From: Thermodesulfovibrio sp.
Lineage (GTDB): Bacteria; Nitrospirota; Thermodesulfovibrionia; Thermodesulfovibrionales; Thermodesulfovibrionaceae
DNA: 64,000 bases
Direction: 5' to 3'
Assembly: GCA_020725335.1 (NCBI GenBank)
Contig: DYFF01000003.1
Span: 1 to 64,000, forward strand
The notes beneath the pieces were generated by a model. It searched no databases and was not told the origin of the DNA. It saw only the letters and a list, made by a program, of their open reading frames with translations. A program made the position numbers and the translations under genes. Shown here piece after piece: positions 1-64,000 of the stretch. Within the stretch, counting starts at the first letter, position 1; each line of letters begins with the position of its first letter.

Positions 1-441
1 AATCATAAGCATTGAAGGTGTATCAAAACCTTCATATAGAAATCCACACTCCTCATTGGTAGAGAGATTCATAGGTCCGCGCATGATTTTTAGGTTATGC
101 TTTTTAAGAAACTCCTTCACATTATCAAAGAGTGCATGTGCAATTGCTTTGTCATTTATACATTCAAATAGTCCAAAAAAACCAACATCATCTTTGTGAA
201 AATCAAGATGAGCATAGTTAACAATACCTGCTATTCTGCCGATAGGTTTATCTTTTTTATAAGCAATAAAAAATTTTGCTTTTGCTCTCTTAAAAAAAGG
301 GTTTCTATCTGTTAAATGCTCCTCCATGTCTTTTATTAGCGGCGAAGCATAGAAAGGGTCATTTTTGTGTAGGGTAAGAGGTAAAGAGATAAATTCTCTT
401 AGTTCTTGCTTGCTAATTATTTCTTTAATTTTAATACTCAT
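1..441 (-). CDS. GNAT-like acyltransferase, candidate bacterial ceramide synthase (partial)
   Basis: This gene is absent from the ORF track because the left edge cuts its 3' end; reading the minus strand gives 147 in-frame codons from the ATG at 441. The product starts MSIKIKEIISKQELREFI and continues with LPLTLHKNDPFYASPLIKDM, PIGRIAGIVNY and IMRGPMNLSTNEECGF, the N-terminal pattern of large GNAT-fold (acyl-CoA N-acyltransferase superfamily) proteins. It lies just downstream of and co-directional with a serine palmitoyltransferase-type gene and an extended SDR gene. In Caulobacter the bacterial ceramide synthase that N-acylates the long-chain base is a GNAT-fold protein encoded near spt, so context suggests that role here. 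The catalytic C-terminal half is outside the window. Family moderately sure; substrate inferred. Confidence 0.6.
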   Translation of the reverse strand, partial: MSIKIKEIISKQELREFISLPLTLHKNDPFYASPLIKDMEEHLTDRNPFFKRAKAKFFIAYKKDKPIGRIAGIVNYAHLDFHKDDVGFFGLFECINDKAIAHALFDNVKEFLKKHNLKIMRGPMNLSTNEECGFLYEGFDTPSMLMI

Positions 442-456
442 GTGTTTTTAAATTAA

Positions 457-491
457 GAGATTCTTTATGGCTTTGAATCCCTTGGAATGAC
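457..491 (-). repeat. Degenerate copy of the GTCATTCC palindromic repeat
   Basis: On the minus strand this 35-base stretch begins GTCATTCCAAGGGATTCAAA and ends AAGAATCTC, the same length and same ends as the intact copy at 62114-62148. The central arms have lost pairing, so it is probably an old decayed copy. It fills most of the gap between the spt-like gene and the acyltransferase. Confidence 0.55.
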
Positions 492-501
492 AGAGAAGCC
501 C

Positions 502-1722
502 TCAAATCACGCTCAATGCCTTACCAACTTTATGGAATGCTTCAAGAACTCTATCAAGGTGCTCTTCTGTATGAGTTGCCATGTAACTTGTCCTTATTAA
601 TGCTTTACCTGGTGGAACAGCAGGAGAGACTGCCACATTAGCAAAAATTCCCTCTTCTTGAAGCATCATTACAAACCTAAAGGCAAGTTCATCGTCACCA
701 ACTATAACTGGAATTATTGGGGTTTCGGCTACTCCAATATTGAATCCAAGTTCTTTAAAACCTTTGAGCATTTTATTGGTGTTTTTCCATAGTTGTTCTC
801 TTCTTTCAGGCTCGCTAACTATTATATCTATTGCTGCTGATACAGCTGCAACAGACGCAGGGGGTGGACTTGCGCTAAAAATAAATGATCTACCAAAATG
901 TTTGATATAATTTATAACATCTCGATGACCAGCTATAAAACCACCTATTGAAGCAAGAGATTTGCTGTATGTTCCCATAATGAGATCAACTTCCTCTTCA
1001 AGTCTAAAATGTTCTGCTGTACCTCTTCCAGTTTCGCCAAGAACACCTATTCCATGAGCATCATCTACCATTAAACGTGCGCCGTACTTTTGGCAAACTT
1101 GATAAACTTCAGGTAGTTTTACTATATCACCCTCCATACTGAAAACACCATCTACAACAACAAGCTTTGTTTTATCTTCACATTCCTTGAGCACTCTTTC
1201 AAGGTCTTCTATTTCGTTATGTTTATAACGTTTTACTTCACCAAAGGATAGTCTACAACCATCAACAATGCTTGCATGATCCATTTTATCAATAATTACT
1301 ACATCATCTTTGCCAATTAATGAAGCAATTACTCCTAAATTAACCTGAAAACCTGTTGAGAAAATAAGAGCTGCTTCCTTTCTCATAAACCACGCAAGTT
1401 TTTCCTCAAGTTCAACATGAATATCAAGAGTTCCATTTAAAAATCTTGAGCCTGCGCATCCTGTTCCATATTTTTTTATAGCATTAATTGCAGCTTCCTT
1501 GACTTTTGGATGATTTGTAAGACCAAGATAGTTATTTGAACCAATCATTATCATTTTTTTACCATTCATTATCACTTCAGGACCTTGCGCTGATTGTATA
1601 ACCCTAAAGTAAGGATACATACCTATTTTCTGCAATTCATAGGCAGTTGTAAATTTGAAGCATTTGTCAAAAAGGTCTTTTCTTATAGCCACTGATTCGC
1701 CTTGTACCAATTTGCTGTCCAT
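502..1722 (-). CDS. spt: Serine palmitoyltransferase-type alpha-oxoamine synthase
   Basis: This is a PLP-dependent fold-type I enzyme of the alpha-oxoamine synthase family, predicted to condense an L-amino acid (serine) with a fatty acyl thioester to a 3-ketosphinganine-type product. The PLP lysine is K254 in [13 protein letters not shown]149 (DHAS) and H223 (DDAHG) are the expected cofactor residues. [30 protein letters not shown] and the C-terminal MATHT are closer to bacterial serine palmitoyltransferases than to BioF or glycine C-acetyltransferase, whose lysine motif usually reads GT(L/F)(S/G)KA(L/F)G. The start overlaps the end of the upstream SDR gene by 40 bases, indicating a single operon. 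Length 406 residues is normal. BioF is the main alternative, because bioB and bioW are in this window, but they are 28 kb away. Confidence 0.8.
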
Positions 1723-2645
1723 TCCATCCCTTCCTTTATGTTAGTCTTTGTTTTGTAGCCGAGCATTTCCTCAGCTTTACGAGTTGAGCAAACCCAGCAG
1801 CTTTGGGTAAGCTCTTTGAGTTTATCGCTATTTATTATACTTTTTTTGTCAAATTTTTGAAATACCTTAATTAATACATCCCCGAATTTCTTAGGAATTT
1901 TAATTTTAAGAGGTTTTTTATTTAGGGCTTCAGATATGGCAGAAACAATCTCTTGTGTATTGTATGGTTGGGGGTCGGCTATAAAAAATGTTTCTCCTTT
2001 ACCTTTTTCTGTTTTTGAAGCTAAAATTATACCACTTACAAGGTCATCTACATATACTGTTGAATAAAGACCCTCTGTAAGATATAAAACTATCCCTGCT
2101 TTTATCATTTTAAAAAATGTTAAAAAATCACTATCTCTTGGCCCATATACAGCTGGTGGTCTTATAATTGTAATGGGCAATTTATCTTTAAAAGATTCAA
2201 CTGCCTTTTCTCCAAGAAGTTTACTTTTTCCGTATTCTGATACAGGAGCAGGTAGGGTGTTTTCATCAACAGGTTTTCCGTTTTTGCATGGACCTACTGC
2301 TGCAAGGCTACTTACATGGACAAATCTTTTTAAATTAAGATTTGTCTTTGCTACAATCTCTATGAGATTTTTTGTTCCTATATAGTTTGATTGCAAAAAT
2401 TCCTCTGGATCTTTTGCCTTTGTTATACCTGAAAGATTAAATATATAATCAAATTGCCAATCAATTTTTTCTAATGAATTTCTGTCAGAGAGATCAGCTT
2501 GTATAATTTTTACTTCAAGTTTCTCGAGAAAACGAAGTTTTGACGGATTCCTAACTATACAGTAAACTTCAAAATTTTCTTTTATAAGAGCTTCGGCAAG
2601 ATGGCTACCTATAAAGCCTGTTCCACCTGTAACAAGAGCTCTCAC
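1683..2645 (-). CDS. Extended SDR (NAD-dependent epimerase family), candidate ceramide/3-ketosphinganine reductase
   Basis: This 320-residue extended short-chain dehydrogenase has the Rossmann motif [10 protein letters not shown] at residues 6-15, a VSS strand near 111 and the catalytic YGKSK pair Y138/K142. The C-terminal substrate half is that of NAD-dependent epimerase/dehydratase proteins. Its start overlaps the nfeD stop by four bases (ATGA) and its end overlaps the spt-like gene. Bacterial ceramide pathways use an epimerase-like SDR (CerR in Caulobacter) to reduce the 3-keto group, and the gene order SDR-Spt-GNAT fits that role. A sugar-nucleotide epimerase cannot be excluded from sequence alone. 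The fold is certain; the substrate is inferred from context. Confidence 0.75.
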
Positions 2646-3940
2646 TCAGCCTTCCTCACCTTAAGAGTTAGTCCTCTAACCTCTTCAACTATTATTTCTT
2701 CTTCTTTTTTTATCTCACTCTCAGATATTGCTTGCCATAACTCACCATGAACCATTACCATTCCGCTACGGCTGTCAATATCAGTTTTGGCAACACCTCT
2801 CAGTCCGATTAGTTCCTCAACTCCTGTAACTGGTTTTCTTTTGTGTGCCTTGTAGGCAAGTCTTAGAAGTAAAACAAAAAATAGGGCTGTAACAATTGTG
2901 ACTGGAATAATTATAGAAATTGAAAGTTTGAACACAGGATTAGCTGTATCAAAGAGCATAATTGACCCTAAGACAAAACAGATTACACCACCTAAGGTTA
3001 AAAGTCCATAGGAAGTAAATTTTAATTCCAGTATAAAGAGGATAATTCCAAGAAGTATTAAGCCTGCTCCAGCATAGTTTATTGGAAGTGTCTGGAGACT
3101 GTAAAATGCGAGCAAAAGGGAGACAGCTCCTATTACTCCCGGGAATATAGCTCCGGGGTTACTTAATTCAAATATAATTCCATAGATACCAATCATGAGA
3201 AGTATATAAGCTATGTTGGGATTGCTTAAAAAATTAAGAAGCCTTTCTCTAAAATTCATTTTCATCTCGTTTATTTTTACATCTTTTGTAGATAATGTCT
3301 TTTCTCCGACCACTGTTTTAACTCTTTTACCATTAATTTCTTTGACTAATGACTGTAAATCGTCAGCTATCATATCAATGACACCTTTTTTTAATGCCTC
3401 TGTTTCTGTAGAAGAAATACTTTTTCTCACAGCAAGCTCAGCCCATTCAACATTCCTTCCTCTTTGCTGGGCAATTGATTTAATGTATGCAACAGCATCA
3501 TTAGTGACTTTTTCATTCATTGTTTTATCCATTTTTTCTCCGCCCATTGCCACTGGATGAGCTGCACCTATATTTGTTCCTGGAGCCATAGCAGCAATAT
3601 GTGCAGAGAGAGTTATGAAAGCTCCTGCACTTGCAGCACGGGCACCTTTTGGTGCAACGTAAACAATAACAGGTATATGAGAGTTAAGAATTTCCTTAAC
3701 TATCTCTCTCATTGAGGTATCAAGACCACCTGGTGTATCAAGTTGAATGACTATAGCCTCAGCTTTAGTTTCATGTGCCTTTTTTATCCCTTTTATTACA
3801 TATTCTGCATGGGGTGGATGTATAACTCCATCAACCGTAAGTACCAATATTTCCTTTGCTAATGCCTTAGTAGGACATATGGCAAATAGAAAAATAAATA
3901 AAATGCAACAAAATATTTGAATTTTAGATAAAATTTTCAT
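2642..3940 (-). CDS. NfeD-type membrane-bound ClpP-class serine protease
   Basis: A signal peptide or anchor (MKILSKIQIFCCILFIFLFA, cleavage likely near TKALA) precedes a ClpP-fold protease domain with catalytic Ser104 in RAASAGAFIT and a likely Lys144, matching the Ser-Lys dyad of archaeal PH1510. After residue 230 come several hydrophobic helices and a C-terminal NfeD OB-fold (about 370-432, GLRGVAKTDI). At 432 residues it is the long NfeD form, normally paired with an SPFH/stomatin protein and involved in membrane quality control. No stomatin gene is visible here. It sits 9 bases after the aldehyde oxidoreductase gene and overlaps the SDR gene by four, so it is co-transcribed with the lipid genes. 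A signal peptide supports the assigned start. Confidence 0.88.
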   Translation of the reverse strand: MKILSKIQIFCCILFIFLFAICPTKALAKEILVLTVDGVIHPPHAEYVIKGIKKAHETKAEAIVIQLDTPGGLDTSMREIVKEILNSHIPVIVYVAPKGARAASAGAFITLSAHIAAMAPGTNIGAAHPVAMGGEKMDKTMNEKVTNDAVAYIKSIAQQRGRNVEWAELAVRKSISSTETEALKKGVIDMIADDLQSLVKEINGKRVKTVVGEKTLSTKDVKINEMKMNFRERLLNFLSNPNIAYILLMIGIYGIIFELSNPGAIFPGVIGAVSLLLAFYSLQTLPINYAGAGLILLGIILFILELKFTSYGLLTLGGVICFVLGSIMLFDTANPVFKLSISIIIPVTIVTALFFVLLLRLAYKAHKRKPVTGVEELIGLRGVAKTDIDSRSGMVMVHGELWQAISESEIKKEEEIIVEEVRGLTLKVRKAE

Positions 3941-3949
3941 CTTGCAGAA

Positions 3950-5710
3950 TTATAACAAACTTTTTATTTTTTCTTTAAGTTTGCCTATTATTTTTTCGGC
4001 AAAATCCTTATTTAGTTTGCCTGTTCCAGAGGGAAGTTCAAATATTCTTTGAGGCAATTCAATATTATCAACATCAAACCCACATTTTATTTTGAAACGA
4101 TATTTTTCAGCATATATTTCTTTCCCTATTTCGGTTAGTCTTTTCTCATCAAGGTCAAAACCAGTCAGCTTAAGACATTGTAAGATAATCTGCGGAGTGT
4201 AAATCTCTCTTCCAAAGAAACATATTACAAGACTTGAAAGAATCTGTCTCCAGTATTCTTCTGTAATTATTTTCTCAGCAAATTGTTCCTCATCAAAGGA
4301 TTTTATCATTGCTTCTTTATCAATAGCATATCCAGCACTGTCAAGATGACTGTGCCTTGCCCCAAAAAGATAGCCAATATGAGCACCATATCCAGTATGA
4401 TATCCAGGCATTTCATTTTTACCATAGGTAAGGGCAAACTCTTTGCCTCCATACTTAGATGAGGCATAGTCAATGCCTTTGCCAAGATCTTTAAAAAATT
4501 CACCTTCGCTAAAAACAATTTTATTTATTAATTGAGAATATGCGTCCACATCTCCCCACTGAGGAATAACTCCCTCTGTCATTTTTTCATTTATAAGTCC
4601 TTTTTCAAAGGCTTCTGTACTCCATGCAAGGACAACACCTGTTGAAATAGCATCAAGTCCCATGTCTTCCACAACCTCAATAAGCCTCAATACTCCTTCT
4701 GGTGAGGCAACTCCAAGCATTGTACCGAGCGCATATATCAATTCATAGTCATAAGATAAATAAACAGTTCTATAAAAATATGGTTCATCTTCATAGGGTT
4801 TTCTTAACGCTCCAAGATGAATGCAAGCTACAGGACAATGGGAACAAGCAACTCTTCTTCCGAGATGTTTTTCAGCAAAGCTCTCTCCTGATATATTTTC
4901 TAATCCCTCAAGTTCGCTTATTGTAAGATTTTTCATAGGAATACCTTTAGAGAAACTTAAAGGCATTACATTTGCAGGTGTACCAAGTTCATGATATTTT
5001 TTCATCTTGTCAGATTCTGCAAGTTGCTTAAGTAAGTTTGAGTAACACTCTTTGTATCCTTTGAAATCATTGACCTTTAAATCTCTTTTGCCTGAGACAA
5101 CTACAGCCTTCAGGTTTTTACTTCCAAATACAGCTCCGAGCCCGAGTCTACCAAAATGTCTATATGTTTCAAGAGTAACACAGGCATAGGTTATCATTTT
5201 TTCTCCTGCTGGACCAATCCTCATTATGGTTCTCAAACCAGCACCAGATTCCTGCCTTCTTATAAGACTAGCCGCAGACACCCCTTCTTCAAGTCCCCAT
5301 AGGGTTGTAGCATCTTTGAAGTATACTCTATCTCCGTGAATTGCTATGTAACAAGGTCTCTCACTTTTTCCTTTGATAACAATAGCTCCGTATCCTGCCA
5401 TTCTTATTGCTATAGCACTTCTTCCACCTGCGTGAGATTCTCCAAGATTACCTGTATGTGGAGACTTGAATAATGCCACTGTTTTAGAAGCAATTGGGAA
5501 AAGTCCATTTAAAGGACCTATGGAAATGATTATAGGATTATCTGATGAAAGAGGGTCTGTATCATATTTGCAGTTTTCATGCAAAAGCTTTATTGCAACA
5601 CCAGTGCCCCCTATGAATTGAGAGAACAAATCGTCCCTCTCTTCAATCCAAAATTTCTTTTTTGAAAGGTCAATATATAGAACTTTTTTTAATGTATCTT
5701 CCTTTATCAT
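3950..5710 (-). CDS. Aldehyde:ferredoxin oxidoreductase family (tungsten/molybdopterin)
   Basis: This 586-residue protein is a member of the AOR family, which oxidises aldehydes to carboxylates with a bis-pterin tungsten or molybdenum cofactor and passes electrons to ferredoxin. The [4Fe-4S] ligands are C289, C292 and C296 in CSHCPVAC, with a likely fourth cysteine near 494 in SLVICFFG. The N-terminal domain has the family pattern (LYIDLSKKKF, FIGGTGVAIKLL, GPLNG, GRSAIAIRMAGYGAIVIKG). It overlaps the upstream ferredoxin gene by four bases, giving a ready electron acceptor. AOR, FOR, GAPOR and WOR paralogues are hard to separate, so the substrate is not assigned. Its position ahead of the sphingolipid-like genes could be chance. 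Confidence 0.88.
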   Translation of the reverse strand: MIKEDTLKKVLYIDLSKKKFWIEERDDLFSQFIGGTGVAIKLLHENCKYDTDPLSSDNPIIISIGPLNGLFPIASKTVALFKSPHTGNLGESHAGGRSAIAIRMAGYGAIVIKGKSERPCYIAIHGDRVYFKDATTLWGLEEGVSAASLIRRQESGAGLRTIMRIGPAGEKMITYACVTLETYRHFGRLGLGAVFGSKNLKAVVVSGKRDLKVNDFKGYKECYSNLLKQLAESDKMKKYHELGTPANVMPLSFSKGIPMKNLTISELEGLENISGESFAEKHLGRRVACSHCPVACIHLGALRKPYEDEPYFYRTVYLSYDYELIYALGTMLGVASPEGVLRLIEVVEDMGLDAISTGVVLAWSTEAFEKGLINEKMTEGVIPQWGDVDAYSQLINKIVFSEGEFFKDLGKGIDYASSKYGGKEFALTYGKNEMPGYHTGYGAHIGYLFGARHSHLDSAGYAIDKEAMIKSFDEEQFAEKIITEEYWRQILSSLVICFFGREIYTPQIILQCLKLTGFDLDEKRLTEIGKEIYAEKYRFKIKCGFDVDNIELPQRIFELPSGTGKLNKDFAEKIIGKLKEKIKSLL

Positions 5711-6102
5711 GTTCTTTTATACTCTAACACCTTGTAATGACAACTCTTTGCACACTCTCCACATTGAATGCAAATGACTGGTTTGTTTTTCCCATTATTC
5801 CAACCAATAGCATCGAGAATACAGGCTTTAACACAGTGACCGCAACCTGTACATTTATCTTCTTTAAGCAATACGCCTCCTCCTTTTCTTACCACTAAAG
5901 CATCTTCAGGGCAGACACGTGCACAAGGAGGGTCTTCGCATCCCCTGCAGACAAATACTGAAAAACCACGGGATATTCCACCTTGAGAGCGTACTTTTAT
6001 ACATGAGCTTTCAAGTCCTGTGGCCAAATGGGCTCTTCCGCAGGCAAACATACAAATTAGGCAACCTACACATTTATTAGCATCCTTTACAAAAACAGGC
6101 AT
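5707..6102 (-). CDS. Polyferredoxin-type 4Fe-4S electron carrier for the AOR
   Basis: A soluble HycB/DmsB-like iron-sulfur protein of 131 residues with four cysteine clusters: CVGCLICMFAC, CRGCEDPPCARVCP, CTGCGHCVKAC and CIQCGECAKSC, enough for up to four [4Fe-4S] centres. Such subunits accompany aldehyde oxidoreductases and move electrons from the AOR to other acceptors. The ORF track begins 13 codons further upstream (6141), but that extension crosses a palindromic promoter and its sequence MFRFEIITCYNLS looks non-coding. I choose ATG 6102 (MPVFVKDANKC), which lies about seven bases after a perfect TATAAT and has no Shine-Dalgarno, consistent with a leaderless message. It is the first gene of the leftward operon. 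Confidence 0.85.
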   Translation of the reverse strand: MPVFVKDANKCVGCLICMFACGRAHLATGLESSCIKVRSQGGISRGFSVFVCRGCEDPPCARVCPEDALVVRKGGGVLLKEDKCTGCGHCVKACILDAIGWNNGKNKPVICIQCGECAKSCHYKVLEYKRT

Positions 6103-6106
6103 AGAT

Positions 6107-6128
6107 AAATTATAACATGTTATAATTT
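6107..6128. promoter_or_regulatory. Symmetric divergent promoter in a 22-bp perfect palindrome
   Basis: The half-site AAATTATAACA is followed immediately by its exact reverse complement. Each arm contains TATAAT, one per strand (minus strand 6114-6109, plus strand 6126-6121). Seven bases beyond the minus box is ATG 6102; the plus box lies 13 bases before ATG 6140. Neither gene has a Shine-Dalgarno. No clear TTGACA box is seen on either side. The site may also be an operator because any dimeric repressor bound here would cover both -10 boxes. Confidence 0.65.
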
Positions 6129-6139
6129 CAAATCTAAAC

Positions 6140-8167
6140 ATGGAAAAAGAAATCCTTCTTTTTTTTCATAAAACTCTTGCCAGTAATTTCTTGGATAGTT
6201 TAATGGTTTTCTTTACTCAAAGAGGTTACATTCTTTGGCTTCCTGTATTTTTTTGGATGATATATAGATTTAGAGTAAAAGAATACAAATTAATCTTTTA
6301 TTTGGTAGGAGCTATTATATTAGGGATATTCATTACTGATTGGTCTTCTCTTGAAATAAAAAATCTAATTCAAAGAATTCGTCCATGCCATACGGAGTAT
6401 TTTAGAGCAATTGTTGGATGCACAGATTCTTATAGTTTTCCTTCAAATCATGCTACTAATTCTTTGGCAACAGCAGTTATTTTATTCCTTTTTGGAAGAA
6501 GATTAGGGCAGTCAAGATTAGTTTCAATCTACATTTTCTCAATAGCCCTTTTAATTTGCTTCTCAAGAGTTTACTTAGGTATGCACTGGCCTATCGATGT
6601 AATTGGAGGAGCTTTATTAGGAGTAATTATTGGCGTTATTGTTTTTAAGGCTACTATTTCAATAAATAATCTAAAGAGGTTCTTTTATTTTTCCCTTATT
6701 ATTTTAAGCATCTTTAGAATATACTTAATTCTTCATAGCCCTATCGATATCTCTCCCGATGAAGCGCACTACTGGGAGTGGAGTAGAAGGCTTGATTTAA
6801 GCTATTACTCTAAAGGGCCGATGATTGCTTATTTGATTGCCTTTTCCACATGGTTATTTGGAGACACACCCTTTGGGATAAGAATTTTGGCAGTTGTATG
6901 TTCTCTCCTAAGTAGTATTTTTATTTATAAGATTGGTAAAAAATTATTAAGTGATAGAGTAGGACTCATTAGTGGTATACTTTTTCAGGCAATACCTTTA
7001 TTTTCAGTCTTTGGAATCATTTTTACAATTGACAGTCCATTTATTCTTTTTTGGATACTTTCCATATATGTTTTTTTGGTAGCTCTTGAGGGAAGAAAAG
7101 TATACTGGTTAATCCTTGGAATTATTATAGGTCTTGGGCTTCTTACTAAATACACTATGGCTTTTTTCTATTTGTGCATGTTTGTTTATTTGATAAAAAT
7201 TCAAAGAGATTATGCGGTTTCACTTGAAGATAAAAAAATAAATATTTTTAAAAATCCTGCGCTTTATTTGTGCATAATCATTTCTATAGTAGTTTTTTCA
7301 CCAGTAATAATATGGAACTTTCAGCATGACTGGGTAACGCTAAAACATACTGCTGGACAGGCACATGTTTATGAGGGCTTTAAGATTTCATTAAAATATT
7401 TTGCTGAATTCGTAGGAAGCCAATTATTAGTAATTACACCCTTAGTTTTTATAATTGGTTTTTATTTCCTCCTTAAACCTTCAGCATTAAAGTTTAATTC
7501 TAAGGTATATTGGTTTTTTATATCCTTTTCTTTGCCTGTTTTTGCTTTCTTTTTGCTTAAGAGTATACATGGTAAAGTTCAGGCAAACTGGGCAATGACT
7601 GCCTATATTCCTTTTCTACTGATACTGGCATATGTCTTTGAAAAGAAGGTATATAAAAAAATTATTTTATCTTCAATTATTATGGCAGCAATTTTTACTA
7701 TCTTAAGTTATTCAATACCTTTTATGAATCTTCCGGCTAATCTTGATCCCTCTTCAAGGCTTAAAGGTTGGAAACAACTTGGAGGTAGAGTATATGAAAT
7801 AAAAAAGGAACTTGAAAAATATGGTAATGTGATTATTTTCTCTGATAGATATCAGATTTCAAGTGAACTTGCCTTTTATGTAAAGGATCATCCCACAGTT
7901 TATTGTATTAATCTTGGTAGAAGAATGAACCAGTATGATTTATGGGATTCAATAAACAATGCATTAAAACAGGAAACTAAAACACACGGTATTTATGTTA
8001 TTTACGGAAATAAAAATGAGCCTGATAGTGAGGTTCTTTCTGCCTTTGAAAGATGTGATTCTGAAATTTTTACAGCTACACGTAAAAGTGTTAAAATTAG
8101 AGACTATACGATTTTTAAATGTTATAACTTTAAGGGCATGAACTTAAAGAAACCACAAAGCTATTGA
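6140..8167 (+). CDS. PAP2 phosphatase fused to a GT39/ArnT-type glycosyltransferase
   Basis: This 675-residue membrane protein joins two enzymes. Residues 1-175 are a PAP2 lipid phosphatase with K74...R81P (KNLIQRIRP), PSNHATNS at 101-108 and SRVYLGMHWPID at 142-153, the three acid-phosphatase motifs with catalytic His104 and His149. Residues about 180-675 are a polytopic C-type glycosyltransferase like ArnT/PMT, with the acidic SPDEAHYW loop at 205-212 and many hydrophobic helices. The pair suggests sugar transfer from undecaprenyl-phosphate onto lipid A or another acceptor on the periplasmic face, with the phosphatase recycling or trimming a prenyl or lipid phosphate. It is followed after 10 bases by a GT2 gene. 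Domain assignment is strong; acceptor and sugar are unknown. Confidence 0.85.
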   Translation: MEKEILLFFHKTLASNFLDSLMVFFTQRGYILWLPVFFWMIYRFRVKEYKLIFYLVGAIILGIFITDWSSLEIKNLIQRIRPCHTEYFRAIVGCTDSYSFPSNHATNSLATAVILFLFGRRLGQSRLVSIYIFSIALLICFSRVYLGMHWPIDVIGGALLGVIIGVIVFKATISINNLKRFFYFSLIILSIFRIYLILHSPIDISPDEAHYWEWSRRLDLSYYSKGPMIAYLIAFSTWLFGDTPFGIRILAVVCSLLSSIFIYKIGKKLLSDRVGLISGILFQAIPLFSVFGIIFTIDSPFILFWILSIYVFLVALEGRKVYWLILGIIIGLGLLTKYTMAFFYLCMFVYLIKIQRDYAVSLEDKKINIFKNPALYLCIIISIVVFSPVIIWNFQHDWVTLKHTAGQAHVYEGFKISLKYFAEFVGSQLLVITPLVFIIGFYFLLKPSALKFNSKVYWFFISFSLPVFAFFLLKSIHGKVQANWAMTAYIPFLLILAYVFEKKVYKKIILSSIIMAAIFTILSYSIPFMNLPANLDPSSRLKGWKQLGGRVYEIKKELEKYGNVIIFSDRYQISSELAFYVKDHPTVYCINLGRRMNQYDLWDSINNALKQETKTHGIYVIYGNKNEPDSEVLSAFERCDSEIFTATRKSVKIRDYTIFKCYNFKGMNLKKPQSY

Positions 8168-8177
8168 GGGAGTTAAT

Positions 8178-9122
8178 ATGGATTTATCAGTTGTAGTATC
8201 CCTTTTCAATGAAGAAGAGAACATTGACGAACTTCATAAAAAGTTATCAGAGACATTAAATAATCTTTCAATTTCGTATGAATTAATCTATGTTGACGAT
8301 GGAAGTTCTGATAATACATTAAAAAAACTTGAAGAGATTCAAAAAAATGACGCTAATGTAGTTGTTTTAGCCTTTAGAAGAAATTTTGGACAGACCGCGG
8401 CTTTTGCAGCAGGATTTGATTTTGCAAGAGGAGATGTGGTTATTACCATGGACGGAGACCTTCAGAATGACCCTGTAGACATACCAAAGCTTCTTGAAGC
8501 TATAAAAGATGCTGACCTGGTAAGCGGATGGCGGAAAAAAAGGAAGGATCCATTTCTATCAAGAAGGGTTCCTTCTATCGTAGCAAACTGGCTTATTGGT
8601 AAAGTTACAGGGGTTAGAATTCATGATTATGGATGTTCATTGAAAGCTTATAGAAGAGAAGTGGTGAAAAATCTCAGGCTTTACGGTGAGATGCACAGAT
8701 TCATACCAGCCCTTGCAAGCTGGTATGGAGTAAAGATCAAGGAAGTAGAGGTAACTCATCATCCAAGATACAGAGGCAAATCTAAATATGGAATAGGAAG
8801 AACAATAAAAGTTCTTCTTGATCTTGTTACAGTGAAGTTTCTCCACAGCTTCTCAACAAAGCCAATTCAGTTTTTCGGTCCGATTGGGGTTTTATTCATG
8901 ATTACAGGAGTTGCAATCGTTGGTTATCTTGTTTTTCTTAAATTTTTCAAAGGTATTTCAATAGGTGGAAGACCTCTGCTTCTTGGAGGATTCTTCTCTA
9001 TACTAATAGGATTAAACTTTATTGGAATGGGACTTCTTGGTGAGATGATTGTAAGAGTCTATCATGAAACACAGAAAAAACCTATTTATATTCTGAAAAA
9101 GATTTTAGGTCCGGGAGATTGA
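8178..9122 (+). CDS. GT2 polyprenyl-phosphate sugar transferase (DPM1/ArnC/GtrB-like)
   Basis: A 314-residue inverting GT-A enzyme with VVSLFNEEENI at the N-terminus, the nucleotide-binding VDDGSSDNT, the metal motif MDGDLQNDP, and two C-terminal membrane helices (about 235-260 and 270-295). This architecture belongs to enzymes that load a sugar from a nucleotide donor onto undecaprenyl-phosphate at the cytoplasmic face, such as ArnC, GtrB and DPM1. It would supply the lipid-linked donor for the GT39 domain encoded just upstream. A good Shine-Dalgarno (GAGGGAG) precedes the ATG. The next gene starts at a TTG that overlaps its stop codon. The sugar (glucose, mannose, aminoarabinose) cannot be read from sequence. 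Confidence 0.88.
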   Translation: MDLSVVVSLFNEEENIDELHKKLSETLNNLSISYELIYVDDGSSDNTLKKLEEIQKNDANVVVLAFRRNFGQTAAFAAGFDFARGDVVITMDGDLQNDPVDIPKLLEAIKDADLVSGWRKKRKDPFLSRRVPSIVANWLIGKVTGVRIHDYGCSLKAYRREVVKNLRLYGEMHRFIPALASWYGVKIKEVEVTHHPRYRGKSKYGIGRTIKVLLDLVTVKFLHSFSTKPIQFFGPIGVLFMITGVAIVGYLVFLKFFKGISIGGRPLLLGGFFSILIGLNFIGMGLLGEMIVRVYHETQKKPIYILKKILGPGD

Positions 9123-10015
9123 AAAAAAAATTAAAAGTCATTTTTCGATTCTTAGTTACAATAACTCTTATTCTATATATTCTAACTAAGATTGACCTTT
9201 CAAAATTGTTCATTACGCTCTCAGAAATAAATCTTTTACTTTTTTTCATCGCTTCTTTCTTATATATTGTCTCATCATATATATCAACTCTGAGATGGAG
9301 GCTTTTTATCCCTTCAAATTCGGCTCTCACAAAAGGTAGCTTGTTTTCTCTTTATATGATAGGTTGTTTTTTCAATATTTTTCTGCCGGGAATTATGGGA
9401 GGTGATGTAGTAAAGGTAATTTTAATGAGAAAAATGACTGGACTAAAAGAAGCAATCGCCTCAGTTTTTATTGAAAGATATATTGGGTTTTTTGGTTTAC
9501 TCTTGCTTGGATTTATATTTTTCTTTATTTTTTATCAGGATCTCCCTAAAAATGAAACTATATATCTTGTCCCTTTAACTTTTGTCTCTTTTTTATTTGG
9601 AACACTTATTTTATATCTGTCAGGGAAGATATCCTTTTTAAGAGATATAAAAAATTACATTTTTAGATTTGACAGAAAACTTTTTTATAAGGCGTTTATT
9701 TATTCACTTCTTGTTCAACTTACAGTCATGATATCTGTCTATTTTGTCTTCTTAAGCCTGAATGTAAATATTAAATTTTATGAAATAGTGATTTATCTTC
9801 CACTAATAATTATCTTAGCCACTTTACCAATATCTGTCTCGGGCATTGGAGTGAGGGAATGGGGTTTTTTAATATTCTTTGGGGGAAATGTGGGTAACGA
9901 GAAAGCTTTGGCAATATCTATATTATGGTTTCTCTCAATAACTTTTGCATCTCTGTACGGAGGGATTGAATATCTAAGATTTAAGGATTTTATCAATGTG
10001 CATTATAAAAAGTAA
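9119..10015 (+). CDS. LPG-synthase-TM/YbhN-AglD family membrane protein, candidate lipid-linked sugar flippase
   Basis: This 298-residue integral membrane protein has about eight hydrophobic segments and the family marks FLPGIMGGDVVKVILM near residue 95 and PISVSGIGVREWG near 240, characteristic of the lysylphosphatidylglycerol-synthase transmembrane family (UPF0104, YbhN, AglD). Members occur beside polyprenyl-phosphate glycosyltransferases, and a flipping or accessory role for lipid-linked sugars is plausible but unproven. It starts with TTG at 9119, overlapping the TGA of the GT2 gene, so it is translationally coupled. Its 3' end overlaps the convergent HDOD/AAA+ gene by 42 bases. Confidence 0.75.
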   Translation: MKKKLKVIFRFLVTITLILYILTKIDLSKLFITLSEINLLLFFIASFLYIVSSYISTLRWRLFIPSNSALTKGSLFSLYMIGCFFNIFLPGIMGGDVVKVILMRKMTGLKEAIASVFIERYIGFFGLLLLGFIFFFIFYQDLPKNETIYLVPLTFVSFLFGTLILYLSGKISFLRDIKNYIFRFDRKLFYKAFIYSLLVQLTVMISVYFVFLSLNVNIKFYEIVIYLPLIIILATLPISVSGIGVREWGFLIFFGGNVGNEKALAISILWFLSITFASLYGGIEYLRFKDFINVHYKK

Positions 10016-11536
10016 CCTCTTTAAATCTCTGAGGTTATTAGGGAAAGTATCTGTATTAAATCTGTCTATGACTTTTGGTTCATTAAGTTCATTTTCAATT
10101 TGAAGTCTGTATTTTTTTACTATTTCACCAGCTATATAGAATATGTCTTCTCTTCTCTCTCTTAATGGTGATATTCTAAAAAAAACAGGATTTAAAAGTT
10201 TTATTAAAGACGTATTAAATTCTTCTTTAGCCATTTTTATTCTAATATCTTCTTTGCCGATGAGGATAAATTTTACATCACTGAACTCAGTAGGTTTAAT
10301 CTCTCCTACCATATAAAAATTTTTATCTCTAATTGCCTTTTCAAGTTTTGTTTGAAAATCCAACGGCATACTATCAAATTCTTTTACTACCAATGTTCCA
10401 TTTTCTGCAATCTTTAAAATTCCCTTTTTCCCTTTTTTACCTCTGAAACCCTCTTTTATTCCAAAAAACTCTTCTTCTAATGGTTCGCTATCAATATCAG
10501 CGAAAATCATGACAAAGGGCTTGTCTTTACGTGGATTATTTTCATCGTGATGAAGCGCAGCTGCGAGAAGTCTTTTGCCAACACCTGTTTCTCCATAAAT
10601 ATATATATTCCTATCCTTTGAATTTTCTCTAAACAATTCTTCAAGCATTTTAGAGAAAATATTATTTTTAGACCTAAATTGAAATTTCGTAAACTGATAA
10701 AATTCTTCTGTAGAGAATTTTATTTCTTCAACCACTTCAAAGGCTTTACCAATGTTTATGAATCTGTCCATGGCAGTTTGTAAAATATCAAAGGCATCAG
10801 TCTCTTTAATACTAAAGTATCTTTTTGAGAGTTCTAAAAAAAGTTCCTTATTATCTATTACAGAGGGAAACATTAAAGCTTGTGCACCATAGGCTGAAAG
10901 ATCTGATAGAAGCGCTAAATCATAAGGTAATTGTAATTCTGAACCTTTTGGCGGTTTAACATCCTTTAGAATTTTTTGTCCTTTATTGAAGATTTTATTT
11001 AGAAAATTAATGGTATTTCTGTAAATTGGAGGAGTTAAAATATTGCGTTGAGCGGATTCTAAATTATTTGTTCCGAAAATTGTATTTTCAATAAAAACTC
11101 TATCTTCCAAAGGAAGTTTGATCAAAAAATTGATAATTCTTCTGTATTTTGGAAATTCGTTCATCATAAAAAGCAAGCCCAAACAAGGAATTAATCCAGC
11201 AAAAAAAGCTTCATCTTTATGTACATGAGTGATTTTTTCAACTATCAAAGAAGAAATTTCTGCACTTAAAACTCCATAAATCCAAATCTGCAAATCTTCT
11301 TCTTCAAGAAAAAGGTCTCTTTCAAGAATGATATTTTTAATTCTTTGAATTCCTAAGTAGTTAACCATTTGAGAAAAGTTTGTTATTTCCTTAGAAACTA
11401 AATTTCTATTGACTTCACGAATTAAAAGATAAGCGATAGTAGGATCGTATTTAAGTATAAAAGGAGATTTATCAATCTCTTCATCAATAACTGCTTTAAA
11501 TTTGGATATAGTATGTTTAAAAACAGGCAATGACAT
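9974..11536 (-). CDS. HDOD domain protein with degenerate sigma-54-activator AAA+ domain
   Basis: The track ORF begins at 11674 inside mnmG; I place the start at ATG 11536 (MSLPVFKHTISK), four bases after the start site expected from a TATAAT at 11547-11552 on the minus strand. The 520-residue product has an HDOD-like N-terminal half (AGLIPCLGLLF echoes the HDOD AGLLHDIG pattern) and a C-terminal AAA+ domain resembling NtrC-type activators. Walker A is intact (GETGVGKRLL, about 315), but the GAFTGA sigma-54 loop is replaced by EGFRGKKG (about 362) and Walker B reads LVVKEF instead of LFLDEI. No C-terminal helix-turn-helix is seen. It probably cannot open sigma-54 promoters; a scaffold or signalling role is inferred. 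Confidence 0.7.
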   Translation of the reverse strand: MSLPVFKHTISKFKAVIDEEIDKSPFILKYDPTIAYLLIREVNRNLVSKEITNFSQMVNYLGIQRIKNIILERDLFLEEEDLQIWIYGVLSAEISSLIVEKITHVHKDEAFFAGLIPCLGLLFMMNEFPKYRRIINFLIKLPLEDRVFIENTIFGTNNLESAQRNILTPPIYRNTINFLNKIFNKGQKILKDVKPPKGSELQLPYDLALLSDLSAYGAQALMFPSVIDNKELFLELSKRYFSIKETDAFDILQTAMDRFINIGKAFEVVEEIKFSTEEFYQFTKFQFRSKNNIFSKMLEELFRENSKDRNIYIYGETGVGKRLLAAALHHDENNPRKDKPFVMIFADIDSEPLEEEFFGIKEGFRGKKGKKGILKIAENGTLVVKEFDSMPLDFQTKLEKAIRDKNFYMVGEIKPTEFSDVKFILIGKEDIRIKMAKEEFNTSLIKLLNPVFFRISPLRERREDIFYIAGEIVKKYRLQIENELNEPKVIDRFNTDTFPNNLRDLKRLLFIMHIDKILKS

Positions 11537-11546
11537 ATATTTCTTT

Positions 11547-11582
11547 ATTATAATAAAATAGGATTCAAAATGAAAGTATAAA
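11547..11582. promoter_or_regulatory. Divergent promoters for the HDOD/AAA+ gene and mnmG
   Basis: A minus-strand TATAAT (11552-11547), inside the 12-base palindrome TTATTATAATAA, lies 10 bases from ATG 11536. A plus-strand TATAAA (11577-11582) lies 13 bases before ATG 11596 of mnmG. Both would give leaders of only a few nucleotides. No convincing -35 boxes are seen. Confidence 0.5.
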
Positions 11583-11595
11583 CTTTGATTAGAAA

Positions 11596-13470
11596 ATGTA
11601 TAAAGAGAAAGATTTCGATATAATTGTTGTGGGAGCAGGTCATGCAGGCTGTGAAGCAGCACATGCTTGTGCAAAGATGGGCTTAAGCACAGCTCTATTT
11701 ACAATTTATCTTGACACAATCGCTCAGCTTAGTTGTAACCCTGCTATTGGTGGACTTGCAAAAGGGCATCTTGTAAGGGAGATAGATGCTCTTGGCGGTA
11801 TTATGGCAAAGGTCACTGATCTGGCAGGAATACAATTTAGAATGCTAAATCGTTCAAAGGGACCTGCTGTATGGTCTTTGCGTGCTCAGGCTGATAGAAT
11901 ACTTTACAATGTTTTTATGCGAAAACTACTTGAGGATACAAATAATCTTGCAATAAAGCAGGCTATGGTTGAAGAAATAGTTGTAGAAAATGGCAAGGTT
12001 AAGGGAATTATTACCTCTCTTGGAGTTTTCTACGGTGCAAAGGCTGTAATAATCACACCCGGAACTTTTCTAAATGGGCTTATTCACATTGGACTTGATT
12101 CCTTTGAAGCAGGAAGGGCAGGAGAGTTTCCTTCAAAAAGGCTTTCTGAATCAATTAAAAAGCTTGGTCTTAGAATGGGAAGATTAAAAACAGGTACACC
12201 TCCAAGAATTGATGCAAAAACAATAGATTTTTCAAAAACAGAAGAGCAAGGTGGTGATGACCCGGCCATACCTTTTTCCTATTCAACAAAGGAAATCACA
12301 AATCCTCAGGTGCCTTGCTATATAACATATACAAATGAAAAAACCCATGAAATAATCCTAAATAATCTTGACCGTTCACCTCTTTATAGCGGAAAGATAA
12401 AGGGAATAGGTCCGCGTTACTGTCCTTCCATTGAAGATAAGGTTGTCAAATTCAGAGAAAAACCAAGACACCAGATATTTCTTGAACCTGAGGGACTGAG
12501 CAGAAAGGAATATTATGCAAATGGAATTCCTACATCTTTGCCCTATGATGTTCAGGTAGCTTTTGTAAGAACAATCCCTGGACTTGAAGATGCTGAAATA
12601 ATGAGACCAGGCTATGCAATTGAGTATGATTTTGTATATCCAACACAGATCAAACATACTCTTGAGGTAAAAGGCATAGAAGGGCTTTATCTTGCAGGAC
12701 AGATAAACGGAACAAGTGGGTATGAAGAGGCAGCTGCTCAGGGTCTTATGGCAGGCATAAATGCAGCATTAAAAATAAAAGGACAGCCACCTCTTATTCT
12801 TCGAAGGGATGAAGCATATATTGGTGTTTTGATTGACGATCTTGTTACAAAGGGAACTCAGGAACCTTACAGAATGTTTACATCTCGAGCTGAATTTCGT
12901 TTGCTTTTAAGGCATGATAATGCTGACCTCAGGCTCAGAGATCATGGATATAAAATTGGACTGGTAGATGAAGAAATCTATGAAGACTTTAGACATAAAA
13001 GAGATTTACTTGAAGGGGAAATAAAAAGGTTGAAATCCATTACAATAAAGCCTTCAGATGAATTAAATAAAGCACTTATAGGATTAGGAACATCTCCAAT
13101 TGATGATGCTACATTCCTTGACAAAGTTCTTAAAAGACCAGAGATTAAATATGAGCTTATTAAAAAGTTCTCACCTCCTCCATTTGAACTAAGTCAGGAA
13201 ATTGAAGAGTTGGTAGAGATTCATATTAAATATGAGGGTTACATTGCTAAACAGCTCGAACTTGTTGAGAGAATGAAACAGTTTGAAGAAAAGATAATTC
13301 CAGAAAGCTTTGATTTTAATATCCCGGGACTATCAAGAGAAGTAATACAGAAACTTAAAGATGTGAGTCCAAGAACAATCGGACAGGCGATGAGAATTCC
13401 GGGAGTAACACCTGCTGCAATATCAATTCTCATGGTTGCCCTACAGAAAGGTACATGGATAAAAAAATAA
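11596..13470 (+). CDS. mnmG: tRNA uridine-5-carboxymethylaminomethyl modification enzyme MnmG
   Basis: MnmG (GidA) binds FAD and NADH and, with MnmE, installs the carboxymethylaminomethyl group on U34 of tRNAs decoding two-codon boxes. The FAD Rossmann motif [16 protein letters not shown] is at the N-terminus, followed by [22 protein letters not shown] and the glycine-rich [17 protein letters not shown] near residue 370, all hallmarks. Length 624 is typical. The C-terminal MnmE-binding helices end in [13 protein letters not shown]. It heads an operon with rsmG (16-base overlap), tsaB and rimI, all acting on tRNA, rRNA or ribosomal protein. The start sits just after a TATAAA box without a Shine-Dalgarno. 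Confidence 0.97.
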
Positions 13471-14150
13471 CTGAGCAAGATATAAAGGACTTTTTTAAGC
13501 AAAATTTATCCAAAGAAATAGTTGAAGAATTATGTCTGCCAATTAATCTGAATAACATAGATGAATTTATAGATCCCTTTATTATCTATCTAAGAGAATT
13601 AAAGAGATGGAATAAAGCATATAATCTCACTGCTATAGAAGAGGAAAAGGAAATAGTTATAAAACATTTTATTGATTCAATTCTTTATGTATATTTTATA
13701 AAAGATAAAAGTTTAACTATAGCTGATGTGGGATCTGGAGCAGGATTTCCAGGTATACCAATTGCAATTGTTAGACCCGATCTTAAAATTAAACTTATCG
13801 AACCTTCATGGAAAAAATGTGCCTTTCTAAAAAATATTAAAAGAAAGCTTGAGCTCAAGAATGTAGAAATAATCGAGTCAAAGGCAGAAGAGGTCAGTGA
13901 AAAGTTTGATATTGTTGTTAGCAGAGCGTTGTGGAGCATTAAGGATTTCATGAAAAACTGTTCTCATCTTTTAAAAGAAAGAGGCTTTTTTTTGATAAGT
14001 AAATCATTAAAAATTGAGGAAGAACTTAAAAATCTACCATCTGAGCTAAAAATAGAAATCAAAGAATTCAGCCTTCCTGAAGTTTTTAATTTCTCTAAAG
14101 AATCAAAAAGGTTTATAATCAAAATTGAAGATGCGCGTTTTAGGGATTGA
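13455..14150 (+). CDS. rsmG: 16S rRNA (guanine-527-N7)-methyltransferase
   Basis: RsmG methylates N7 of G527 in 16S rRNA using S-adenosylmethionine. The 231-residue product shows the RsmG N-terminal pattern ([17 protein letters not shown]), the SAM-binding loop [26 protein letters not shown] and VSRALW. The classical mnmG-rsmG gene pair supports the call. It overlaps mnmG by 16 bases and its end overlaps tsaB by 20, so translation is probably coupled. Confidence 0.95.
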
Positions 14151-14811
14151 TACATCAACAAAATATGCAGGTGTTGCTATAGTTGAGGATGGAGTAGTTC
14201 TAGCGCAGTCTATTTTGCAGTTTATGGCATCCCATTCGGAAAAGCTTCTTCCCGAGATTTCCCATCTACTTGAAATTATGAAAATACCCCTTGAAACTAT
14301 TGACTATTACGCTGTTACTGTAGGTCCTGGTTCATTTACAGGCTTAAGGGTTAGCGTGAGCACTGTAAAGGGACTCTCTTTTGTTACTAGGAAAAAAGTA
14401 ATTCCCCTATCAACTCTTGAGGTTATTGCAAGAGGCTTAGCTTTTGTGGATTATCCAATATGCCCAATTCTTGATGCCAGAAAAAAGGAAGTTTACTCAG
14501 CCCTTTTTAGATGGGAAAAAGACGAATTGATAAGGCTCAAGGAAGACTCTGTGTTAAAACTTGAAGCTCTTAATGGTTGGCTAAATGAAAGAACAATTTT
14601 TGTAGGAGATGGATTAAATATTTACAGCGAAAAATTAACACAAATGTTTGGAGAAAAAGCAATCTTTGTTAAATCTTCATATAGCATACCTTCTCCAGCA
14701 ATAGTTGCTATAATGGGTGAAGAAAAAGCTAAAGAAGGCAAGTTTATATCTGCAAGAGACTTGCAACCTATTTATATGCGCAAATCAGAGGCAGAGATTA
14801 AATTTGGATGA
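14131..14811 (+). CDS. tsaB: tRNA threonylcarbamoyladenosine biosynthesis protein TsaB
   Basis: TsaB is the ASKHA-fold partner of TsaD in making t6A37 on ANN-decoding tRNAs. The sequence has the phosphate-binding [16 protein letters not shown] start, AVTVGPGSFTGLRVSVSTVKGL and ILDARKKEVYSALF, all typical. The track begins at a TTG (14125) giving MKMRVLG; I prefer the ATG at 14131. The gene overlaps rsmG by 20 bases and rimI by four. The partner tsaE lies at 42406-42813 in this window; tsaD and tsaC are not seen here. Length 226-228 residues is normal. Confidence 0.93.
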   Translation: MRVLGIDTSTKYAGVAIVEDGVVLAQSILQFMASHSEKLLPEISHLLEIMKIPLETIDYYAVTVGPGSFTGLRVSVSTVKGLSFVTRKKVIPLSTLEVIARGLAFVDYPICPILDARKKEVYSALFRWEKDELIRLKEDSVLKLEALNGWLNERTIFVGDGLNIYSEKLTQMFGEKAIFVKSSYSIPSPAIVAIMGEEKAKEGKFISARDLQPIYMRKSEAEIKFG

Positions 14812-15248
14812 AATTTACTATAAGAGATTTCAATGAAGCTGATATACTGCAAATTGCGAGCATTGCTCAAGAAAGCTTTACTTTACCTTGGTCAATTAAA
14901 TCTTTTTTGGCAGAATCTGAAAATCGTCAGTCAATTTTTACAGTTGCAGAGATTGACAATGAAATTATAGGTTATATTGTAGTTAAAATAATTTTAGATG
15001 AAGCAGAAATTTTATCTTTAGCTATTAAGCCATCATTCAGAAGAAAAGGAATTGCTTCCACTTTACTAAAAGATGTGATATTTAAACTTAAGGATATAGT
15101 AAAAATTTGCTATTTAGAAGTTAGGATTTCAAATGTAGAAGCTATCAATCTTTATAAAAAATTGGGATTTAAAGAATATGGTATCAGAAAAAATTACTAT
15201 ATTGCTCCTCAAGAGGATGCCCTATTAATGAAGATTGAATTGCAATAA
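14808..15248 (+). CDS. rimI: Ribosomal-protein-alanine acetyltransferase RimI
   Basis: A 146-residue GNAT enzyme with the acetyl-CoA loop PSFRRKGIASTLL (R/Q-x-x-G-x-G/A) and the C-terminal VEAINLYKKLGFKEYGIRKNYY that marks RimI, which acetylates the N-terminal alanine of ribosomal protein S18. The start ATGA overlaps the tsaB stop, and tsaB-rimI is a common bacterial pair. It is the last gene of the mnmG operon; the convergent methyltransferase ends 11 bases beyond. Other Nalpha-acetylation targets are possible. Confidence 0.9.
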   Translation: MKFTIRDFNEADILQIASIAQESFTLPWSIKSFLAESENRQSIFTVAEIDNEIIGYIVVKIILDEAEILSLAIKPSFRRKGIASTLLKDVIFKLKDIVKICYLEVRISNVEAINLYKKLGFKEYGIRKNYYIAPQEDALLMKIELQ

Positions 15249-15259
15249 ATTGGAATTTT

Positions 15260-15985
15260 TTAATTTTTGTTATAGATTTCTTCAATGTGGCTTAATAGCC
15301 CATGAATCATTTTTAGTTCCCAAAAGGTAAGCCCTGTTCTTCCTAAAAAATGTTTGAAATTGTTAATAATGCTCTCCTCAATGTCTTTATTTTCGGGTAT
15401 ATATCCTGTTTTTTTGAGGATTGAACTAAGTCTTTCATATAATTTATTTAGTTCTTGTTGATTTACATAAAATTGTTTTTCCATGTGATAGTCTCTCAAA
15501 TTTTCTAATCTCATAAGTTCATAGGCAATTATTAATACAGCCTGACTAAGATTTAAAGAAGGTTGTAATGACGAGGTAGGAATGGTTAAAAGATAACCAC
15601 ATTTCTCTATTTCTTCATTGAATAAGCCTTTGTCTTCCCTACCAAAAAGAATGGCAACTTTATTGTTTTGGGCTATCTCATAGATTCTCTTTACACCATC
15701 TTTCACATCTAAAATTGCTCCTCTTTTAGAACCTCTTCTTCTTGTTGTTCCAACTACTAAAGCTTTATCATTTATGGCATTATCTAAACTTTGATAAATT
15801 TCGGCTTTTTCTAAAATATCTTCACTTCTCCATGCCATCCATTTAGCCTCGTCCTTTAACTGTGGTGGTTTAATCAGGATGAGATTCGTAAACCCCATGT
15901 TTTTCATAGCCCTTGCTGAGGAACCAATATTACCGCTTTCTTTAGGCTCTACAAGTATAAAAAAAATATTTTCTTTCCAGTTCAT
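15260..15985 (-). CDS. TrmH/SpoU-family RNA 2'-O-methyltransferase (TrmJ-like)
   Basis: This 241-residue SPOUT methyltransferase has the group 1 TrmH/TrmJ pattern: FILVEPKESGNIGSSARAMKNMGF at the N-terminus (motif 1, N and R), VAILFGREDKGL in the middle (motif 2) and PTSSLQPSLNLSQAVLIIAYEL (motif 3) forming the trefoil-knot SAM site. TrmJ methylates the ribose at position 32 of tRNAs. The C-terminal extension (about 165-241) could be the TrmJ dimer or tRNA-binding tail. It follows xseB by one base at the end of a leftward operon. A related LasT/TrmH-like specificity is possible. Confidence 0.87.
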   Translation of the reverse strand: MNWKENIFFILVEPKESGNIGSSARAMKNMGFTNLILIKPPQLKDEAKWMAWRSEDILEKAEIYQSLDNAINDKALVVGTTRRRGSKRGAILDVKDGVKRIYEIAQNNKVAILFGREDKGLFNEEIEKCGYLLTIPTSSLQPSLNLSQAVLIIAYELMRLENLRDYHMEKQFYVNQQELNKLYERLSSILKKTGYIPENKDIEESIINNFKHFLGRTGLTFWELKMIHGLLSHIEEIYNKN

Positions 15986-15986
15986 A

Positions 15987-16208
15987 TTAGAAAGGCTCTT
16001 CTTCAGATATAGGTGATTCTTCGAGTCCTTGCAATGTTTTATGAAGCTCTTCTTCTGCAGTGCGAAGCTTGTTTTTACAAAAATGTATTAATTCAGTTGC
16101 TCTTTTAACTTTTTCTACGAGAATATCTACATCTACTTCCTGTGATTCAATATATTTCAAAATTTCCTCAATTTCTCTAATAGCTTTAGAATAGGTTAAG
16201 TTTTCCAT
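15987..16208 (-). CDS. xseB: Exodeoxyribonuclease VII small subunit
   Basis: The 73-residue protein begins with LTYSKAIREIEEILKYIES and carries the VDILVEKVKRATELIHFCKNKL helix, the XseB signature. Small subunits coat the coiled-coil arms of XseA and are needed for exonuclease VII activity, which degrades single-stranded DNA from both ends. The start overlaps xseA by 23 bases, so the two are made together. The acidic tail (EESPISEEEPF) is typical. Confidence 0.92.
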   Translation of the reverse strand: MENLTYSKAIREIEEILKYIESQEVDVDILVEKVKRATELIHFCKNKLRTAEEELHKTLQGLEESPISEEEPF

Positions 16209-17652
16209 TCCCTTCCTCCTTTTTTCTTACTTTTCCCCAAATTTTACCTTTGAATAGATAAATTTCAATATTGTCACCTATATTAACATTACCAGCATTT
16301 TTGAGTGCTTTGCCATTAAAGTAAGTAATACTGTAACCTCTCTTTAAAATATTTTCTGGGCTTAAAAGTCTTAGTTTATCTTCTATTTGTCTAAGTTCTA
16401 TCGTTTTGATATGCATTAAGTTTTTTGTTTTTTCCGTAATTGCTTGATGGTTTCTTGTAAGGTTAAATTTTGATTTAGTTAAAAATTGTGATACTTTTAA
16501 AATTGTTCTGTTATTAATTGAATTAATTTTGATAACCTCATTCTTTAATCTCTGATTTGTATTTTTATGGAATAAATTTTTAATTCTGAACAATTTTTCT
16601 TTTTCGGTATTAAATCTGGTAAACACTACCTTGCCTGTGTCAGTTAAAAGGGAATTCATGCGGGATTTTAACTTGTTTAATAAACCGTTAACTGATATTC
16701 TTATGGTTTTAGCATAGTTATTATTCTTGGAAATTTCCATGTTTATTATGAATTTAGCTTTATTAGTAATTAACTTTTTTAGACTTTCAATTTGAGAATC
16801 AAAATTTAATGCTTTTTCAAGAATAAACTTAGCAACTTCCGATGGAGTTTTGAAACTACTGTGGGCTACATGATCAGCTACTGTTTTATCTCTTGTATGT
16901 CCTATACCTGTTAATACCGGAAGAGGCATATTCGCAATTTTTTTAGCAATTTCATATTCATCAAAACATTGAAGATCAACTACGGAACCACCGCCTCTAA
17001 TAATGACAATAACATCATATTTTTCATATTCTAAGGCACATTGATTAAGGGCATTTAGTATTGAAGTCACTGCCTCTTGCCCTTGAACAAAGGAATCATA
17101 AAGTCTTATATAAAACTTGAAACCGTATTTATTATCCTTTAAAATCTTAAGAAAATCCTCATATCCTGCTGCTGATTCGCTGGAAATAATGGCTATTTTT
17201 TGAATGATTATAGGAATTTCAAAAGCTTTATTTTTTTCTAATAGTCCTTCTTTTTCAAGTCTTTCTAAGACTTCCTTTTTCCTTATTTCCATTTCTCCAA
17301 GCGTGTAGGAGGGATCAATTTGAAATATATTTATCTTAAATCCATATTTTTCATGAAATATTGCCTTCCCAAGAAAGAGTATCTTTAAACCTCTTTGAAT
17401 ATTTATACCTGTTTTTAGGTAGAAATTATGGATAGTATCCACATTTCCTTTCCATAATACAGCTCCTGTTTGAGCTATGATATCTCCGTTACTTTTTTCA
17501 ACTAATTCAAACCAGTAATGTCCATTTTTATCTGAGTCTACCCTTGCAATTTCAGCAACAATCCATCTATACTCTGCCCAATCTTGAAAGAACTCTTTTA
17601 TTTCAGTTAAAAACTGTGATAAAGTTTGATACTGTGTTTGAGTATTAAACAT
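16186..17652 (-). CDS. xseA: Exodeoxyribonuclease VII large subunit
   Basis: The catalytic subunit of exonuclease VII, 488 residues. An N-terminal OB-fold (WIVAEIARVDSDKNGHYWFELVEK, with AVLWKG) precedes the nuclease domain with IAIISSESAAGYEDFLKIL, VIIRGGGSVVDLQCFDEYEIAKKI and TGIGHTRDKTVADHVAHSSFKTPSEVAKFI, all diagnostic. A long coiled-coil region (about 280-430) binds XseB, and a C-terminal beta segment (RGYSITYFNGKAL) follows. It overlaps pdxJ by eight bases. The surrounding operon also carries addA and addB, so this stretch is a DNA repair and recombination locus. Confidence 0.95.
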   Translation of the reverse strand: MFNTQTQYQTLSQFLTEIKEFFQDWAEYRWIVAEIARVDSDKNGHYWFELVEKSNGDIIAQTGAVLWKGNVDTIHNFYLKTGINIQRGLKILFLGKAIFHEKYGFKINIFQIDPSYTLGEMEIRKKEVLERLEKEGLLEKNKAFEIPIIIQKIAIISSESAAGYEDFLKILKDNKYGFKFYIRLYDSFVQGQEAVTSILNALNQCALEYEKYDVIVIIRGGGSVVDLQCFDEYEIAKKIANMPLPVLTGIGHTRDKTVADHVAHSSFKTPSEVAKFILEKALNFDSQIESLKKLITNKAKFIINMEISKNNNYAKTIRISVNGLLNKLKSRMNSLLTDTGKVVFTRFNTEKEKLFRIKNLFHKNTNQRLKNEVIKINSINNRTILKVSQFLTKSKFNLTRNHQAITEKTKNLMHIKTIELRQIEDKLRLLSPENILKRGYSITYFNGKALKNAGNVNIGDNIEIYLFKGKIWGKVRKKEEGNGKLNLF

Positions 17653-18373
17653 TCAGATACGCCTCTTTTATTAACTCTTTCATTTCTCTTACAGCTCTCT
17701 CAATTCCTACTAAAACAGCTCTTGAAATTATGCTATGGCCTATATAAAGGGCTCTTAAACCACTTATTGAAGCTATGGGTTTTACATTAAAGTAATTTAG
17801 TCCATGTCCGGCATTGGTCAGGAGTCCTAAACTTACAGAGTATGAAACAGCATCTTTTATTCTCATAAGTTCATCTATTTGAGTTTTACCTCTGCTGTCT
17901 GAGTAATAACCAGTATGGATTTCTATCATATCTACGCCTATTTCTTTTGAACATTCTATATCTGCTCTTGAGGGATTGATAAATAAACTTACTAATATTC
18001 CTGCATCTTTAATTTTTTTTACAGCTTCTTTGAGATGCTCCTTCAATTCAATTACATTTAAGCCTCCCTCAGTAGTAAGTTCTTGTCTCTTTTCAGGGAC
18101 AATAGTTACCATTTCGGGTTTTGTCATTATAGCTATATTTATCATCTCATCTGTTGCAGCCATTTCAAGATTTAATTCACATGGAACAACTTCTCTTAAA
18201 ATCCTGAGGTCTCTATCTTGTATATGGCGTCTATCTTCTCTTAGGTGAATTGTTATTCCGTCCGCTCCTCCAAGAATTGCTAAATTAGCTGCTGCTACAG
18301 GGTCTGGCTCAAAGGTTTTTCTTGCCTGTCTTACTGTTGCAACATGGTCTACATTTACACCGAGTAATACCAT
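17645..18373 (-). CDS. pdxJ: Pyridoxine 5'-phosphate synthase
   Basis: PdxJ condenses 1-deoxyxylulose 5-phosphate with 3-amino-2-oxopropyl phosphate to pyridoxine 5'-phosphate in the DXP-dependent vitamin B6 route. The sequence LLGVNVDHVATVRQARKT, DGITIHLREDRRHIQD, NLEMAATDEM, PEKRQELTTEGGL and LTNAGHGLNYFNV covers the active site. The 242-residue length is normal. A strong Shine-Dalgarno (TAGGAGGG) lies six bases before the ATG on the minus strand. It makes the PLP precursor that the spt-like enzyme ultimately needs, though this is housekeeping rather than a pathway link. Confidence 0.97.
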   Translation of the reverse strand: MVLLGVNVDHVATVRQARKTFEPDPVAAANLAILGGADGITIHLREDRRHIQDRDLRILREVVPCELNLEMAATDEMINIAIMTKPEMVTIVPEKRQELTTEGGLNVIELKEHLKEAVKKIKDAGILVSLFINPSRADIECSKEIGVDMIEIHTGYYSDSRGKTQIDELMRIKDAVSYSVSLGLLTNAGHGLNYFNVKPIASISGLRALYIGHSIISRAVLVGIERAVREMKELIKEAYLNV

Positions 18374-18442
18374 CGCAACCCTCCTACGAATAAATTTTAA
18401 TTTAAATTCTACAACTTTTAGTCATAATTGGGCAATTTTAGA

Positions 18443-21274
18443 TTATTCTCTACTTTTGATCCATAGAGTGCCACAGGTTGTTCTAAAATCACAGTATTGG
18501 CAGTTTTCTTTGAAATTTTTTGTGGGATAAAAAGGGATATCAAGGTTAACCAATTCATTGATAATACTTTTTAAAATTGATTGTATAATATCCATAGCAT
18601 TCTCTGATGAAATAGACTCTTCTAATGGATTGAATTCTATATCTTTATCAATTTTAGGCTTTCCAATAAGCAGATATATTCCGACTAAGTTATTTAAAGG
18701 AATATTTTTTTCTCTACTAAATCCCAATAGATAAATAGGTATTTGGAGACTTGATATGCTTTTTGAAAGAAGGTGAGTTAAATAGCATGTTTTACCAGAT
18801 CTTAGTTCATTGTTATAAAATTCAAGAATTTCAGGAAGTTTGTCAAATTTTATTTTATAGTTGTCCTTTTTCCCAGAAGTTTTATAATCAATCAGGAATA
18901 TCTTTTCCGAACGTTCTTCTATTATATCTATTCTCCCTGAGATTTTAATTTCTTCGAAAATAATGTTGAATGGCTCTTCTACACCTAATATTTTTAGAGA
19001 GTATTTAGAAATAACATTTAAGTAATATTTCTCAAGAACTTCTCTAACTCTTTTTATAATTTGTTCCTTTATTAGATATAGACTACCAGATATGTAATCT
19101 CCATACCTCTTTTTAAATTCCTCGTCAGTTATTTTCTTTATTAAATCTATTTTTATGTTATGATTATTCAATTTTTTCACATTTTTTAGTCCTTCAAAGA
19201 ATGAGGCAAGCACACCATGAACAATTCTACCCACTTGAGCAGAATCTATCTCTGTTTCTTCTTTATCCTTTAGTCCGAGAAAATAGGAATAATAAAATTT
19301 CAGAGGACATTTCAAATACATATCCATAGAAGATGGACTGTATGATAAATTTTTTAAAAAATCTATATGTTGTTTTTCTTTTTTTATCTCTTTAGGTTTA
19401 TCAGCTGATAAGTTGACTTTGTAGTGAACTACTTGCTTGTTTATTTTTTGAGATTTTTTTTCTCTTTCCCATATTAATTTTTCAATAAATCTTGATTTTT
19501 CTCTCCTTTCATCTCTAACGTAAAACAAATGAACTTGCTCTGCACCATTTATCAGTGTCATAAAATAGTATTCTATTAATTTCTCTCTATCTTTAAAAGT
19601 AGGAAGACCTAAGGCTTCTCTTACCTTTAATGGTAAAACATAGTCTTCATAGATTGGTGGAAAAATTTCTTCGTTTAAATCGATAAAAAAGACATTCTTG
19701 AAATTTAAATTTCTTGTTTCAAGAAAGCCAAGAATTTGTAATCCTTTTATTGGAATGCCTTCAAAGGGTGTTCTTATGTTTCTAATATAATTTTTCAAAA
19801 GGTTAAAATAACCTGAAAAATCATTAAAATTTATATTTTTTAAAAGGGAGTTAGACAGTTCCTCCATTTTGTTAACAACAGTATTATAGAAAGGGAAGAA
19901 AAGAGGATGATATTTAGCTGTGCTTTTTGCATATATAAAGTTGAGTAAACTAATGCATTTTTCAGAAAAATCTCTCACATTACTAATATTAAAAAAAGGT
20001 CTAATGAGGGTATCATGTATATTTTTAATATGTTTCTTTAAATGGGTAAGCTCATACTTTTTTAATCCATCTATGTTGTTGAAAGCCTTATCTAAAATAT
20101 CATCCTCAAGTTCATCTAAAAGCACTGTTATTCCTTCTTCAGAGAGATAGGACTCAAAGCTATGAAATAAAATTCTTGTTACAGTAGGTTCATCTTCAAA
20201 CATAATGTTTTTAACGTATGGATGGAGAACAAACTGAAGATATTCTGATACAGGGAAGAGATATTTGCCGTTTTCCTCTTGAATAAGGCTGTTTAGCATT
20301 ATAGAGAGAGATTCAAAAAAACTCCAAAGGGGAGTTCTAATAACAGGATATCCCATAGATATGTTATATTCATCTTCGCCTAAAAAGGATACACCTTGCT
20401 TTAGAATTGGAAAGAGCAAGTCTTCCGAAGGTAGTACTACCACAGTTTCTTCATTTATCAAGTTTTTCTCTAAAATATTACTTATAGTATAAACTTGTCC
20501 GTGTCTATCAGGACATTCATAAATTTTGATAGAAGGTTCATTTTCTTCAGAAACACTATTATCGTAAATCCATCGGCAAAAATAGCCTGATGTTTGCTCT
20601 TTTTCGAAAATATTTTTTATATTTTCTATGATTTTTTGTTCTGCCTTTGTTAAACCGAAAAATCCACATAATAGTAACAAATCTACTTTCATTAATGTAT
20701 CAAAATTAAGTTGTTCTGCAACTTTTCTATACTTGAAAGCTCTGGTTGATAGTTTTTCTTTTTCAAGCATTAGATAAAATGCATCGTATATTTTTGATAG
20801 GGAACTGTAAAAACTAATCCATGATTCATAATGTTTCAATTTTTGAGCGCTAACATTTTCAATATAGAGTTCTTCAAAAGCTTCGAAAATTTTAATGCCA
20901 AAGGGATAAAATTTTTCAAAATCACTGAATAGATTTTTTTGTTCAAAATCATCATTAAAGGCAGGGAATTTTTGAAATAATTCATATATTAGATATACAC
21001 TTTCAATGATAGAGAGATTTTTAAATTCAGGGAAAATTCTCTCAAAGGTTTGTTCTATAAACTCATCCATTGATAAAACATGAGGAGGAAAGAAACTTTT
21101 TCTAATCCTATCCTTCATGTATTTTAAAAGAAAGTGTTTTGGTCTTTTATTTGGGAAAATTATGGTTATGCGAGAGTAATCTGAGTTATCTTTATTCTTA
21201 GAAATTAAATATTCTGTAATTTTCTCTACCATATTTTCTTTAGGAGATAATGAAAATGTTTCCATTTCAATCAA
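18443..21274 (-). CDS. addB: AddB-type helicase-nuclease subunit with iron-sulfur nuclease domain
   Basis: This 943-residue protein has a degenerate N-terminal helicase domain without a convincing Walker A and a C-terminal RecB-like PD-(D/E)XK nuclease (GRIDIIEE...IFLIDYKTSGK). Four cysteines, C656 (YLKCPLKFYY) and C925/C928/C934 (CQYCDFRTTC), match the [4Fe-4S] staple of AddB nucleases. With AddA, encoded one base upstream, it should process double-strand breaks for RecA loading. LQILGFLETRNLNFKNVFFIDLNE resembles the AddB/RecC-like core. Gene length is somewhat shorter than Bacillus AddB, as in other AddAB-like pairs of Gram-negative bacteria. Confidence 0.82.
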   Translation of the reverse strand: MIEMETFSLSPKENMVEKITEYLISKNKDNSDYSRITIIFPNKRPKHFLLKYMKDRIRKSFFPPHVLSMDEFIEQTFERIFPEFKNLSIIESVYLIYELFQKFPAFNDDFEQKNLFSDFEKFYPFGIKIFEAFEELYIENVSAQKLKHYESWISFYSSLSKIYDAFYLMLEKEKLSTRAFKYRKVAEQLNFDTLMKVDLLLLCGFFGLTKAEQKIIENIKNIFEKEQTSGYFCRWIYDNSVSEENEPSIKIYECPDRHGQVYTISNILEKNLINEETVVVLPSEDLLFPILKQGVSFLGEDEYNISMGYPVIRTPLWSFFESLSIMLNSLIQEENGKYLFPVSEYLQFVLHPYVKNIMFEDEPTVTRILFHSFESYLSEEGITVLLDELEDDILDKAFNNIDGLKKYELTHLKKHIKNIHDTLIRPFFNISNVRDFSEKCISLLNFIYAKSTAKYHPLFFPFYNTVVNKMEELSNSLLKNINFNDFSGYFNLLKNYIRNIRTPFEGIPIKGLQILGFLETRNLNFKNVFFIDLNEEIFPPIYEDYVLPLKVREALGLPTFKDREKLIEYYFMTLINGAEQVHLFYVRDERREKSRFIEKLIWEREKKSQKINKQVVHYKVNLSADKPKEIKKEKQHIDFLKNLSYSPSSMDMYLKCPLKFYYSYFLGLKDKEETEIDSAQVGRIVHGVLASFFEGLKNVKKLNNHNIKIDLIKKITDEEFKKRYGDYISGSLYLIKEQIIKRVREVLEKYYLNVISKYSLKILGVEEPFNIIFEEIKISGRIDIIEERSEKIFLIDYKTSGKKDNYKIKFDKLPEILEFYNNELRSGKTCYLTHLLSKSISSLQIPIYLLGFSREKNIPLNNLVGIYLLIGKPKIDKDIEFNPLEESISSENAMDIIQSILKSIINELVNLDIPFYPTKNFKENCQYCDFRTTCGTLWIKSRE

Positions 21275-21275
21275 T

Positions 21276-24200
21276 TCATACCCTCTTTAATTTGTTTTTA
21301 TAGGAAAAATAAATTAATCCCTCTAATTTTTTATTAGGATATATTTCTCCTAAAAGTTCTAAATATTTGCTTATTTGCTCTAAAGCTTTTTCTTCATCTG
21401 AAGTAGCACCAAATTTGAATTCTAAAAGTGTAATTTTATCCCTATCAACCACCAATCTATCAACTCTATAGAGATTACCCTCATTGTCTACAATCTCTTT
21501 TTCTGTAAAGACTTCTCTGCCTTCTAATGGCATAAAGTACTGTTTCAGTTTTTGATTTTTTAGAATACTCATTATAATTTCAAGAATTTGCTCAACATCA
21601 AATAAGCTTTTTAGTTCAAAATTCAATTTTTCAATTTTTTCCTTTATTCCCTCTATTAGAATTTCCTCATTGTCATAATCAACATAAATTATTGTTGAAA
21701 TAATTTTATGTAAGAAATCTCCTCGTTTTATTTCCTGAGTATTTTTAGCCTCATTTCTATATGAATAATCTTTTGATAACAAAGCTGTATCTGAAATTAA
21801 ATGTCTAATTTCAAAAGATGGGTCTTCATAATCTTTTTTTTCATCTTGAATTTTTGCAATATATTTCTCTTCAGGAGTGTTTATTTTAAAAAGACATTTT
21901 ACTACATCATTTTTGTTCGGACAAGGTTTACTATCCTCTTTTTTCTTTTTTTTGCATGGAATAGCAATATATAGAGTATCCTTTGCTCTTGTTAGAGCTA
22001 CGTAAAGTTTATTTAGTGTCTCAGCGTAATTTCTATTATAAGATTCCTCTCTAATATCTTTTAAGTCTTCAGAATAGACGTTGTCTAAAGCTTTTTTGTG
22101 TGGTAATCTCAAAAATTCACCATTATGAAATATAATTTTGTCAGGGTCTATACTATCCATATCAGTCCACAATACAACAGCAGGGAATTCAAGTCCCTTT
22201 GCCTTATGAACTGTCATTAGAGTTATAGCATCTTTTCCAAAGGGTTTACTTGTATCCCAAAAGGTTAAATCCTCGTCACCACTTGTTTCATAAAATTCAA
22301 TGAAATTCTTCAATCCACCACCATTTCCCTCAAAAGAAAGTAATATTTCTAAAAATTTAATTAGAGCTCCTTGTTCTTCTGGGAAGACTTCAAATAGTCT
22401 AAATCTGTTATATATTTCACTTACAAGATCGTAGAGGGGTAAATATCCTACTTTCTTTAATAATTCTTCAAAAAAGGCTTCCCAAATTTGGGGAAATTGT
22501 TCTCTAAATTTAATATAGTATGGCTTTTCATCAAAATTTTTATGTTTATAAATATTGCAGGAAAAAAGAAAGTTTTCTAAATCGGTAAGCCAGGTTTCAT
22601 GAAACTTTTTACAATTTCTCTTAGCAATTTCTCCAAGTAAAAAAGTAGAAAAAGAGAAATTATCTAAAGGGGAATGAAGAAATTTTAATAAAAAGATTAA
22701 TTCTGAAATTATTTTCCTATTTCTTATATCAAGGCTGCTGTAGGAAATAAAATCTATTCCTTTTTCATTTAACCATGTACTAAGCTGATTTATTGTATCA
22801 TTCTTGAAAGCTAAAACTGCAATGTTTCTATTTGAAAAACCATGTTCTTTTTTAAGTTTTTCTATTAAATTAATGAAGGATTCTTTTTGTATCTCCTCCA
22901 TTTCCTCTTTATATTCAATTCTTTCAATTTTAACAAATCCTAAATCCTTTAAATCCTCTCTTGCATCCTGTTCACAATCATAAAGCCCTGATAAACCTAA
23001 AGGTAAAGGAATATCCTCCTTACAAAAAATCTCCTTTTTTTTAGATTCTTTTTGTAAATATTCTTTGAGTTCTTTTTTGAAAAACTCCTTAACAAAATCG
23101 AGAATTTTCTTGCCTGAACGATAGTTCTGCTTTAGATTTTGAATTTTATATTTTTCAACAGAGGGAATCTGTTTTGGTTTTTCGGCTTCCCTAATTAAAT
23201 TTACCATTATGGAGTAGTCAGCACCTCTAAAACCATATATAGCTTGTTTAGTATCACCTACTAATAGAAGGCTCCCTCCTTCTGAAAGAGAATTTTCAAT
23301 GAGAATTTTTAGGTTTTGCCATTGTACTGGCGATGTATCTTGAAATTCATCTATGAAATAATGATAAATTCTTTCACCAAGTTTTATATATATTTCAGGA
23401 ATTGATAGATAAGCTATTTTTTCTCTTATAAGTTGATTAATATCTTCTATGAAAATTTTTTGTTCTTTTATTTTTAGATTACGTAAAGTTTCTTCAAAAC
23501 TTAAAAATACCAGGATATATGGAATCATATATGTCTTCGAGTAATAATTGACATAAATTGCAGATGCTTTTTTGAGATCTTCCCATAGAATCTTTAATTC
23601 GTCAGTTGGATTAGATATGGGAATTTTATTAAAAGTAGCATCAAATATTTTATTATAGTGTTCATTCATGATACTTTCTAATATCTGAGGTAAATTCCTG
23701 TTTTTGTGAAAACTTAGGCCACTTTTTTGAGCTTCGGTGTAAAATCTCGTAGCTACATTCTTTAGATTATTTTTTGCTTTTTCAAATTCATTAAGACAAT
23801 ATCTAATTTTCTGAATAGTATTCTCCTCTAATCTATCTGTGCTTTTAGATGTAATCCTATGCAAATTTTTCAATTCTTTAAATATCTTTTTGCTTGGATT
23901 CCATGGATAGCTGGAATCTGATGAAAGCGTATCTTCAATAAATTCAATCAGTTGCATAAATGAGTAGGTTAATGCTGATTTTTCATTAAATCTACCTAAA
24001 AAGATTTCAAAGGCACGCTTTAAAAAATTTTCATTATTCATGAGAATATCAAAATCTCCAGGATAACCAAATTTTAATGCTTCAGCCTTGAATATTTTTG
24101 TTAAAAAACTATCTATGGTTCTTACTTGAAATTCTGAGTAATTATTAAGAATGCTATTTATGACATGCTCAGATTTTTGCTTTATTTCCTCGACAGAAAG

Positions 24201-24455
24201 CCCGAGATGTTCAAATTCTTTCAGAGCATCATCTTTGCCAAAATAGAGAGCTTTGAGCCACTCAATAATTTTTTCCTTTATTTCTATTGCAGCATTGTTA
24301 GAAAAAGTTATGGCAAGGATATTTTTTAGGTTATTATGTTTTATTGAATCGGAAAGCAAGAACTCAACATAGGTCTTGGTGAGAAAATAGGTTTTTCCAC
24401 TTCCCGCTGATGCTTTTACAATTGTTAGATAGGGAAATTTTCTCTTTTCAGTCAT
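21276..24455 (-). CDS. addA: AddA-type UvrD/RecB family helicase-nuclease
   Basis: The 1059-residue SF1 helicase shows all motifs: Walker A KASAGSGKTYFLT (14-26), motif Ia AITFSNNAA, motif II FIDEFQDTSPVQW, motif III LLVGDTKQAIYGFRGAD, motif IV LKQNYRS, motif V MTVHKAKGLEFPAVVLW and motif VI LYVALTRAKDTLY. The C-terminus has the nuclease residues D and E-x-K (YRVDRLVV...LLEFKFG). It forms the AddAB/RecBCD-like break-resection complex with the gene next to it. A TATAAT on the minus strand (24481-24476) lies 20 bases before the ATG; no strong Shine-Dalgarno is seen. It heads the leftward repair operon. Confidence 0.88.
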   Translation of the reverse strand: MTEKRKFPYLTIVKASAGSGKTYFLTKTYVEFLLSDSIKHNNLKNILAITFSNNAAIEIKEKIIEWLKALYFGKDDALKEFEHLGLSVEEIKQKSEHVINSILNNYSEFQVRTIDSFLTKIFKAEALKFGYPGDFDILMNNENFLKRAFEIFLGRFNEKSALTYSFMQLIEFIEDTLSSDSSYPWNPSKKIFKELKNLHRITSKSTDRLEENTIQKIRYCLNEFEKAKNNLKNVATRFYTEAQKSGLSFHKNRNLPQILESIMNEHYNKIFDATFNKIPISNPTDELKILWEDLKKASAIYVNYYSKTYMIPYILVFLSFEETLRNLKIKEQKIFIEDINQLIREKIAYLSIPEIYIKLGERIYHYFIDEFQDTSPVQWQNLKILIENSLSEGGSLLLVGDTKQAIYGFRGADYSIMVNLIREAEKPKQIPSVEKYKIQNLKQNYRSGKKILDFVKEFFKKELKEYLQKESKKKEIFCKEDIPLPLGLSGLYDCEQDAREDLKDLGFVKIERIEYKEEMEEIQKESFINLIEKLKKEHGFSNRNIAVLAFKNDTINQLSTWLNEKGIDFISYSSLDIRNRKIISELIFLLKFLHSPLDNFSFSTFLLGEIAKRNCKKFHETWLTDLENFLFSCNIYKHKNFDEKPYYIKFREQFPQIWEAFFEELLKKVGYLPLYDLVSEIYNRFRLFEVFPEEQGALIKFLEILLSFEGNGGGLKNFIEFYETSGDEDLTFWDTSKPFGKDAITLMTVHKAKGLEFPAVVLWTDMDSIDPDKIIFHNGEFLRLPHKKALDNVYSEDLKDIREESYNRNYAETLNKLYVALTRAKDTLYIAIPCKKKKKEDSKPCPNKNDVVKCLFKINTPEEKYIAKIQDEKKDYEDPSFEIRHLISDTALLSKDYSYRNEAKNTQEIKRGDFLHKIISTIIYVDYDNEEILIEGIKEKIEKLNFELKSLFDVEQILEIIMSILKNQKLKQYFMPLEGREVFTEKEIVDNEGNLYRVDRLVVDRDKITLLEFKFGATSDEEKALEQISKYLELLGEIYPNKKLEGLIYFSYKNKLKRV

Positions 24456-24620
24456 TTTTAATAACTCTTAATTTAATTATACACACCAGTAGTGCCAGAT
24501 GTATAGCTTTATATATTTTAGAAAGTTCCATCATATAAATTTCAATGAAAAGCTGAGAAATAGTTAAGTCATATAGAGATTATTAAGGAGATTTACTTTT
24601 GGAATTGATTTGAAATTTAA

Positions 24621-24702
24621 TGCCGAAGGCGGGACTCGAACCCGCACGGGTTTCCCCACACGCCCCTCAAACGTGCGTGTCTACCAGTTCCACCACTTCG
24701 GC
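24621..24702 (-). tRNA. tRNA-Leu (anticodon GAG)
   Basis: On the minus strand the 82-base gene folds with acceptor stem GCCGAAG/CTTCGGC, T-arm GCGGGTTCGAGTCCCGC, a long leucine-type variable arm, and an anticodon arm CACGT/GCGTG closing the loop TTGAGGG. The anticodon is GAG, reading CUU and CUC. The 3' CCA is not encoded; the base after the acceptor stem is the A73 discriminator expected for leucine. A TATTAT box ends seven bases before the 5' end. It lies alone between the addA operon and the stator operon. Confidence 0.95.
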
Positions 24703-25008
24703 TAATTATAATAATAGCAAGAAATAATCCAGAATTTCAACTGTTGCCTCATTTAAAATGATAAAGATATGCATAAAAAATTTCTCTTCCCTTTTATAAT
24801 TATTTCCTTAGATTTTCTTGCCTATTCTTTTAGTAAAACTTTCTCTAATAGATTATCCTATTTTTGAGCTTGATTAAATGTTTTCTCTTAGAGGCTTGTA
24901 TTTTCGTTTAGATTTCTTATTTGAGAAAACGACTACTTTTCATTTAGATTTTTGATGAGGCAATTCGACCTCTTGATTTAAGAATTAAATAATTATATAC
25001 TTTACCTA
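24703..25008. other. AT-rich intergenic region before the stator operon
   Basis: This 306-base region has no ORF or hairpin terminator that I can support. It holds the presumed tRNA promoter at its left end and the stator-operon promoter at its right end; the middle is AT-rich without recognisable repeats. Confidence 0.6.
24973..25001 (+). promoter_or_regulatory. Sigma-70-like promoter of the stator operon
   Basis: TTGATT (24973-24978) is separated by 17 bases from TATACT (24996-25001), and the ATG of the first MotA gene follows seven bases later. The predicted start site therefore falls at the start codon, and no Shine-Dalgarno precedes it. Confidence 0.6.
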
Positions 25009-25770
25009 ATGGATTTAATTGCACTCTTAGGATTAATAATAGGTATTAGTGCTATTATTGTAGGAAATCTCGTTGAAGGAGGCACTACAGGGCACTTAGT
25101 TCAACTTGCTGCTGCAATCATTGTATTTGGAGGTACTTTAGGAGCAGTTCTTCTGAGTTTTTCCTTAAAGGATTTAAAAATTGCTATTAACTCACTAAAG
25201 TTAATCTTTTTTAATAAAAAACTTTCCTATGAAGATACAATTGATACAATACTTGAGTTGCTTGTTCTTGCCAGACGAAGAGGACTTTTAGCTTTGCAAA
25301 ACGAGTTGGAAAATGTCAAAGACCCCTTTCTAAAAAGAGGTCTTACATATATCATTGATGGATTAAGCGGTGATTTAATAAAAGAGGCATTAGAAAGAGA
25401 AATATTAGCTTATGAAGATATGATGAAAAGGGCATCAAAGGTTTTTGAATCAGCCGGAGGTTACGCACCCACAATAGGAATTATTGGAGCAATCTTAGGA
25501 TTAATACATGTTCTAAAAAATGTAACAGACCCTACGAAGATAGGTATTGGTATAGCTACTGCTTTCGTTGCGACAATATATGGAGTCGGTTCTGCTAATC
25601 TTTTATTTATTCCAATTAGTAAGCGTATTATTAATAAAATCGAAGAAGAAGTTATTCTTATGGAACTAATGATAGAGGGTATTCTTGGTATAGAAGCTGG
25701 GATGAATCCATACTATTTGAGGGCTAAGTTAGAATCTTTCATTAGAGAAAGACAGAAAGAAAGAATATGA
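25009..25770 (+). CDS. Flagellar stator protein, MotA/PomA family (short form)
   Basis: A 253-residue MotA/TolQ-type channel protein with four hydrophobic helices (about 5-25, 32-52, 150-170, 182-202) and the conserved GGYAPTIGIIGAILGLIHVL and GVGSANLLFIPIS. It resembles the short PomA/MotC branch more than E. coli MotA. With the next gene it forms an ion-driven stator around the flagellar rotor. It starts the five-gene stator operon and overlaps the MotB-type gene by four bases. Whether H+ or Na+ drives it cannot be told from sequence alone. Confidence 0.9.
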   Translation: MDLIALLGLIIGISAIIVGNLVEGGTTGHLVQLAAAIIVFGGTLGAVLLSFSLKDLKIAINSLKLIFFNKKLSYEDTIDTILELLVLARRRGLLALQNELENVKDPFLKRGLTYIIDGLSGDLIKEALEREILAYEDMMKRASKVFESAGGYAPTIGIIGAILGLIHVLKNVTDPTKIGIGIATAFVATIYGVGSANLLFIPISKRIINKIEEEVILMELMIEGILGIEAGMNPYYLRAKLESFIRERQKERI

Positions 25771-26408
25771 GGTTAAGAAAAAATTCCCCAAAAGAAGAAG
25801 ATAATACTCATAGATGGTTAATCTCTTACTCTGACTTTCTAACTCTGTTATTTACTTTTTTTGTTGCTCTTTTTTCACTATCTACAATGGATTTATGGAA
25901 AGCAGAAAAATTTACAGGTTCTTTAAGAAAAGCTTTTAAAGTAATAGACGAACCTATACCCTTTGAAGAAGACAGAAACAAAGCTGTAATTGAAGATTTA
26001 AAAAAGCTCCTAAACGACATATCAGGAGCGGAAGTCAAATCAGATATTAGAGGTATTATAATTAATCTTCCAAGTTCTCTATTATTTGATTCAGGTTCTG
26101 CTCAACTCAAACAGGAATCAATAGATGTTTTAAAGAGAATTACAGAATACTTTAGAACTTTTCCAAACAAAATCTTAATTGAAGGACATACTGATAATAT
26201 ACCCCTCTCCTCCAATGCAATTTACAAATCAAATTGGGAGTTATCAGCAGCGAGAGCTTCTTCAGTTTTACATTTTTTAATTCAAATGGGGCTTTCTCCC
26301 GATAGATTTACAATAGCTGGATATGGTGAATATAGACCCATAGAGTCAAATGAAACTGCTGAAGGAAGAGCTAAAAACAGAAGAGTTGAACTTATAATTT
26401 TACGATAA
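25767..26408 (+). CDS. Flagellar stator protein, MotB/PomB family
   Basis: This 213-residue protein has a short N-terminus, one membrane helix containing the ion-carrying aspartate D23 (LISYSDFLTLLFTFFVALF), a plug region, and a C-terminal OmpA-like peptidoglycan-binding domain (IEGHTDNIPLSS, NWELSAARASSVLHFL, GYGEYRPIESNETAEGRAKNRRVEL). It pairs with the upstream MotA-type subunit. Both fit the MotC/MotD-like class of second stators. A TATAAT just after the stop (26410-26415) could be an internal promoter for the PilZ gene. Confidence 0.9.
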   Translation: MRLRKNSPKEEDNTHRWLISYSDFLTLLFTFFVALFSLSTMDLWKAEKFTGSLRKAFKVIDEPIPFEEDRNKAVIEDLKKLLNDISGAEVKSDIRGIIINLPSSLLFDSGSAQLKQESIDVLKRITEYFRTFPNKILIEGHTDNIPLSSNAIYKSNWELSAARASSVLHFLIQMGLSPDRFTIAGYGEYRPIESNETAEGRAKNRRVELIILR

Positions 26409-26442
26409 TTATAATAGAAAGAATAATTTCGGAGAGAATTAA

Positions 26443-26952
26443 ATGAGAGAATTTTCAAGAGTTGAGGCATATATACCTTTAGGTATAAGAGTTTTATCAG
26501 AAACAGAGAAAGGTAGGGTTAAAGCAAGACTCTCTGGAGACATAACCTTTATAATGACAAAACCTGCTGAAGAACCCTCTGATAGAGCCCTTGCAGAATG
26601 GTTAAAAATCATAAATCAAAAAATTGATTTTCTTATTAGTTTAATAACCATGGAACAGCAGGGATTTTCTTCTTTACCCTTAAATAAAGTAGATATAAGT
26701 GGTGGAGGAATGAGTTTTCTGTCAGACTATCCTTATGAAACAGGAGATTTATTAGAATTAAAAATGGTCATAGAGAATCCTGCTCCCTTAGCACTTTATG
26801 TTTATGGAGAGGTTGTTAATTGTGAAAGAATGGAAAATGTTTTTAAAATTGGTGTAAAATTTGTCAATATAGATGAAGAAGTTAGAGACCAGATAGTAAA
26901 ATTTGTTTTTCATAGACAAAGACAAATTATAAGACAAAAGAGGGAATTATAA
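26443..26952 (+). CDS. PilZ-domain protein in the stator operon
   Basis: The 169-residue protein ends in a PilZ domain with the D-x-S-x-x-G motif at 84-89 (VDISGGG) and the strands DLLELKMVI and VFKIGVKFVNI. The RxxxR c-di-GMP motif is not clearly present; the N-terminus instead reads FSRVEAYIPLGIRV, like PilZ-related N-terminal segments, and a helical insert (about 47-72) separates the halves. Placed between two stator pairs, it is a candidate to tune stator function or c-di-GMP response, similar in concept to YcgR or FlgZ. Binding is uncertain without the arginine motif. A GGAGAG Shine-Dalgarno precedes the ATG. Confidence 0.75.
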   Translation: MREFSRVEAYIPLGIRVLSETEKGRVKARLSGDITFIMTKPAEEPSDRALAEWLKIINQKIDFLISLITMEQQGFSSLPLNKVDISGGGMSFLSDYPYETGDLLELKMVIENPAPLALYVYGEVVNCERMENVFKIGVKFVNIDEEVRDQIVKFVFHRQRQIIRQKREL

Positions 26953-27819
26953 ATGCTCGTCATTGTCGGAGCAATAGTAGTAACAAGCTCGGTTATTGGT
27001 GGATACATCTTAGCACACGGTAATTTATCCGTTCTATTTCAACCAGCAGAAGTATTAATAATTTTTGGTGCGGCTTTAGGCGGATTACTAATAATGTCGC
27101 CAATGCATGTTTTAAAAAGCGTTATAAAAGGAACAATTAAGACTATTACAGGTGGGGGTGCATATTCAAAAAAAGACTATTTAGAAACTTTATTATTACT
27201 AACAGAAATTTTTACTAAAATAAGAAAAGAAGGATTAATATCAATTGAACAGGATGTTGAAGAACCACATAATAGTACTATATTTTCTAAATATCCTAAA
27301 TTTTTAAAAAATCACCATGCATTAGGACTGCTCACAGATACACTTAGAACTGTAATGACAACAACAGTGTCTCCATATGAATTAGAAAGTATACTTGATA
27401 GTGAATTAGAAACCTTGCATGAATCAGAGTTATCGCCCGCTAAAAATTTAAATACTGTAGCAGAGTCTTTACCAGGATTGGGAATTGTAGCTGCGGTTTT
27501 AGGAGTTATAATAACTATGCAGAAGATAAAAGAACCACCAGAGGTATTAGGACATAGTATTGGTGCAGCTTTGGTAGGAACATTTCTCGGAGTCTTGATG
27601 TGTTATGGTTTTGTAGGCCCACTTGCAAAAAAACTTGAAACGAATGTGCATGAAGAAAGAGAATATCTTCTGATGATAAAATCTGCATTAGTTTCCTTTG
27701 TAGGAGGTGCAGCTCCTCAAATAGCCGTTGAATTTGCCCGAAGAAGCATACCACCTCATTTAAGACCTTCTTTTCATGATTTAGAAGAAGCAATTAGGGC
27801 ATTGAAGAGTGGCAGATAA
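26953..27819 (+). CDS. motA: Flagellar motor stator protein MotA
   Basis: This 288-residue protein is E. coli-type MotA: IVGAIVVTSSVIGGYILAHG and PAEVLIIFGAALGGLLIMSP in helices 1-2, and SLPGLGIVAAVLGVIITM plus LGHSIGAALVGTFLGVLMCYGFVGPLA in helices 3-4. The cytoplasmic loop contains the rotor-contacting region. It directly follows the PilZ gene and overlaps the GTG start of motB by 11 bases. It is a different stator class from the first pair, giving the cell two potential stators from one transcript. Confidence 0.95.
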   Translation: MLVIVGAIVVTSSVIGGYILAHGNLSVLFQPAEVLIIFGAALGGLLIMSPMHVLKSVIKGTIKTITGGGAYSKKDYLETLLLLTEIFTKIRKEGLISIEQDVEEPHNSTIFSKYPKFLKNHHALGLLTDTLRTVMTTTVSPYELESILDSELETLHESELSPAKNLNTVAESLPGLGIVAAVLGVIITMQKIKEPPEVLGHSIGAALVGTFLGVLMCYGFVGPLAKKLETNVHEEREYLLMIKSALVSFVGGAAPQIAVEFARRSIPPHLRPSFHDLEEAIRALKSGR

Positions 27820-28600
27820 ATCCAAAACTACAGTAATAGTCAAAAAAATAAAGAAAACCCATGGTGAACATCATGGTGGAAGCTGGAAAGTGGCTTATGC
27901 TGATTTTGTAACAGCTATGATGGCATTTTTCCTACTTCTTTGGCTTATTACAATGGTTGAACCAGAAAAAAGAGCAGCTGTAGCTGATTACTTCAGAAAT
28001 TTTAATCTCTTTCAACAGGCTGGAAGGTCATTTATGGAACAATCTTCAGCCATCCATAAAGATATAAAGACAACAGTTGAGCCAGTTACAGGACAGAATA
28101 TGGCAGAGAGACTCAAAGAACAAATTAAGGAGGCAGTGGAACAAAAATTGAAAGAATTAAAAGATCATATAATGATTGAAACAGTAGAAGGTGGAGTGAG
28201 AATTCAAATTGTCGACCTTGAGGGTGAACCGATGTTTCCTTTGTCATCTTCTGTTCCTACTGAAAAGGCAAAGCAAATTCTGAAGGTAGTTGCTGAAAAT
28301 ATAAAAGACGAAAATGCTCGAATCGCGATTGAAGGACATACCGATGCAGTTCCTTTCAAAGGAGGCAAGATAACTAATTGGGAACTTTCCACTGAAAGAG
28401 CCTCTGCAGCAAGAAGAGAACTTGAACAAAACGGTGTAGACCCTGGTAAAATAGCAAGAGTTGTAGGTTATGCAGACACTATGCCTCTTTTGCAAGACAA
28501 TCCTAAAGACCCTCGGAATAGAAGAATCAGCATAACCCTAATGTTTGAGAAGGGGCAAAAACCTTCAAACACAAACTTTATTCAGGGAAAACAAGGCTAA
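27809..28600 (+). CDS. motB: Flagellar motor stator protein MotB
   Basis: A 263-residue MotB with the E. coli-like N-terminus (KTHGEHHGGSWKVAYADFVTAMMAFFLLLWL), ion-binding aspartate D32 in the single membrane helix, and an OmpA-like peptidoglycan-binding domain (IEGHTDAVPFKGG, NWELSTERASAARREL). The GTG start at 27809 overlaps motA. The 3' end overlaps the convergent lipid-kinase gene by 23 bases. It anchors the MotA channel to the cell wall. Confidence 0.95.
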   Translation: MADKSKTTVIVKKIKKTHGEHHGGSWKVAYADFVTAMMAFFLLLWLITMVEPEKRAAVADYFRNFNLFQQAGRSFMEQSSAIHKDIKTTVEPVTGQNMAERLKEQIKEAVEQKLKELKDHIMIETVEGGVRIQIVDLEGEPMFPLSSSVPTEKAKQILKVVAENIKDENARIAIEGHTDAVPFKGGKITNWELSTERASAARRELEQNGVDPGKIARVVGYADTMPLLQDNPKDPRNRRISITLMFEKGQKPSNTNFIQGKQG

Positions 28601-29462
28601 GAGCATTTTTAACTAATTTTATCTCTACAGGAGTTTTTCCGAAATAATCACCGTCAATCTGCACATGAGCATCTCCTGTTACTTTTAGAGTTTCTGTATT
28701 AAAATAATCTGTTTGCTTCATTCTTATGTGTGTTCCTAAAAATACTCCTAAAATTTGAAAAGTTAATCTCATTTTTGATTTTGTCTTAGACAGAAAAACT
28801 GAGAAAAAAGGAGATAATAAGTTCGTATCTGGCGCAATTTTAAAGCTTCCTCCATAGCATGAAGCTTTACTTACTACAGCAGTGTATGCCTTTCTGTAGT
28901 TTCCATTTTGTATTCTAAGTTCCTTAGGATTATAACTTAATAGAGTTTTAATTCCACTTAATATGTAAGCAATCTTTCTAAGGTATTTTTTCTTTTGAGG
29001 GTCTACATTATATACCGCAAGCCCATCAAAGCCTATTCCTGCCATGAGAATAAAAAATTTCTGTTTGTCTTTATTTTTTATTTTACCGAGATGAATTCTT
29101 TCAACTTTTCCATTGATAGCTAAATCTATAGCTTTTTCCATATCGTTGGGAATTTTTAATTCCTTTGCAAGAACAGAGGTTGTTCCCATAGGAAGTATGG
29201 CAAGAGGTATCTGTGAATGAGCTAAACCATTAATTATTTCGTTATAAGTTCCGTCTCCGCCAGCAGCAACAATGAGAATTCTATCTTTACTATTCTCTTT
29301 AATTCTTTTAGCAAATAATTCTCCATCTCCCTTCTTTTGGGTAAGAAATGTTTTAAAAGGAATTCCTTTGTTCTTTAGAATTAACTCAGCTTTTTGTATT
29401 TTTTTTAATGCACCACCACCTGCAATAGGATTGCCTATAAGAAAAATTTTATCGTATTTCAT
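28578..29462 (-). CDS. Diacylglycerol/sphingosine kinase-family lipid kinase
   Basis: The 294-residue protein has the DAGK catalytic-domain pattern: LIGNPIAGGGALKKI near the start, the nucleotide loop VAAGGDGTYNEIINGL (GGDGT at 68-72) and ILPMGTTSVLAKEL. Members of this LCB5/YegS group phosphorylate diacylglycerol, undecaprenol or sphingoid bases. In a genome with a serine palmitoyltransferase-type gene, a ceramide or long-chain-base kinase is conceivable, but the gene sits 26 kb from that cluster and is co-directional with bioW (four-base overlap). Substrate therefore unassigned. Confidence 0.82.
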   Translation of the reverse strand: MKYDKIFLIGNPIAGGGALKKIQKAELILKNKGIPFKTFLTQKKGDGELFAKRIKENSKDRILIVAAGGDGTYNEIINGLAHSQIPLAILPMGTTSVLAKELKIPNDMEKAIDLAINGKVERIHLGKIKNKDKQKFFILMAGIGFDGLAVYNVDPQKKKYLRKIAYILSGIKTLLSYNPKELRIQNGNYRKAYTAVVSKASCYGGSFKIAPDTNLLSPFFSVFLSKTKSKMRLTFQILGVFLGTHIRMKQTDYFNTETLKVTGDAHVQIDGDYFGKTPVEIKLVKNALSLVFPE

Positions 29463-30196
29463 ACTATTAATATTGGCTTCCTCTCAAGGTATTCTATTAA
29501 AGCTTCAATATCACAAGGTTTTTTTATGAAAAAGGCTCTTCCTCCAATATGTTGTCCTTTATTTTTAATATTGGTTATTCTCAAATATCCGAAATCTCTT
29601 GATGCAATATATCCGGTTGTGTAGTCTGGATTGTCAGAGATACAGAGTTCTGCAATTACATCATGATGGGATATAACCTTTGATGCAATTGTTAGAGCTT
29701 CAATTGTCCTCAGAGGCTGTGTTGAAATATTTCTTATTTTTCTTAAAATTCTAATTTTTTTACTCTTTTCCATCTGAATGCGTGATACTCTTACACCTCT
29801 TTCTTTGTCCTTTTCCAATCTTTCTCCTGTCAAGGCATCTATTAAAGTTGCTCCTCTCATATGGCAATTATTTATTACATAAAAGGCAATATTTATAGCT
29901 TTTTCAGAAATTCCTAAAGATTTTAATTTGTCCTTTATAAATTTAGAGGACTCATCAGTAGAATTAGATAAATAATTACTTATTGGCAGGACAGGGACTC
30001 TTTTAATTTCTTCATTTATTTTTTCTATTGTTAAGACAATTTTATCAGGCTTTCCCTTAGAATGTTCAAAAGCTCTTTTCAGATATTCCTTTAAAACTTT
30101 CTCTATCTGAAAATAATCATATATTCCCTCTGCACCCGAGATATGTTTTTCTTTGCTATTTTGTTTTTTTGATGCTCTCATTCTAACAGACCACAC
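29459..30196 (-). CDS. bioW: 6-carboxyhexanoate-CoA ligase (pimeloyl-CoA synthase)
   Basis: BioW activates pimelate with CoA and ATP to pimeloyl-CoA, the first committed step of biotin synthesis in species that lack BioC-BioH. The start WSVRMRAS, KHISGAEGIY, HSKGKPD, ERGVRVSRIQME, EALTIASKV and AELCISDNPDYTTGYIASRDFGYLRIT match the BioW family closely over 245 residues. It overlaps bioB by 14 bases, confirming pathway context. The pimelate source is not evident in this window. Free pimelate or a BioI-like route elsewhere would be needed. Confidence 0.93.
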   Translation of the reverse strand: MWSVRMRASKKQNSKEKHISGAEGIYDYFQIEKVLKEYLKRAFEHSKGKPDKIVLTIEKINEEIKRVPVLPISNYLSNSTDESSKFIKDKLKSLGISEKAINIAFYVINNCHMRGATLIDALTGERLEKDKERGVRVSRIQMEKSKKIRILRKIRNISTQPLRTIEALTIASKVISHHDVIAELCISDNPDYTTGYIASRDFGYLRITNIKNKGQHIGGRAFFIKKPCDIEALIEYLERKPILIV

Positions 30197-31100
30197 TGTC
30201 TACCTCAAGACCATGATTTTTTATGAAAAATAAATCATCACTGTAATGTCTTCCAGAGGTTGTAAGGTAATTTCCTGTCATCAATGCATTAGCACCAGCA
30301 AGAAAAATCCAGGATGAGAAATCTCCAAGCAAGGGTCTTCCTCCACATATTCTTATGTCTGTTTCAGGTAGTATCAATCTAAAGAGTGCAATTATCCTTA
30401 AAGCCTCCATTGGACTTAGAGGTTCTTTATTTCCCAGTGGAGTGCCAGGAATAGGAGTGAGAAAATTAATAGGAACAGAATCTACCTTTATTTTTTGAAG
30501 AAATTTTGCCATTTCAACTCTATCGTTCCATGACTCACCCATGCCAAAAATACCTCCAGAACAGATTGAAAGTCCTGCTTTCTTAGCATATTCAAGAGTT
30601 TTCACCTTGTCAGAAAACTTATGAGTTGTACATATCCTATTGAAAAAACTCTCAGAGGTTTCTATGTTGCAATGAAGTCTTTCAAGTCCTCTATCTTTTA
30701 AGTAAAGAATATCATCATATTCTAAAAGTCCTAAAGATGCACAGCTATGCATTTTTGATTTTTTTATTTCTTCTACATAGTCTCCAATTAATTTTAACTC
30801 TTTCTTTAAAGGCTTTCTTCCGCTAATTACAATAGAAAATCTTTTTACTCCATATTTTTCTGCCTCAAAAGCTTTTTCCACTATTTCCTCTTTCTTTATT
30901 AAAGGATATACTTGAACATTAGTTTTGTATCTTGATGATTGCGAACAAAATATACAATCCTCAGAACATAGTCCACTTTTTGCATTTATTATTGCGCATA
31001 ATTCAATCTTGTTACCTTTGTGTCTTGTCCTTAATAAATTAGCTTCTTGTAGAAGCGAATAAATATCAACTTTTTCTATATTCTTAATAAAATCTTCCAA
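30183..31100 (-). CDS. bioB: Biotin synthase
   Basis: BioB is a radical-SAM enzyme that inserts sulfur into dethiobiotin. C45, C49 and C52 (GLCSEDCIFCSQSS) ligate the SAM [4Fe-4S] cluster; CSGGIFGMGESWNDRVEMA and VPINFLTPIPGTPL are typical, and RICGGRP carries the arginine that binds the second cluster. Length 305 is normal. It lies 32 bases after the SNF-type transporter gene and overlaps bioW, so all three are probably one message. bioA, bioD and bioF are not present here. Confidence 0.96.
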   Translation of the reverse strand: MEDFIKNIEKVDIYSLLQEANLLRTRHKGNKIELCAIINAKSGLCSEDCIFCSQSSRYKTNVQVYPLIKKEEIVEKAFEAEKYGVKRFSIVISGRKPLKKELKLIGDYVEEIKKSKMHSCASLGLLEYDDILYLKDRGLERLHCNIETSESFFNRICTTHKFSDKVKTLEYAKKAGLSICSGGIFGMGESWNDRVEMAKFLQKIKVDSVPINFLTPIPGTPLGNKEPLSPMEALRIIALFRLILPETDIRICGGRPLLGDFSSWIFLAGANALMTGNYLTTSGRHYSDDLFFIKNHGLEVDSVVC

Positions 31101-31132
31101 ATAACCTCCATTGAAGAAATAATTTTTACCAC

Positions 31133-32656
31133 TTATTTCTCAATTATTTTTTTATATCTTAAATCTCTGAGAATAATTTTCCTGCTCTTTACAGCAATAA
31201 AGGAAAGAAATAACAGGAATAGCAAAATAAATACTCGAGCTATAATTTTTGTTGGCTCGTCGGCAAATATTATACTACTAAAATCCTTTATCACCCAAAA
31301 ATACAAAATTAATGACAAAAAGATCGGTGATACAAAAGCTATTATATAAACAAAAGCTTTTGGTAACTTAATTGAAGTATTCTGAATGAGTTCATTGTAA
31401 AAGTTGTTTATGCCAAATATCCATACAAATACAATTATCTCAATCAAACCAAATACAAGAAGCATGACACATCCTGCCCAGAAATCAACTTCATCTATAA
31501 AATTAGGCATAAAGGCAGAAAAGTGCGCTCCTATTATAACTAAAATCATTGATACACTAACAGCCTTTGAGTGTTCCCATTTCATTTCATCTTCAAATAG
31601 AGCAATTAATGGCTGAATTAGTGCTAAAGAAGAAGTAAGGGCAGCAAGAAAAAGCAAAAGGAACCATATAAAAGCAATAAGCCATCCCCATGGTAAGTTC
31701 ATGAGAACAGCAGGCATTGTCATAAATCCCAGCCTGAAGGTTCCTTCCTTTGCAAGTTCTGGAATTGCAATGGCTGAAAACATAGCAAAGGCAGCTGGTA
31801 TAGCAATAGAAGCACCTATTATGACCTCTATAAATTCATTAATACCCGCAGTCCATAATCCTGCTTTGACAACATCTTCCTTAGGTTTAACATAACTTGC
31901 ATAAACAGCTATGGCTCCCATACCTAAAGAAAGGGTAAAGAATATCTGCCCAGAGGCTTCAATCCAAACTTTTGGGTTTGAGATACCAGAAAAGTTTAGA
32001 TTATAAATAAACTTTAAGCCTTCAAGTCCTGACCAATCTTTTGTAGATAGAGATATAATACCGAGTAAAATACCGAAAATAATTATTGAAGGCATTCCAA
32101 TTTTTGCTGTAATTTCTATGCCTTTTACAATCCCCCTCTGTAGTATAAGCCAGTTTATAACTATTGTAATCAAAAGAAAAATATAAGCAATAATAGAAGG
32201 GGATGTATAGGCTCTGAAAAATTCCACATAGGGTTTTACTGCCTCCTGTGGATTTGTAGTAGAAATAGGTATAGGCATTTGTTTAAAAAGTGAAAGAAAG
32301 GCAAAACCCAGTGTCCATGATTCAATGTAAATATAATACATACATATTAAAACGGGTATTGCAACGCCTATGGAACCTAAAATTCTTGCCCAGTTACTGT
32401 GATTAAAGAAGAGACCTAAAATTCCTGTCATAGAACCATGTCCGTGTTTACCAGCAAATCTTCCAATAATCCATTCAATAATCATTAAGGGTAATCCCAT
32501 TAGCAGGAAAGCTATAAAATAGGGAACCATAAAGGCTCCTCCCCCATATAGAGCAGCCTTAGAGGGAAATCTTAAAATATTTCCAAGTCCTACAGCATTA
32601 CCTGCTGTGGCAAGAATAAGACCTAATCTTGATTTCCATTTCTCTCTATTTGCCAT
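31133..32656 (-). CDS. Sodium:neurotransmitter symporter family (SNF/LeuT-fold) transporter
   Basis: A LeuT-fold Na+-coupled transporter of 507 residues from the chosen start, with about 12 membrane helices. The N-terminal Na+/substrate site motif LGLILATAGNAVGLGNILRFPSKA is diagnostic of the neurotransmitter:sodium symporter family, which in bacteria moves amino acids. The track start at 32674 adds MIIINN, but a minus-strand TATAAT (32669-32664) ends only seven bases before ATG 32656, so I take MANREKWKS as the start. The substrate is unknown. It precedes bioB, bioW and the lipid kinase in the same direction. Confidence 0.87.
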   Translation of the reverse strand: MANREKWKSRLGLILATAGNAVGLGNILRFPSKAALYGGGAFMVPYFIAFLLMGLPLMIIEWIIGRFAGKHGHGSMTGILGLFFNHSNWARILGSIGVAIPVLICMYYIYIESWTLGFAFLSLFKQMPIPISTTNPQEAVKPYVEFFRAYTSPSIIAYIFLLITIVINWLILQRGIVKGIEITAKIGMPSIIIFGILLGIISLSTKDWSGLEGLKFIYNLNFSGISNPKVWIEASGQIFFTLSLGMGAIAVYASYVKPKEDVVKAGLWTAGINEFIEVIIGASIAIPAAFAMFSAIAIPELAKEGTFRLGFMTMPAVLMNLPWGWLIAFIWFLLLFLAALTSSLALIQPLIALFEDEMKWEHSKAVSVSMILVIIGAHFSAFMPNFIDEVDFWAGCVMLLVFGLIEIIVFVWIFGINNFYNELIQNTSIKLPKAFVYIIAFVSPIFLSLILYFWVIKDFSSIIFADEPTKIIARVFILLFLLFLSFIAVKSRKIILRDLRYKKIIEK

Positions 32657-32663
32657 GTTATTT

Positions 32664-32713
32664 ATTATAATCATTATTTTAGCTCAATAAAAGAGAATAT
32701 TTTAAGTTATAAT
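32664..32713. promoter_or_regulatory. Divergent promoters for the SNF transporter and the heme-pathway operon
   Basis: A minus-strand TATAAT at 32669-32664 lies seven bases from ATG 32656. A plus-strand TATAAT at 32708-32713 lies five bases before ATG 32719. Both predict transcripts starting at or next to the start codon. I see no Shine-Dalgarno and no clear -35 box for either gene. Confidence 0.6.
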
Positions 32714-32718
32714 AATTA

Positions 32719-33777
32719 ATGCAGTTTGAGGCAAAATGGATAGCCTGGGAAATAACAAGGAGATGCAATCTTAAATGCATTCATTGCAGGTCATCCTCAG
32801 AAGAGGTTGTAAGGGAACACCCAGATCCCACAAAGGAAGAGTGTTTTAGAATAATTGATGATATAACATCCTATGCCAAGCCTGTTATGGTTCTTACAGG
32901 TGGAGAACCACTCTTGAGAGAGGATTTTTTTGATATCGCAGATTATGGTCGCAGGAAAGGTTTAAGAGTATGTCTTGCTACTAATGGAACACTTGTTAAT
33001 GAAGAGATTTGTAAAGAACTCAAAAAAATAGATATAAAGATGGTATCTCTTAGCCTTGACGGGCCGAATGAAAAGATGCATGATGATTTTAGAAAACAAA
33101 AGGGAGCCTTTCAAGGAACAATAAACGCTGCTAAGTTGTTAGAACAATATGACATACCTTTTTTAATAAACTCTTCATTTACAAAGAGAAATCAAGAAAC
33201 AATTCCGCAAGTTTATAAATTAGCAAAGGAGCTTGGAGCAACTGCCTGGTATATGTTTATGATAGTACCAACAGGCAGAGCAGAAGAACTTCTAAATGAA
33301 TTAATAAGCCAAGAAGACTACGAAAAAATTCTTAACTGGCACTATGATATGGAAAAGGATGAAAAGGATATTCTTGTAAGACCTACCTGTGCACCACAGT
33401 ATTACAGAGTTATTTTTGAAAGGTCAAAAAAAGAGGGTGAAAAATTTGAAAGAAGGTCTCTTAAGTTTTCCACAGGTGGAGCTAAAGGCTGTGTAGCAGG
33501 CCAGCTTATATGCTTCATAAATGTGGATGGAGACGTGATGCCTTGTAGCTATTTCCCTTTACCTGCAGGGAATATAAAAAAACAGCCGTTTAAAGAAATA
33601 TGGGATAATTCAGAACTTTTCAATAATCTAAGGAACTTTTCTACCTATAAAGGACGTTGCGGAGTATGTGAATATGTAAATGTATGTGGAGGATGCAGAG
33701 CAAGAGCATATTGTTTAAGGGATGATTATATGGAAGAAGACCCTTACTGTAAATATGTACCGCGGAGAGCCAAATGA
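32719..33777 (+). CDS. AhbC/AhbD-type radical SAM-SPASM enzyme of heme biosynthesis
   Basis: The 352-residue protein has the radical-SAM cluster C16-C20-C23 (CNLKCIHC), [27 protein letters not shown], and a C-terminal SPASM region with cysteines around MPCSYFPL and [20 protein letters not shown]. This arrangement matches AhbC and AhbD of the siroheme-dependent heme route used by sulfate reducers and archaea, and NirJ of heme d1 synthesis. hemE follows immediately (four-base overlap), tying it to tetrapyrroles. AhbD (Fe-coproporphyrin decarboxylase) versus AhbC (didecarboxysiroheme deacetylase) cannot be separated by eye. Confidence 0.85.
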
Positions 33778-34790
33778 AAGATGTTTTCCTCAAGGCCTGC
33801 AAAGGCATTAGAAGTGAGTATACGCCTGTATGGTTTATGAGACAAGCAGGAAGATATATGCCTGAGTATCAGAAAATCAGGCAAAAATATGATTTTCTCA
33901 CCATGTGCAGAACGCCTGAGATAGCAGCAGAGGTGACATTACAACCTGTAAAAATATTAGAAGTTGATGCAGCAATTCTTTTTTCTGATATATTGATACC
34001 CCTTGAAGCTATGGGTATTGAAATAGAATTCTTAGAAGATAAAGGACCTAAGGTTTCGCCAACAATTAGAAAATCTGCTGATCTTGTCTTTTTAAGAGAA
34101 ATAGACCTTGAAAAAGTAAATTATGTTTTTAGTGCAATAAAACTTCTGGTTAAAGAACTTTCCGTACCTCTAATAGGTTTTGCAGCTTCACCCTTTACCC
34201 TCGCCACATATATTATTGAAGGAGGTTCAACAAAGGAGTTTGTAAATACCAAAAGATTTATGTTTTCAGAATCAGATTCTTTTCACAAATTGATGAGCCT
34301 GTTTACAGAGGCAACATTTAAGTACCTTGCTCAACAGATAAAAGCCGGGGTGCATGCGGTTCAGATTTTTGATACATGGGCTGGAATTTTATCTCCCTTT
34401 GATTATGAAATATTCGTAAAACCCTATGTTAAAGAGCTGATTAAAGGCATAAAAAATGTTCCAATTATTTATTTTTGTTCTAATACATCAGGGCTTGCCA
34501 ATCATTTAAAAGATATAAATGCCGATGTTTTAAGTATTGATTGGAGAATTGATATCAAAGATGCTACTTTGTTATTCAATAATCAACCTTTGCAGGGTAA
34601 TCTTGACCCTTTAACACTTCTTGGAACAGAAGAAGAGCTCTTTAAGAGAGCAAAGAAAATTTTAGTAGACGGAAATCTTGCAAAAGCTCATATTTTCAAT
34701 CTGGGACATGGCGTAAACATTAATACATCAGTTGACAGGCTAAAAAAATTAGTTGATTTTGTACATGAATTTAAAATTATGGAGGCTTAA
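33774..34790 (+). CDS. hemE: Uroporphyrinogen decarboxylase
   Basis: HemE removes four acetate carboxyls of uroporphyrinogen III to give coproporphyrinogen [21 protein letters not shown] at the N-terminus and the active-site region ALFSDIL-like [23 protein letters not shown] are the family hallmarks, with GNLDPLTLL and HIFNLGHGV near the end. At 338 residues it is a normal length. It overlaps the radical SAM gene by four bases and is followed by purN after two. Co-occurrence with an Ahb-like enzyme raises the question of which heme route operates. Confidence 0.96.
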
Positions 34791-34792
34791 CA

Positions 34793-35440
34793 ATGCTTAA
34801 AATAGGGGTTTTAGCATCAGGAAGAGGGTCAAATTTTCAGGCAATTATTGATGAAATTGAAGCTGGTAGAATTCCCGCTAAAATAGAAATTCTTATTGTG
34901 GATAATTCTAATGCTTACGCAATTGAAAGAGCTAAAAAACATGGGATTCCTTATCAGTATATTAATCCAAAGGAATTTAAAACCAAGGAAGCTTTTTATG
35001 AAAAAATAAGAGATGAACTCCTTTCAAAACGAGTAGAACTTATTGTATTAGCTGGATTTATGAGAATAGTTAAAAAGCCTTTGCTTGATGCATTCCCTAA
35101 TAGAATCATGAATATCCACCCTGCCCTTCTTCCTTCTTTCCCTGGACTTCATGGACAAAAGCAGGCAGTTGACTATGGTGTTAGAATTAGCGGTTGTACA
35201 GTGCATTTTGTGGATGAAGGAGTTGATTCAGGTCCTATAATAATTCAGGCTGCTGTTGCTGTCCATCCTGATGATACTGAGGATAGTCTATCTGAAAGGA
35301 TTCTCAAACTGGAACATAAAATTTTTCCAGAAGCTATAAGACTTTTTGCAGAAGGAAGACTTGAAGTTCATGGTAGGAAAGTAAAGATTAAGGATTACCA
35401 ATTACCTACTATATTTTTTACTAATCCAGAGATCAGATAA
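34793..35440 (+). CDS. purN: Phosphoribosylglycinamide formyltransferase
   Basis: PurN transfers a formyl group from 10-formyl-THF to GAR in purine synthesis. The sequence IGVLASGRGSNFQAIID, LAGFMRIVKKPLLDAFPNRIMNIHPALLPSFPGLHG (catalytic N and H) and SGCTVHFVDEGVDSGPII (catalytic D) contains every active-site element. Length 215 is usual. The stop overlaps the ATG of rsmD by one base. Confidence 0.96.
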   Translation: MLKIGVLASGRGSNFQAIIDEIEAGRIPAKIEILIVDNSNAYAIERAKKHGIPYQYINPKEFKTKEAFYEKIRDELLSKRVELIVLAGFMRIVKKPLLDAFPNRIMNIHPALLPSFPGLHGQKQAVDYGVRISGCTVHFVDEGVDSGPIIIQAAVAVHPDDTEDSLSERILKLEHKIFPEAIRLFAEGRLEVHGRKVKIKDYQLPTIFFTNPEIR

Positions 35441-35952
35441 TGACAAAACCAAACATTAAAAAACAGACGGTTAGACCTACTCCTGCTATTGTGAGAAAAG
35501 CGATATTCGATATTATTAGAGATTTAGAAGGAAAAACTTTTATTGATATTTATGCTGGAAAAGGTTTTGTAGGAATTGAGGCTTTAAACAAAGGAGCTAA
35601 GGAAGTTATTTTCGTTGAAAGAGATCCTGTACTTTGTACTTTCATCAAAAATTCTTTACAGAAAAAGAATTTAATTGAAAGAGCAAAAGTTTATAACTTA
35701 GATGCTATTGTCTTTCTAAAAGATACAGAAGTTCAATATGATATAATTTTTGCCGATCCTCCTTATGAATCTGGTGAGCTTGAGAGAATATTCAACATAT
35801 TTGAGAAAAAAAATCTTTTAAAACAAGAAGGAGTTTTAATAATTCAACACTATAAAAATGAATCAATACGAGAAAAATTAAAAGACTTAAAGATTCAAAA
35901 ATGCTACAGATATGGAGATACTCTCTTAACAATCTATAGGAGGGAAAAATGA
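35440..35952 (+). CDS. rsmD: 16S rRNA (guanine-966-N2)-methyltransferase
   Basis: A 170-residue Rossmann methyltransferase with RPTPAIVRKAIFDII, the SAM loop FIDIYAGKGFVGIEALNKGA and catalytic DPPY (FADPPYESGE). These identify RsmD, which methylates N2 of G966 in 16S rRNA. The rsmD-coaD order is common in bacteria and holds here with a four-base overlap. Confidence 0.93.
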   Translation: MTKPNIKKQTVRPTPAIVRKAIFDIIRDLEGKTFIDIYAGKGFVGIEALNKGAKEVIFVERDPVLCTFIKNSLQKKNLIERAKVYNLDAIVFLKDTEVQYDIIFADPPYESGELERIFNIFEKKNLLKQEGVLIIQHYKNESIREKLKDLKIQKCYRYGDTLLTIYRREK

Positions 35953-36431
35953 AAATTGGAGTATATCCAGGGACATTTGATCCTATAACAAATGGTCATC
36001 TGGATGTGATTAAAAGAGCTTTAAAAATATTTGATCAGTTAATTGTAGCAGTAGCTATATCAAGTTATAAAAAATCTCCTATTTTTTCTATTGAAGAAAG
36101 ATTAAATTTTATAAGGGAATCTGTAGGAGAGCTGGAAAATTTAAAAATAGAAGCCTTTGATGGATTACTTGTTAAGTTTGTTAAACAAAAAGGTGCTGTG
36201 GCAATTATAAGAGGATTGAGAGCTGTATCTGATTATGAATTCGAGCTTCAGCTTGCCCACGCAAACAGAAGACTTTATAGAGATATTGAAACTGTTTTTC
36301 TAATGCCAAGTGAGGAATTCTCGTTTCTATCCTCAAGTCTTGTTAAAGAGATTGTATACTTTGGAGGCTCTGTAAAAAGTCTGGTTCCTCCTGTTGTGGA
36401 AAAAGCTCTGAGACAGAAATTTCAGAAATAA
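35949..36431 (+). CDS. coaD: Phosphopantetheine adenylyltransferase
   Basis: CoaD makes dephospho-CoA from 4'-phosphopantetheine and ATP. The nucleotidyltransferase motif GTFDPITNGHLDVI (residues 8-21), IIRGLRAVSDYEFELQLAHANR and the closing [14 protein letters not shown] match the family. The 160-residue length is standard. Its last 89 bases overlap the convergent RNase III gene. A Shine-Dalgarno (AGGAGGG) precedes the ATG. Confidence 0.97.
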   Translation: MKIGVYPGTFDPITNGHLDVIKRALKIFDQLIVAVAISSYKKSPIFSIEERLNFIRESVGELENLKIEAFDGLLVKFVKQKGAVAIIRGLRAVSDYEFELQLAHANRRLYRDIETVFLMPSEEFSFLSSSLVKEIVYFGGSVKSLVPPVVEKALRQKFQK

Positions 36432-36867
36432 CCCTTAGAAGGAAATTTTTAGCATGAGTTATTCCTCCATCAAGATAAATTGCTCCTATCAATGCTTCTA
36501 AAGCATCAGCAAGAATGGATTCTTTATTCTCTCCTCCACTTAACCTTTCTCCTTTACCAAGTAATATAAACTTACCAAGAAAAATCTTTCTTGATAGGAT
36601 GGAGAGAAACTTCTTGCTTATGAGAAAGGCTCTTATTTTGGACATTTCTGCCTCATTTAATTCAGGTTTAATATTGTAAAGGTAATCGGATATTACAAAA
36701 CCAAGCACTATATCACCCAGAAACTCAAATCGTTCATTAGAGATTAAGTAATTTTCATTGGCATAGGAACTATGAGTTAATGCCTGAGTCAGAAGGTATG
36801 GTTTACTGAATTTATATCCTATTATATTTTCAACTTCCTGAAAATTTTCTGAATATAAGGGAAGCAT
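36343..36867 (-). CDS. rnc: Ribonuclease III lacking the dsRNA-binding domain
   Basis: The catalytic domain is complete: signature [14 protein letters not shown] and the second acidic site [16 protein letters not shown] provide the four metal-binding carboxylates. After it, only a short tail ([17 protein letters not shown]) remains before the stop; the dsRNA-binding domain of usual 220-250-residue RNase III is missing. The tail lies antisense to conserved coaD codons, so no downstream frame can supply the domain. I take the start at ATG 36867 ([10 protein letters not shown]), leaving 174 residues; the track has an upstream ATG at 36885. Both starts overlap fabF. The fabG-acpP-fabF-rnc order is classical. 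Confidence 0.85.
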
Positions 36868-38077
36868 TGGTTCCGCCAAAACCAAAGGAGTTTGTCATAG
36901 CATAATTTATTTCTTTTTTTCTCATTTTATATGGCACATAATCGAGGTCACATTCAGGGTCTGGATTATCAAGATTTATTGTAGGAGGAACAACATTTTC
37001 ATAGATACTCAAAATTGTAAAAATAGCTTCTACTCCGCCCGCCGCACCAAGGAGATGGCCAGTCATAGATTTAGTTGAAGTTACACACAGTTTATATGCA
37101 TGTTCTCCAAAAACTGTTTTTATAGCTTGAGTTTCAAGTTCATCTCCTTGTTTTGTTGCAGTGCCATGAGCATTGATGTAGTCAACCTCCTTAGGATCAA
37201 TTCCTGCATCATTTAGAGCCATCTTCATACATCTCGCACCGCCTTCACCCTCACGTGCAGGTGCTGTTATGTGATAAGCATCGGAACTCATTCCATATCC
37301 TATAAGTTCTGCATAAATTTTAGCTCCGCGATTAAGAGCGTGTTCCAATTCTTCAAGGATTATTATCCCTGCTCCTTCACCCATTACAAAACCATCTCTG
37401 TCAACATCAAAAGGTCTGCTTGCTTTTTCAGGTTCATCGTTTCGAGTAGAAAGAGCTCGCATAACTGAAAATCCAGCAACTGCCATAGGTGTAATAACTG
37501 CTTCTGCTCCTCCTGCAATAATTATATCTGCATCTCCGTACTCAATCATTCTGAAAGCTTCACCAATTGCATGATTTCCAGATGCACAGGCTGTAGTAAC
37601 TGCTAAATTAGGTCCTTTAAGTCCATATTTTATTGAGACCTGACCTGCAGCAAGATTAATTATTACCATTGGTATAAAAAAAGGACTTACTCTTTTCCAA
37701 CCTTTTTCAAGTGCCAATTTGTGATAATATTCAATAGCTGGCAGTCCACCCATCCCAGAACCTATAACTACACCTATTTTTTCTGGATTCTCCTTATCAA
37801 TTCTTAATCCTGAATCTTCAAGTGCCATCTGGGTAGCAGCAATGGCAAAATGGATAAATCTATCCATCTTTTTTACTTCTTTTGGTTCAATATAGTTAGT
37901 CGGCTCAAAACCCTTAACTTCAGCAGCTATTTTTACAGGATAAGTGTCAGTATCAAATTGAGTAATATAGCCTACTCCTGATTTACCTTCAAGAATTGCC
38001 TGCCATGAGGATTTAACATCAAGACCGAGCGGGGTCACAGCCCCCAACCCGGTAATAACAACTCTTCTTTTAGACAT
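36830..38077 (-). CDS. fabF: 3-oxoacyl-[acyl-carrier-protein] synthase II
   Basis: FabF (KAS II) elongates acyl-ACP with malonyl-ACP. The catalytic cysteine is in [15 protein letters not shown], and the histidines in [14 protein letters not shown] and [13 protein letters not shown] complete the Cys-His-His triad; [14 protein letters not shown] closes the protein. Length 415 is standard. It sits between acpP (6 bases) and rnc (overlap) in the fatty acid operon. This system would also supply acyl chains for the proposed sphingolipid genes. Confidence 0.97.
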
Positions 38078-38083
38078 ATTTAA

Positions 38084-38320
38084 TTATGCCTGGCCTGTTT
38101 TATTCTTAATGTAGTCGATAGCATCTTTTACTTTGCTGATTTTCTCAGCATCTTCATCTGGGATTTCGATACCGAAAGCTTCTTCAAAAGCCATGACAAG
38201 TTCTACAGTATCAAGAGAGTCTGCTCCGAGATCCTCAACGAATGAAGACTCTGGCGTTACTTGTGAAGGATCAACTCCAAGCTGCTTTGATATAATTTCT
38301 TTTACTTTTTCTTCTACCAT
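38084..38320 (-). CDS. acpP: Acyl carrier protein
   Basis: A 78-residue acidic ACP with the phosphopantetheine serine in [21 protein letters not shown]. It carries growing acyl chains in fatty acid synthesis. A perfect Shine-Dalgarno (AAGGAGGT) lies seven bases before the ATG, and fabG and fabF flank it. Confidence 0.98.
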
Positions 38321-38345
38321 TACTTACCTCCTTTGTTTTCGTTTT

Positions 38346-39083
38346 TTACATGTACATTCCGCCATTTACATGAATAACCTGACCGGTTATGTATCCGGAT
38401 TCTGGTAATGCTAAGAATATTATAGCATTTGCTACATCCTGAGTTGTTCCAAATCTTGAAAGAGGGATCATTCTTAACATCTCTTCCTTTACTTTATCGG
38501 GCAATTTGTCTGTCATAGCTGTCTGAATAAATCCTGGAGCTACTGCATTCACTGTTATGCCACGAGATGCATATTCCTTTGCAATAGTTTTTGTCATTGC
38601 TACAAGTCCTGCCTTTGAAGCAGAATAATTTACCTGGCCAGCATTTCCTATAAAAGCTACAACAGAGGCAATATTTATTATTCTACCATATTTTATTTTT
38701 GACATGACCTTTACTGCCTCACGAGAACACAAAAATGCGCCTTTAAGATTAATATTCAATACTGCATCCCATTCTTCATCTTTCATTCTTATAAGAAGAT
38801 TATCTCTTGTTATTCCCGCATTATTTACAAGTATTTCCACTTTTTCGAATTTTTTCACAGCTTCTTCAAATAGAACCTTAACATCTTCAGGCTTTGAAAC
38901 ATCTGCTTTAACTCCAAGGGATGCGACTCCAAATTGTTCTTTTATTTCCTCTGCAGACTCTTTAGCAATGCTCTCATCTATATCAACTATAACTACATTA
39001 ACTCCTCTTTTGGCAAACTCTTCTGCGGTAGTTCTACCTATTCCTCTTGCTGAACCAGTAATGATTGCTGTCTGCCCTTTCAT
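38346..39083 (-). CDS. fabG: 3-oxoacyl-[acyl-carrier-protein] reductase
   Basis: FabG reduces 3-oxoacyl-ACP with NADPH. TGSARGIGRTTAEEF binds the cofactor, VNNAGITRDNLLIRM and the catalytic S-Y-K (IASVVAFIGNAGQVNYSASKAG) follow, and INGGMYM-type ending VIHVNGGMYM is usual. Length 245 is normal. A GGAGG site precedes the ATG, and a minus-strand TATAAT (39126-39121) would give a leader of about 30 bases. It is the first gene of the fatty acid operon. Confidence 0.97.
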   Translation of the reverse strand: MKGQTAIITGSARGIGRTTAEEFAKRGVNVVIVDIDESIAKESAEEIKEQFGVASLGVKADVSKPEDVKVLFEEAVKKFEKVEILVNNAGITRDNLLIRMKDEEWDAVLNINLKGAFLCSREAVKVMSKIKYGRIINIASVVAFIGNAGQVNYSASKAGLVAMTKTIAKEYASRGITVNAVAPGFIQTAMTDKLPDKVKEEMLRMIPLSRFGTTQDVANAIIFLALPESGYITGQVIHVNGGMYM

Positions 39084-39197
39084 ATATAAATCCTCCTGTT
39101 TTTAAAACTCTGAAAATCAAATTATAAAAAAATTTTATTGAAAAATTCCACTTTTCTTATTTCAACAAAAATATTATGACTTTTAATAATAAATCAT

Positions 39198-39227
39198 TTG
39201 AAAAATAAAGGGTTGATATGGTATTCT
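39198..39227 (+). promoter_or_regulatory. Promoter of the ileS operon
   Basis: TTGAAA (39198-39203) is followed after 18 bases by TATTCT (39222-39227), and the ileS ATG comes seven bases later. No Shine-Dalgarno lies between, so a leaderless transcript is expected. Confidence 0.55.
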
Positions 39228-39234
39228 TTAACTT

Positions 39235-41979
39235 ATGTCAAAGGATTATAAGGAAACTTTAAATCTGCCTCAGACAAATTTCCCTATGAAAGCTAATCTT
39301 GCAGAAAAAGAGCCTCAGATACTTAAATTTTGGCAGGATAATAAAATTTATGAAAACCTTCAGTCTAAAAATCAAAGAGATAGCAAGGGGCAGTTTATCC
39401 TTCACGATGGTCCTCCCTATGCAAATGGCCATATTCATATTGGCCATGCTCTAAATAAAATACTCAAAGATATAATTGTTAAATATCATTCCATGATTGG
39501 TCAATACAGCCCCTTTGTTCCAGGCTGGGACTGTCACGGACTTCCCATTGAACTTCAAGTAGATAAATCTTTGGGTAAAGATAAGGAGAATGTTGATATT
39601 TTTAAAAAAAGGAAGCTGTGCAGAGAATATGCTGAAAAGTTCATAAATATACAGAGAGATGAATTTATCCGCCTCGGCGTTTTTGGCTACTGGGATAGTC
39701 CTTACATTACTATGTCCAATGAGTATGAGGCAACAATTGTAAGAGAATTTCTTAGCTTTGTCAAAAATGGCTATGTATATAGAGGTAAAAAACCTGTTTA
39801 CTGGTGTCCTTCTTGCATAACTGCTCTTGCTGATGCAGAGGTTGAATATGCAGAGAAAGAGTCACCTTCTATATTCGTTGCCTTCGAAGTAATTGATAGA
39901 GACAAATTACCAGTTAAAGATGAACCCCTCTACATTGTTATATGGACAACAACTCCCTGGACATTGCCTGCTAATTTAGCCTTAGCAGTTCATCCTGAAC
40001 TTGATTATGTAGGATTAAAAAGCTCAAAGGGTGTGATTATTGTTGTAAAAGAAGCAATTGAAAATCTGAAGGATAAAATAGATATTGACGAAAATCCAAT
40101 TTTTGTAATAAAAGGTTCTACTCTTGAAGGCGTCAAAGCAAAACATCCCTTTATTGATAGAACTTCAAAAGTTCTAACAGCAGACTTTGTGGAAACTGGG
40201 GAAGGTTCTGGTGTAGTTCACATAGCACCTGGACACGGTATGGAAGACTATGAACTTGGACTTAAGCATGGACTTGAAATTTATGCTCCTGTAGATGACA
40301 GAGGAAGATTTACTAATGAGGTTTCCTATTTTGCCAAGCAGAATGTTTTTTATGCAAACAAAGAGATTATTGAACTTCTTAAAGAAAAAGGGTTACTTCT
40401 CTGGGAAGGGAAAATAACACATTCCTATCCTCATTGCTGGAGATGCAAAAAACCTATAATTTTCAGGGCAACAACCCAGTGGTTTATATCAATGAGGCAC
40501 GATAATCTCAGAGAGAGAGCTTTAGAAGAAATAGATAGAGTTAGATGGATTCCCTCGTGGGGAAGAGAAAGAATATACTCAATGGTGGAAAGAAGACCAG
40601 ACTGGTGTTTATCTCGTCAGCGTAGTTGGGGTGTCCCTATAACTCTTTTTGTATGCAAAAACTGCGAATATGTGATAAAAGAAGAAAAGCTTTTTGAAAA
40701 AGTAATAGAACTTGTTCAAAAAGAAGGCTCTGATGTATGGTTTAAACTTAATCTCGAAGAAATTCTTCCAGACTATTCATGCCCTAAATGTGGTTCGAAG
40801 GAATTTCAGAAAGAGAGAGATATTCTTGATGTATGGTTTGACTCAGGTGTTAGCCATGCCGCAGTTCTTGAGAGAGACCCGAGACTCAGTTGGCCTGCTG
40901 ATATGTATCTTGAAGGTAGTGACCAGCACAGAGGTTGGTTCCAGAGTTCTCTGATCGCCTCACTGGGTAATAAAGGAAAAGCCCCCTATAAAATTGTTCT
41001 TACTCATGGTTTTACAGTAGATGGGCAAGGAAGAAAGATGTCTAAATCTCTCGGAAATGTTATTGCACCACAGGAGATTATTAAGGTTAATGGTGCAGAT
41101 ATTGTAAGATTGTGGGTGTCTGCAGAGGACTACAGAGATGATATAAAACTTTCAAAGGAAATATTATCAAGGCTTACTGAAGCTTACAGAAAAATTAGAA
41201 ACACCCTTCGTTATCTATTAGGAAATATCTATGACTATGACGGTAAAGATTATTCAAATTATCTTCTTGAGATAGATAGATGGGCAATGCTTAAGCTTCA
41301 AAAATTGATAAAGAAAGTTAGGAAAGCTTATGAGGAATTCGAGTTTCATCAGGTATTTCACGCAGTACATAACTTCTGCGTTACAGACATGAGCGCCTTT
41401 TATCTTGACATATTAAAAGACAGGCTTTATACGTTCAAAAAAGATAGCCCTGAAAGAAAAGCAGCTCAGTGGGTTTTATATAATATTGCAGATTCCCTTA
41501 TAAAGCTTATTGCTCCTATACTTTCATTTACTGCAGAAGAGGCATGGATGCATTTACCTCTAAAGAATTCTGAGAGTGTTTTCCATTCCCTACTGCCAGA
41601 AGTTAATCAAAAATATATTGATGAAGAACTTGAAAGTAAATGGGAAAAATTAATTGAAATAAGAGATGAGGTAAATAAAGCCTTAGAAATAAAAAGGCAA
41701 GAAAAATTTATAGGAAATTCCCTTGAAGCTAAGGTTATTCTTAATGTTAATGAAGCTTTAAAAAGTTTTCTTAACCCCTATTTAGATTTTCTTCCAACGC
41801 TATTTATTGTCTCTCAGGTAGAAGTAAACAGCTTGGATTCTAAAGAAGAAGGGTTTACTGTTGTTATTGAAAAGGCAGAAGGAGAAAAATGTCAAAGATG
41901 TTGGAATTATTCGCCAATGGTTGGAAAACTTTCAGTGAAGGATTTATGCCCAAGATGCTATCATGCCCTCGAATCTTAA
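39235..41979 (+). CDS. ileS: Isoleucyl-tRNA synthetase
   Basis: The 914-residue class I synthetase has HIGH as HIGHALNK (GPPYANGHIHIGHALNK), the KMSKS loop (GRKMSKSLGNV), the CP1 editing domain with TTPWTLPANLALAV, and the C-terminal zinc finger CQRCWNYSPMVG...CPRCYHAL. This is the bacterial IleS type that charges tRNA-Ile and hydrolyses Val-tRNA-Ile. It begins the long rightward operon through ruvC, and lspA overlaps its end by 17 bases, a common pair. Confidence 0.98.
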   Translation: MSKDYKETLNLPQTNFPMKANLAEKEPQILKFWQDNKIYENLQSKNQRDSKGQFILHDGPPYANGHIHIGHALNKILKDIIVKYHSMIGQYSPFVPGWDCHGLPIELQVDKSLGKDKENVDIFKKRKLCREYAEKFINIQRDEFIRLGVFGYWDSPYITMSNEYEATIVREFLSFVKNGYVYRGKKPVYWCPSCITALADAEVEYAEKESPSIFVAFEVIDRDKLPVKDEPLYIVIWTTTPWTLPANLALAVHPELDYVGLKSSKGVIIVVKEAIENLKDKIDIDENPIFVIKGSTLEGVKAKHPFIDRTSKVLTADFVETGEGSGVVHIAPGHGMEDYELGLKHGLEIYAPVDDRGRFTNEVSYFAKQNVFYANKEIIELLKEKGLLLWEGKITHSYPHCWRCKKPIIFRATTQWFISMRHDNLRERALEEIDRVRWIPSWGRERIYSMVERRPDWCLSRQRSWGVPITLFVCKNCEYVIKEEKLFEKVIELVQKEGSDVWFKLNLEEILPDYSCPKCGSKEFQKERDILDVWFDSGVSHAAVLERDPRLSWPADMYLEGSDQHRGWFQSSLIASLGNKGKAPYKIVLTHGFTVDGQGRKMSKSLGNVIAPQEIIKVNGADIVRLWVSAEDYRDDIKLSKEILSRLTEAYRKIRNTLRYLLGNIYDYDGKDYSNYLLEIDRWAMLKLQKLIKKVRKAYEEFEFHQVFHAVHNFCVTDMSAFYLDILKDRLYTFKKDSPERKAAQWVLYNIADSLIKLIAPILSFTAEEAWMHLPLKNSESVFHSLLPEVNQKYIDEELESKWEKLIEIRDEVNKALEIKRQEKFIGNSLEAKVILNVNEALKSFLNPYLDFLPTLFIVSQVEVNSLDSKEEGFTVVIEKAEGEKCQRCWNYSPMVGKLSVKDLCPRCYHALES

Positions 41980-42409
41980 AAAAACCGCATTTTTTCTAAT
42001 TTTTTTTATTTTTATAGTAGACCAGTTTACAAAATATTTAGCCCTCAAGTTTCTATGGCCAGATAAGGTAATCAAAGTGTTACCTTTTTTTAATCTTGTC
42101 TACGTAGAAAATACAGGAACTGCCTTCGGAATGTTTAAATCTTTAGGCTCTGCATTTTTCATAATATTAGCAATTATTACTACACTTTTTCTGGTTTATC
42201 TTCTGGTCAAAGATTCAACAAACTGGCTTGTTTACTCTTTGATAATATCTGGAGCAGTGGGGAATATCACAGATAGATTAATCTATGGATATGTAATAGA
42301 TTTTATTGATTTGCACATCGGAGGATTTCATTGGCCTGCTTTTAATGTAGCTGATTCTGCAATAAGCATTGGTATTGTTCTTTTTCTTTATAAAAGTTTC
42401 AAAAAATGA
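41963..42409 (+). CDS. lspA: Lipoprotein signal peptidase
   Basis: LspA cleaves the signal peptides of diacylglyceryl-modified prolipoproteins. The 148-residue inner-membrane protein has four hydrophobic helices, VENTGTAFGMF, and the two catalytic aspartates in GNITDRL and FNVADSAISIG. ileS-lspA is a classical order. Its likely substrates include the LptE-type lipoprotein in this window. Confidence 0.96.
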   Translation: MPSNLKKTAFFLIFFIFIVDQFTKYLALKFLWPDKVIKVLPFFNLVYVENTGTAFGMFKSLGSAFFIILAIITTLFLVYLLVKDSTNWLVYSLIISGAVGNITDRLIYGYVIDFIDLHIGGFHWPAFNVADSAISIGIVLFLYKSFKK

Positions 42410-42813
42410 AAGTTTATACTTACTCAGAGAAGGAAACAAAAATTCTTGGTAAAATGGTGGGAAATTTTATTCAAAAAGAAGGTATAAACGTAGTTGCTCT
42501 ATATGGAGAGATGGGAGCGGGTAAAACAGTTTTTACAAAAGGGATAGCCTCTGCATTTGGAATAGATGAAAAAGATATAATGAGTTCAAGCTTTGTAATA
42601 GTTTCAAACTATGAGGATAAAGGATTTTTCCATATTGACCTTTACAGGTTAGATGATATATCTCAGGAAGAGATGGACCTATGGGAGTTTTTTGAATCAG
42701 GTATTTGCGTTATAGAATGGGCTGAAAGGATAAAAGATTTGCCAGAAAAGTCCCTAAAAGTTACAATAGATTTACTTAATGAAAATACAAGACTATTTAC
42801 TCTGGAGTTTTAA
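42406..42813 (+). CDS. tsaE: tRNA threonylcarbamoyladenosine biosynthesis ATPase TsaE
   Basis: A 135-residue P-loop protein with Walker A LYGEMGAGKTVFTKGIASAFG and the conserved SSSFVIVSNYE and FHIDLYRLD. TsaE is the ATPase that cycles TsaB-TsaD complexes in t6A synthesis. tsaB is at 14131-14811. The start overlaps lspA by four bases. Confidence 0.94.
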   Translation: MKVYTYSEKETKILGKMVGNFIQKEGINVVALYGEMGAGKTVFTKGIASAFGIDEKDIMSSSFVIVSNYEDKGFFHIDLYRLDDISQEEMDLWEFFESGICVIEWAERIKDLPEKSLKVTIDLLNENTRLFTLEF

Positions 42814-43665
42814 ATGTTTAAAAAGGTATCTATTTTATACAAAGAGAATGATAATTTAGCTATAAACTCAGCCCTTAAGATTCAGGACTGGATTAAGGTT
42901 AGGGATATAGAATGTAATCTTTTTCACTCGGTAGGCGAATTCTCCACTTTTACTCATTCAGAACTTGAAACAATTTACGTTTCTGATGCACTTATTGTTT
43001 TAGGTGGAGATGGAACTATGCTTGCAGTATCAAGAATTGTGGGAGGAAGAAAAATTCCTATAATAGGAATAAACATGGGTAAGCTTGGATTTATTACAGA
43101 AATTCCGAGAGACAACCTTTTTGAAAAACTTGAGGAGATATTTGAGGGTAAGTTCGAGTTAGAAGAAAGAAGCATGCTAACTGCTGATGTTTTTAGAGAC
43201 AATCAGTTAATAGCTCGATATCTTGGATTGAATGATATAGTAATTGGTAAAGGGATAATGGCGAAGATTTCAAATTTTGACCTGTTAATAAATAATGTAT
43301 ATGTTTCAACTATAAAAGCTGATGGTATAATAATTTCAACTCCTACAGGTTCAACTGCCTATAATCTTTCAGCAGGTGGTCCGATTCTCTATCCTACACT
43401 TAAAGGATTGGTTTTTACTCCCATATGTCCTCATACTCTAAGTGTTCGACCGGTTGTTTTACCCGATGATTTTGTTATTGATATAATTATTTCCTCACAG
43501 GTAAAAGATATTTTTTTAACAATTGATGGACAGATTGGTTTTGCATTAAAGAAAAATGACAAAGTTAGATGTAAGATCGCAGAGGAAAAAACCCTTATTA
43601 TTGCACCTGTTGGAAGAGATTATTTCAAAATTTTAAGAGAGAAACTCAAGTGGGGAGAGAGATAG
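42814..43665 (+). CDS. nadK: NAD kinase
   Basis: NadK phosphorylates NAD to NADP. The 283-residue protein shows LIVLGGDGTMLAVSR (GGDGT catalytic loop), NMGKLGFITEI, and DGIIISTPTGSTAYNLSAGGPI, the NAD-binding region. The stop of tsaE is immediately before the start. Its 3' end overlaps the GTG start of the uracil-DNA glycosylase gene. Confidence 0.95.
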   Translation: MFKKVSILYKENDNLAINSALKIQDWIKVRDIECNLFHSVGEFSTFTHSELETIYVSDALIVLGGDGTMLAVSRIVGGRKIPIIGINMGKLGFITEIPRDNLFEKLEEIFEGKFELEERSMLTADVFRDNQLIARYLGLNDIVIGKGIMAKISNFDLLINNVYVSTIKADGIIISTPTGSTAYNLSAGGPILYPTLKGLVFTPICPHTLSVRPVVLPDDFVIDIIISSQVKDIFLTIDGQIGFALKKNDKVRCKIAEEKTLIIAPVGRDYFKILREKLKWGER

Positions 43666-44348
43666 AAAATATTTTAGACCTATTAAATTTTTATAAAGCT
43701 CTTGGATTCAAAGAGTTGCCAAAAAATTTTTTAGAGTCTCTTTTAAGGAATAAAATTACAGAGATTGAACTTAATGGAGAAAAAGAGAAAAAAACTTTAT
43801 CTGCTATAAATGAAAAGATTAGTTCTTGCACAAAATGCTCTTTAAGTAAAGGCAGAACCAAAGTAGTATGTGGAGAAGGAAGTATCACTGCAAAGCTTAT
43901 GTTTATAGGTGAGGCTCCAGGAGTTGAGGAAGACAGAGAAGGTAGACCTTTTGTTGGAGAAGCAGGCAAGCTTCTTACAAACTTGATAGAAAAAATGGGC
44001 TTTAAAAGGCAGCAGGTTTACATTACAAATACAGTAAAATGTCATCCTCCTGACAACAGAGACCCTCTTGAAGAAGAAATTTCTCTTTGCTTTGATTACT
44101 TAAAAGAGGAAATTGAGATTGTCTCTCCAAAAGTAATAATAACACTGGGCAAAGTTGCTACTTATGTTTTAATGGGTATGAAGGGAAAAATAAAAGATAT
44201 TGCCATATCAAAAATAAGAGGTAACGTATTCTTCTATAACAATATTCCTGTTATACCCACATTCCATCCTGCCTATTTGTTAAGAAATAGAAAAGATAAG
44301 TGGCTTACATGGGAAGACGCACAGGAAGCTTTGAGGAGGCTTAAATGA
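43650..44348 (+). CDS. Family 4 uracil-DNA glycosylase (Fe-S type)
   Basis: A 232-residue uracil-DNA glycosylase with motif A GEAPGVEEDREGRPFVGEAG and motif B HPAYLLRN. Four cysteines, in SCTKCSL, VKCHPP and ISLCFDYL, bind a [4Fe-4S] cluster as in thermophile family 4 enzymes. It removes uracil from deaminated DNA, useful at high temperature. About 55 N-terminal residues precede the first cluster cysteine. GTG at 43650 overlaps nadK by 16 bases. The next gene overlaps by four. Confidence 0.93.
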   Translation: MGREIENILDLLNFYKALGFKELPKNFLESLLRNKITEIELNGEKEKKTLSAINEKISSCTKCSLSKGRTKVVCGEGSITAKLMFIGEAPGVEEDREGRPFVGEAGKLLTNLIEKMGFKRQQVYITNTVKCHPPDNRDPLEEEISLCFDYLKEEIEIVSPKVIITLGKVATYVLMGMKGKIKDIAISKIRGNVFFYNNIPVIPTFHPAYLLRNRKDKWLTWEDAQEALRRLK

Positions 44349-44830
44349 AAGTATTATGGGCACCATGGAGAATAGAGTATATTTTAGGTGAAAAGGAGAA
44401 AGGATGTATATTTTGTGATAAACCTAAGGAGGACAAAGATAGAGAAAATCTTATTTTATATAGAGGTAAGCTTGCTTTTATAATTATGAATAAATATCCC
44501 TATAGTTCAGGACACCTAATGGTTGTTCCTTACAGGCATGTCCATACTCTTGAAGAATTAAATATAGATGAACTTACTGAGTGCATGCTCCTTACTGTTA
44601 AGTCTCTTAAGTGTCTTAAAAAGGTAATGCATCCTGATGGTTTCAATGTAGGGCTTAATATAGGAGTTGTTGCTTCAGCAAGCATTGATGAACATTTACA
44701 CTGGCATATTGTTCCTCGCTGGGCTGGTGATGTAGGCTTTATGACAATACTTGAAGATGTGCGAGTTGTTCCAGAACACATTCTTATTACCTATGATAAA
44801 CTATACCCATGTTTCAAGGAGGAGAAATAA
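44345..44830 (+). CDS. HIT-family (Ap4A phosphorylase-like) protein
   Basis: The 161-residue protein has the histidine triad DEHLHWHIVPRW and an N-terminal metal-binding CIFC typical of Ap4A hydrolase/phosphorylase-type HIT proteins (start WAPWRIEYI). Catalysis would use the second-last His for nucleotidyl transfer. The exact nucleotide substrate is not known. The stop overlaps the start of gmhA by one base. Confidence 0.9.
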   Translation: MKVLWAPWRIEYILGEKEKGCIFCDKPKEDKDRENLILYRGKLAFIIMNKYPYSSGHLMVVPYRHVHTLEELNIDELTECMLLTVKSLKCLKKVMHPDGFNVGLNIGVVASASIDEHLHWHIVPRWAGDVGFMTILEDVRVVPEHILITYDKLYPCFKEEK

Positions 44831-45432
44831 TGGAAATAGAGGACAAAATCAGGAAAGCCTGTGAAGAATCTATAAAAGTGAAAGAGCAGTTTTTTAATGA
44901 AAATATTTCCTTAATAAAGGAAGTAGCAGAACTAATTGCAAAGGTACTGAATGAAGGTGGCAAAATTTTACTCTTTGGAAATGGTGGTAGCGCAACAGAT
45001 GCCTCTCACATAGCCGCTGAATTTGTTAATCGTTTTAAGCGAGAAAGGCCTGGATTACCAGCAATTTCCTTGAATACTGACATGGCTGTAATAACTGCTA
45101 TTGCCAATGACTATGACTATTCAGAGGTATTTGCAAAACAAATAAAAGCATTGGGACAGAAGGGCGACTTAGTAATAGGGATAAGCACATCAGGTTCCTC
45201 AAGAAATGTATTAAAAGCTGTAGAAGTTGCCAAAAAAAGAGGTCTTAAAACCATAGCATTTACAAGTAAAAAGGGAGAAAAACTCATATCAAGGGTAGAT
45301 TACGCCTTTGCAGTATCTTCTGAGGAAACTCCGAGAATTCAAGAAACCCATATTACTCTCGGGCATATTTTATGCGAGCTTGTGGAGGATATTTTATTTG
45401 AAATTCCAGCAACAAAGAGGAAAACAAAATAA
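44830..45432 (+). CDS. gmhA: Phosphoheptose isomerase
   Basis: GmhA converts sedoheptulose 7-phosphate to D-glycero-D-manno-heptose 7-phosphate for LPS inner core. The SIS domain has [39 protein letters not shown] and the helix [15 protein letters not shown] with the catalytic H. The track starts at 44809 (MFQGGEIM), but a strong AAGGAGG lies before ATG 44830 ([10 protein letters not shown]), which I use; it overlaps the HIT stop. It implies a heptose-bearing outer membrane. Confidence 0.93.
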
Positions 45433-45911
45433 TGACTGTCATTGGAATTGACCCAGGAAGTAGACATTTTGGTTACGGAATAGTTAATGCTAAAAAGATG
45501 TTGTTAATTCATGCAGGGACTTTAAATTTCTCTCATAAGGTGCAAATCCCAGAAAGGCTTAATTCAATATATGAATCACTTTCTGAAATAATAGAACTCT
45601 ATAAACCTTCTGAGATGGCTTTAGAGAAAGCGTTTGTTGGAAAACAAATTCCTTCTTCCTTTGTATTAAGCTATGTAAGAGCCATAGCTTTACTGGTTGC
45701 TGCTCGTAAGGGAATCCCTGTATACGAATACAGTTCCACTGAAATAAAAAAAGCCCTTACTGGATATGGCAGAGCTCATAAAATTCAGGTAAAAAGTATG
45801 GTTAAAAATTTCTTATCTCTCAATGGAAGAATATCCTATGATTGCTCTGATGCCTTAGCTGTAGCAATATGTCATATAAATTCAAAAAACTCTCTTTTAA
45901 ATAAAATTTAA
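45432..45911 (+). CDS. ruvC: Crossover junction endodeoxyribonuclease RuvC
   Basis: RuvC resolves Holliday junctions with RuvAB. Catalytic D7 ([14 protein letters not shown]), a glutamate in [16 protein letters not shown] and the C-terminal aspartates ([14 protein letters not shown]) are all present in 159 residues. It is the last gene of the ileS operon and ends five bases from the convergent comM. ruvA and ruvB are not in this window. Confidence 0.95.
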
Positions 45912-45916
45912 ACTTT

Positions 45917-47443
45917 TTAAAAAAGAGAACGCTCAAGACTTCTGTACTGAATTGCCTCTGCGAGATGATAGGTTTTTATCTGTTCTGAGGATTCAAGATC
46001 AGCAATGGTTCTTGCAACTTTAACTATTTTTGAGTAGGCTCTGGCAGTTAACCCCAATTTTTCCATAGCATTTTCAAGCAATTTATGACAGTCTTCATTT
46101 AATTTACAGAACTTTTTAAGATGTTTTGCTTTCATATGTGCATTAGAATATATTCCTTCATTTTTAAATCTTTCAAGCTGAATTTTTCTTGCCCTTACTA
46201 CTCTTTCACGTATATTTTCTGAGCTTTCTGTAAGAGTCTCCTCCTTTAGTTCCTTATAATTAACTCTCGGAACTTCAATATGTATATCAATTCTGTCAAG
46301 CAGAGGACCTGAAATCCTTGACCTATATCTCATTATCATTCCCGGTGTACATGTGCAGGGTTTCAGAGTATCACCATAGTGTCCACAAGGGCATGGGTTC
46401 ATAGCTGCTACAAGTAAAAATCTTGCAGGAAATTGAACAGTAGCATAACTACGGGCAACGGTAACAAAGCCGTCTTCAAGTGGCTGTCTCAGTACTTCCA
46501 AAACATTTCTTTTAAATTCAGGAAGCTCGTCCATAAATAATACGCCATTATGGGCGAGGGAAACTTCTCCAGGTTTTGGAATTTGCCCACCGCCTATTAA
46601 ACTTACATCACTGGATGAATGATGGGGTGACCTGAAAGGACGCTGAGTTATCAAGCCTTTTCCATCGGAAATCATGCCTACAACACTGTGGATTTTTGTT
46701 GTTTCAATGGCTTCTTCAATAGTCATTGGAGGAAGTATTCCTGGAAGCCTTTTTGCAAGCATGCTTTTACCACTACCTGGTGGACCAATTAGTAGAAGAT
46801 TATGCCCACCTGCTGCTGCTATTTCTAATGCTCTTTTTGCATGAAATTGTCCTTTAACATCTGATAAATCTTCATAAAATTTTGAATCTTCATGGTAACT
46901 TATTTTTGACTTAAAAGGTTCAATAATTTTTTCACCTCTTATAAATTCTACTGTTTCAGCAAGAGATTCAACAGGATAGACATCTACAGAATGGACAACA
47001 CCTGCTTCATAAGCATTACTCTTAGGAATTATTATTTTTCTTATTTTTTGATCCTTTAATTTTGAAACAATACATAAAGCTCCTTTTATGGCTCTTAACT
47101 TACCTTCTAAGGAAAGTTCACCTACAATTAAAAATTCATCCAAAATATTTAAGGGGATATGTCCCTCAGCAGCAAGGATTCCTATTGCTATAGGAAGGTC
47201 AAAGGATGAACCTTCTTTTTTCAAGTCAGCTGGTGCAAGATTTACTGTAATCTGTTTTATAGGAAAGGGAAACCCTGTATTTTTGAAAGCTGCTTTAATT
47301 CTATCTCGGGATTCTTTTACTGCTGCATCTGGTAAACCTACAATATTAAAATGGGGAAGTCCTCTCTGAGCAATATCAACCTCTACATCAACTGCATAAG
47401 GCTCTATTCCTATTAAGTGAGAACTTTGAACCCTGGCAAGCAT
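45917..47443 (-). CDS. comM: YifB/ComM-type AAA+ Mg-chelatase-like protein
   Basis: This is the Mg-chelatase/YifB family: an N-terminal Lon-protease-like fold ([42 protein letters not shown]), Walker [18 protein letters not shown], Walker [11 protein letters not shown] and the zinc segment [15 protein letters not shown]. ComM is a helicase promoting branch migration in natural transformation. The same window also has comEC. The track begins four codons earlier; I use ATG 47443 (MLARVQSS). It overlaps the upstream radical-SAM gene by 56 bases. Confidence 0.9.
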
Positions 47444-48326
47444 TTTTCTCCTCAAATCTTTTATTTATATCATTTAAAATCTGATTTTTAGACCTATTCC
47501 ATTTAGGAGCAATTAGAATATCCTCAGGTGCTGTTGCAAAAAGTCTTTGTATAACAATTTCTGGAGATAGTCTCTCAATAAATTCAACTACAAAGTCAAG
47601 ATATTCATCATAATCAAAAACTTTAAATGGACGTTTTTCATATATTTTTGCAAGTAACGTATTTTTAATAATCTGGAGTTGGTGTATTTTTATAAATTTT
47701 ATGGGATGACAATTTATTTCATCAGCCATAGAAAGAGACTCTTGCCTTGTTTCAGTAGGTAACCCTACAATGATATGAGCTCCTACTGGGATACCTCTAT
47801 TATGGGTATTATAGACAGCTTTTAGAAATGTTGGATAGTCATGTCCCCTATTTATGTATTTAAGAGATTTTTCATACATAGATTGCATGCCATATTCCAC
47901 AATTATTAGGTATTTTTTTGACAACCCTTCGAGCAAATCAAGTTTTTCTTCATCAATACAATCAGGTCGAGTTCCTATCGCAAGTCCTACTACTTCAGGG
48001 TGTGAAAGAGCCTCGTTATATAGTTGTTCGAGTTTTTCTACTGGTGCATAAGTGTTTGTATAAGGCTGGAAATAAACAAGAAATGCCTTAGCTTTATATC
48101 TATACTTCAAGTATTCTATTCCATTTTGAATTTGCACATTTAGAGGTTTTGTGGGTGCACAGCTTGATGGTCTGAATGATTCATTATTGCAATATATACA
48201 ACCTGTTGTCCCGAGCGTGCCGTCTCTATTTGGGCAGGTAAAACCTGCATCCACATTTACTTTATAAACTTTTTTACCAAAAATTTCTTTAAGATATTCA
48301 CCAAAGGAATAATACCTTTTCATCAT
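47388..48326 (-). CDS. YhcC-like radical SAM protein (TIGR01212)
   Basis: A 312-residue Elp3-related radical SAM protein. [23 protein letters not shown] holds the cluster cysteines (C-x12-C-x2-C spacing of this family), and the TIM-barrel segments [33 protein letters not shown] and VEYGMQSM are all present. E. coli YhcC belongs here; the substrate is not known. It lies between tonB and comM on the minus strand, 40 bases after tonB. Confidence 0.87.
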
Positions 48327-48366
48327 AGTCTTTTCTAATATATTTCAAGGAAAATAGTCAATTGCT

Positions 48367-49029
48367 TCAATTTTTAAGAACAAACTTTACTGGAAGAATT
48401 GCTCTGCTTGCCACTGGAGAGCCATCTTTCATGGCAGGTAGAAATTTAGATTTTTTCACTGCCTCTATGGCGGATTCTGTAAAGCCATAGGGCGCAGATT
48501 CAATAATTTCAATATTTATAAGTTCTCCTTTTTCGTTTATTGTAAGTCTCAATAAAACTCTTCCTTCCTTTCCAAGCCTTCTTGCTATTTGCGGATAAAC
48601 GGGTATTTCACGATAGATAAACTTAGGACCATTTATTGTCCCAAAGGCAGTATCTATTATTTTTTCACCTGTATTTTGAGAACTATTTGAATTGGTATAG
48701 ATATCAATACCTTTGCTTATTTCAGTTGTTTTAACATGGGCATCTTCAGTTTTGATAGAGATATTTTCAATATTTTCATCTGGAATTGCTTCTATGTTAT
48801 TTGTTTTAAGGTTTTTAATTACGGAATTTTTTTTATCACTTCTATAAATCTCCTTTATGTTTGAAGGGGTTTCTCTATAGGTGTAATTGTCTCTTACTAA
48901 AAATACATCAATATAATCTAAGTCTTTTTTCAAAGGAATTATGTTTGCCCATGCAATGAAAAGCATAGCATGGAATGTTAATGAGAGAATTATAAAATAT
49001 TGGATTTTATTTGTCTTTACTATATTCAT
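48367..49029 (-). CDS. TonB-family energy transducer
   Basis: This 220-residue protein (from my start) has a single N-terminal membrane anchor (IQYFIILSLTFHAMLFIAWA), a variable linker of charged residues, and a C-terminal TonB domain (YPQIARRLGKEGRVLLRLTINEKGE...FLPAMKDGSPVASRAILPVKF). It would transmit proton-motive force to outer-membrane receptors. The track starts at 49068, but that extension encodes the stem of a terminator hairpin; ATG 49029 (MNIVKTNK) is more plausible. No ExbB/ExbD is adjacent, although MotA/MotB relatives are elsewhere. Confidence 0.85.
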   Translation of the reverse strand: MNIVKTNKIQYFIILSLTFHAMLFIAWANIIPLKKDLDYIDVFLVRDNYTYRETPSNIKEIYRSDKKNSVIKNLKTNNIEAIPDENIENISIKTEDAHVKTTEISKGIDIYTNSNSSQNTGEKIIDTAFGTINGPKFIYREIPVYPQIARRLGKEGRVLLRLTINEKGELINIEIIESAPYGFTESAIEAVKKSKFLPAMKDGSPVASRAILPVKFVLKN

Positions 49030-49033
49030 ATTT

Positions 49034-49072
49034 AAAAAAAATAAGCCACGAAAGCAATTTGCCTTCATGGCT
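49034..49072 (-). terminator. Intrinsic terminator between ispDF and tonB
   Basis: On the minus strand, AGCCATGAAGGCAA pairs with TTGCTTTCGTGGCT over about 12-14 base pairs (with wobble pairs) and a tiny loop, followed by TTATTTTTTTT. It ends the comEC-hisH-selB-htrA-PIN-ispDF transcript. The T-run stops four bases before tonB ATG 49029. Confidence 0.85.
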
Positions 49073-49074
49073 TT

Positions 49075-49096
49075 AATCTATCCTTCAGGATAGATT
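49075..49096. repeat. Perfect 9-bp hairpin upstream of the terminator
   Basis: AATCTATCC, a TTCA loop, and GGATAGATT form a perfect stem just ahead of the intrinsic terminator on the minus strand. No T-run follows, so alone it is not a terminator; it may protect mRNA ends or act as a pausing hairpin. Confidence 0.6.
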
Positions 49097-49127
49097 GTTG
49101 AATTTTATAAAATTCACTCAAAAAAGG

Positions 49128-50294
49128 TCAAATTTTAATTATTTTACTTAAACACACAGCCTGAGCAGCTATTCCTTCTTGCCTTCCAATGAAGCCCATT
49201 TTTTCATTGGTTTTAGCTTTTATGTTTATATTAATTCCAAAATTTTTAAAATTACTCTGCATTTCAGGTATATAAGAAGACATTTTCGGTTTTTCAGCAA
49301 AAATTGTGCAGTCTATCCAAAGGGGTTCTATATTATTAAATTTTAAAAGCTCGAGTGTTCTCTCAAGCAAAATAAGGCTTGAAATGTTCTTATAAGCTAG
49401 GTCTGTATCGGGAAAATGTCGTCCTATATCACCAAGTCCTGCAGAGCCTAATAAAGCATCTATTATTGCATGCACAAGAACATCAGCGTCTGAATGTCCA
49501 GCAAGTCCCTTTTCATAGGGAATTTCAACCCCCCCAATTATAAGTTTTCTTCCTTGTTCAAATCTATGGCTGTCATATCCAAAGCCGATTCTTAAATTCT
49601 CAAAATTTTGAAAATTTTTGTCAATTAAAAATTCCATCTTATCCAAATCTTCCTTTGTAGTTATTTTTATATTTTTGGTGTCACCTTTTGCCACAACAAC
49701 AGCACCCCCATATCTTTCTATGAGAGAGGCATCGTCAGTGCCATAGAAGCCTTCTTTATAGGCATTTACATAGGCAGAAATAAGTTTTTTGTACCAGAAT
49801 GCCTGAGGAGTCTGAACAGCTCTTAAAACATCTCTATTTATAGTCCCACCTACAAGATTGGCTTTTTTTATCCATTTTATTGTGTCTGTTAGAGGAATGC
49901 TCGGAATAACTCCATCAATAGAAGTTGTAAGGCATTTAAGAATGTTTTTTATTAGTTCTTCGCTAACAAGAGGTCTTGCAGCGTCATGAATTAATACAAT
50001 GTCTGTATCATCTGGAAGCGCTTTCAAGGCATTATATACAGAATCTTGTCTTTCTTTGCCTCCCTCAATAATTTTACTAACCTTCTTTATATGAAATTTT
50101 TGTATATAAGACTCAACCCTTTCAAAGACTTCTCTTCGAGTGACGATGAGGATATTATTGATTTCCTTTAAGCTTTCAAAAGGTTCAATAGCCCAGATAA
50201 ATAAGGGCTTTCCTTTTACCAGAGTTAATACTTTATCAGTTGAGCCAAATCTTTTTCCTAATCCTGCTGCTACTATAATTACTTCTGTTTTCAT
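49128..50294 (-). CDS. ispDF: Bifunctional IspD-IspF isoprenoid enzyme
   Basis: One 388-residue polypeptide joins two non-consecutive MEP pathway enzymes. Residues 1-225 are IspD (VIIVAAGLGKRFGSTDK; IVLIHDAARPLVSEE; TPQAFWY), adding CMP to MEP. Residues about 235-388 are IspF (IGFGYDSHRFEQG, GLAGHSDADVLVHAIIDALLGSAGLGDIGRHFPDTD, NIKAKTNEKMGFIG), cyclising CDP-ME-2P with release of CMP. Zinc ligands D and H of GYDSH and GHSDADV are visible. The start overlaps the PIN/TRAM gene by four bases. It is the last gene of the operon before the terminator. Confidence 0.96.
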   Translation of the reverse strand: MKTEVIIVAAGLGKRFGSTDKVLTLVKGKPLFIWAIEPFESLKEINNILIVTRREVFERVESYIQKFHIKKVSKIIEGGKERQDSVYNALKALPDDTDIVLIHDAARPLVSEELIKNILKCLTTSIDGVIPSIPLTDTIKWIKKANLVGGTINRDVLRAVQTPQAFWYKKLISAYVNAYKEGFYGTDDASLIERYGGAVVVAKGDTKNIKITTKEDLDKMEFLIDKNFQNFENLRIGFGYDSHRFEQGRKLIIGGVEIPYEKGLAGHSDADVLVHAIIDALLGSAGLGDIGRHFPDTDLAYKNISSLILLERTLELLKFNNIEPLWIDCTIFAEKPKMSSYIPEMQSNFKNFGININIKAKTNEKMGFIGRQEGIAAQAVCLSKIIKI

Positions 50295-51298
50295 TCATCA
50301 TCCAAATCTTCTTTTTCATCATGACTATCTGTCTTAGGTTTACCAAATATCATTCTTCCCGTTGCAGTTTGGAGCACACTATGAATTAAAACTTCAATAG
50401 TTTTTCCAATATACTGTCTACCACCTTCAACAACAACCATTGTACCATCATCAAGATAGGCAACTCCCTGGTCATGCTCTTTACCCTCCTTAACAACAAA
50501 AAGATTTAAAATCTCTCCTGGAAGAACCGGTGGTCTCATGATTTGAGCAAGTTCATTAAGATTAAGTACAGGAACTCCTCTGAGCTGAGCAATTTTTATT
50601 AAATTTAAATCATTTGTTATAATTGTTCCCTTAATCCCTCTTGTTAGTTCTATGAGTTTTATATCTACCTCTTTTATTTCGGCTATATCTTGTTCAATTA
50701 TTTCAAATTTTATCCTCTCCGCTCTCTGAATCCTCTGTAGTATGTCAAGTGCTCTTTTCCCTTTTGCTCTTCTGAGTGGGTCTGGGGAATCAGCAATATA
50801 CTGAATTTCTCTTAATATGAATCTTGGTATCAAAATTGTTCCCTTAATAAAGCCCAACTCGACAAGGTCTGCAATTCTACCGTCAATAAGAACATTAGTG
50901 TCAAGAATCTTTGGTTCTTCCCATAGAGATTCCTTTTTTACAATAGTTAAGAGATCTTTAATTTTAAATTTTTCAGCCTGTTTAATCCCAAAAAGTCCGC
51001 CTCCATAGCCAAACCCTGTTATGATACAGAATGCTAAGGCTTTAAGGTTTGAAGATAAAATTAAAAGGGGAATGCTTAAAAGCAATCCTGCAAAAGTACC
51101 CGATAAAATGCCTAAAAAAGCAAATAAAATTTGAGAGGCATTCATTTTTTTAAGTTTAAAGTAAATAACAAGTAATGTAAGTATACTTCCAAGAGGAATT
51201 AGTAATCTTTCCAAACTTTGAAAATCGCTGTCATTAAATAATGTTGTAAAAATTCCAAAGGCAATAGTGATAATAAAAAATAAAAATATTATGCTCAT
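50291..51298 (-). CDS. Membrane-anchored PIN-TRAM protein (YacL-like)
   Basis: The 335-residue protein has four N-terminal membrane helices (about 1-105), a PIN nuclease-like domain ([43 protein letters not shown] with the acidic residues), and a C-terminal TRAM RNA-binding domain ([35 protein letters not shown]). This is the YacL/PilT-N family, often next to ispD in other genomes, as seen here. A role in RNA processing or ribosome-associated stress is possible but not assigned. Confidence 0.9.
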
Positions 51299-52725
51299 GA
51301 TGATGAGAGTATTGTATAAAACTTTTTACCACCTCTATTAATAAGCACCATAACATCATTTCTGGTAATCTTCTGTATAACTCTCTGAAACTCGGAAGCG
51401 CTTGTAATCCTTTGCCTTTCTATCTCCATAATTAAATCACCCTTTCTTAAGCCTGAATTCTCAGCAGGAGAGCCAGGTTCAATTCGGTATACAACGACCC
51501 CCTTGTCTTCTATATCAGCACCAATCTGCTTTGCCATTGATGGGTCGAGTTCTATCACATATAAACCTTTAAAGGGATTTTCTGTTGTTCTTTGTGCTTT
51601 TCTGTAATTTTTTGTCTCTAAGTATGTTTCAAAAGGAAGTTGAGCAACTGTAATTTGAATATTAAAACTTTGTCCATTTCTCCATATTTTCAAGTTCGCT
51701 ACAGTTCCAATTTTACTTTGAGCTACAAGATTTCTTAAAACCGCACTTTCAGAGATGACCTTGCCGTCGAATTCAAGGATTATGTCTCCCCTTTTCAAGC
51801 CTGCAATATAGGCAGGACTCTGTTTTGTTACATCAGTAATTATAACGCCAAAAGGTTCTTTTAAGTTAAATCTCTCTGCGAGCTCTGCAGTTAAATCTTG
51901 CACCATAATACCTATCCATCCTCTTAAAACTTTTCCTTCTTTTATTAAACTATCCTTAATAACCTTTGCCATATTGCTTGGCACAGCAAAGCCAATCCCT
52001 TGATAACCACCTGTTCTTGAGAATATGGCAGTGTTTATTCCAATTATCTCACCCTTTATGTTTACCAAAGGACCACCAGAGTTTCCTGGATTTATGGCAG
52101 CATCGGTCTGTATAAAATCCTCATAGTCAGCAATGCCCACATCTGCTCTACCAGTAGCACTTATAATCCCCATCGTAACTGTATGAGTAAGTCCATAGGG
52201 ATTGCCTATAGCAAGAACAAAGTCTCCAACCTGAAGATTATCTGAATCTCCCCAGGATGCAACAGGCAAATCCTTTGCATTAATCTTAATTACAGCTAAG
52301 TCTGTTTTAGGGTCAGCTCCTATAATTGTTGCTTTAAAAGTTCTTCTGTTGTGAAGAGTAACCTTTATTTCATCTGCTTGCTCTACTACGTGATAATTAG
52401 TTAGAAGATATCCGTCAGAAGAGACTATTACACCTGACCCCATACTCATCTCTTTCCATTTTTTGCCCTGAGAATTTCCGTAGGGAGGGAGAAATTCAAA
52501 GAGGTCTTCAAGGGTTGGTGGAGTAGTGACAGTTCGAGTTGTTGAAATATTAACAACAGATGGAGAAACTGCTTTTACAATTTCAGAAAAACTCTTTACA
52601 GGTTCAACAATGTCTCTATAGATAGGGATAGATTGTTTTGGTTTGTTAATGAAATAAAAAATTGTAACACCCGCAAGAATACCTGCTATAAAAACTACAA
52701 TCAATAGAGCTGTTTTCTTTTTCAT
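51295..52725 (-). CDS. degP: DegP/HtrA-type periplasmic serine protease
   Basis: A 476-residue HtrA with an N-terminal membrane anchor (about 5-27), trypsin-like triad H112 ([11 protein letters not shown]), D142 ([10 protein letters not shown]) and S216 ([11 protein letters not shown]), followed by two PDZ domains (about 270-365 and 380-476). It degrades or refolds misfolded periplasmic proteins. The start is three bases after selB, and it overlaps the PIN/TRAM gene by four. DegQ and DegS paralogues are hard to separate. Confidence 0.94.
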
Positions 52726-52728
52726 CTT

Positions 52729-54603
52729 TTAGCCTCTTTTTACCAGTTTCCTCGTTTCACCTATACGAAGGGTTATTTTATTTGAATCTAAATATTCAAG
52801 GTAGTCTATTGCATATTTTCTTGTGGTATTTAACATTGTTCTAAATTCAGACACAGTCATATCCTGTTTTTTTGCAAAGAAATCTCTTAAAAGATTAAGC
52901 ATCCTTTCATAGTTTTCCTTTGTTATGTATAGAGAGTCATTTATTCGAACAAGTTTTCCCTGTTTTGTAAGTATTTTCAATATATCACCTATCTTTGTTT
53001 CAGGAATATTTAAATTTTTTGCCAGTTCTTCTTTAAAGGGAGGTTGAAATTGTTTTTGCCCAATTTCAGAGACAATATTCCTTTCTAATTTAGGGTCAAC
53101 TTCTTCTTTGCTTACTGATTTCAATTTCGCAATGTTACCTTCAATAGATACTTCATCTACCTTAGCCAGTAACAATAGAATTTCAGGAACTCTTTCTAAT
53201 CCTAACTTTACTTTCAATTCTTCCTTTGGCAAGCCCTCTTTTAAAGGATTAAGGCGGTGAAACTCAGTTAATAAATTTATCAGTGAGGTTTTAAAGCTCT
53301 TGAATACATCTATATGAAATAGATGATTATTTACTTTAACAATTTTCTGTTTTCCCAAAAGTTTATCTATGGCTCTTTGTATTTCTTCTAAATCAACATT
53401 AATCCATCCTTCAATTTCATCTAATGGAATACCTTTCATACCCTTTCTTCTAATTTTCACCTCTATACACTCAGCAAGTTCGCCACTGTAAAGAATTTCC
53501 AAATCTTCTAATACTATATCTTTTTTTCTCCTAAGGGGGTCAGGATCAAGCACTACTCCTCCACCGAGAGTTTCAAGGGGAGAAAAGCGTCTTATGATAA
53601 ATCTATCTTTTGCCATTGCAACAATAGGGTCTTGCAACTTGATGTGAGCAAAAGCTTCTTTTCCAGGCAATACTTCATCTTGTCCTATTAGTTTTAATTT
53701 GCCCACAGTTTCAGAAGTAGTAAGGTAAAAGTGAATGGGCGCATTATTTTTAAGAGGAGTTGCCTCTTTTAATAGTTGAATTTTTACCTCTACATAGCTT
53801 GTTGGTTTAAGTTTTTCTGGAATAGTTACAATATCTCCTCTTTTTAAGTCATCCTTTGAAATTCCCTGAAGGTTTATTCCTACTCTTTGCCCAGCAAAAA
53901 CTTCTTTTTGAGCCTGCCCATGACTTTGGAGTCCTCTTATTTTTGATTTATAGCCTGAGGGTAATATTTCCACAGCAGAGTCAACAGATATTTTGCCACT
54001 CAGAACAGTACCTGTTACAACTGTTCCAAATCCCTTGAGAGTAAAAACTCTGTCAATAGGCATTCTGAACAATCCTTTATTAGATTTTTCGCTCACTTTA
54101 AGAGCAAGTTGCCTAATTTTTCCCTTTAAAAGTTCAATATTATAGCCAGATTTTGCTGAAACAGGAATAATTTCAGCCTGTTCAAGAAAAGTTCCCTTAA
54201 CAGCTTCTTTAACATCTTCCTTAGCAAGCTCTAATGTTTCTTCATCCACAAGGTCAGCTTTATTTAGAGCAATTAGACCAGATTTTATTTTAAGCAGGTC
54301 ACATATGGCAAGATGTTCTTTTGTCTGAGGCATTACACCCTCATCAGCAGCAACAACAAGCATTACCATATCCATACCACCCACACCAGCAAGCATGTTT
54401 TTTATTAATCTTTCATGTCCTGGAACATCAACAATACCAACAATCACGTCAGGATAAACTATATTTGCAAAGCCAAGGTCTATTGTTATTCCGCGTTCTT
54501 TTTCTTCTTTTAATCTATCAGGGTCTATTCCTGTTAGTGCTTTTACTACAGAACTTTTTCCGTGGTCAATGTGGCCAGCTGTTCCGAGTATTACTTTTTT
54601 CAT
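52729..54603 (-). CDS. selB: Selenocysteine-specific translation elongation factor
   Basis: SelB delivers Sec-tRNA(Sec) to in-frame UGA codons marked by a SECIS hairpin. The 624-residue protein has the EF-Tu-like GTPase with G1 [18 protein letters not shown]3 [13 protein letters not shown] and G4 NKADLVD, three beta-barrel domains, and a C-terminal winged-helix array (about 375-624) for SECIS RNA. Its presence predicts selenoproteins in this organism. selA, selD and selC are not in the window, and I found no Sec UGA within the annotated genes. Confidence 0.96.
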
Positions 54604-55211
54604 TGGATAAGTTGAATGAAATTTTTAAGAAGCTTTAAACCCATTTTTTGTGATTTTTCTGGATGAAACTGAGTTGCAAAGATGTTTTCATAAATAACCA
54701 TAGATGTAAATTCCACCCCATAATCAGTTACTCCAGCAACAACCCCCTTTTCTTCAGGTGCAACATAATAGGAATGGACAAAATAAAAATATGAACTATC
54801 GGGAACTTCCGATAGAAATTTGCTTTTCTTCATGAATTTTACTCTATTCCACCCCATATGCGGAATTTTATATTCCTTAGGCAAACTAAAGCGTATAACT
54901 TTACCCTTCAGTATATCAAGTCCCTTACATATTCCAAATTCCTCAGATTCGGCAAATAAAATCTGCATTCCTAAGCAAATTCCCAGATAGGGCTTTCCTT
55001 TGAGAATTTCTTCCTTTACTACATCAAGAAGCCCTAATTCATTAAGATTAGCCATACAATCACGAAAGGCACCAACTCCAGGTAATACAATAGCCTTTGA
55101 TTTTTTTATATCTTCGGGATTTTGAGTGATGGTTATTTCACCACCCGCTGCCTCAATTGCCTTTGAAACACTTCTTATATTACCCATTCCATAATCAACA
55201 AGTGCAATCAT
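54600..55211 (-). CDS. hisH: Imidazole glycerol phosphate synthase glutaminase subunit HisH
   Basis: HisH supplies ammonia from glutamine to HisF in histidine and AICAR synthesis. The class I amidotransferase triad is C79 (YLGICLGMQ), H183 and E185 (TQFHPEKSQ). Length 203 is normal. It stands alone, without hisF or other his genes nearby, between comEC (nine bases) and selB (ATGA overlap). Orphan hisH in mixed operons is common in AT-rich deep-branching bacteria. Confidence 0.94.
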
Positions 55212-55220
55212 GCGTTAATT

Positions 55221-57476
55221 CTACCATAAAACAAAAAGTTTTTTTAAATTTTCCCATTCTCTATAAGGCTTAAGTTTAGTTTCTTCAAAAGTTTTTATTT
55301 CTATTTCACCATTTTCTTTTTCCCTTATCTGAATAGCACCATCTATGTCTGTTCTGTAAATTGCGCATTTTCCATTTAGATATTCCAATAATTTTTGATT
55401 AGGATGACCATAGGGATTATTTTTACCTACTGAAATTATGCAAATTTGAGGAGATACTACCTGATAGAAGTCTTCAAAAAAGGAACTTTTACTTCCATGA
55501 TGAGGGATTTTTAGTATATCTGCCTTGAGATAATTTATAGGGATACTTGCAAGTGCCTCTTTGCCTGCATCAGAGGTAAAAAGGAAAATTTTTTCGTTGC
55601 ATTTCAGACTAAAAACAAGGCCTAATTCATTACTATCCCTCATAATTGATGAAGTATAGAATCCTTTGTAGGGGTGTAAAATTGTAAAGATGCAATTCCC
55701 AGACTTTAAAATATCTCCTCTTTGCAGATGCCTTACATTTAGAGGTTCGTTGATATGATATTCTATAAATCCATTATCCCATACTTCCCAAACATTAAAG
55801 TTCTCTATGATTCTTAAAAATCCGCCTGCATGGTCTTTTTGTTCATGAGTAATGATTAGAGCCTGAAGAGTTTTATACCCCTTTGCCTTTAAATATCTTT
55901 CTGCCTCAAAACCTGTCTTACCGGTGTCAACCAAAAAAGCTTGATTTGGTGTTTCAATTACTGTAGAGTCTGCTTGGCCTACGTCAAGAAAGGTTAATTT
56001 AAAGGAGTTTCTGTTTGAATTTATTAAAATAAAGCTGATTAAGACCGCAATTAAAATTAATATAGTTGAAATTGCTAAAGAAAGTTTCCTGCTTATTCCC
56101 TTTAAGCTATAGAAACTAAAAATTATGAAAAAAATGGCTAAATAGATAATTAAAACAGAACCTAAAGGAATGGCTGGTAAAGATAGGGATGAAAAACTTA
56201 AAGAGCTGAGTAAATGCATTAGCCAGAAGCAGACCCCTGCAAGAGAGTTTACAATTTCAGGGAAAGGATAAATTCCTGTGGTCAGATAAATAAAGACAAA
56301 TATCACATTCAAGGGGAAAAGAAGCATTCCTATTAGTAGCCCTGCTGTTAGGTTTGCAATTGGGCTAATAAGGGATAAGTAGTGAAACTTATAAATTACA
56401 AGGGGTGCGGTAATAAGAGAAGCTGAAAAGCTTATCATTAAACTAAGGACTAAATAAGAAAGAAGTTTATTTTTAATCCTATCCTTAAAGCTTTTGTAAA
56501 TATCAGATGCAAAGCCTATTGCAATGGTTGCAAGAAAACTTAACTGAAAGGAAAGGTCTTTAGCTGAAGAAGGGTCTATTATGAGAATAATAAGGCAGGC
56601 AAAGGATACTGTTACTATCCATAAAGATTTTCTCTCTGTTAAAACACCGAGCATAAAAAATATTGCCATTATAAAAGCCCTTGTGGAAGGATAGTTTGGT
56701 TCTATCAACAGGTAATAAAAAAGGAGAATAGGAAAACAGAAAATAATACTTAGTTGGGATGGCTTAACATAGAGTGTCAAACGAATAAGCCACTTGTATG
56801 GTATAAATCGGGTCAAGTTTTTGAAAATTAAGAAAAACACCGTAAAAAGTAGGCTAAAATGTGCTCCTGAAATGCTTAAAAGATGAATAAGACCAGTTCT
56901 TTGGAAATCTTCCCTTATTTGTTTTGATATTTCATGTCTGTGTCCCGTAGTCATAGCAATCATAACAGCTGAAGTATTTTCATTTAATTTTGTTTTTAGT
57001 TCCCTATTGATTTTTTCCTGTGCGAGCTTAAAGATGCTTAGATTTAAACTCCCTTCCTCAATCATCTGAAGGGCATAGCAAAAATGCTCTTTGCTGAATT
57101 TGTAAGGATTTTTATGCTCCTCAATAGGTTTGCACTCTATGCTATATAATTTTTTCTCTTCAGGCTGCACTTTAGAATAAAGTTTTACATTATTGCCATC
57201 AATAGTTCTAAAAATATGAACATCTTGCTTGCTTGAGATAAGATAACCTTTAAATCTTGTAACTTTCTCCTTATCTGATGGATAATTTTCATAAGTTAAT
57301 AAGCTGTAAAGAAGTCCTAAAAAGGCAATAATAAGGCAAAAAAGAGCAGGGTAAAATCTTTTTTTTATTAGATAAAATGTGCATGGTAAAGAGATAAACA
57401 AAATACAAATTAAGGGGAAATATATAAAGATAATTCCCCCAAAAATACCCAGGGTCAAGGAAATTAAATAGGGCAT
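55221..57476 (-). CDS. comEC: DNA internalization competence protein ComEC/Rec2
   Basis: The 751-residue protein has an N-terminal membrane region with DUF4131, the central Competence domain (TGLIHLLSISGAHFSLLF, PSTRAFIMAIFFMLGVL), and a C-terminal metallo-beta-lactamase domain (FLDVGQADSTVIETPNQAFLVDTG; ITHEQKDHAGG; PHHGSKSS). It forms the inner-membrane DNA uptake channel. With comM here, natural transformation is plausible. It heads the leftward operon; a minus-strand TAGAAT (57498-57493) lies 16 bases before the ATG. Confidence 0.93.
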   Translation of the reverse strand: MPYLISLTLGIFGGIIFIYFPLICILFISLPCTFYLIKKRFYPALFCLIIAFLGLLYSLLTYENYPSDKEKVTRFKGYLISSKQDVHIFRTIDGNNVKLYSKVQPEEKKLYSIECKPIEEHKNPYKFSKEHFCYALQMIEEGSLNLSIFKLAQEKINRELKTKLNENTSAVMIAMTTGHRHEISKQIREDFQRTGLIHLLSISGAHFSLLFTVFFLIFKNLTRFIPYKWLIRLTLYVKPSQLSIIFCFPILLFYYLLIEPNYPSTRAFIMAIFFMLGVLTERKSLWIVTVSFACLIILIIDPSSAKDLSFQLSFLATIAIGFASDIYKSFKDRIKNKLLSYLVLSLMISFSASLITAPLVIYKFHYLSLISPIANLTAGLLIGMLLFPLNVIFVFIYLTTGIYPFPEIVNSLAGVCFWLMHLLSSLSFSSLSLPAIPLGSVLIIYLAIFFIIFSFYSLKGISRKLSLAISTILILIAVLISFILINSNRNSFKLTFLDVGQADSTVIETPNQAFLVDTGKTGFEAERYLKAKGYKTLQALIITHEQKDHAGGFLRIIENFNVWEVWDNGFIEYHINEPLNVRHLQRGDILKSGNCIFTILHPYKGFYTSSIMRDSNELGLVFSLKCNEKIFLFTSDAGKEALASIPINYLKADILKIPHHGSKSSFFEDFYQVVSPQICIISVGKNNPYGHPNQKLLEYLNGKCAIYRTDIDGAIQIREKENGEIEIKTFEETKLKPYREWENLKKLFVLW

Positions 57477-57517
57477 AAAATTTAATCCCTAAATTCTATC
57501 ACTTGTTAGTCTCCTCT

Positions 57518-57580
57518 GTCATCCCGAGCCGAAGCAAAGCGTAGCCCTTGAGCCTTAAGCGAATGGCCTGTAATGAATCC
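57518..57580 (+). repeat. Long variant of the GTCATTCC palindromic repeat
   Basis: Starts GTCATCCCGAGCCGAAGC and ends in TGAATCC. It shares the GAGCCGAAGC...AAGCG core and overall length with the copy at 62227-62284, so the family has a long subtype with an extra inner segment. Confidence 0.6.
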
Positions 57581-57595
57581 ATCATACACCACTTT

Positions 57596-57622
57596 GTCAT
57601 TCCGAACGGAGTGAGGAATCTC
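57596..57622 (+). repeat. Short copy of the GTCATTCC palindromic repeat
   Basis: A 27-base copy with both conserved ends (GTCATTCCGA and GAGGAATCTC) and a minimal center of only about seven bases, CGGAGTGAG. Confidence 0.7.
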
Positions 57623-57775
57623 CTCTTTTTCAGAAACTCCTTTAGAATTACCCATAATAATTGAACTGCCTCCGATCTTTTAACTATTTGAATTTTTAGC
57701 ATTTTTATATATATAATTTCTAAGTTGTTAACCAAAGATATAGCCGAAGGAATTCTTTTTTATGAAATATGTTGA

Positions 57776-57808
57776 AATTCCTCACCTGTTTTGCAGGTTC
57801 GGAATTAC
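57776..57808. repeat. Inverted copy of the palindromic repeat with different arms
   Basis: AATTCCTCACCTG...CAGGTTCGGAATTAC keeps the family ends but has a central stem ACCTG/CAGGT with loop TTTTG, unlike the other copies. Confidence 0.6.
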
Positions 57809-57905
57809 AAAATAGCAGGCTTGAAATGAAAAAAGCAGGTTAGGACTTGCATGAAAAAAAGCGGGTCATGGTAAATCAACATTTGTAATAAAACTTGGAG
57901 GTTCT

Positions 57906-60491
57906 ATGAATCAAAACTATGATTTCAAAAATATAGAAGCCCGATGGCAAAAAGAATGGATTGAAAACAAACTTTTTGAAGTAAATGAAGAACAATCAAA
58001 AAAGAAGTTTTACTGTCTTGAGATGTTCCCCTATCCAAGTGGGAGAATTCACATGGGGCATGTGCGTAACTATGCAATTGGTGATGTAATTTCAAGATAC
58101 AAGAGAATGCAAGGTCTTAGTGTGCTTCATCCTATGGGATGGGATGCCTTCGGACTTCCTGCTGAAAATGCTGCAATAAAGCACGGAGTGCATCCAGCAA
58201 AATGGACTTATGAAAATATAGATTATATGAAAGCTCAACTTATTAATCTTGGTTTAAGCTATGACTGGAGACGGGAAGTGACGACTTGCTCTCCTGAATA
58301 CTACAGGTGGAATCAATGGATATTTTTGAAACTCTATGAGAAAGGGCTTGCTTACAGAAAAGCCTCTTTTGTTAACTGGTGTCCTTCCTGTGCAACAGTG
58401 CTTGCCAATGAACAGGTAATTGACGGAGCTTGCTGGAGATGTGAAAGTCAAGTTGAGCAAAAGGAACTCGAGCAGTGGTTTTTAAAGATTACAGCTTATG
58501 CTGAAGAGTTACTCAGGGACTGTGATAGCCTTACTGGTTGGCCTGAAAAAGTGCTTACTATGCAGCGTAACTGGATAGGCAAAAGCGAGGGAGTAGAGGT
58601 TGACTTTCCTATAGATGGAATGAAGGAGGCTTTAAGAATCTATACCACAAGACCAGATACTATATTTGGTGTAACTTTCATGTGTATCTCTCCTGAACAT
58701 CCTATAGCTGAAAGGCTATGTGAAGACAAAGAGGCATTAAGAAGAATAAGACAATTACAGCGTGAGCCAGAGGTTAAAGAGGGGGTATTTACAGGTAAGT
58801 ATGCCATAAATCCGCTAAATGGAGAGAGAGTACCTATCTGGATTGCCAATTTTGTTCTTATGGAATACGGAACAGGTGCAATAATGAGTGTGCCAGCTCA
58901 TGACCAGAGAGATTTTGAGTTTGCTACAAGATATGGAATCCCTATAAAGGTAGTGATAAAACCAGAGAGAATAGAACTATCAGAACCTCTTAAAGAAGCC
59001 TATGAAGAGGAAGGAGTAATGGTTAATTCAGGTTCTTTTTCAGGGCTTCCATCTTCTGAAGGCAAAAAAGCAGTAGCCAACTATATTGAACAAAAGGGAA
59101 TGGGTAAAAAGACAGTAAACTATAGACTCCGTGATTGGGGAATTTCAAGACAGCGTTATTGGGGAACTCCTATACCCATAATATATTGCGATAAATGCGG
59201 AATAGTTCCTGTTCCAGAAAAAGACTTGCCCGTGATTCTTCCGGATAATGTAAATCTTACAGGTAAAGGTGAGTCTCCTCTTAAATATGTGGATGACTTT
59301 TTCAAGACAAAATGTCCTCGCTGTGGTGCTGACGCAAGAAGAGAAACAGATACTATGGATACCTTTATTGACTCCTCATGGTATTTTGTAAGATATTGCT
59401 CCCTTCATGAGGAAGAGGCTCTCCACAGGGAAAAAATAAAATATTGGATGCCTGTAGACCAGTATATTGGCGGAATTGAGCATGCAGTGCTTCATCTGCT
59501 CTATGCAAGATTTTTCACAAAAGTGCTTCGTGACCTCGGCATTGTTCCCTTTGATGAACCCTTTGAAAGACTTCTTACACAGGGTATGGTATGCATGGAA
59601 AGCTATCGCTGTCCACAGCATGAATGGCTTTTTCCAAAGGAAGTAAAAGAGGGGAAATGCATCCACTGCGGAAGCCCTATTACAGTAGGAAGAGTAGAAA
59701 AGATGTCTAAATCAAAGAAAAACATTGTTGACCCTGATGAGATGATTGAACAGTATGGCACAGACACGGTAAGAGTATTCACTCTCTTTGCTGCACCACC
59801 TGAAAAAGACCTTGAATGGTCTTCTCAGGGTGTTGAAGGAGCTCATAGGTTTTTAAAGAGGGTATATGCTCTCGTATATAAACACCATGAGTGGTTAAAG
59901 AATACATCTATAGGTGAAGCAGAGACAAGATACCTCGGTCGCTTATGCTCCCTCGGGATGACAGAGAAGAGTCATTCCGAGGCACGAAGTGCCGAGGAAT
60001 CCCCCATCCTTAGCCTCATCCACAGAACAATAAAACGGGTAACCCTTGATATAGAAAAGGAATACCAGTTTAACACAGCAATTGCCCGACTTATGGAGTT
60101 TGTAAATGAAGTTTATGGTTATGAACCAAAAACTGATGAAGAACGTATAATATTTAAGTTTGCTATAAGAAACTTTCTTATACTTTTAAGTCCCTTTGCA
60201 CCTAATATTGCAGATGAACTCTGGAATGCAATTGGATACCATGGTTTTATTCTTAATCAGCCATGGCCTCAGTATGATGAAGAACTTGCCCGTGAGCAGA
60301 TGATAGAGCTTGTAGTGCAGATAAACGGTAAAGTACGTTCAAAAATAATGATTTCTCAGGGCATGAGTGATGAAGAAATAGTAAAGATTGCTCTTGAAGA
60401 TGAAAAAGTTAAGCAATGGATAATTGGTAAAGAGATTCTCAAAGTTATCCCCGTAAAAGGCAAGCTTGTAAATATAGTGGTGAAGGGATAG
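57906..60491 (+). CDS. leuS: Leucyl-tRNA synthetase with in-frame repeat insertion
   Basis: The 861-residue class I synthetase has HMGH in [13 protein letters not shown], the editing domain ([27 protein letters not shown]), and KMSKS in [14 protein letters not shown]. It charges tRNA-Leu, such as the GAG isoacceptor in this window. Near residues 675-701, between the catalytic core and the anticodon-binding domain, a segment [20 protein letters not shown] is encoded by copies of the palindromic repeat family. The reading frame continues through it into the normal [22 protein letters not shown] Shine-Dalgarno precedes the ATG. The enzyme should be active, because the site is a variable surface loop in other LeuS. 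Confidence 0.97.
59928..60003. repeat. Palindromic repeat pair inserted inside leuS
   Basis: Two units lie back to back: an inverted one (about 59928-59962, ending CTCGGGATGAC) and a direct one (59971-60003, GTCATTCCGAGG...GCCGAGGAATCCC). The direct unit is identical over 33 bases to the intergenic copy at 62032-62064. The same inverted-plus-direct arrangement is found at 62075-62148. Base composition is clearly more GC-rich than the flanking leuS codons. Confidence 0.9.
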
Positions 60492-60548
60492 CTAAAAGGT
60501 GCTATTATAAGTTATGTTTCGTCTAAATAAAATTGCAGGGATAAAATT

Positions 60549-61058
60549 ATGAGAAAAAATTTTGTATTAGCTTTAATTCTCTTTAGCCTTTTCACCTTCA
60601 GCTGCGGATATAGCATTTATACAAAAGCTGATTTGCCTTTTCAGGAAATATATTTGAGAAATGTTGAAAATCTCACTCTTGAACCAGGTCTTCAGGATAA
60701 AATGAGAAAAATTGCCTATCAAAGTCTCTCTGAAAACGGATTTACTTTAACCTCCACTGCAGAAAAAATACTTGACCTTCAAATAAAAAACTATAGACTA
60801 ATAACCCTCTCTGAAATAGGGCTTACAACAGTGGAATACGAAGTGCAAATTGATGTAAAGGCAATACTATACACCAAAAATGGAGAAAAGCTAAGTGAAT
60901 TTAATCCCTCTTCACCATTCAGAACAGTTTTCAGAACAACAAGAGAGCTTCAGAGAGTAATTGCAGACAGAAACCTTGCTATTGAAAGCCTCCTTCGGGA
61001 CATATGTGACGATTTAATAAGAAAGCTAATTTTTGATGCTACAGATTCAAAGATTTGA
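60549..61058 (+). CDS. lptE: LptE-like LPS assembly lipoprotein
   Basis: A 169-residue protein with an N-terminal lipoprotein signal (NFVLALILFSLFTFSCGYSI, lipid cysteine at 19) and the family's GYSI start of the mature region, followed by IYLRNVENLTLEPGLQDKM and VEYEVQIDVKAILY. LptE plugs the LptD barrel in LPS export. The leuS-lptE-holA order is conserved in many Gram-negatives and supports the call, since LptE sequences diverge. AGGG precedes the ATG. Confidence 0.85.
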   Translation: MRKNFVLALILFSLFTFSCGYSIYTKADLPFQEIYLRNVENLTLEPGLQDKMRKIAYQSLSENGFTLTSTAEKILDLQIKNYRLITLSEIGLTTVEYEVQIDVKAILYTKNGEKLSEFNPSSPFRTVFRTTRELQRVIADRNLAIESLLRDICDDLIRKLIFDATDSKI

Positions 61059-61887
61059 AGAACAGATAAAAAAGGGACTGCTTGAAAAAATTTATTTCCT
61101 CTTTGCCACAGAACCCTTTTTTCTCTTTGAAGCAGTAAGATTAATTCGTAAAAATTTCAACCCTATCACCATAGAATCCTATGAATATCCTGAGGAAGTT
61201 GACACTACAGCTTTGATGACCACTCACTCACTCTTTGCAGAAAAAAGGATACTGATAGTGAGCAACTTTGAAAAGATTAAGAAAACAGAAAAAAGAATAG
61301 AATGGCTTACTAAGGTGAAAAACGCTTTAGCCCCTCCAATTAGCCTCATTATTCTATCAAATACATCAACCAAAGAGATACCCGATGAACTGGATTTTAT
61401 AAGAGGTGAAAGAATCAGCTCCTTTAATCTTGATGTAGGTGAAAGAGATTTAGAAGAATGGATATCATATAAAGCCTCTGAACAGGGAATAAATTTAAAA
61501 TTTGATGCTATTTCCTATCTCATTGACATAACAAATGGGCAACCAGGACTCCTTTCCTCTGAAATTGAAAAGATTTCTCTGCTTACAGAAAAAAATCAAT
61601 TGGGTTTATCTGACATAAAAGAGATTCTTTCAGAGGTTGCAGAATATAAGACCTTTGACCTTATTGACGCAATAGAGAGAAAGGACACTGAAAAAGCCTT
61701 CAAAATACTTGAACAAATTAAAACTACCGATGCTGATATGGTGTTAGGAGCATTAAATTGGTATTACTCAAGAAAGCCCTACACAGATGGAAAAATTTAT
61801 CACCTTCTTTATAATGCCAATCTTTCTTTGAGACAATCCCGTTCCCTCAGCCTTGACTTACTATTATATGAATTATTGAAAAGCTAA
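61036..61887 (+). CDS. holA: DNA polymerase III delta subunit
   Basis: HolA is the clamp-loader subunit that opens the sliding clamp. The 283-residue protein has an AAA+-like N-terminus (IYFLFATEPFFLFEAVRLI, LFAEKRILIVSNFEKIKK) and the DPSSAKD-like central helices, ending in LSLDLLLYELLKS. It is shorter than the roughly 340 residues of E. coli HolA. The track begins at TTG 61033; I prefer ATG 61036. It overlaps lptE by 23 bases. Gene order supports the identification. Confidence 0.85.
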   Translation: MLQIQRFEEQIKKGLLEKIYFLFATEPFFLFEAVRLIRKNFNPITIESYEYPEEVDTTALMTTHSLFAEKRILIVSNFEKIKKTEKRIEWLTKVKNALAPPISLIILSNTSTKEIPDELDFIRGERISSFNLDVGERDLEEWISYKASEQGINLKFDAISYLIDITNGQPGLLSSEIEKISLLTEKNQLGLSDIKEILSEVAEYKTFDLIDAIERKDTEKAFKILEQIKTTDADMVLGALNWYYSRKPYTDGKIYHLLYNANLSLRQSRSLSLDLLLYELLKS

Positions 61888-62031
61888 GGGATGAGACCCT
61901 GTCCCTTTGCTATCGCTCAAGGTCAGAGTTACAAAAAGGGAGGAGGAGACTCTTCGGGACAATGTCTCTCAGAGTGACAGAAAGAAAGTATCCCGAGACA
62001 CTCTCTCTTTCATTCCGAGGACTCCCATCCT

Positions 62032-62064
62032 GTCATTCCGAGGCACGAAGTGCCGAGGAATCCC
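62032..62064 (+). repeat. Repeat unit identical to the one inside leuS
   Basis: GTCATTCCGAGGCACGAAGT and the following bases match leuS 59971-60003 without a difference over 33 bases. The central stem is GGCAC/GTGCC with a GAA loop. Confidence 0.92.
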
Positions 62065-62113
62065 TTCCACCTTGAGGAGACCCCTCGCTAACGCTCGGGG
62101 TGACAAAGAGAGA

Positions 62114-62148
62114 GTCATTCCGAGGGACTCAATGTCCCGAGGAATCTC
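62114..62148 (+). repeat. Intact repeat unit with GGGAC/GTCCC stem
   Basis: The 35-base unit keeps the ends of the family but has a different central stem, GGGAC with GTCCC around TCAAT. With the inverted unit just before it, it copies the composite arrangement found in leuS. Confidence 0.9.
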
Positions 62149-62372
62149 TGATCTGCTCCATTACGGGAAAAGGGATGGGATTACTCCCCCTCGCTTTGCT
62201 CGGGGTCGGAATTACAGAGTAAGGCTGTTATTCCGAGCCGAAGCGAAGCCCGAGGCAGTAGGCGAAGGGTCTGCGAGGAATCTCCGTCCACTGTGTCCAT
62301 AATTCAACATTGTGTGTTTCGAAGAATACATTTTAATATAGATAAACTTTTAAAATTCAACCTTTAACCTCT

Positions 62373-62436
62373 GGCAGACAAATTGCTGATGATTACTGTT
62401 GTAAGTCAGAGAAGCAATTGTGACGAGGAAACTGCC
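62373..62436. repeat. Nested inverted repeat upstream of the porin promoter
   Basis: The outer arms GGCAG (62373-62377) and CTGCC (62432-62436) and inner arms ACAAATTGCT and AGCAATTGT could form a cruciform or RNA fold. It lies just before the -35 box. Function unknown; could be an operator or decayed mobile element end. Confidence 0.4.
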
Positions 62437-62439
62437 CCC

Positions 62440-62468
62440 TTGACAGAGGGGAGAAAGTATGTTAAAAT
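62440..62468 (+). promoter_or_regulatory. Near-consensus sigma-70 promoter of the porin gene
   Basis: A perfect TTGACA (62440-62445) is separated by exactly 17 bases from TAAAAT (62463-62468). The start should fall near 62475, about 143 bases before the GTG. The -35 box is flanked by CCCC and GGGG, which may matter for regulation. Strength suits an abundant outer-membrane protein. Confidence 0.8.
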
Positions 62469-62530
62469 TTTTTAAACTTTAAAAAAAGGAGGTGAGAGGC
62501 AAGCACGGTGCAACGGGGGCAACCCCATAT

Positions 62531-62561
62531 GTCATTCCGAGGGCTTTAGTCCGAGGAATCT
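62531..62561 (+). repeat. Palindromic repeat inside the porin leader
   Basis: A 31-base copy with family ends and stem GGGCT/AGTCC (one G-T pair). It lies within the predicted transcript between promoter and start codon, so it would fold in the 5' untranslated mRNA. Confidence 0.8.
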
Positions 62562-62617
62562 GTTGTCTTACCACCGTCCTTGACGGTGTAACTGAACTAA
62601 CCGATGGAGGTTAGGAA

Positions 62618-64000
62618 GTGAAAAAATATGCAAGTCTTTTAGCCGTATTTGTTCTTCTTCTTGGCTTTGCGGCCATCTCTTACTCTGCACCAGCAGAGAT
62701 TCCAGCAGACACCTCAGCAGTAATCGCAAAAGGCAAAACCCAGATAACCCTCGGCGGTGAATTGAGATTCAGAGGAATGTATGGAAGCAATCTTGAGGTA
62801 TGGGATAGAAATGATTATGATACTATTTCCTCAAGTTTACGTTCATATGATATTTCAAAAGAGAAAAGTGCTAATAAATCATATTACGACTATCGCGTAA
62901 GGCTCTCTTTGGAGGCAAAGGTTACTCCCAATACAACCGGTTATATTGAGCTTGAGAGTGGTGATGATTACAAAACTGATAACGTAGATTGGGGTAAAAA
63001 TACAGGTGGAGCAAGAGGAAACTATCCATTTGGTAATACAAAAGACTCCAATCTCTCAATCCGTCAGGCATGGATTCAATATCAGGGTAGTGGACTTCTT
63101 GGTGTTCCCGCTGGTGTAAAGGTTGGTCGTCAGCTCATTAAGCTTGGCTACGGTCTATTCTTTGACCATACTTACTTTGGCGATGACGCAATCCTTGTGT
63201 TTGTTCAGCCAGTAAAAGAATTAACCATTGCTGCTCATACAATCAAGTTCTATGAGAATAATAGAACGTTAAGCGATGATTCTACAGCTTACGGAATCCT
63301 TGCTGCCTATGCAGGCAAAGGCTGGGGATTAAGCGGTGATATTACCTATGTTGACCATCAGAATTTGGCTGGATCCGCCATTCATCTTTGGAATATCGGC
63401 TTAAGAGGAAATGTTGACGATATCGCAGGCACGGGTCTTGGCTTCAGAGCAGATATTGAATTTCAGACTGGAAAGCTTGATCTTCCAACTGGACACGATC
63501 CTAAATTCAAAGGCTGGGCAGCCCTTGCAGGACTTGACTACAAGTTCAAGACAATACCTCTCAGCTTAACCCTTGAGTATGCAATCGGGAGTGGTGACAA
63601 GGAAGATAGCGATGACATTAAAGCATTCATCACAGCCCTTGGTCAGGAACAGCATTACACATTCGTATATGAATATTTTGCTCCTTCAGCTTGTAACTTT
63701 GGTGCAAATACAAGAACAGGTCTCTGCAATACCCAGTATGTAAAGCTTGGTGGTGCCTATGACATCACAAAAGACCTCAAGGCTGAGCTTTATGGTTACT
63801 GGTTAAGAGCCCACAGAGCAGTTGCAATTAATGGATACAGCGAGACATCAAAGAAACTTGGTTGGGAAGTTGATGCAAAGGTAACCTACAATATTGACAA
63901 AGGCCTTACTTACTTCGTAGAGGGTGGCTACTTCTGGCCTGGCAAAGCCTACAAGCTTGCATCTGATAAAGATGCCGATGATGCCTGGGCAGTAAGACAC
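62618..64000 (+). CDS. Outer-membrane beta-barrel porin-like protein (partial)
   Basis: This gene is not in the ORF track because it runs off the right edge; I read 461 codons from GTG 62618 (GTGAAAAAATATGCAAGT), seven bases after GGAGG. A signal peptide (KKYASLLAVFVLLLGFAAIS, cleavage near YSA) is followed by alternating beta-strand sequence rich in aromatic and Gly residues, with KTQITLGGELRFRGMYGS, YDYRVRLSLEAKV, IRQAWIQYQG, GVKVGRQLIKLGYG, reminiscent of alginate-export/OprP-type porins. It probably forms a major diffusion channel. Substrate unknown, C-terminus not visible. Confidence 0.82.
   Translation, partial: MKKYASLLAVFVLLLGFAAISYSAPAEIPADTSAVIAKGKTQITLGGELRFRGMYGSNLEVWDRNDYDTISSSLRSYDISKEKSANKSYYDYRVRLSLEAKVTPNTTGYIELESGDDYKTDNVDWGKNTGGARGNYPFGNTKDSNLSIRQAWIQYQGSGLLGVPAGVKVGRQLIKLGYGLFFDHTYFGDDAILVFVQPVKELTIAAHTIKFYENNRTLSDDSTAYGILAAYAGKGWGLSGDITYVDHQNLAGSAIHLWNIGLRGNVDDIAGTGLGFRADIEFQTGKLDLPTGHDPKFKGWAALAGLDYKFKTIPLSLTLEYAIGSGDKEDSDDIKAFITALGQEQHYTFVYEYFAPSACNFGANTRTGLCNTQYVKLGGAYDITKDLKAELYGYWLRAHRAVAINGYSETSKKLGWEVDAKVTYNIDKGLTYFVEGGYFWPGKAYKLASDKDADDAWAVRH

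Follow-up and report, generated by a model that had tools for sequence, protein, structure and literature searches.

The 37-bp gap between the divergent ferredoxin-AOR (aldehyde ferredoxin oxidoreductase) operon and the PAP2 phosphatase-glycosyltransferase (PAP2-GT) operon of this Thermodesulfovibrio genome holds a perfect 22-bp palindrome, which probably consists of two fused housekeeping promoters and is palindromic since both of its arms are the same 9-mer; a pair of predicted start sites, a leaderless ferredoxin mRNA and mutual exclusion of the two directions belong to the same proposal. According to this proposal, two extended -10 promoters of the form TGTTATAAT, read by the housekeeping sigma factor, would lie head to head with one promoter for each operon. 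Leftward transcription would start from the A of the ferredoxin ATG and yield a leaderless mRNA, while rightward transcription would start about 7-9 nt before the PAP2-GT ATG and yield a very short leader. With the predicted starts about 29-31 bp apart, a polymerase engaged in one direction would block the other, and the two promoters would fire alternately and not simultaneously. The sequence and extent of the element, its conservation and the recurrence of this promoter form in the genus were observed directly. The features are collected in Table 1, where positions refer to the window, i.e., the whole 64,000-nucleotide stretch of DNA analyzed.

Table 1. Features of the divergent gap and its flanking genes (window positions).
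Feature	Position	Strand	Basis
Perfect palindrome AAATTATAACATGTTATAATTT	6107..6128	no strand	Direct sequence reading; symmetry checked by script
Invariant core ATTATAACATGTTATAAT	6109..6126	no strand	Identical in 16/16 genus genomes, once each
Extended -10 TGTTATAAT of the putative PAP2-GT promoter; hexamer TATAAT 6121-6126	6118..6126	+	Sequence; 9-mer also precedes other genes in the genome and genus
Extended -10 TGTTATAAT of the putative ferredoxin-AOR promoter; hexamer TATAAT 6114-6109	6109..6117	-	Sequence; constant 6-nt spacing to ATG in aligned genus members
Predicted minus start, A of the ferredoxin ATG (leaderless)	6102..6102	-	Inferred from -10 spacing; TATAAT enrichment 4-8 nt before ATG
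Predicted plus start, no Shine-Dalgarno sequence	6131..6133	+	Inferred from -10 spacing
Ferredoxin-like 4Fe-4S protein, minus operon gene 1	5707..6102	-	Pfam Fer4 families; start MPVFVKD conserved in genus
Aldehyde ferredoxin oxidoreductase-family protein	3950..5710	-	Pfam AFOR_N and AFOR_C
PAP2 phosphatase and PMT_2-type glycosyltransferase fusion, plus operon gene 1	6140..8167	+	Pfam PAP2 and PMT_2; start MEKE conserved in genus
GT2-family glycosyltransferase	8178..9122	+	Pfam Glycos_transf_2; 84-92% identity in genus members
LPG_synthase_TM-family membrane protein	9119..10015	+	Pfam

Direct reading of the gap (6103-6139, between the minus-strand ATG at 6102-6100 and the plus-strand ATG at 6140-6142) bore out the first-pass annotation in its description of a 37-bp gap between divergent genes that holds a perfect 22-bp palindrome and a TATAAT on each strand, and the distance of 13 bases that it gave from the plus box to the ATG was the value we measured; the minus box, which it had placed seven bases from its ATG, was found to lie 6 bases away. 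The TG of an extended -10, a point absent from the first-pass annotation, is present in both boxes, one base upstream of each TATAAT. The 18-mer core consists of two 9-mers with 0 bases between them (ATTATAACA followed directly by TGTTATAAT), such that the extended elements abut without overlapping, the hexamers are separated by six bases, and the outer two bases on each side of the 22-bp palindrome lie beyond the 9-mers. The palindromy of the 18 bp follows from this arrangement, because a 9-mer set directly against a second copy of itself on the other strand always yields a palindrome. The element is the sole perfect palindrome of at least 20 bp in the window, the next longest being 18 bp. 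A first-order Markov simulation of the window gave 0.05 palindromes of at least 22 bp per 64 kb, and when this value is scaled up, one or two such palindromes per genome are unsurprising. The palindrome by itself is thus weak evidence, and its conservation is strong evidence. The window also contains a dispersed repeat, GTCATTCCGAGGCACGAAGTGCCGAGGAATCCC, with one copy at 59970-60003 that lies in frame within the leucyl-tRNA synthetase gene near residue 689, a second downstream at 62031-62064, and a third, with 2 mismatches, at L123:266-299.

The genetic context of the gap was assigned with Pfam. In addition to the genes listed in Table 1, the minus-side gene that follows the AOR gene carries an NfeD domain. 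The conserved MPVFVKD and MEKE starts of the two first genes indicate that both boxes truly face start codons. Elsewhere in the window, a protein with an HDOD domain and a sigma-54 activator AAA domain is encoded at 9974-11674; its longest ORF overlaps a divergent gidA-like gene starting at 11596, and its true start is therefore probably further in.

Conservation was determined in an alignment of 14 Thermodesulfovibrio species, to which two more genomes (G015 and G006) were added for the 18-mer count, giving 16 genomes. The results showed that the 18-mer is letter-perfect in all 16, with one copy in each and always at this gap. In the aligned species, 19 consecutive columns, i.e., the 18-mer plus one base on the ferredoxin side, were invariant, as compared with 1/31 fourfold sites and 11/130 third positions in the ferredoxin gene. 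The outer AA/TT pairs of the palindrome are variable, and symmetric conservation stops at the ends of the boxes; AAA at 6130-6132, which bears on the predicted plus start, is nearly invariant. The spacing from the minus box to the ferredoxin ATG is 6 nt in all aligned members of the genus, and that from the plus box to the PAP2-GT ATG differs among them. The gap in G001 (L016 1900-1970) is longer on the plus side and contains a partial direct repeat, AATCACAAATTAG, so that the predicted plus leader there would be about 40 nt or more. These data bear on whether the palindrome could be a chance product of AT-rich DNA or could be held in place by coding constraint through an extended ferredoxin frame. 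The number of 22-bp perfect palindromes expected at this genome size and composition would allow the former, and the listed ferredoxin ORF (144 aa), which runs through the palindrome from 6141, would allow the latter; however, the run of invariant columns set against the variable fourfold sites speaks against chance, and the extended frame was rejected given that other species, e.g., G002, have its upstream ATG in a different frame and that the conserved protein begins at 6102. As judged from the compared sequences, conservation at the DNA level refutes both, and we give them practically no credence.

We then considered each half of the palindrome as a promoter. Box statistics were obtained from 464 kb of the 1.80 Mb, 21-contig genome with a simple ORF-based gene list. 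In these 464 kb, TATAAT was enriched 4-8 nt upstream of candidate ATG codons (23 observed versus 7.3 expected, P about 2.5e-6), which is the distance at which leaderless genes carry such a box (compare PMC3160421), and the TG was carried by 14 of the 24 boxes found 3-9 nt from an ATG, mostly as TGTTATAAT; TGTTATAAT at 5-8 nt before ATG is thus a recurring promoter form in this genome. At the orthologs of five comparator loci (C3:155449, the priA pair; C7:261697; C7:115688; C7:154345; C7:233120), TGNTATAAT or a near variant was the conserved upstream feature, often the sole one, and no -35 was seen. At the palindrome, TGTTATAAT conforms to TGNTATAAT on both strands in 16/16 genomes, and no convincing conserved -35 was present for either promoter; TTTAGA, a hexamer located 18 bp from the minus box, has a weak score as a -35 but falls within variable sequence. 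Given this recurrence, the palindrome is made of halves that are each a promoter form usual in the genus. Elsewhere in the 16 genomes, we counted 16 full-consensus pairs arranged back to back within 30 bp and 2 arranged face to face; boxes that abut were seen at the present locus only. A close parallel in the same genome, the priA/TPR pair (C3:155411/155449), likewise has a 37-bp divergent gap, back-to-back boxes of the extended -10 type and leaderless spacing, but its boxes are six bases apart, and it is not palindromic as a whole and varies across the genus. A further compact back-to-back extended -10 pair, with boxes three bases apart, was noted in G008 and G013 (L178/L179), between a gene with a product beginning MKVVTAEEIALIDKL and a gene for a short exported-looking protein. 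A literature search on Thermodesulfovibrio start sites or promoters found none.

We also weighed whether only the ferredoxin direction might be a real promoter, the other arm being either its by-product or one of its upstream elements. The fixed minus spacing beside the varying plus spacing, the much longer gap in G001 and the persistence of the 18-mer beside broken PAP2-GT genes are consistent with such a one-sided arrangement, but the plus arm has the full extended -10 consensus and precedes a start codon that is conserved, the GT2 gene further downstream is highly conserved in the genus (Table 1) and the 37-bp gap has no room for another promoter for it, and the plus arm is missing where the divergent genes are missing. 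The last point comes from L072 and L073, in MAGs labeled Thermodesulfobacteriota, where the ferredoxin-AOR pair is present without the divergent genes and there is no palindrome, only a one-sided TAAAAT 7 nt from the ATG. Taken together, we regard a promoter in the ferredoxin direction only as very improbable. The pair in L072 and L073 (5001-7180) has a ferredoxin 77-79% and an AOR 65-67% identical to those of the window, and the best ferredoxin identity among relatives of the same order is lower, at 57%; this closeness suggests horizontal transfer or mislabeled bins. More distantly related members of the order carry the PAP2-GT gene but lack the palindrome. The PAP2-GT frame is broken while the 18-mer is intact in G006 (L058), G007 (L046, L070) and G015 (L018, L074), with large parts of the gene missing in G015. 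Some of these breaks may be assembly errors, two of the three genomes being incomplete MAGs. The GT2 downstream of the broken genes is 88-89% identical, so the promoter still has a gene to serve there, and retention of the site is accordingly weaker as evidence for an operator.

The first-pass annotation had proposed that one regulator bound at the palindrome would shut off both operons. In its fuller form, the two promoters described above would coexist with an operator, and a dimeric repressor or activator bound to the palindrome would control both operons together. The perfect dyad symmetry, the survival of the 18-mer beside three broken PAP2-GT genes and the fixity of the N positions are in line with an operator: in 16/16 genomes a T occupies each N of TGNTATAAT, whereas four of the five comparator loci show variation at N (T/G, or all four bases at priA). 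The fixed N positions are mild evidence, with extra constraint there possible on these sequence comparisons. However, relative to the opposite promoter each N also stands at about -18, which is reported to be important where promoters have no -35, and this double use may explain why both are fixed. Moreover, the symmetry is forced by two identical abutting 9-mers, the invariant block ends with the boxes (plus one base on the ferredoxin side) while the outer pairs vary, and no regulator gene adjoins the palindrome in the window. A regulon search at up to 2 mismatches in the 16 genus genomes, which covers the suggestion that the same palindrome be sought at other promoters, showed one perfect copy in each genome and scattered near-copies at 1-2 mismatches, with no second conserved site; of the two 3-mismatch matches in this genome, one falls within a gene (L002) and the other in a divergent gap of the ordinary kind (L003). 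The lack of another conserved copy is as expected of promoters rather than of a regulon site, although a single copy per genome, while evidence against a regulon, is compatible with a single-target regulator. A search of the literature on tungstate regulators found nothing relevant. In the tetA/tetR system, divergent overlapping promoters are accompanied by separate operator sequences bound by TetR, the gene for which is adjacent; the present locus resembles it in its compact divergent gap and in dyad symmetry over both promoters, and differs in that the promoter boxes themselves constitute the symmetry and in having no adjoining regulator gene. The claim of a single regulator was thus unsupported. 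As the abutting of the two identical 9-mers suffices to produce the symmetry, the palindrome is explicable without an extra regulator and an operator is unnecessary; we consider one unlikely. Slightly less doubtful, though still improbable in our estimate, is that the fused palindrome has itself been selected as a two-way switch, by a single-site regulator or by polymerase competition alone, that fixes reciprocal expression of AOR-ferredoxin versus envelope glycosyltransferases across the genus. If true, such a switch would explain why the free N positions never change.

The fused-promoter reading is best placed by comparison with described promoter classes. In the shared -10 bidirectional promoters of Warman, Grainger and colleagues, the -10 boxes overlap and the starts commonly lie 10, 18 or 23 bp apart (PMC12825309, PMC10268837), the class being defined by divergent starts 7-25 bp apart (PMC10268837). 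The palindrome is like this class in that a short symmetric stretch would send polymerase both ways, one polymerase at a time, with the -10 as the main determinant. It differs in that two complete extended -10 boxes abut: its hexamers are six bases apart where those of the class overlap, and its starts, as predicted, lie about 29-31 bp apart and so outside the 7-25 bp range. From its sequence, the palindrome is most fittingly classed as an overlapping pair of divergent promoters of the extended -10 type, which would function like a bidirectional promoter. In E. coli, shared -10 promoters competed only once activity rose above basal (PMC12825309), and two full-consensus boxes might reach the activity needed. 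From the known polymerase footprint we infer that two polymerases could not fit at once at starts so spaced. The minus arm was also compared with the TA-led leaderless genes of Zheng et al. (2011), which have a -10-like box whose first T is about 12 bp before the start codon (PMC3160421); Thermodesulfovibrio is not named in the text of that study (PMC3160421). In every aligned member of the genus, the first T of the minus TATAAT is found 12 bp upstream of the ferredoxin ATG; in contrast to TA-led genes, the ferredoxin box has a TG as well and is joined to another promoter that points in the opposite direction. The start sites and leaderless translation are predictions from -10 spacing, and the earlier proposals of symmetric divergent promoters and a leaderless minus gene fit the comparative evidence, as does that of competing polymerases, which is probable.

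Together, these data indicated that the feature is real and strongly conserved, yet explicable. It is a clean natural setting in which to ask whether two abutting promoters of full consensus compete, and its predicted starts are spaced somewhat wider than those of the published shared -10 promoters. The locus further shows that promoter sequence alone can account for a perfect palindrome between divergent genes, which cautions against calling such palindromes operators, and it suggests that leaderless promoters of the extended -10 type recur in Thermodesulfovibrio.
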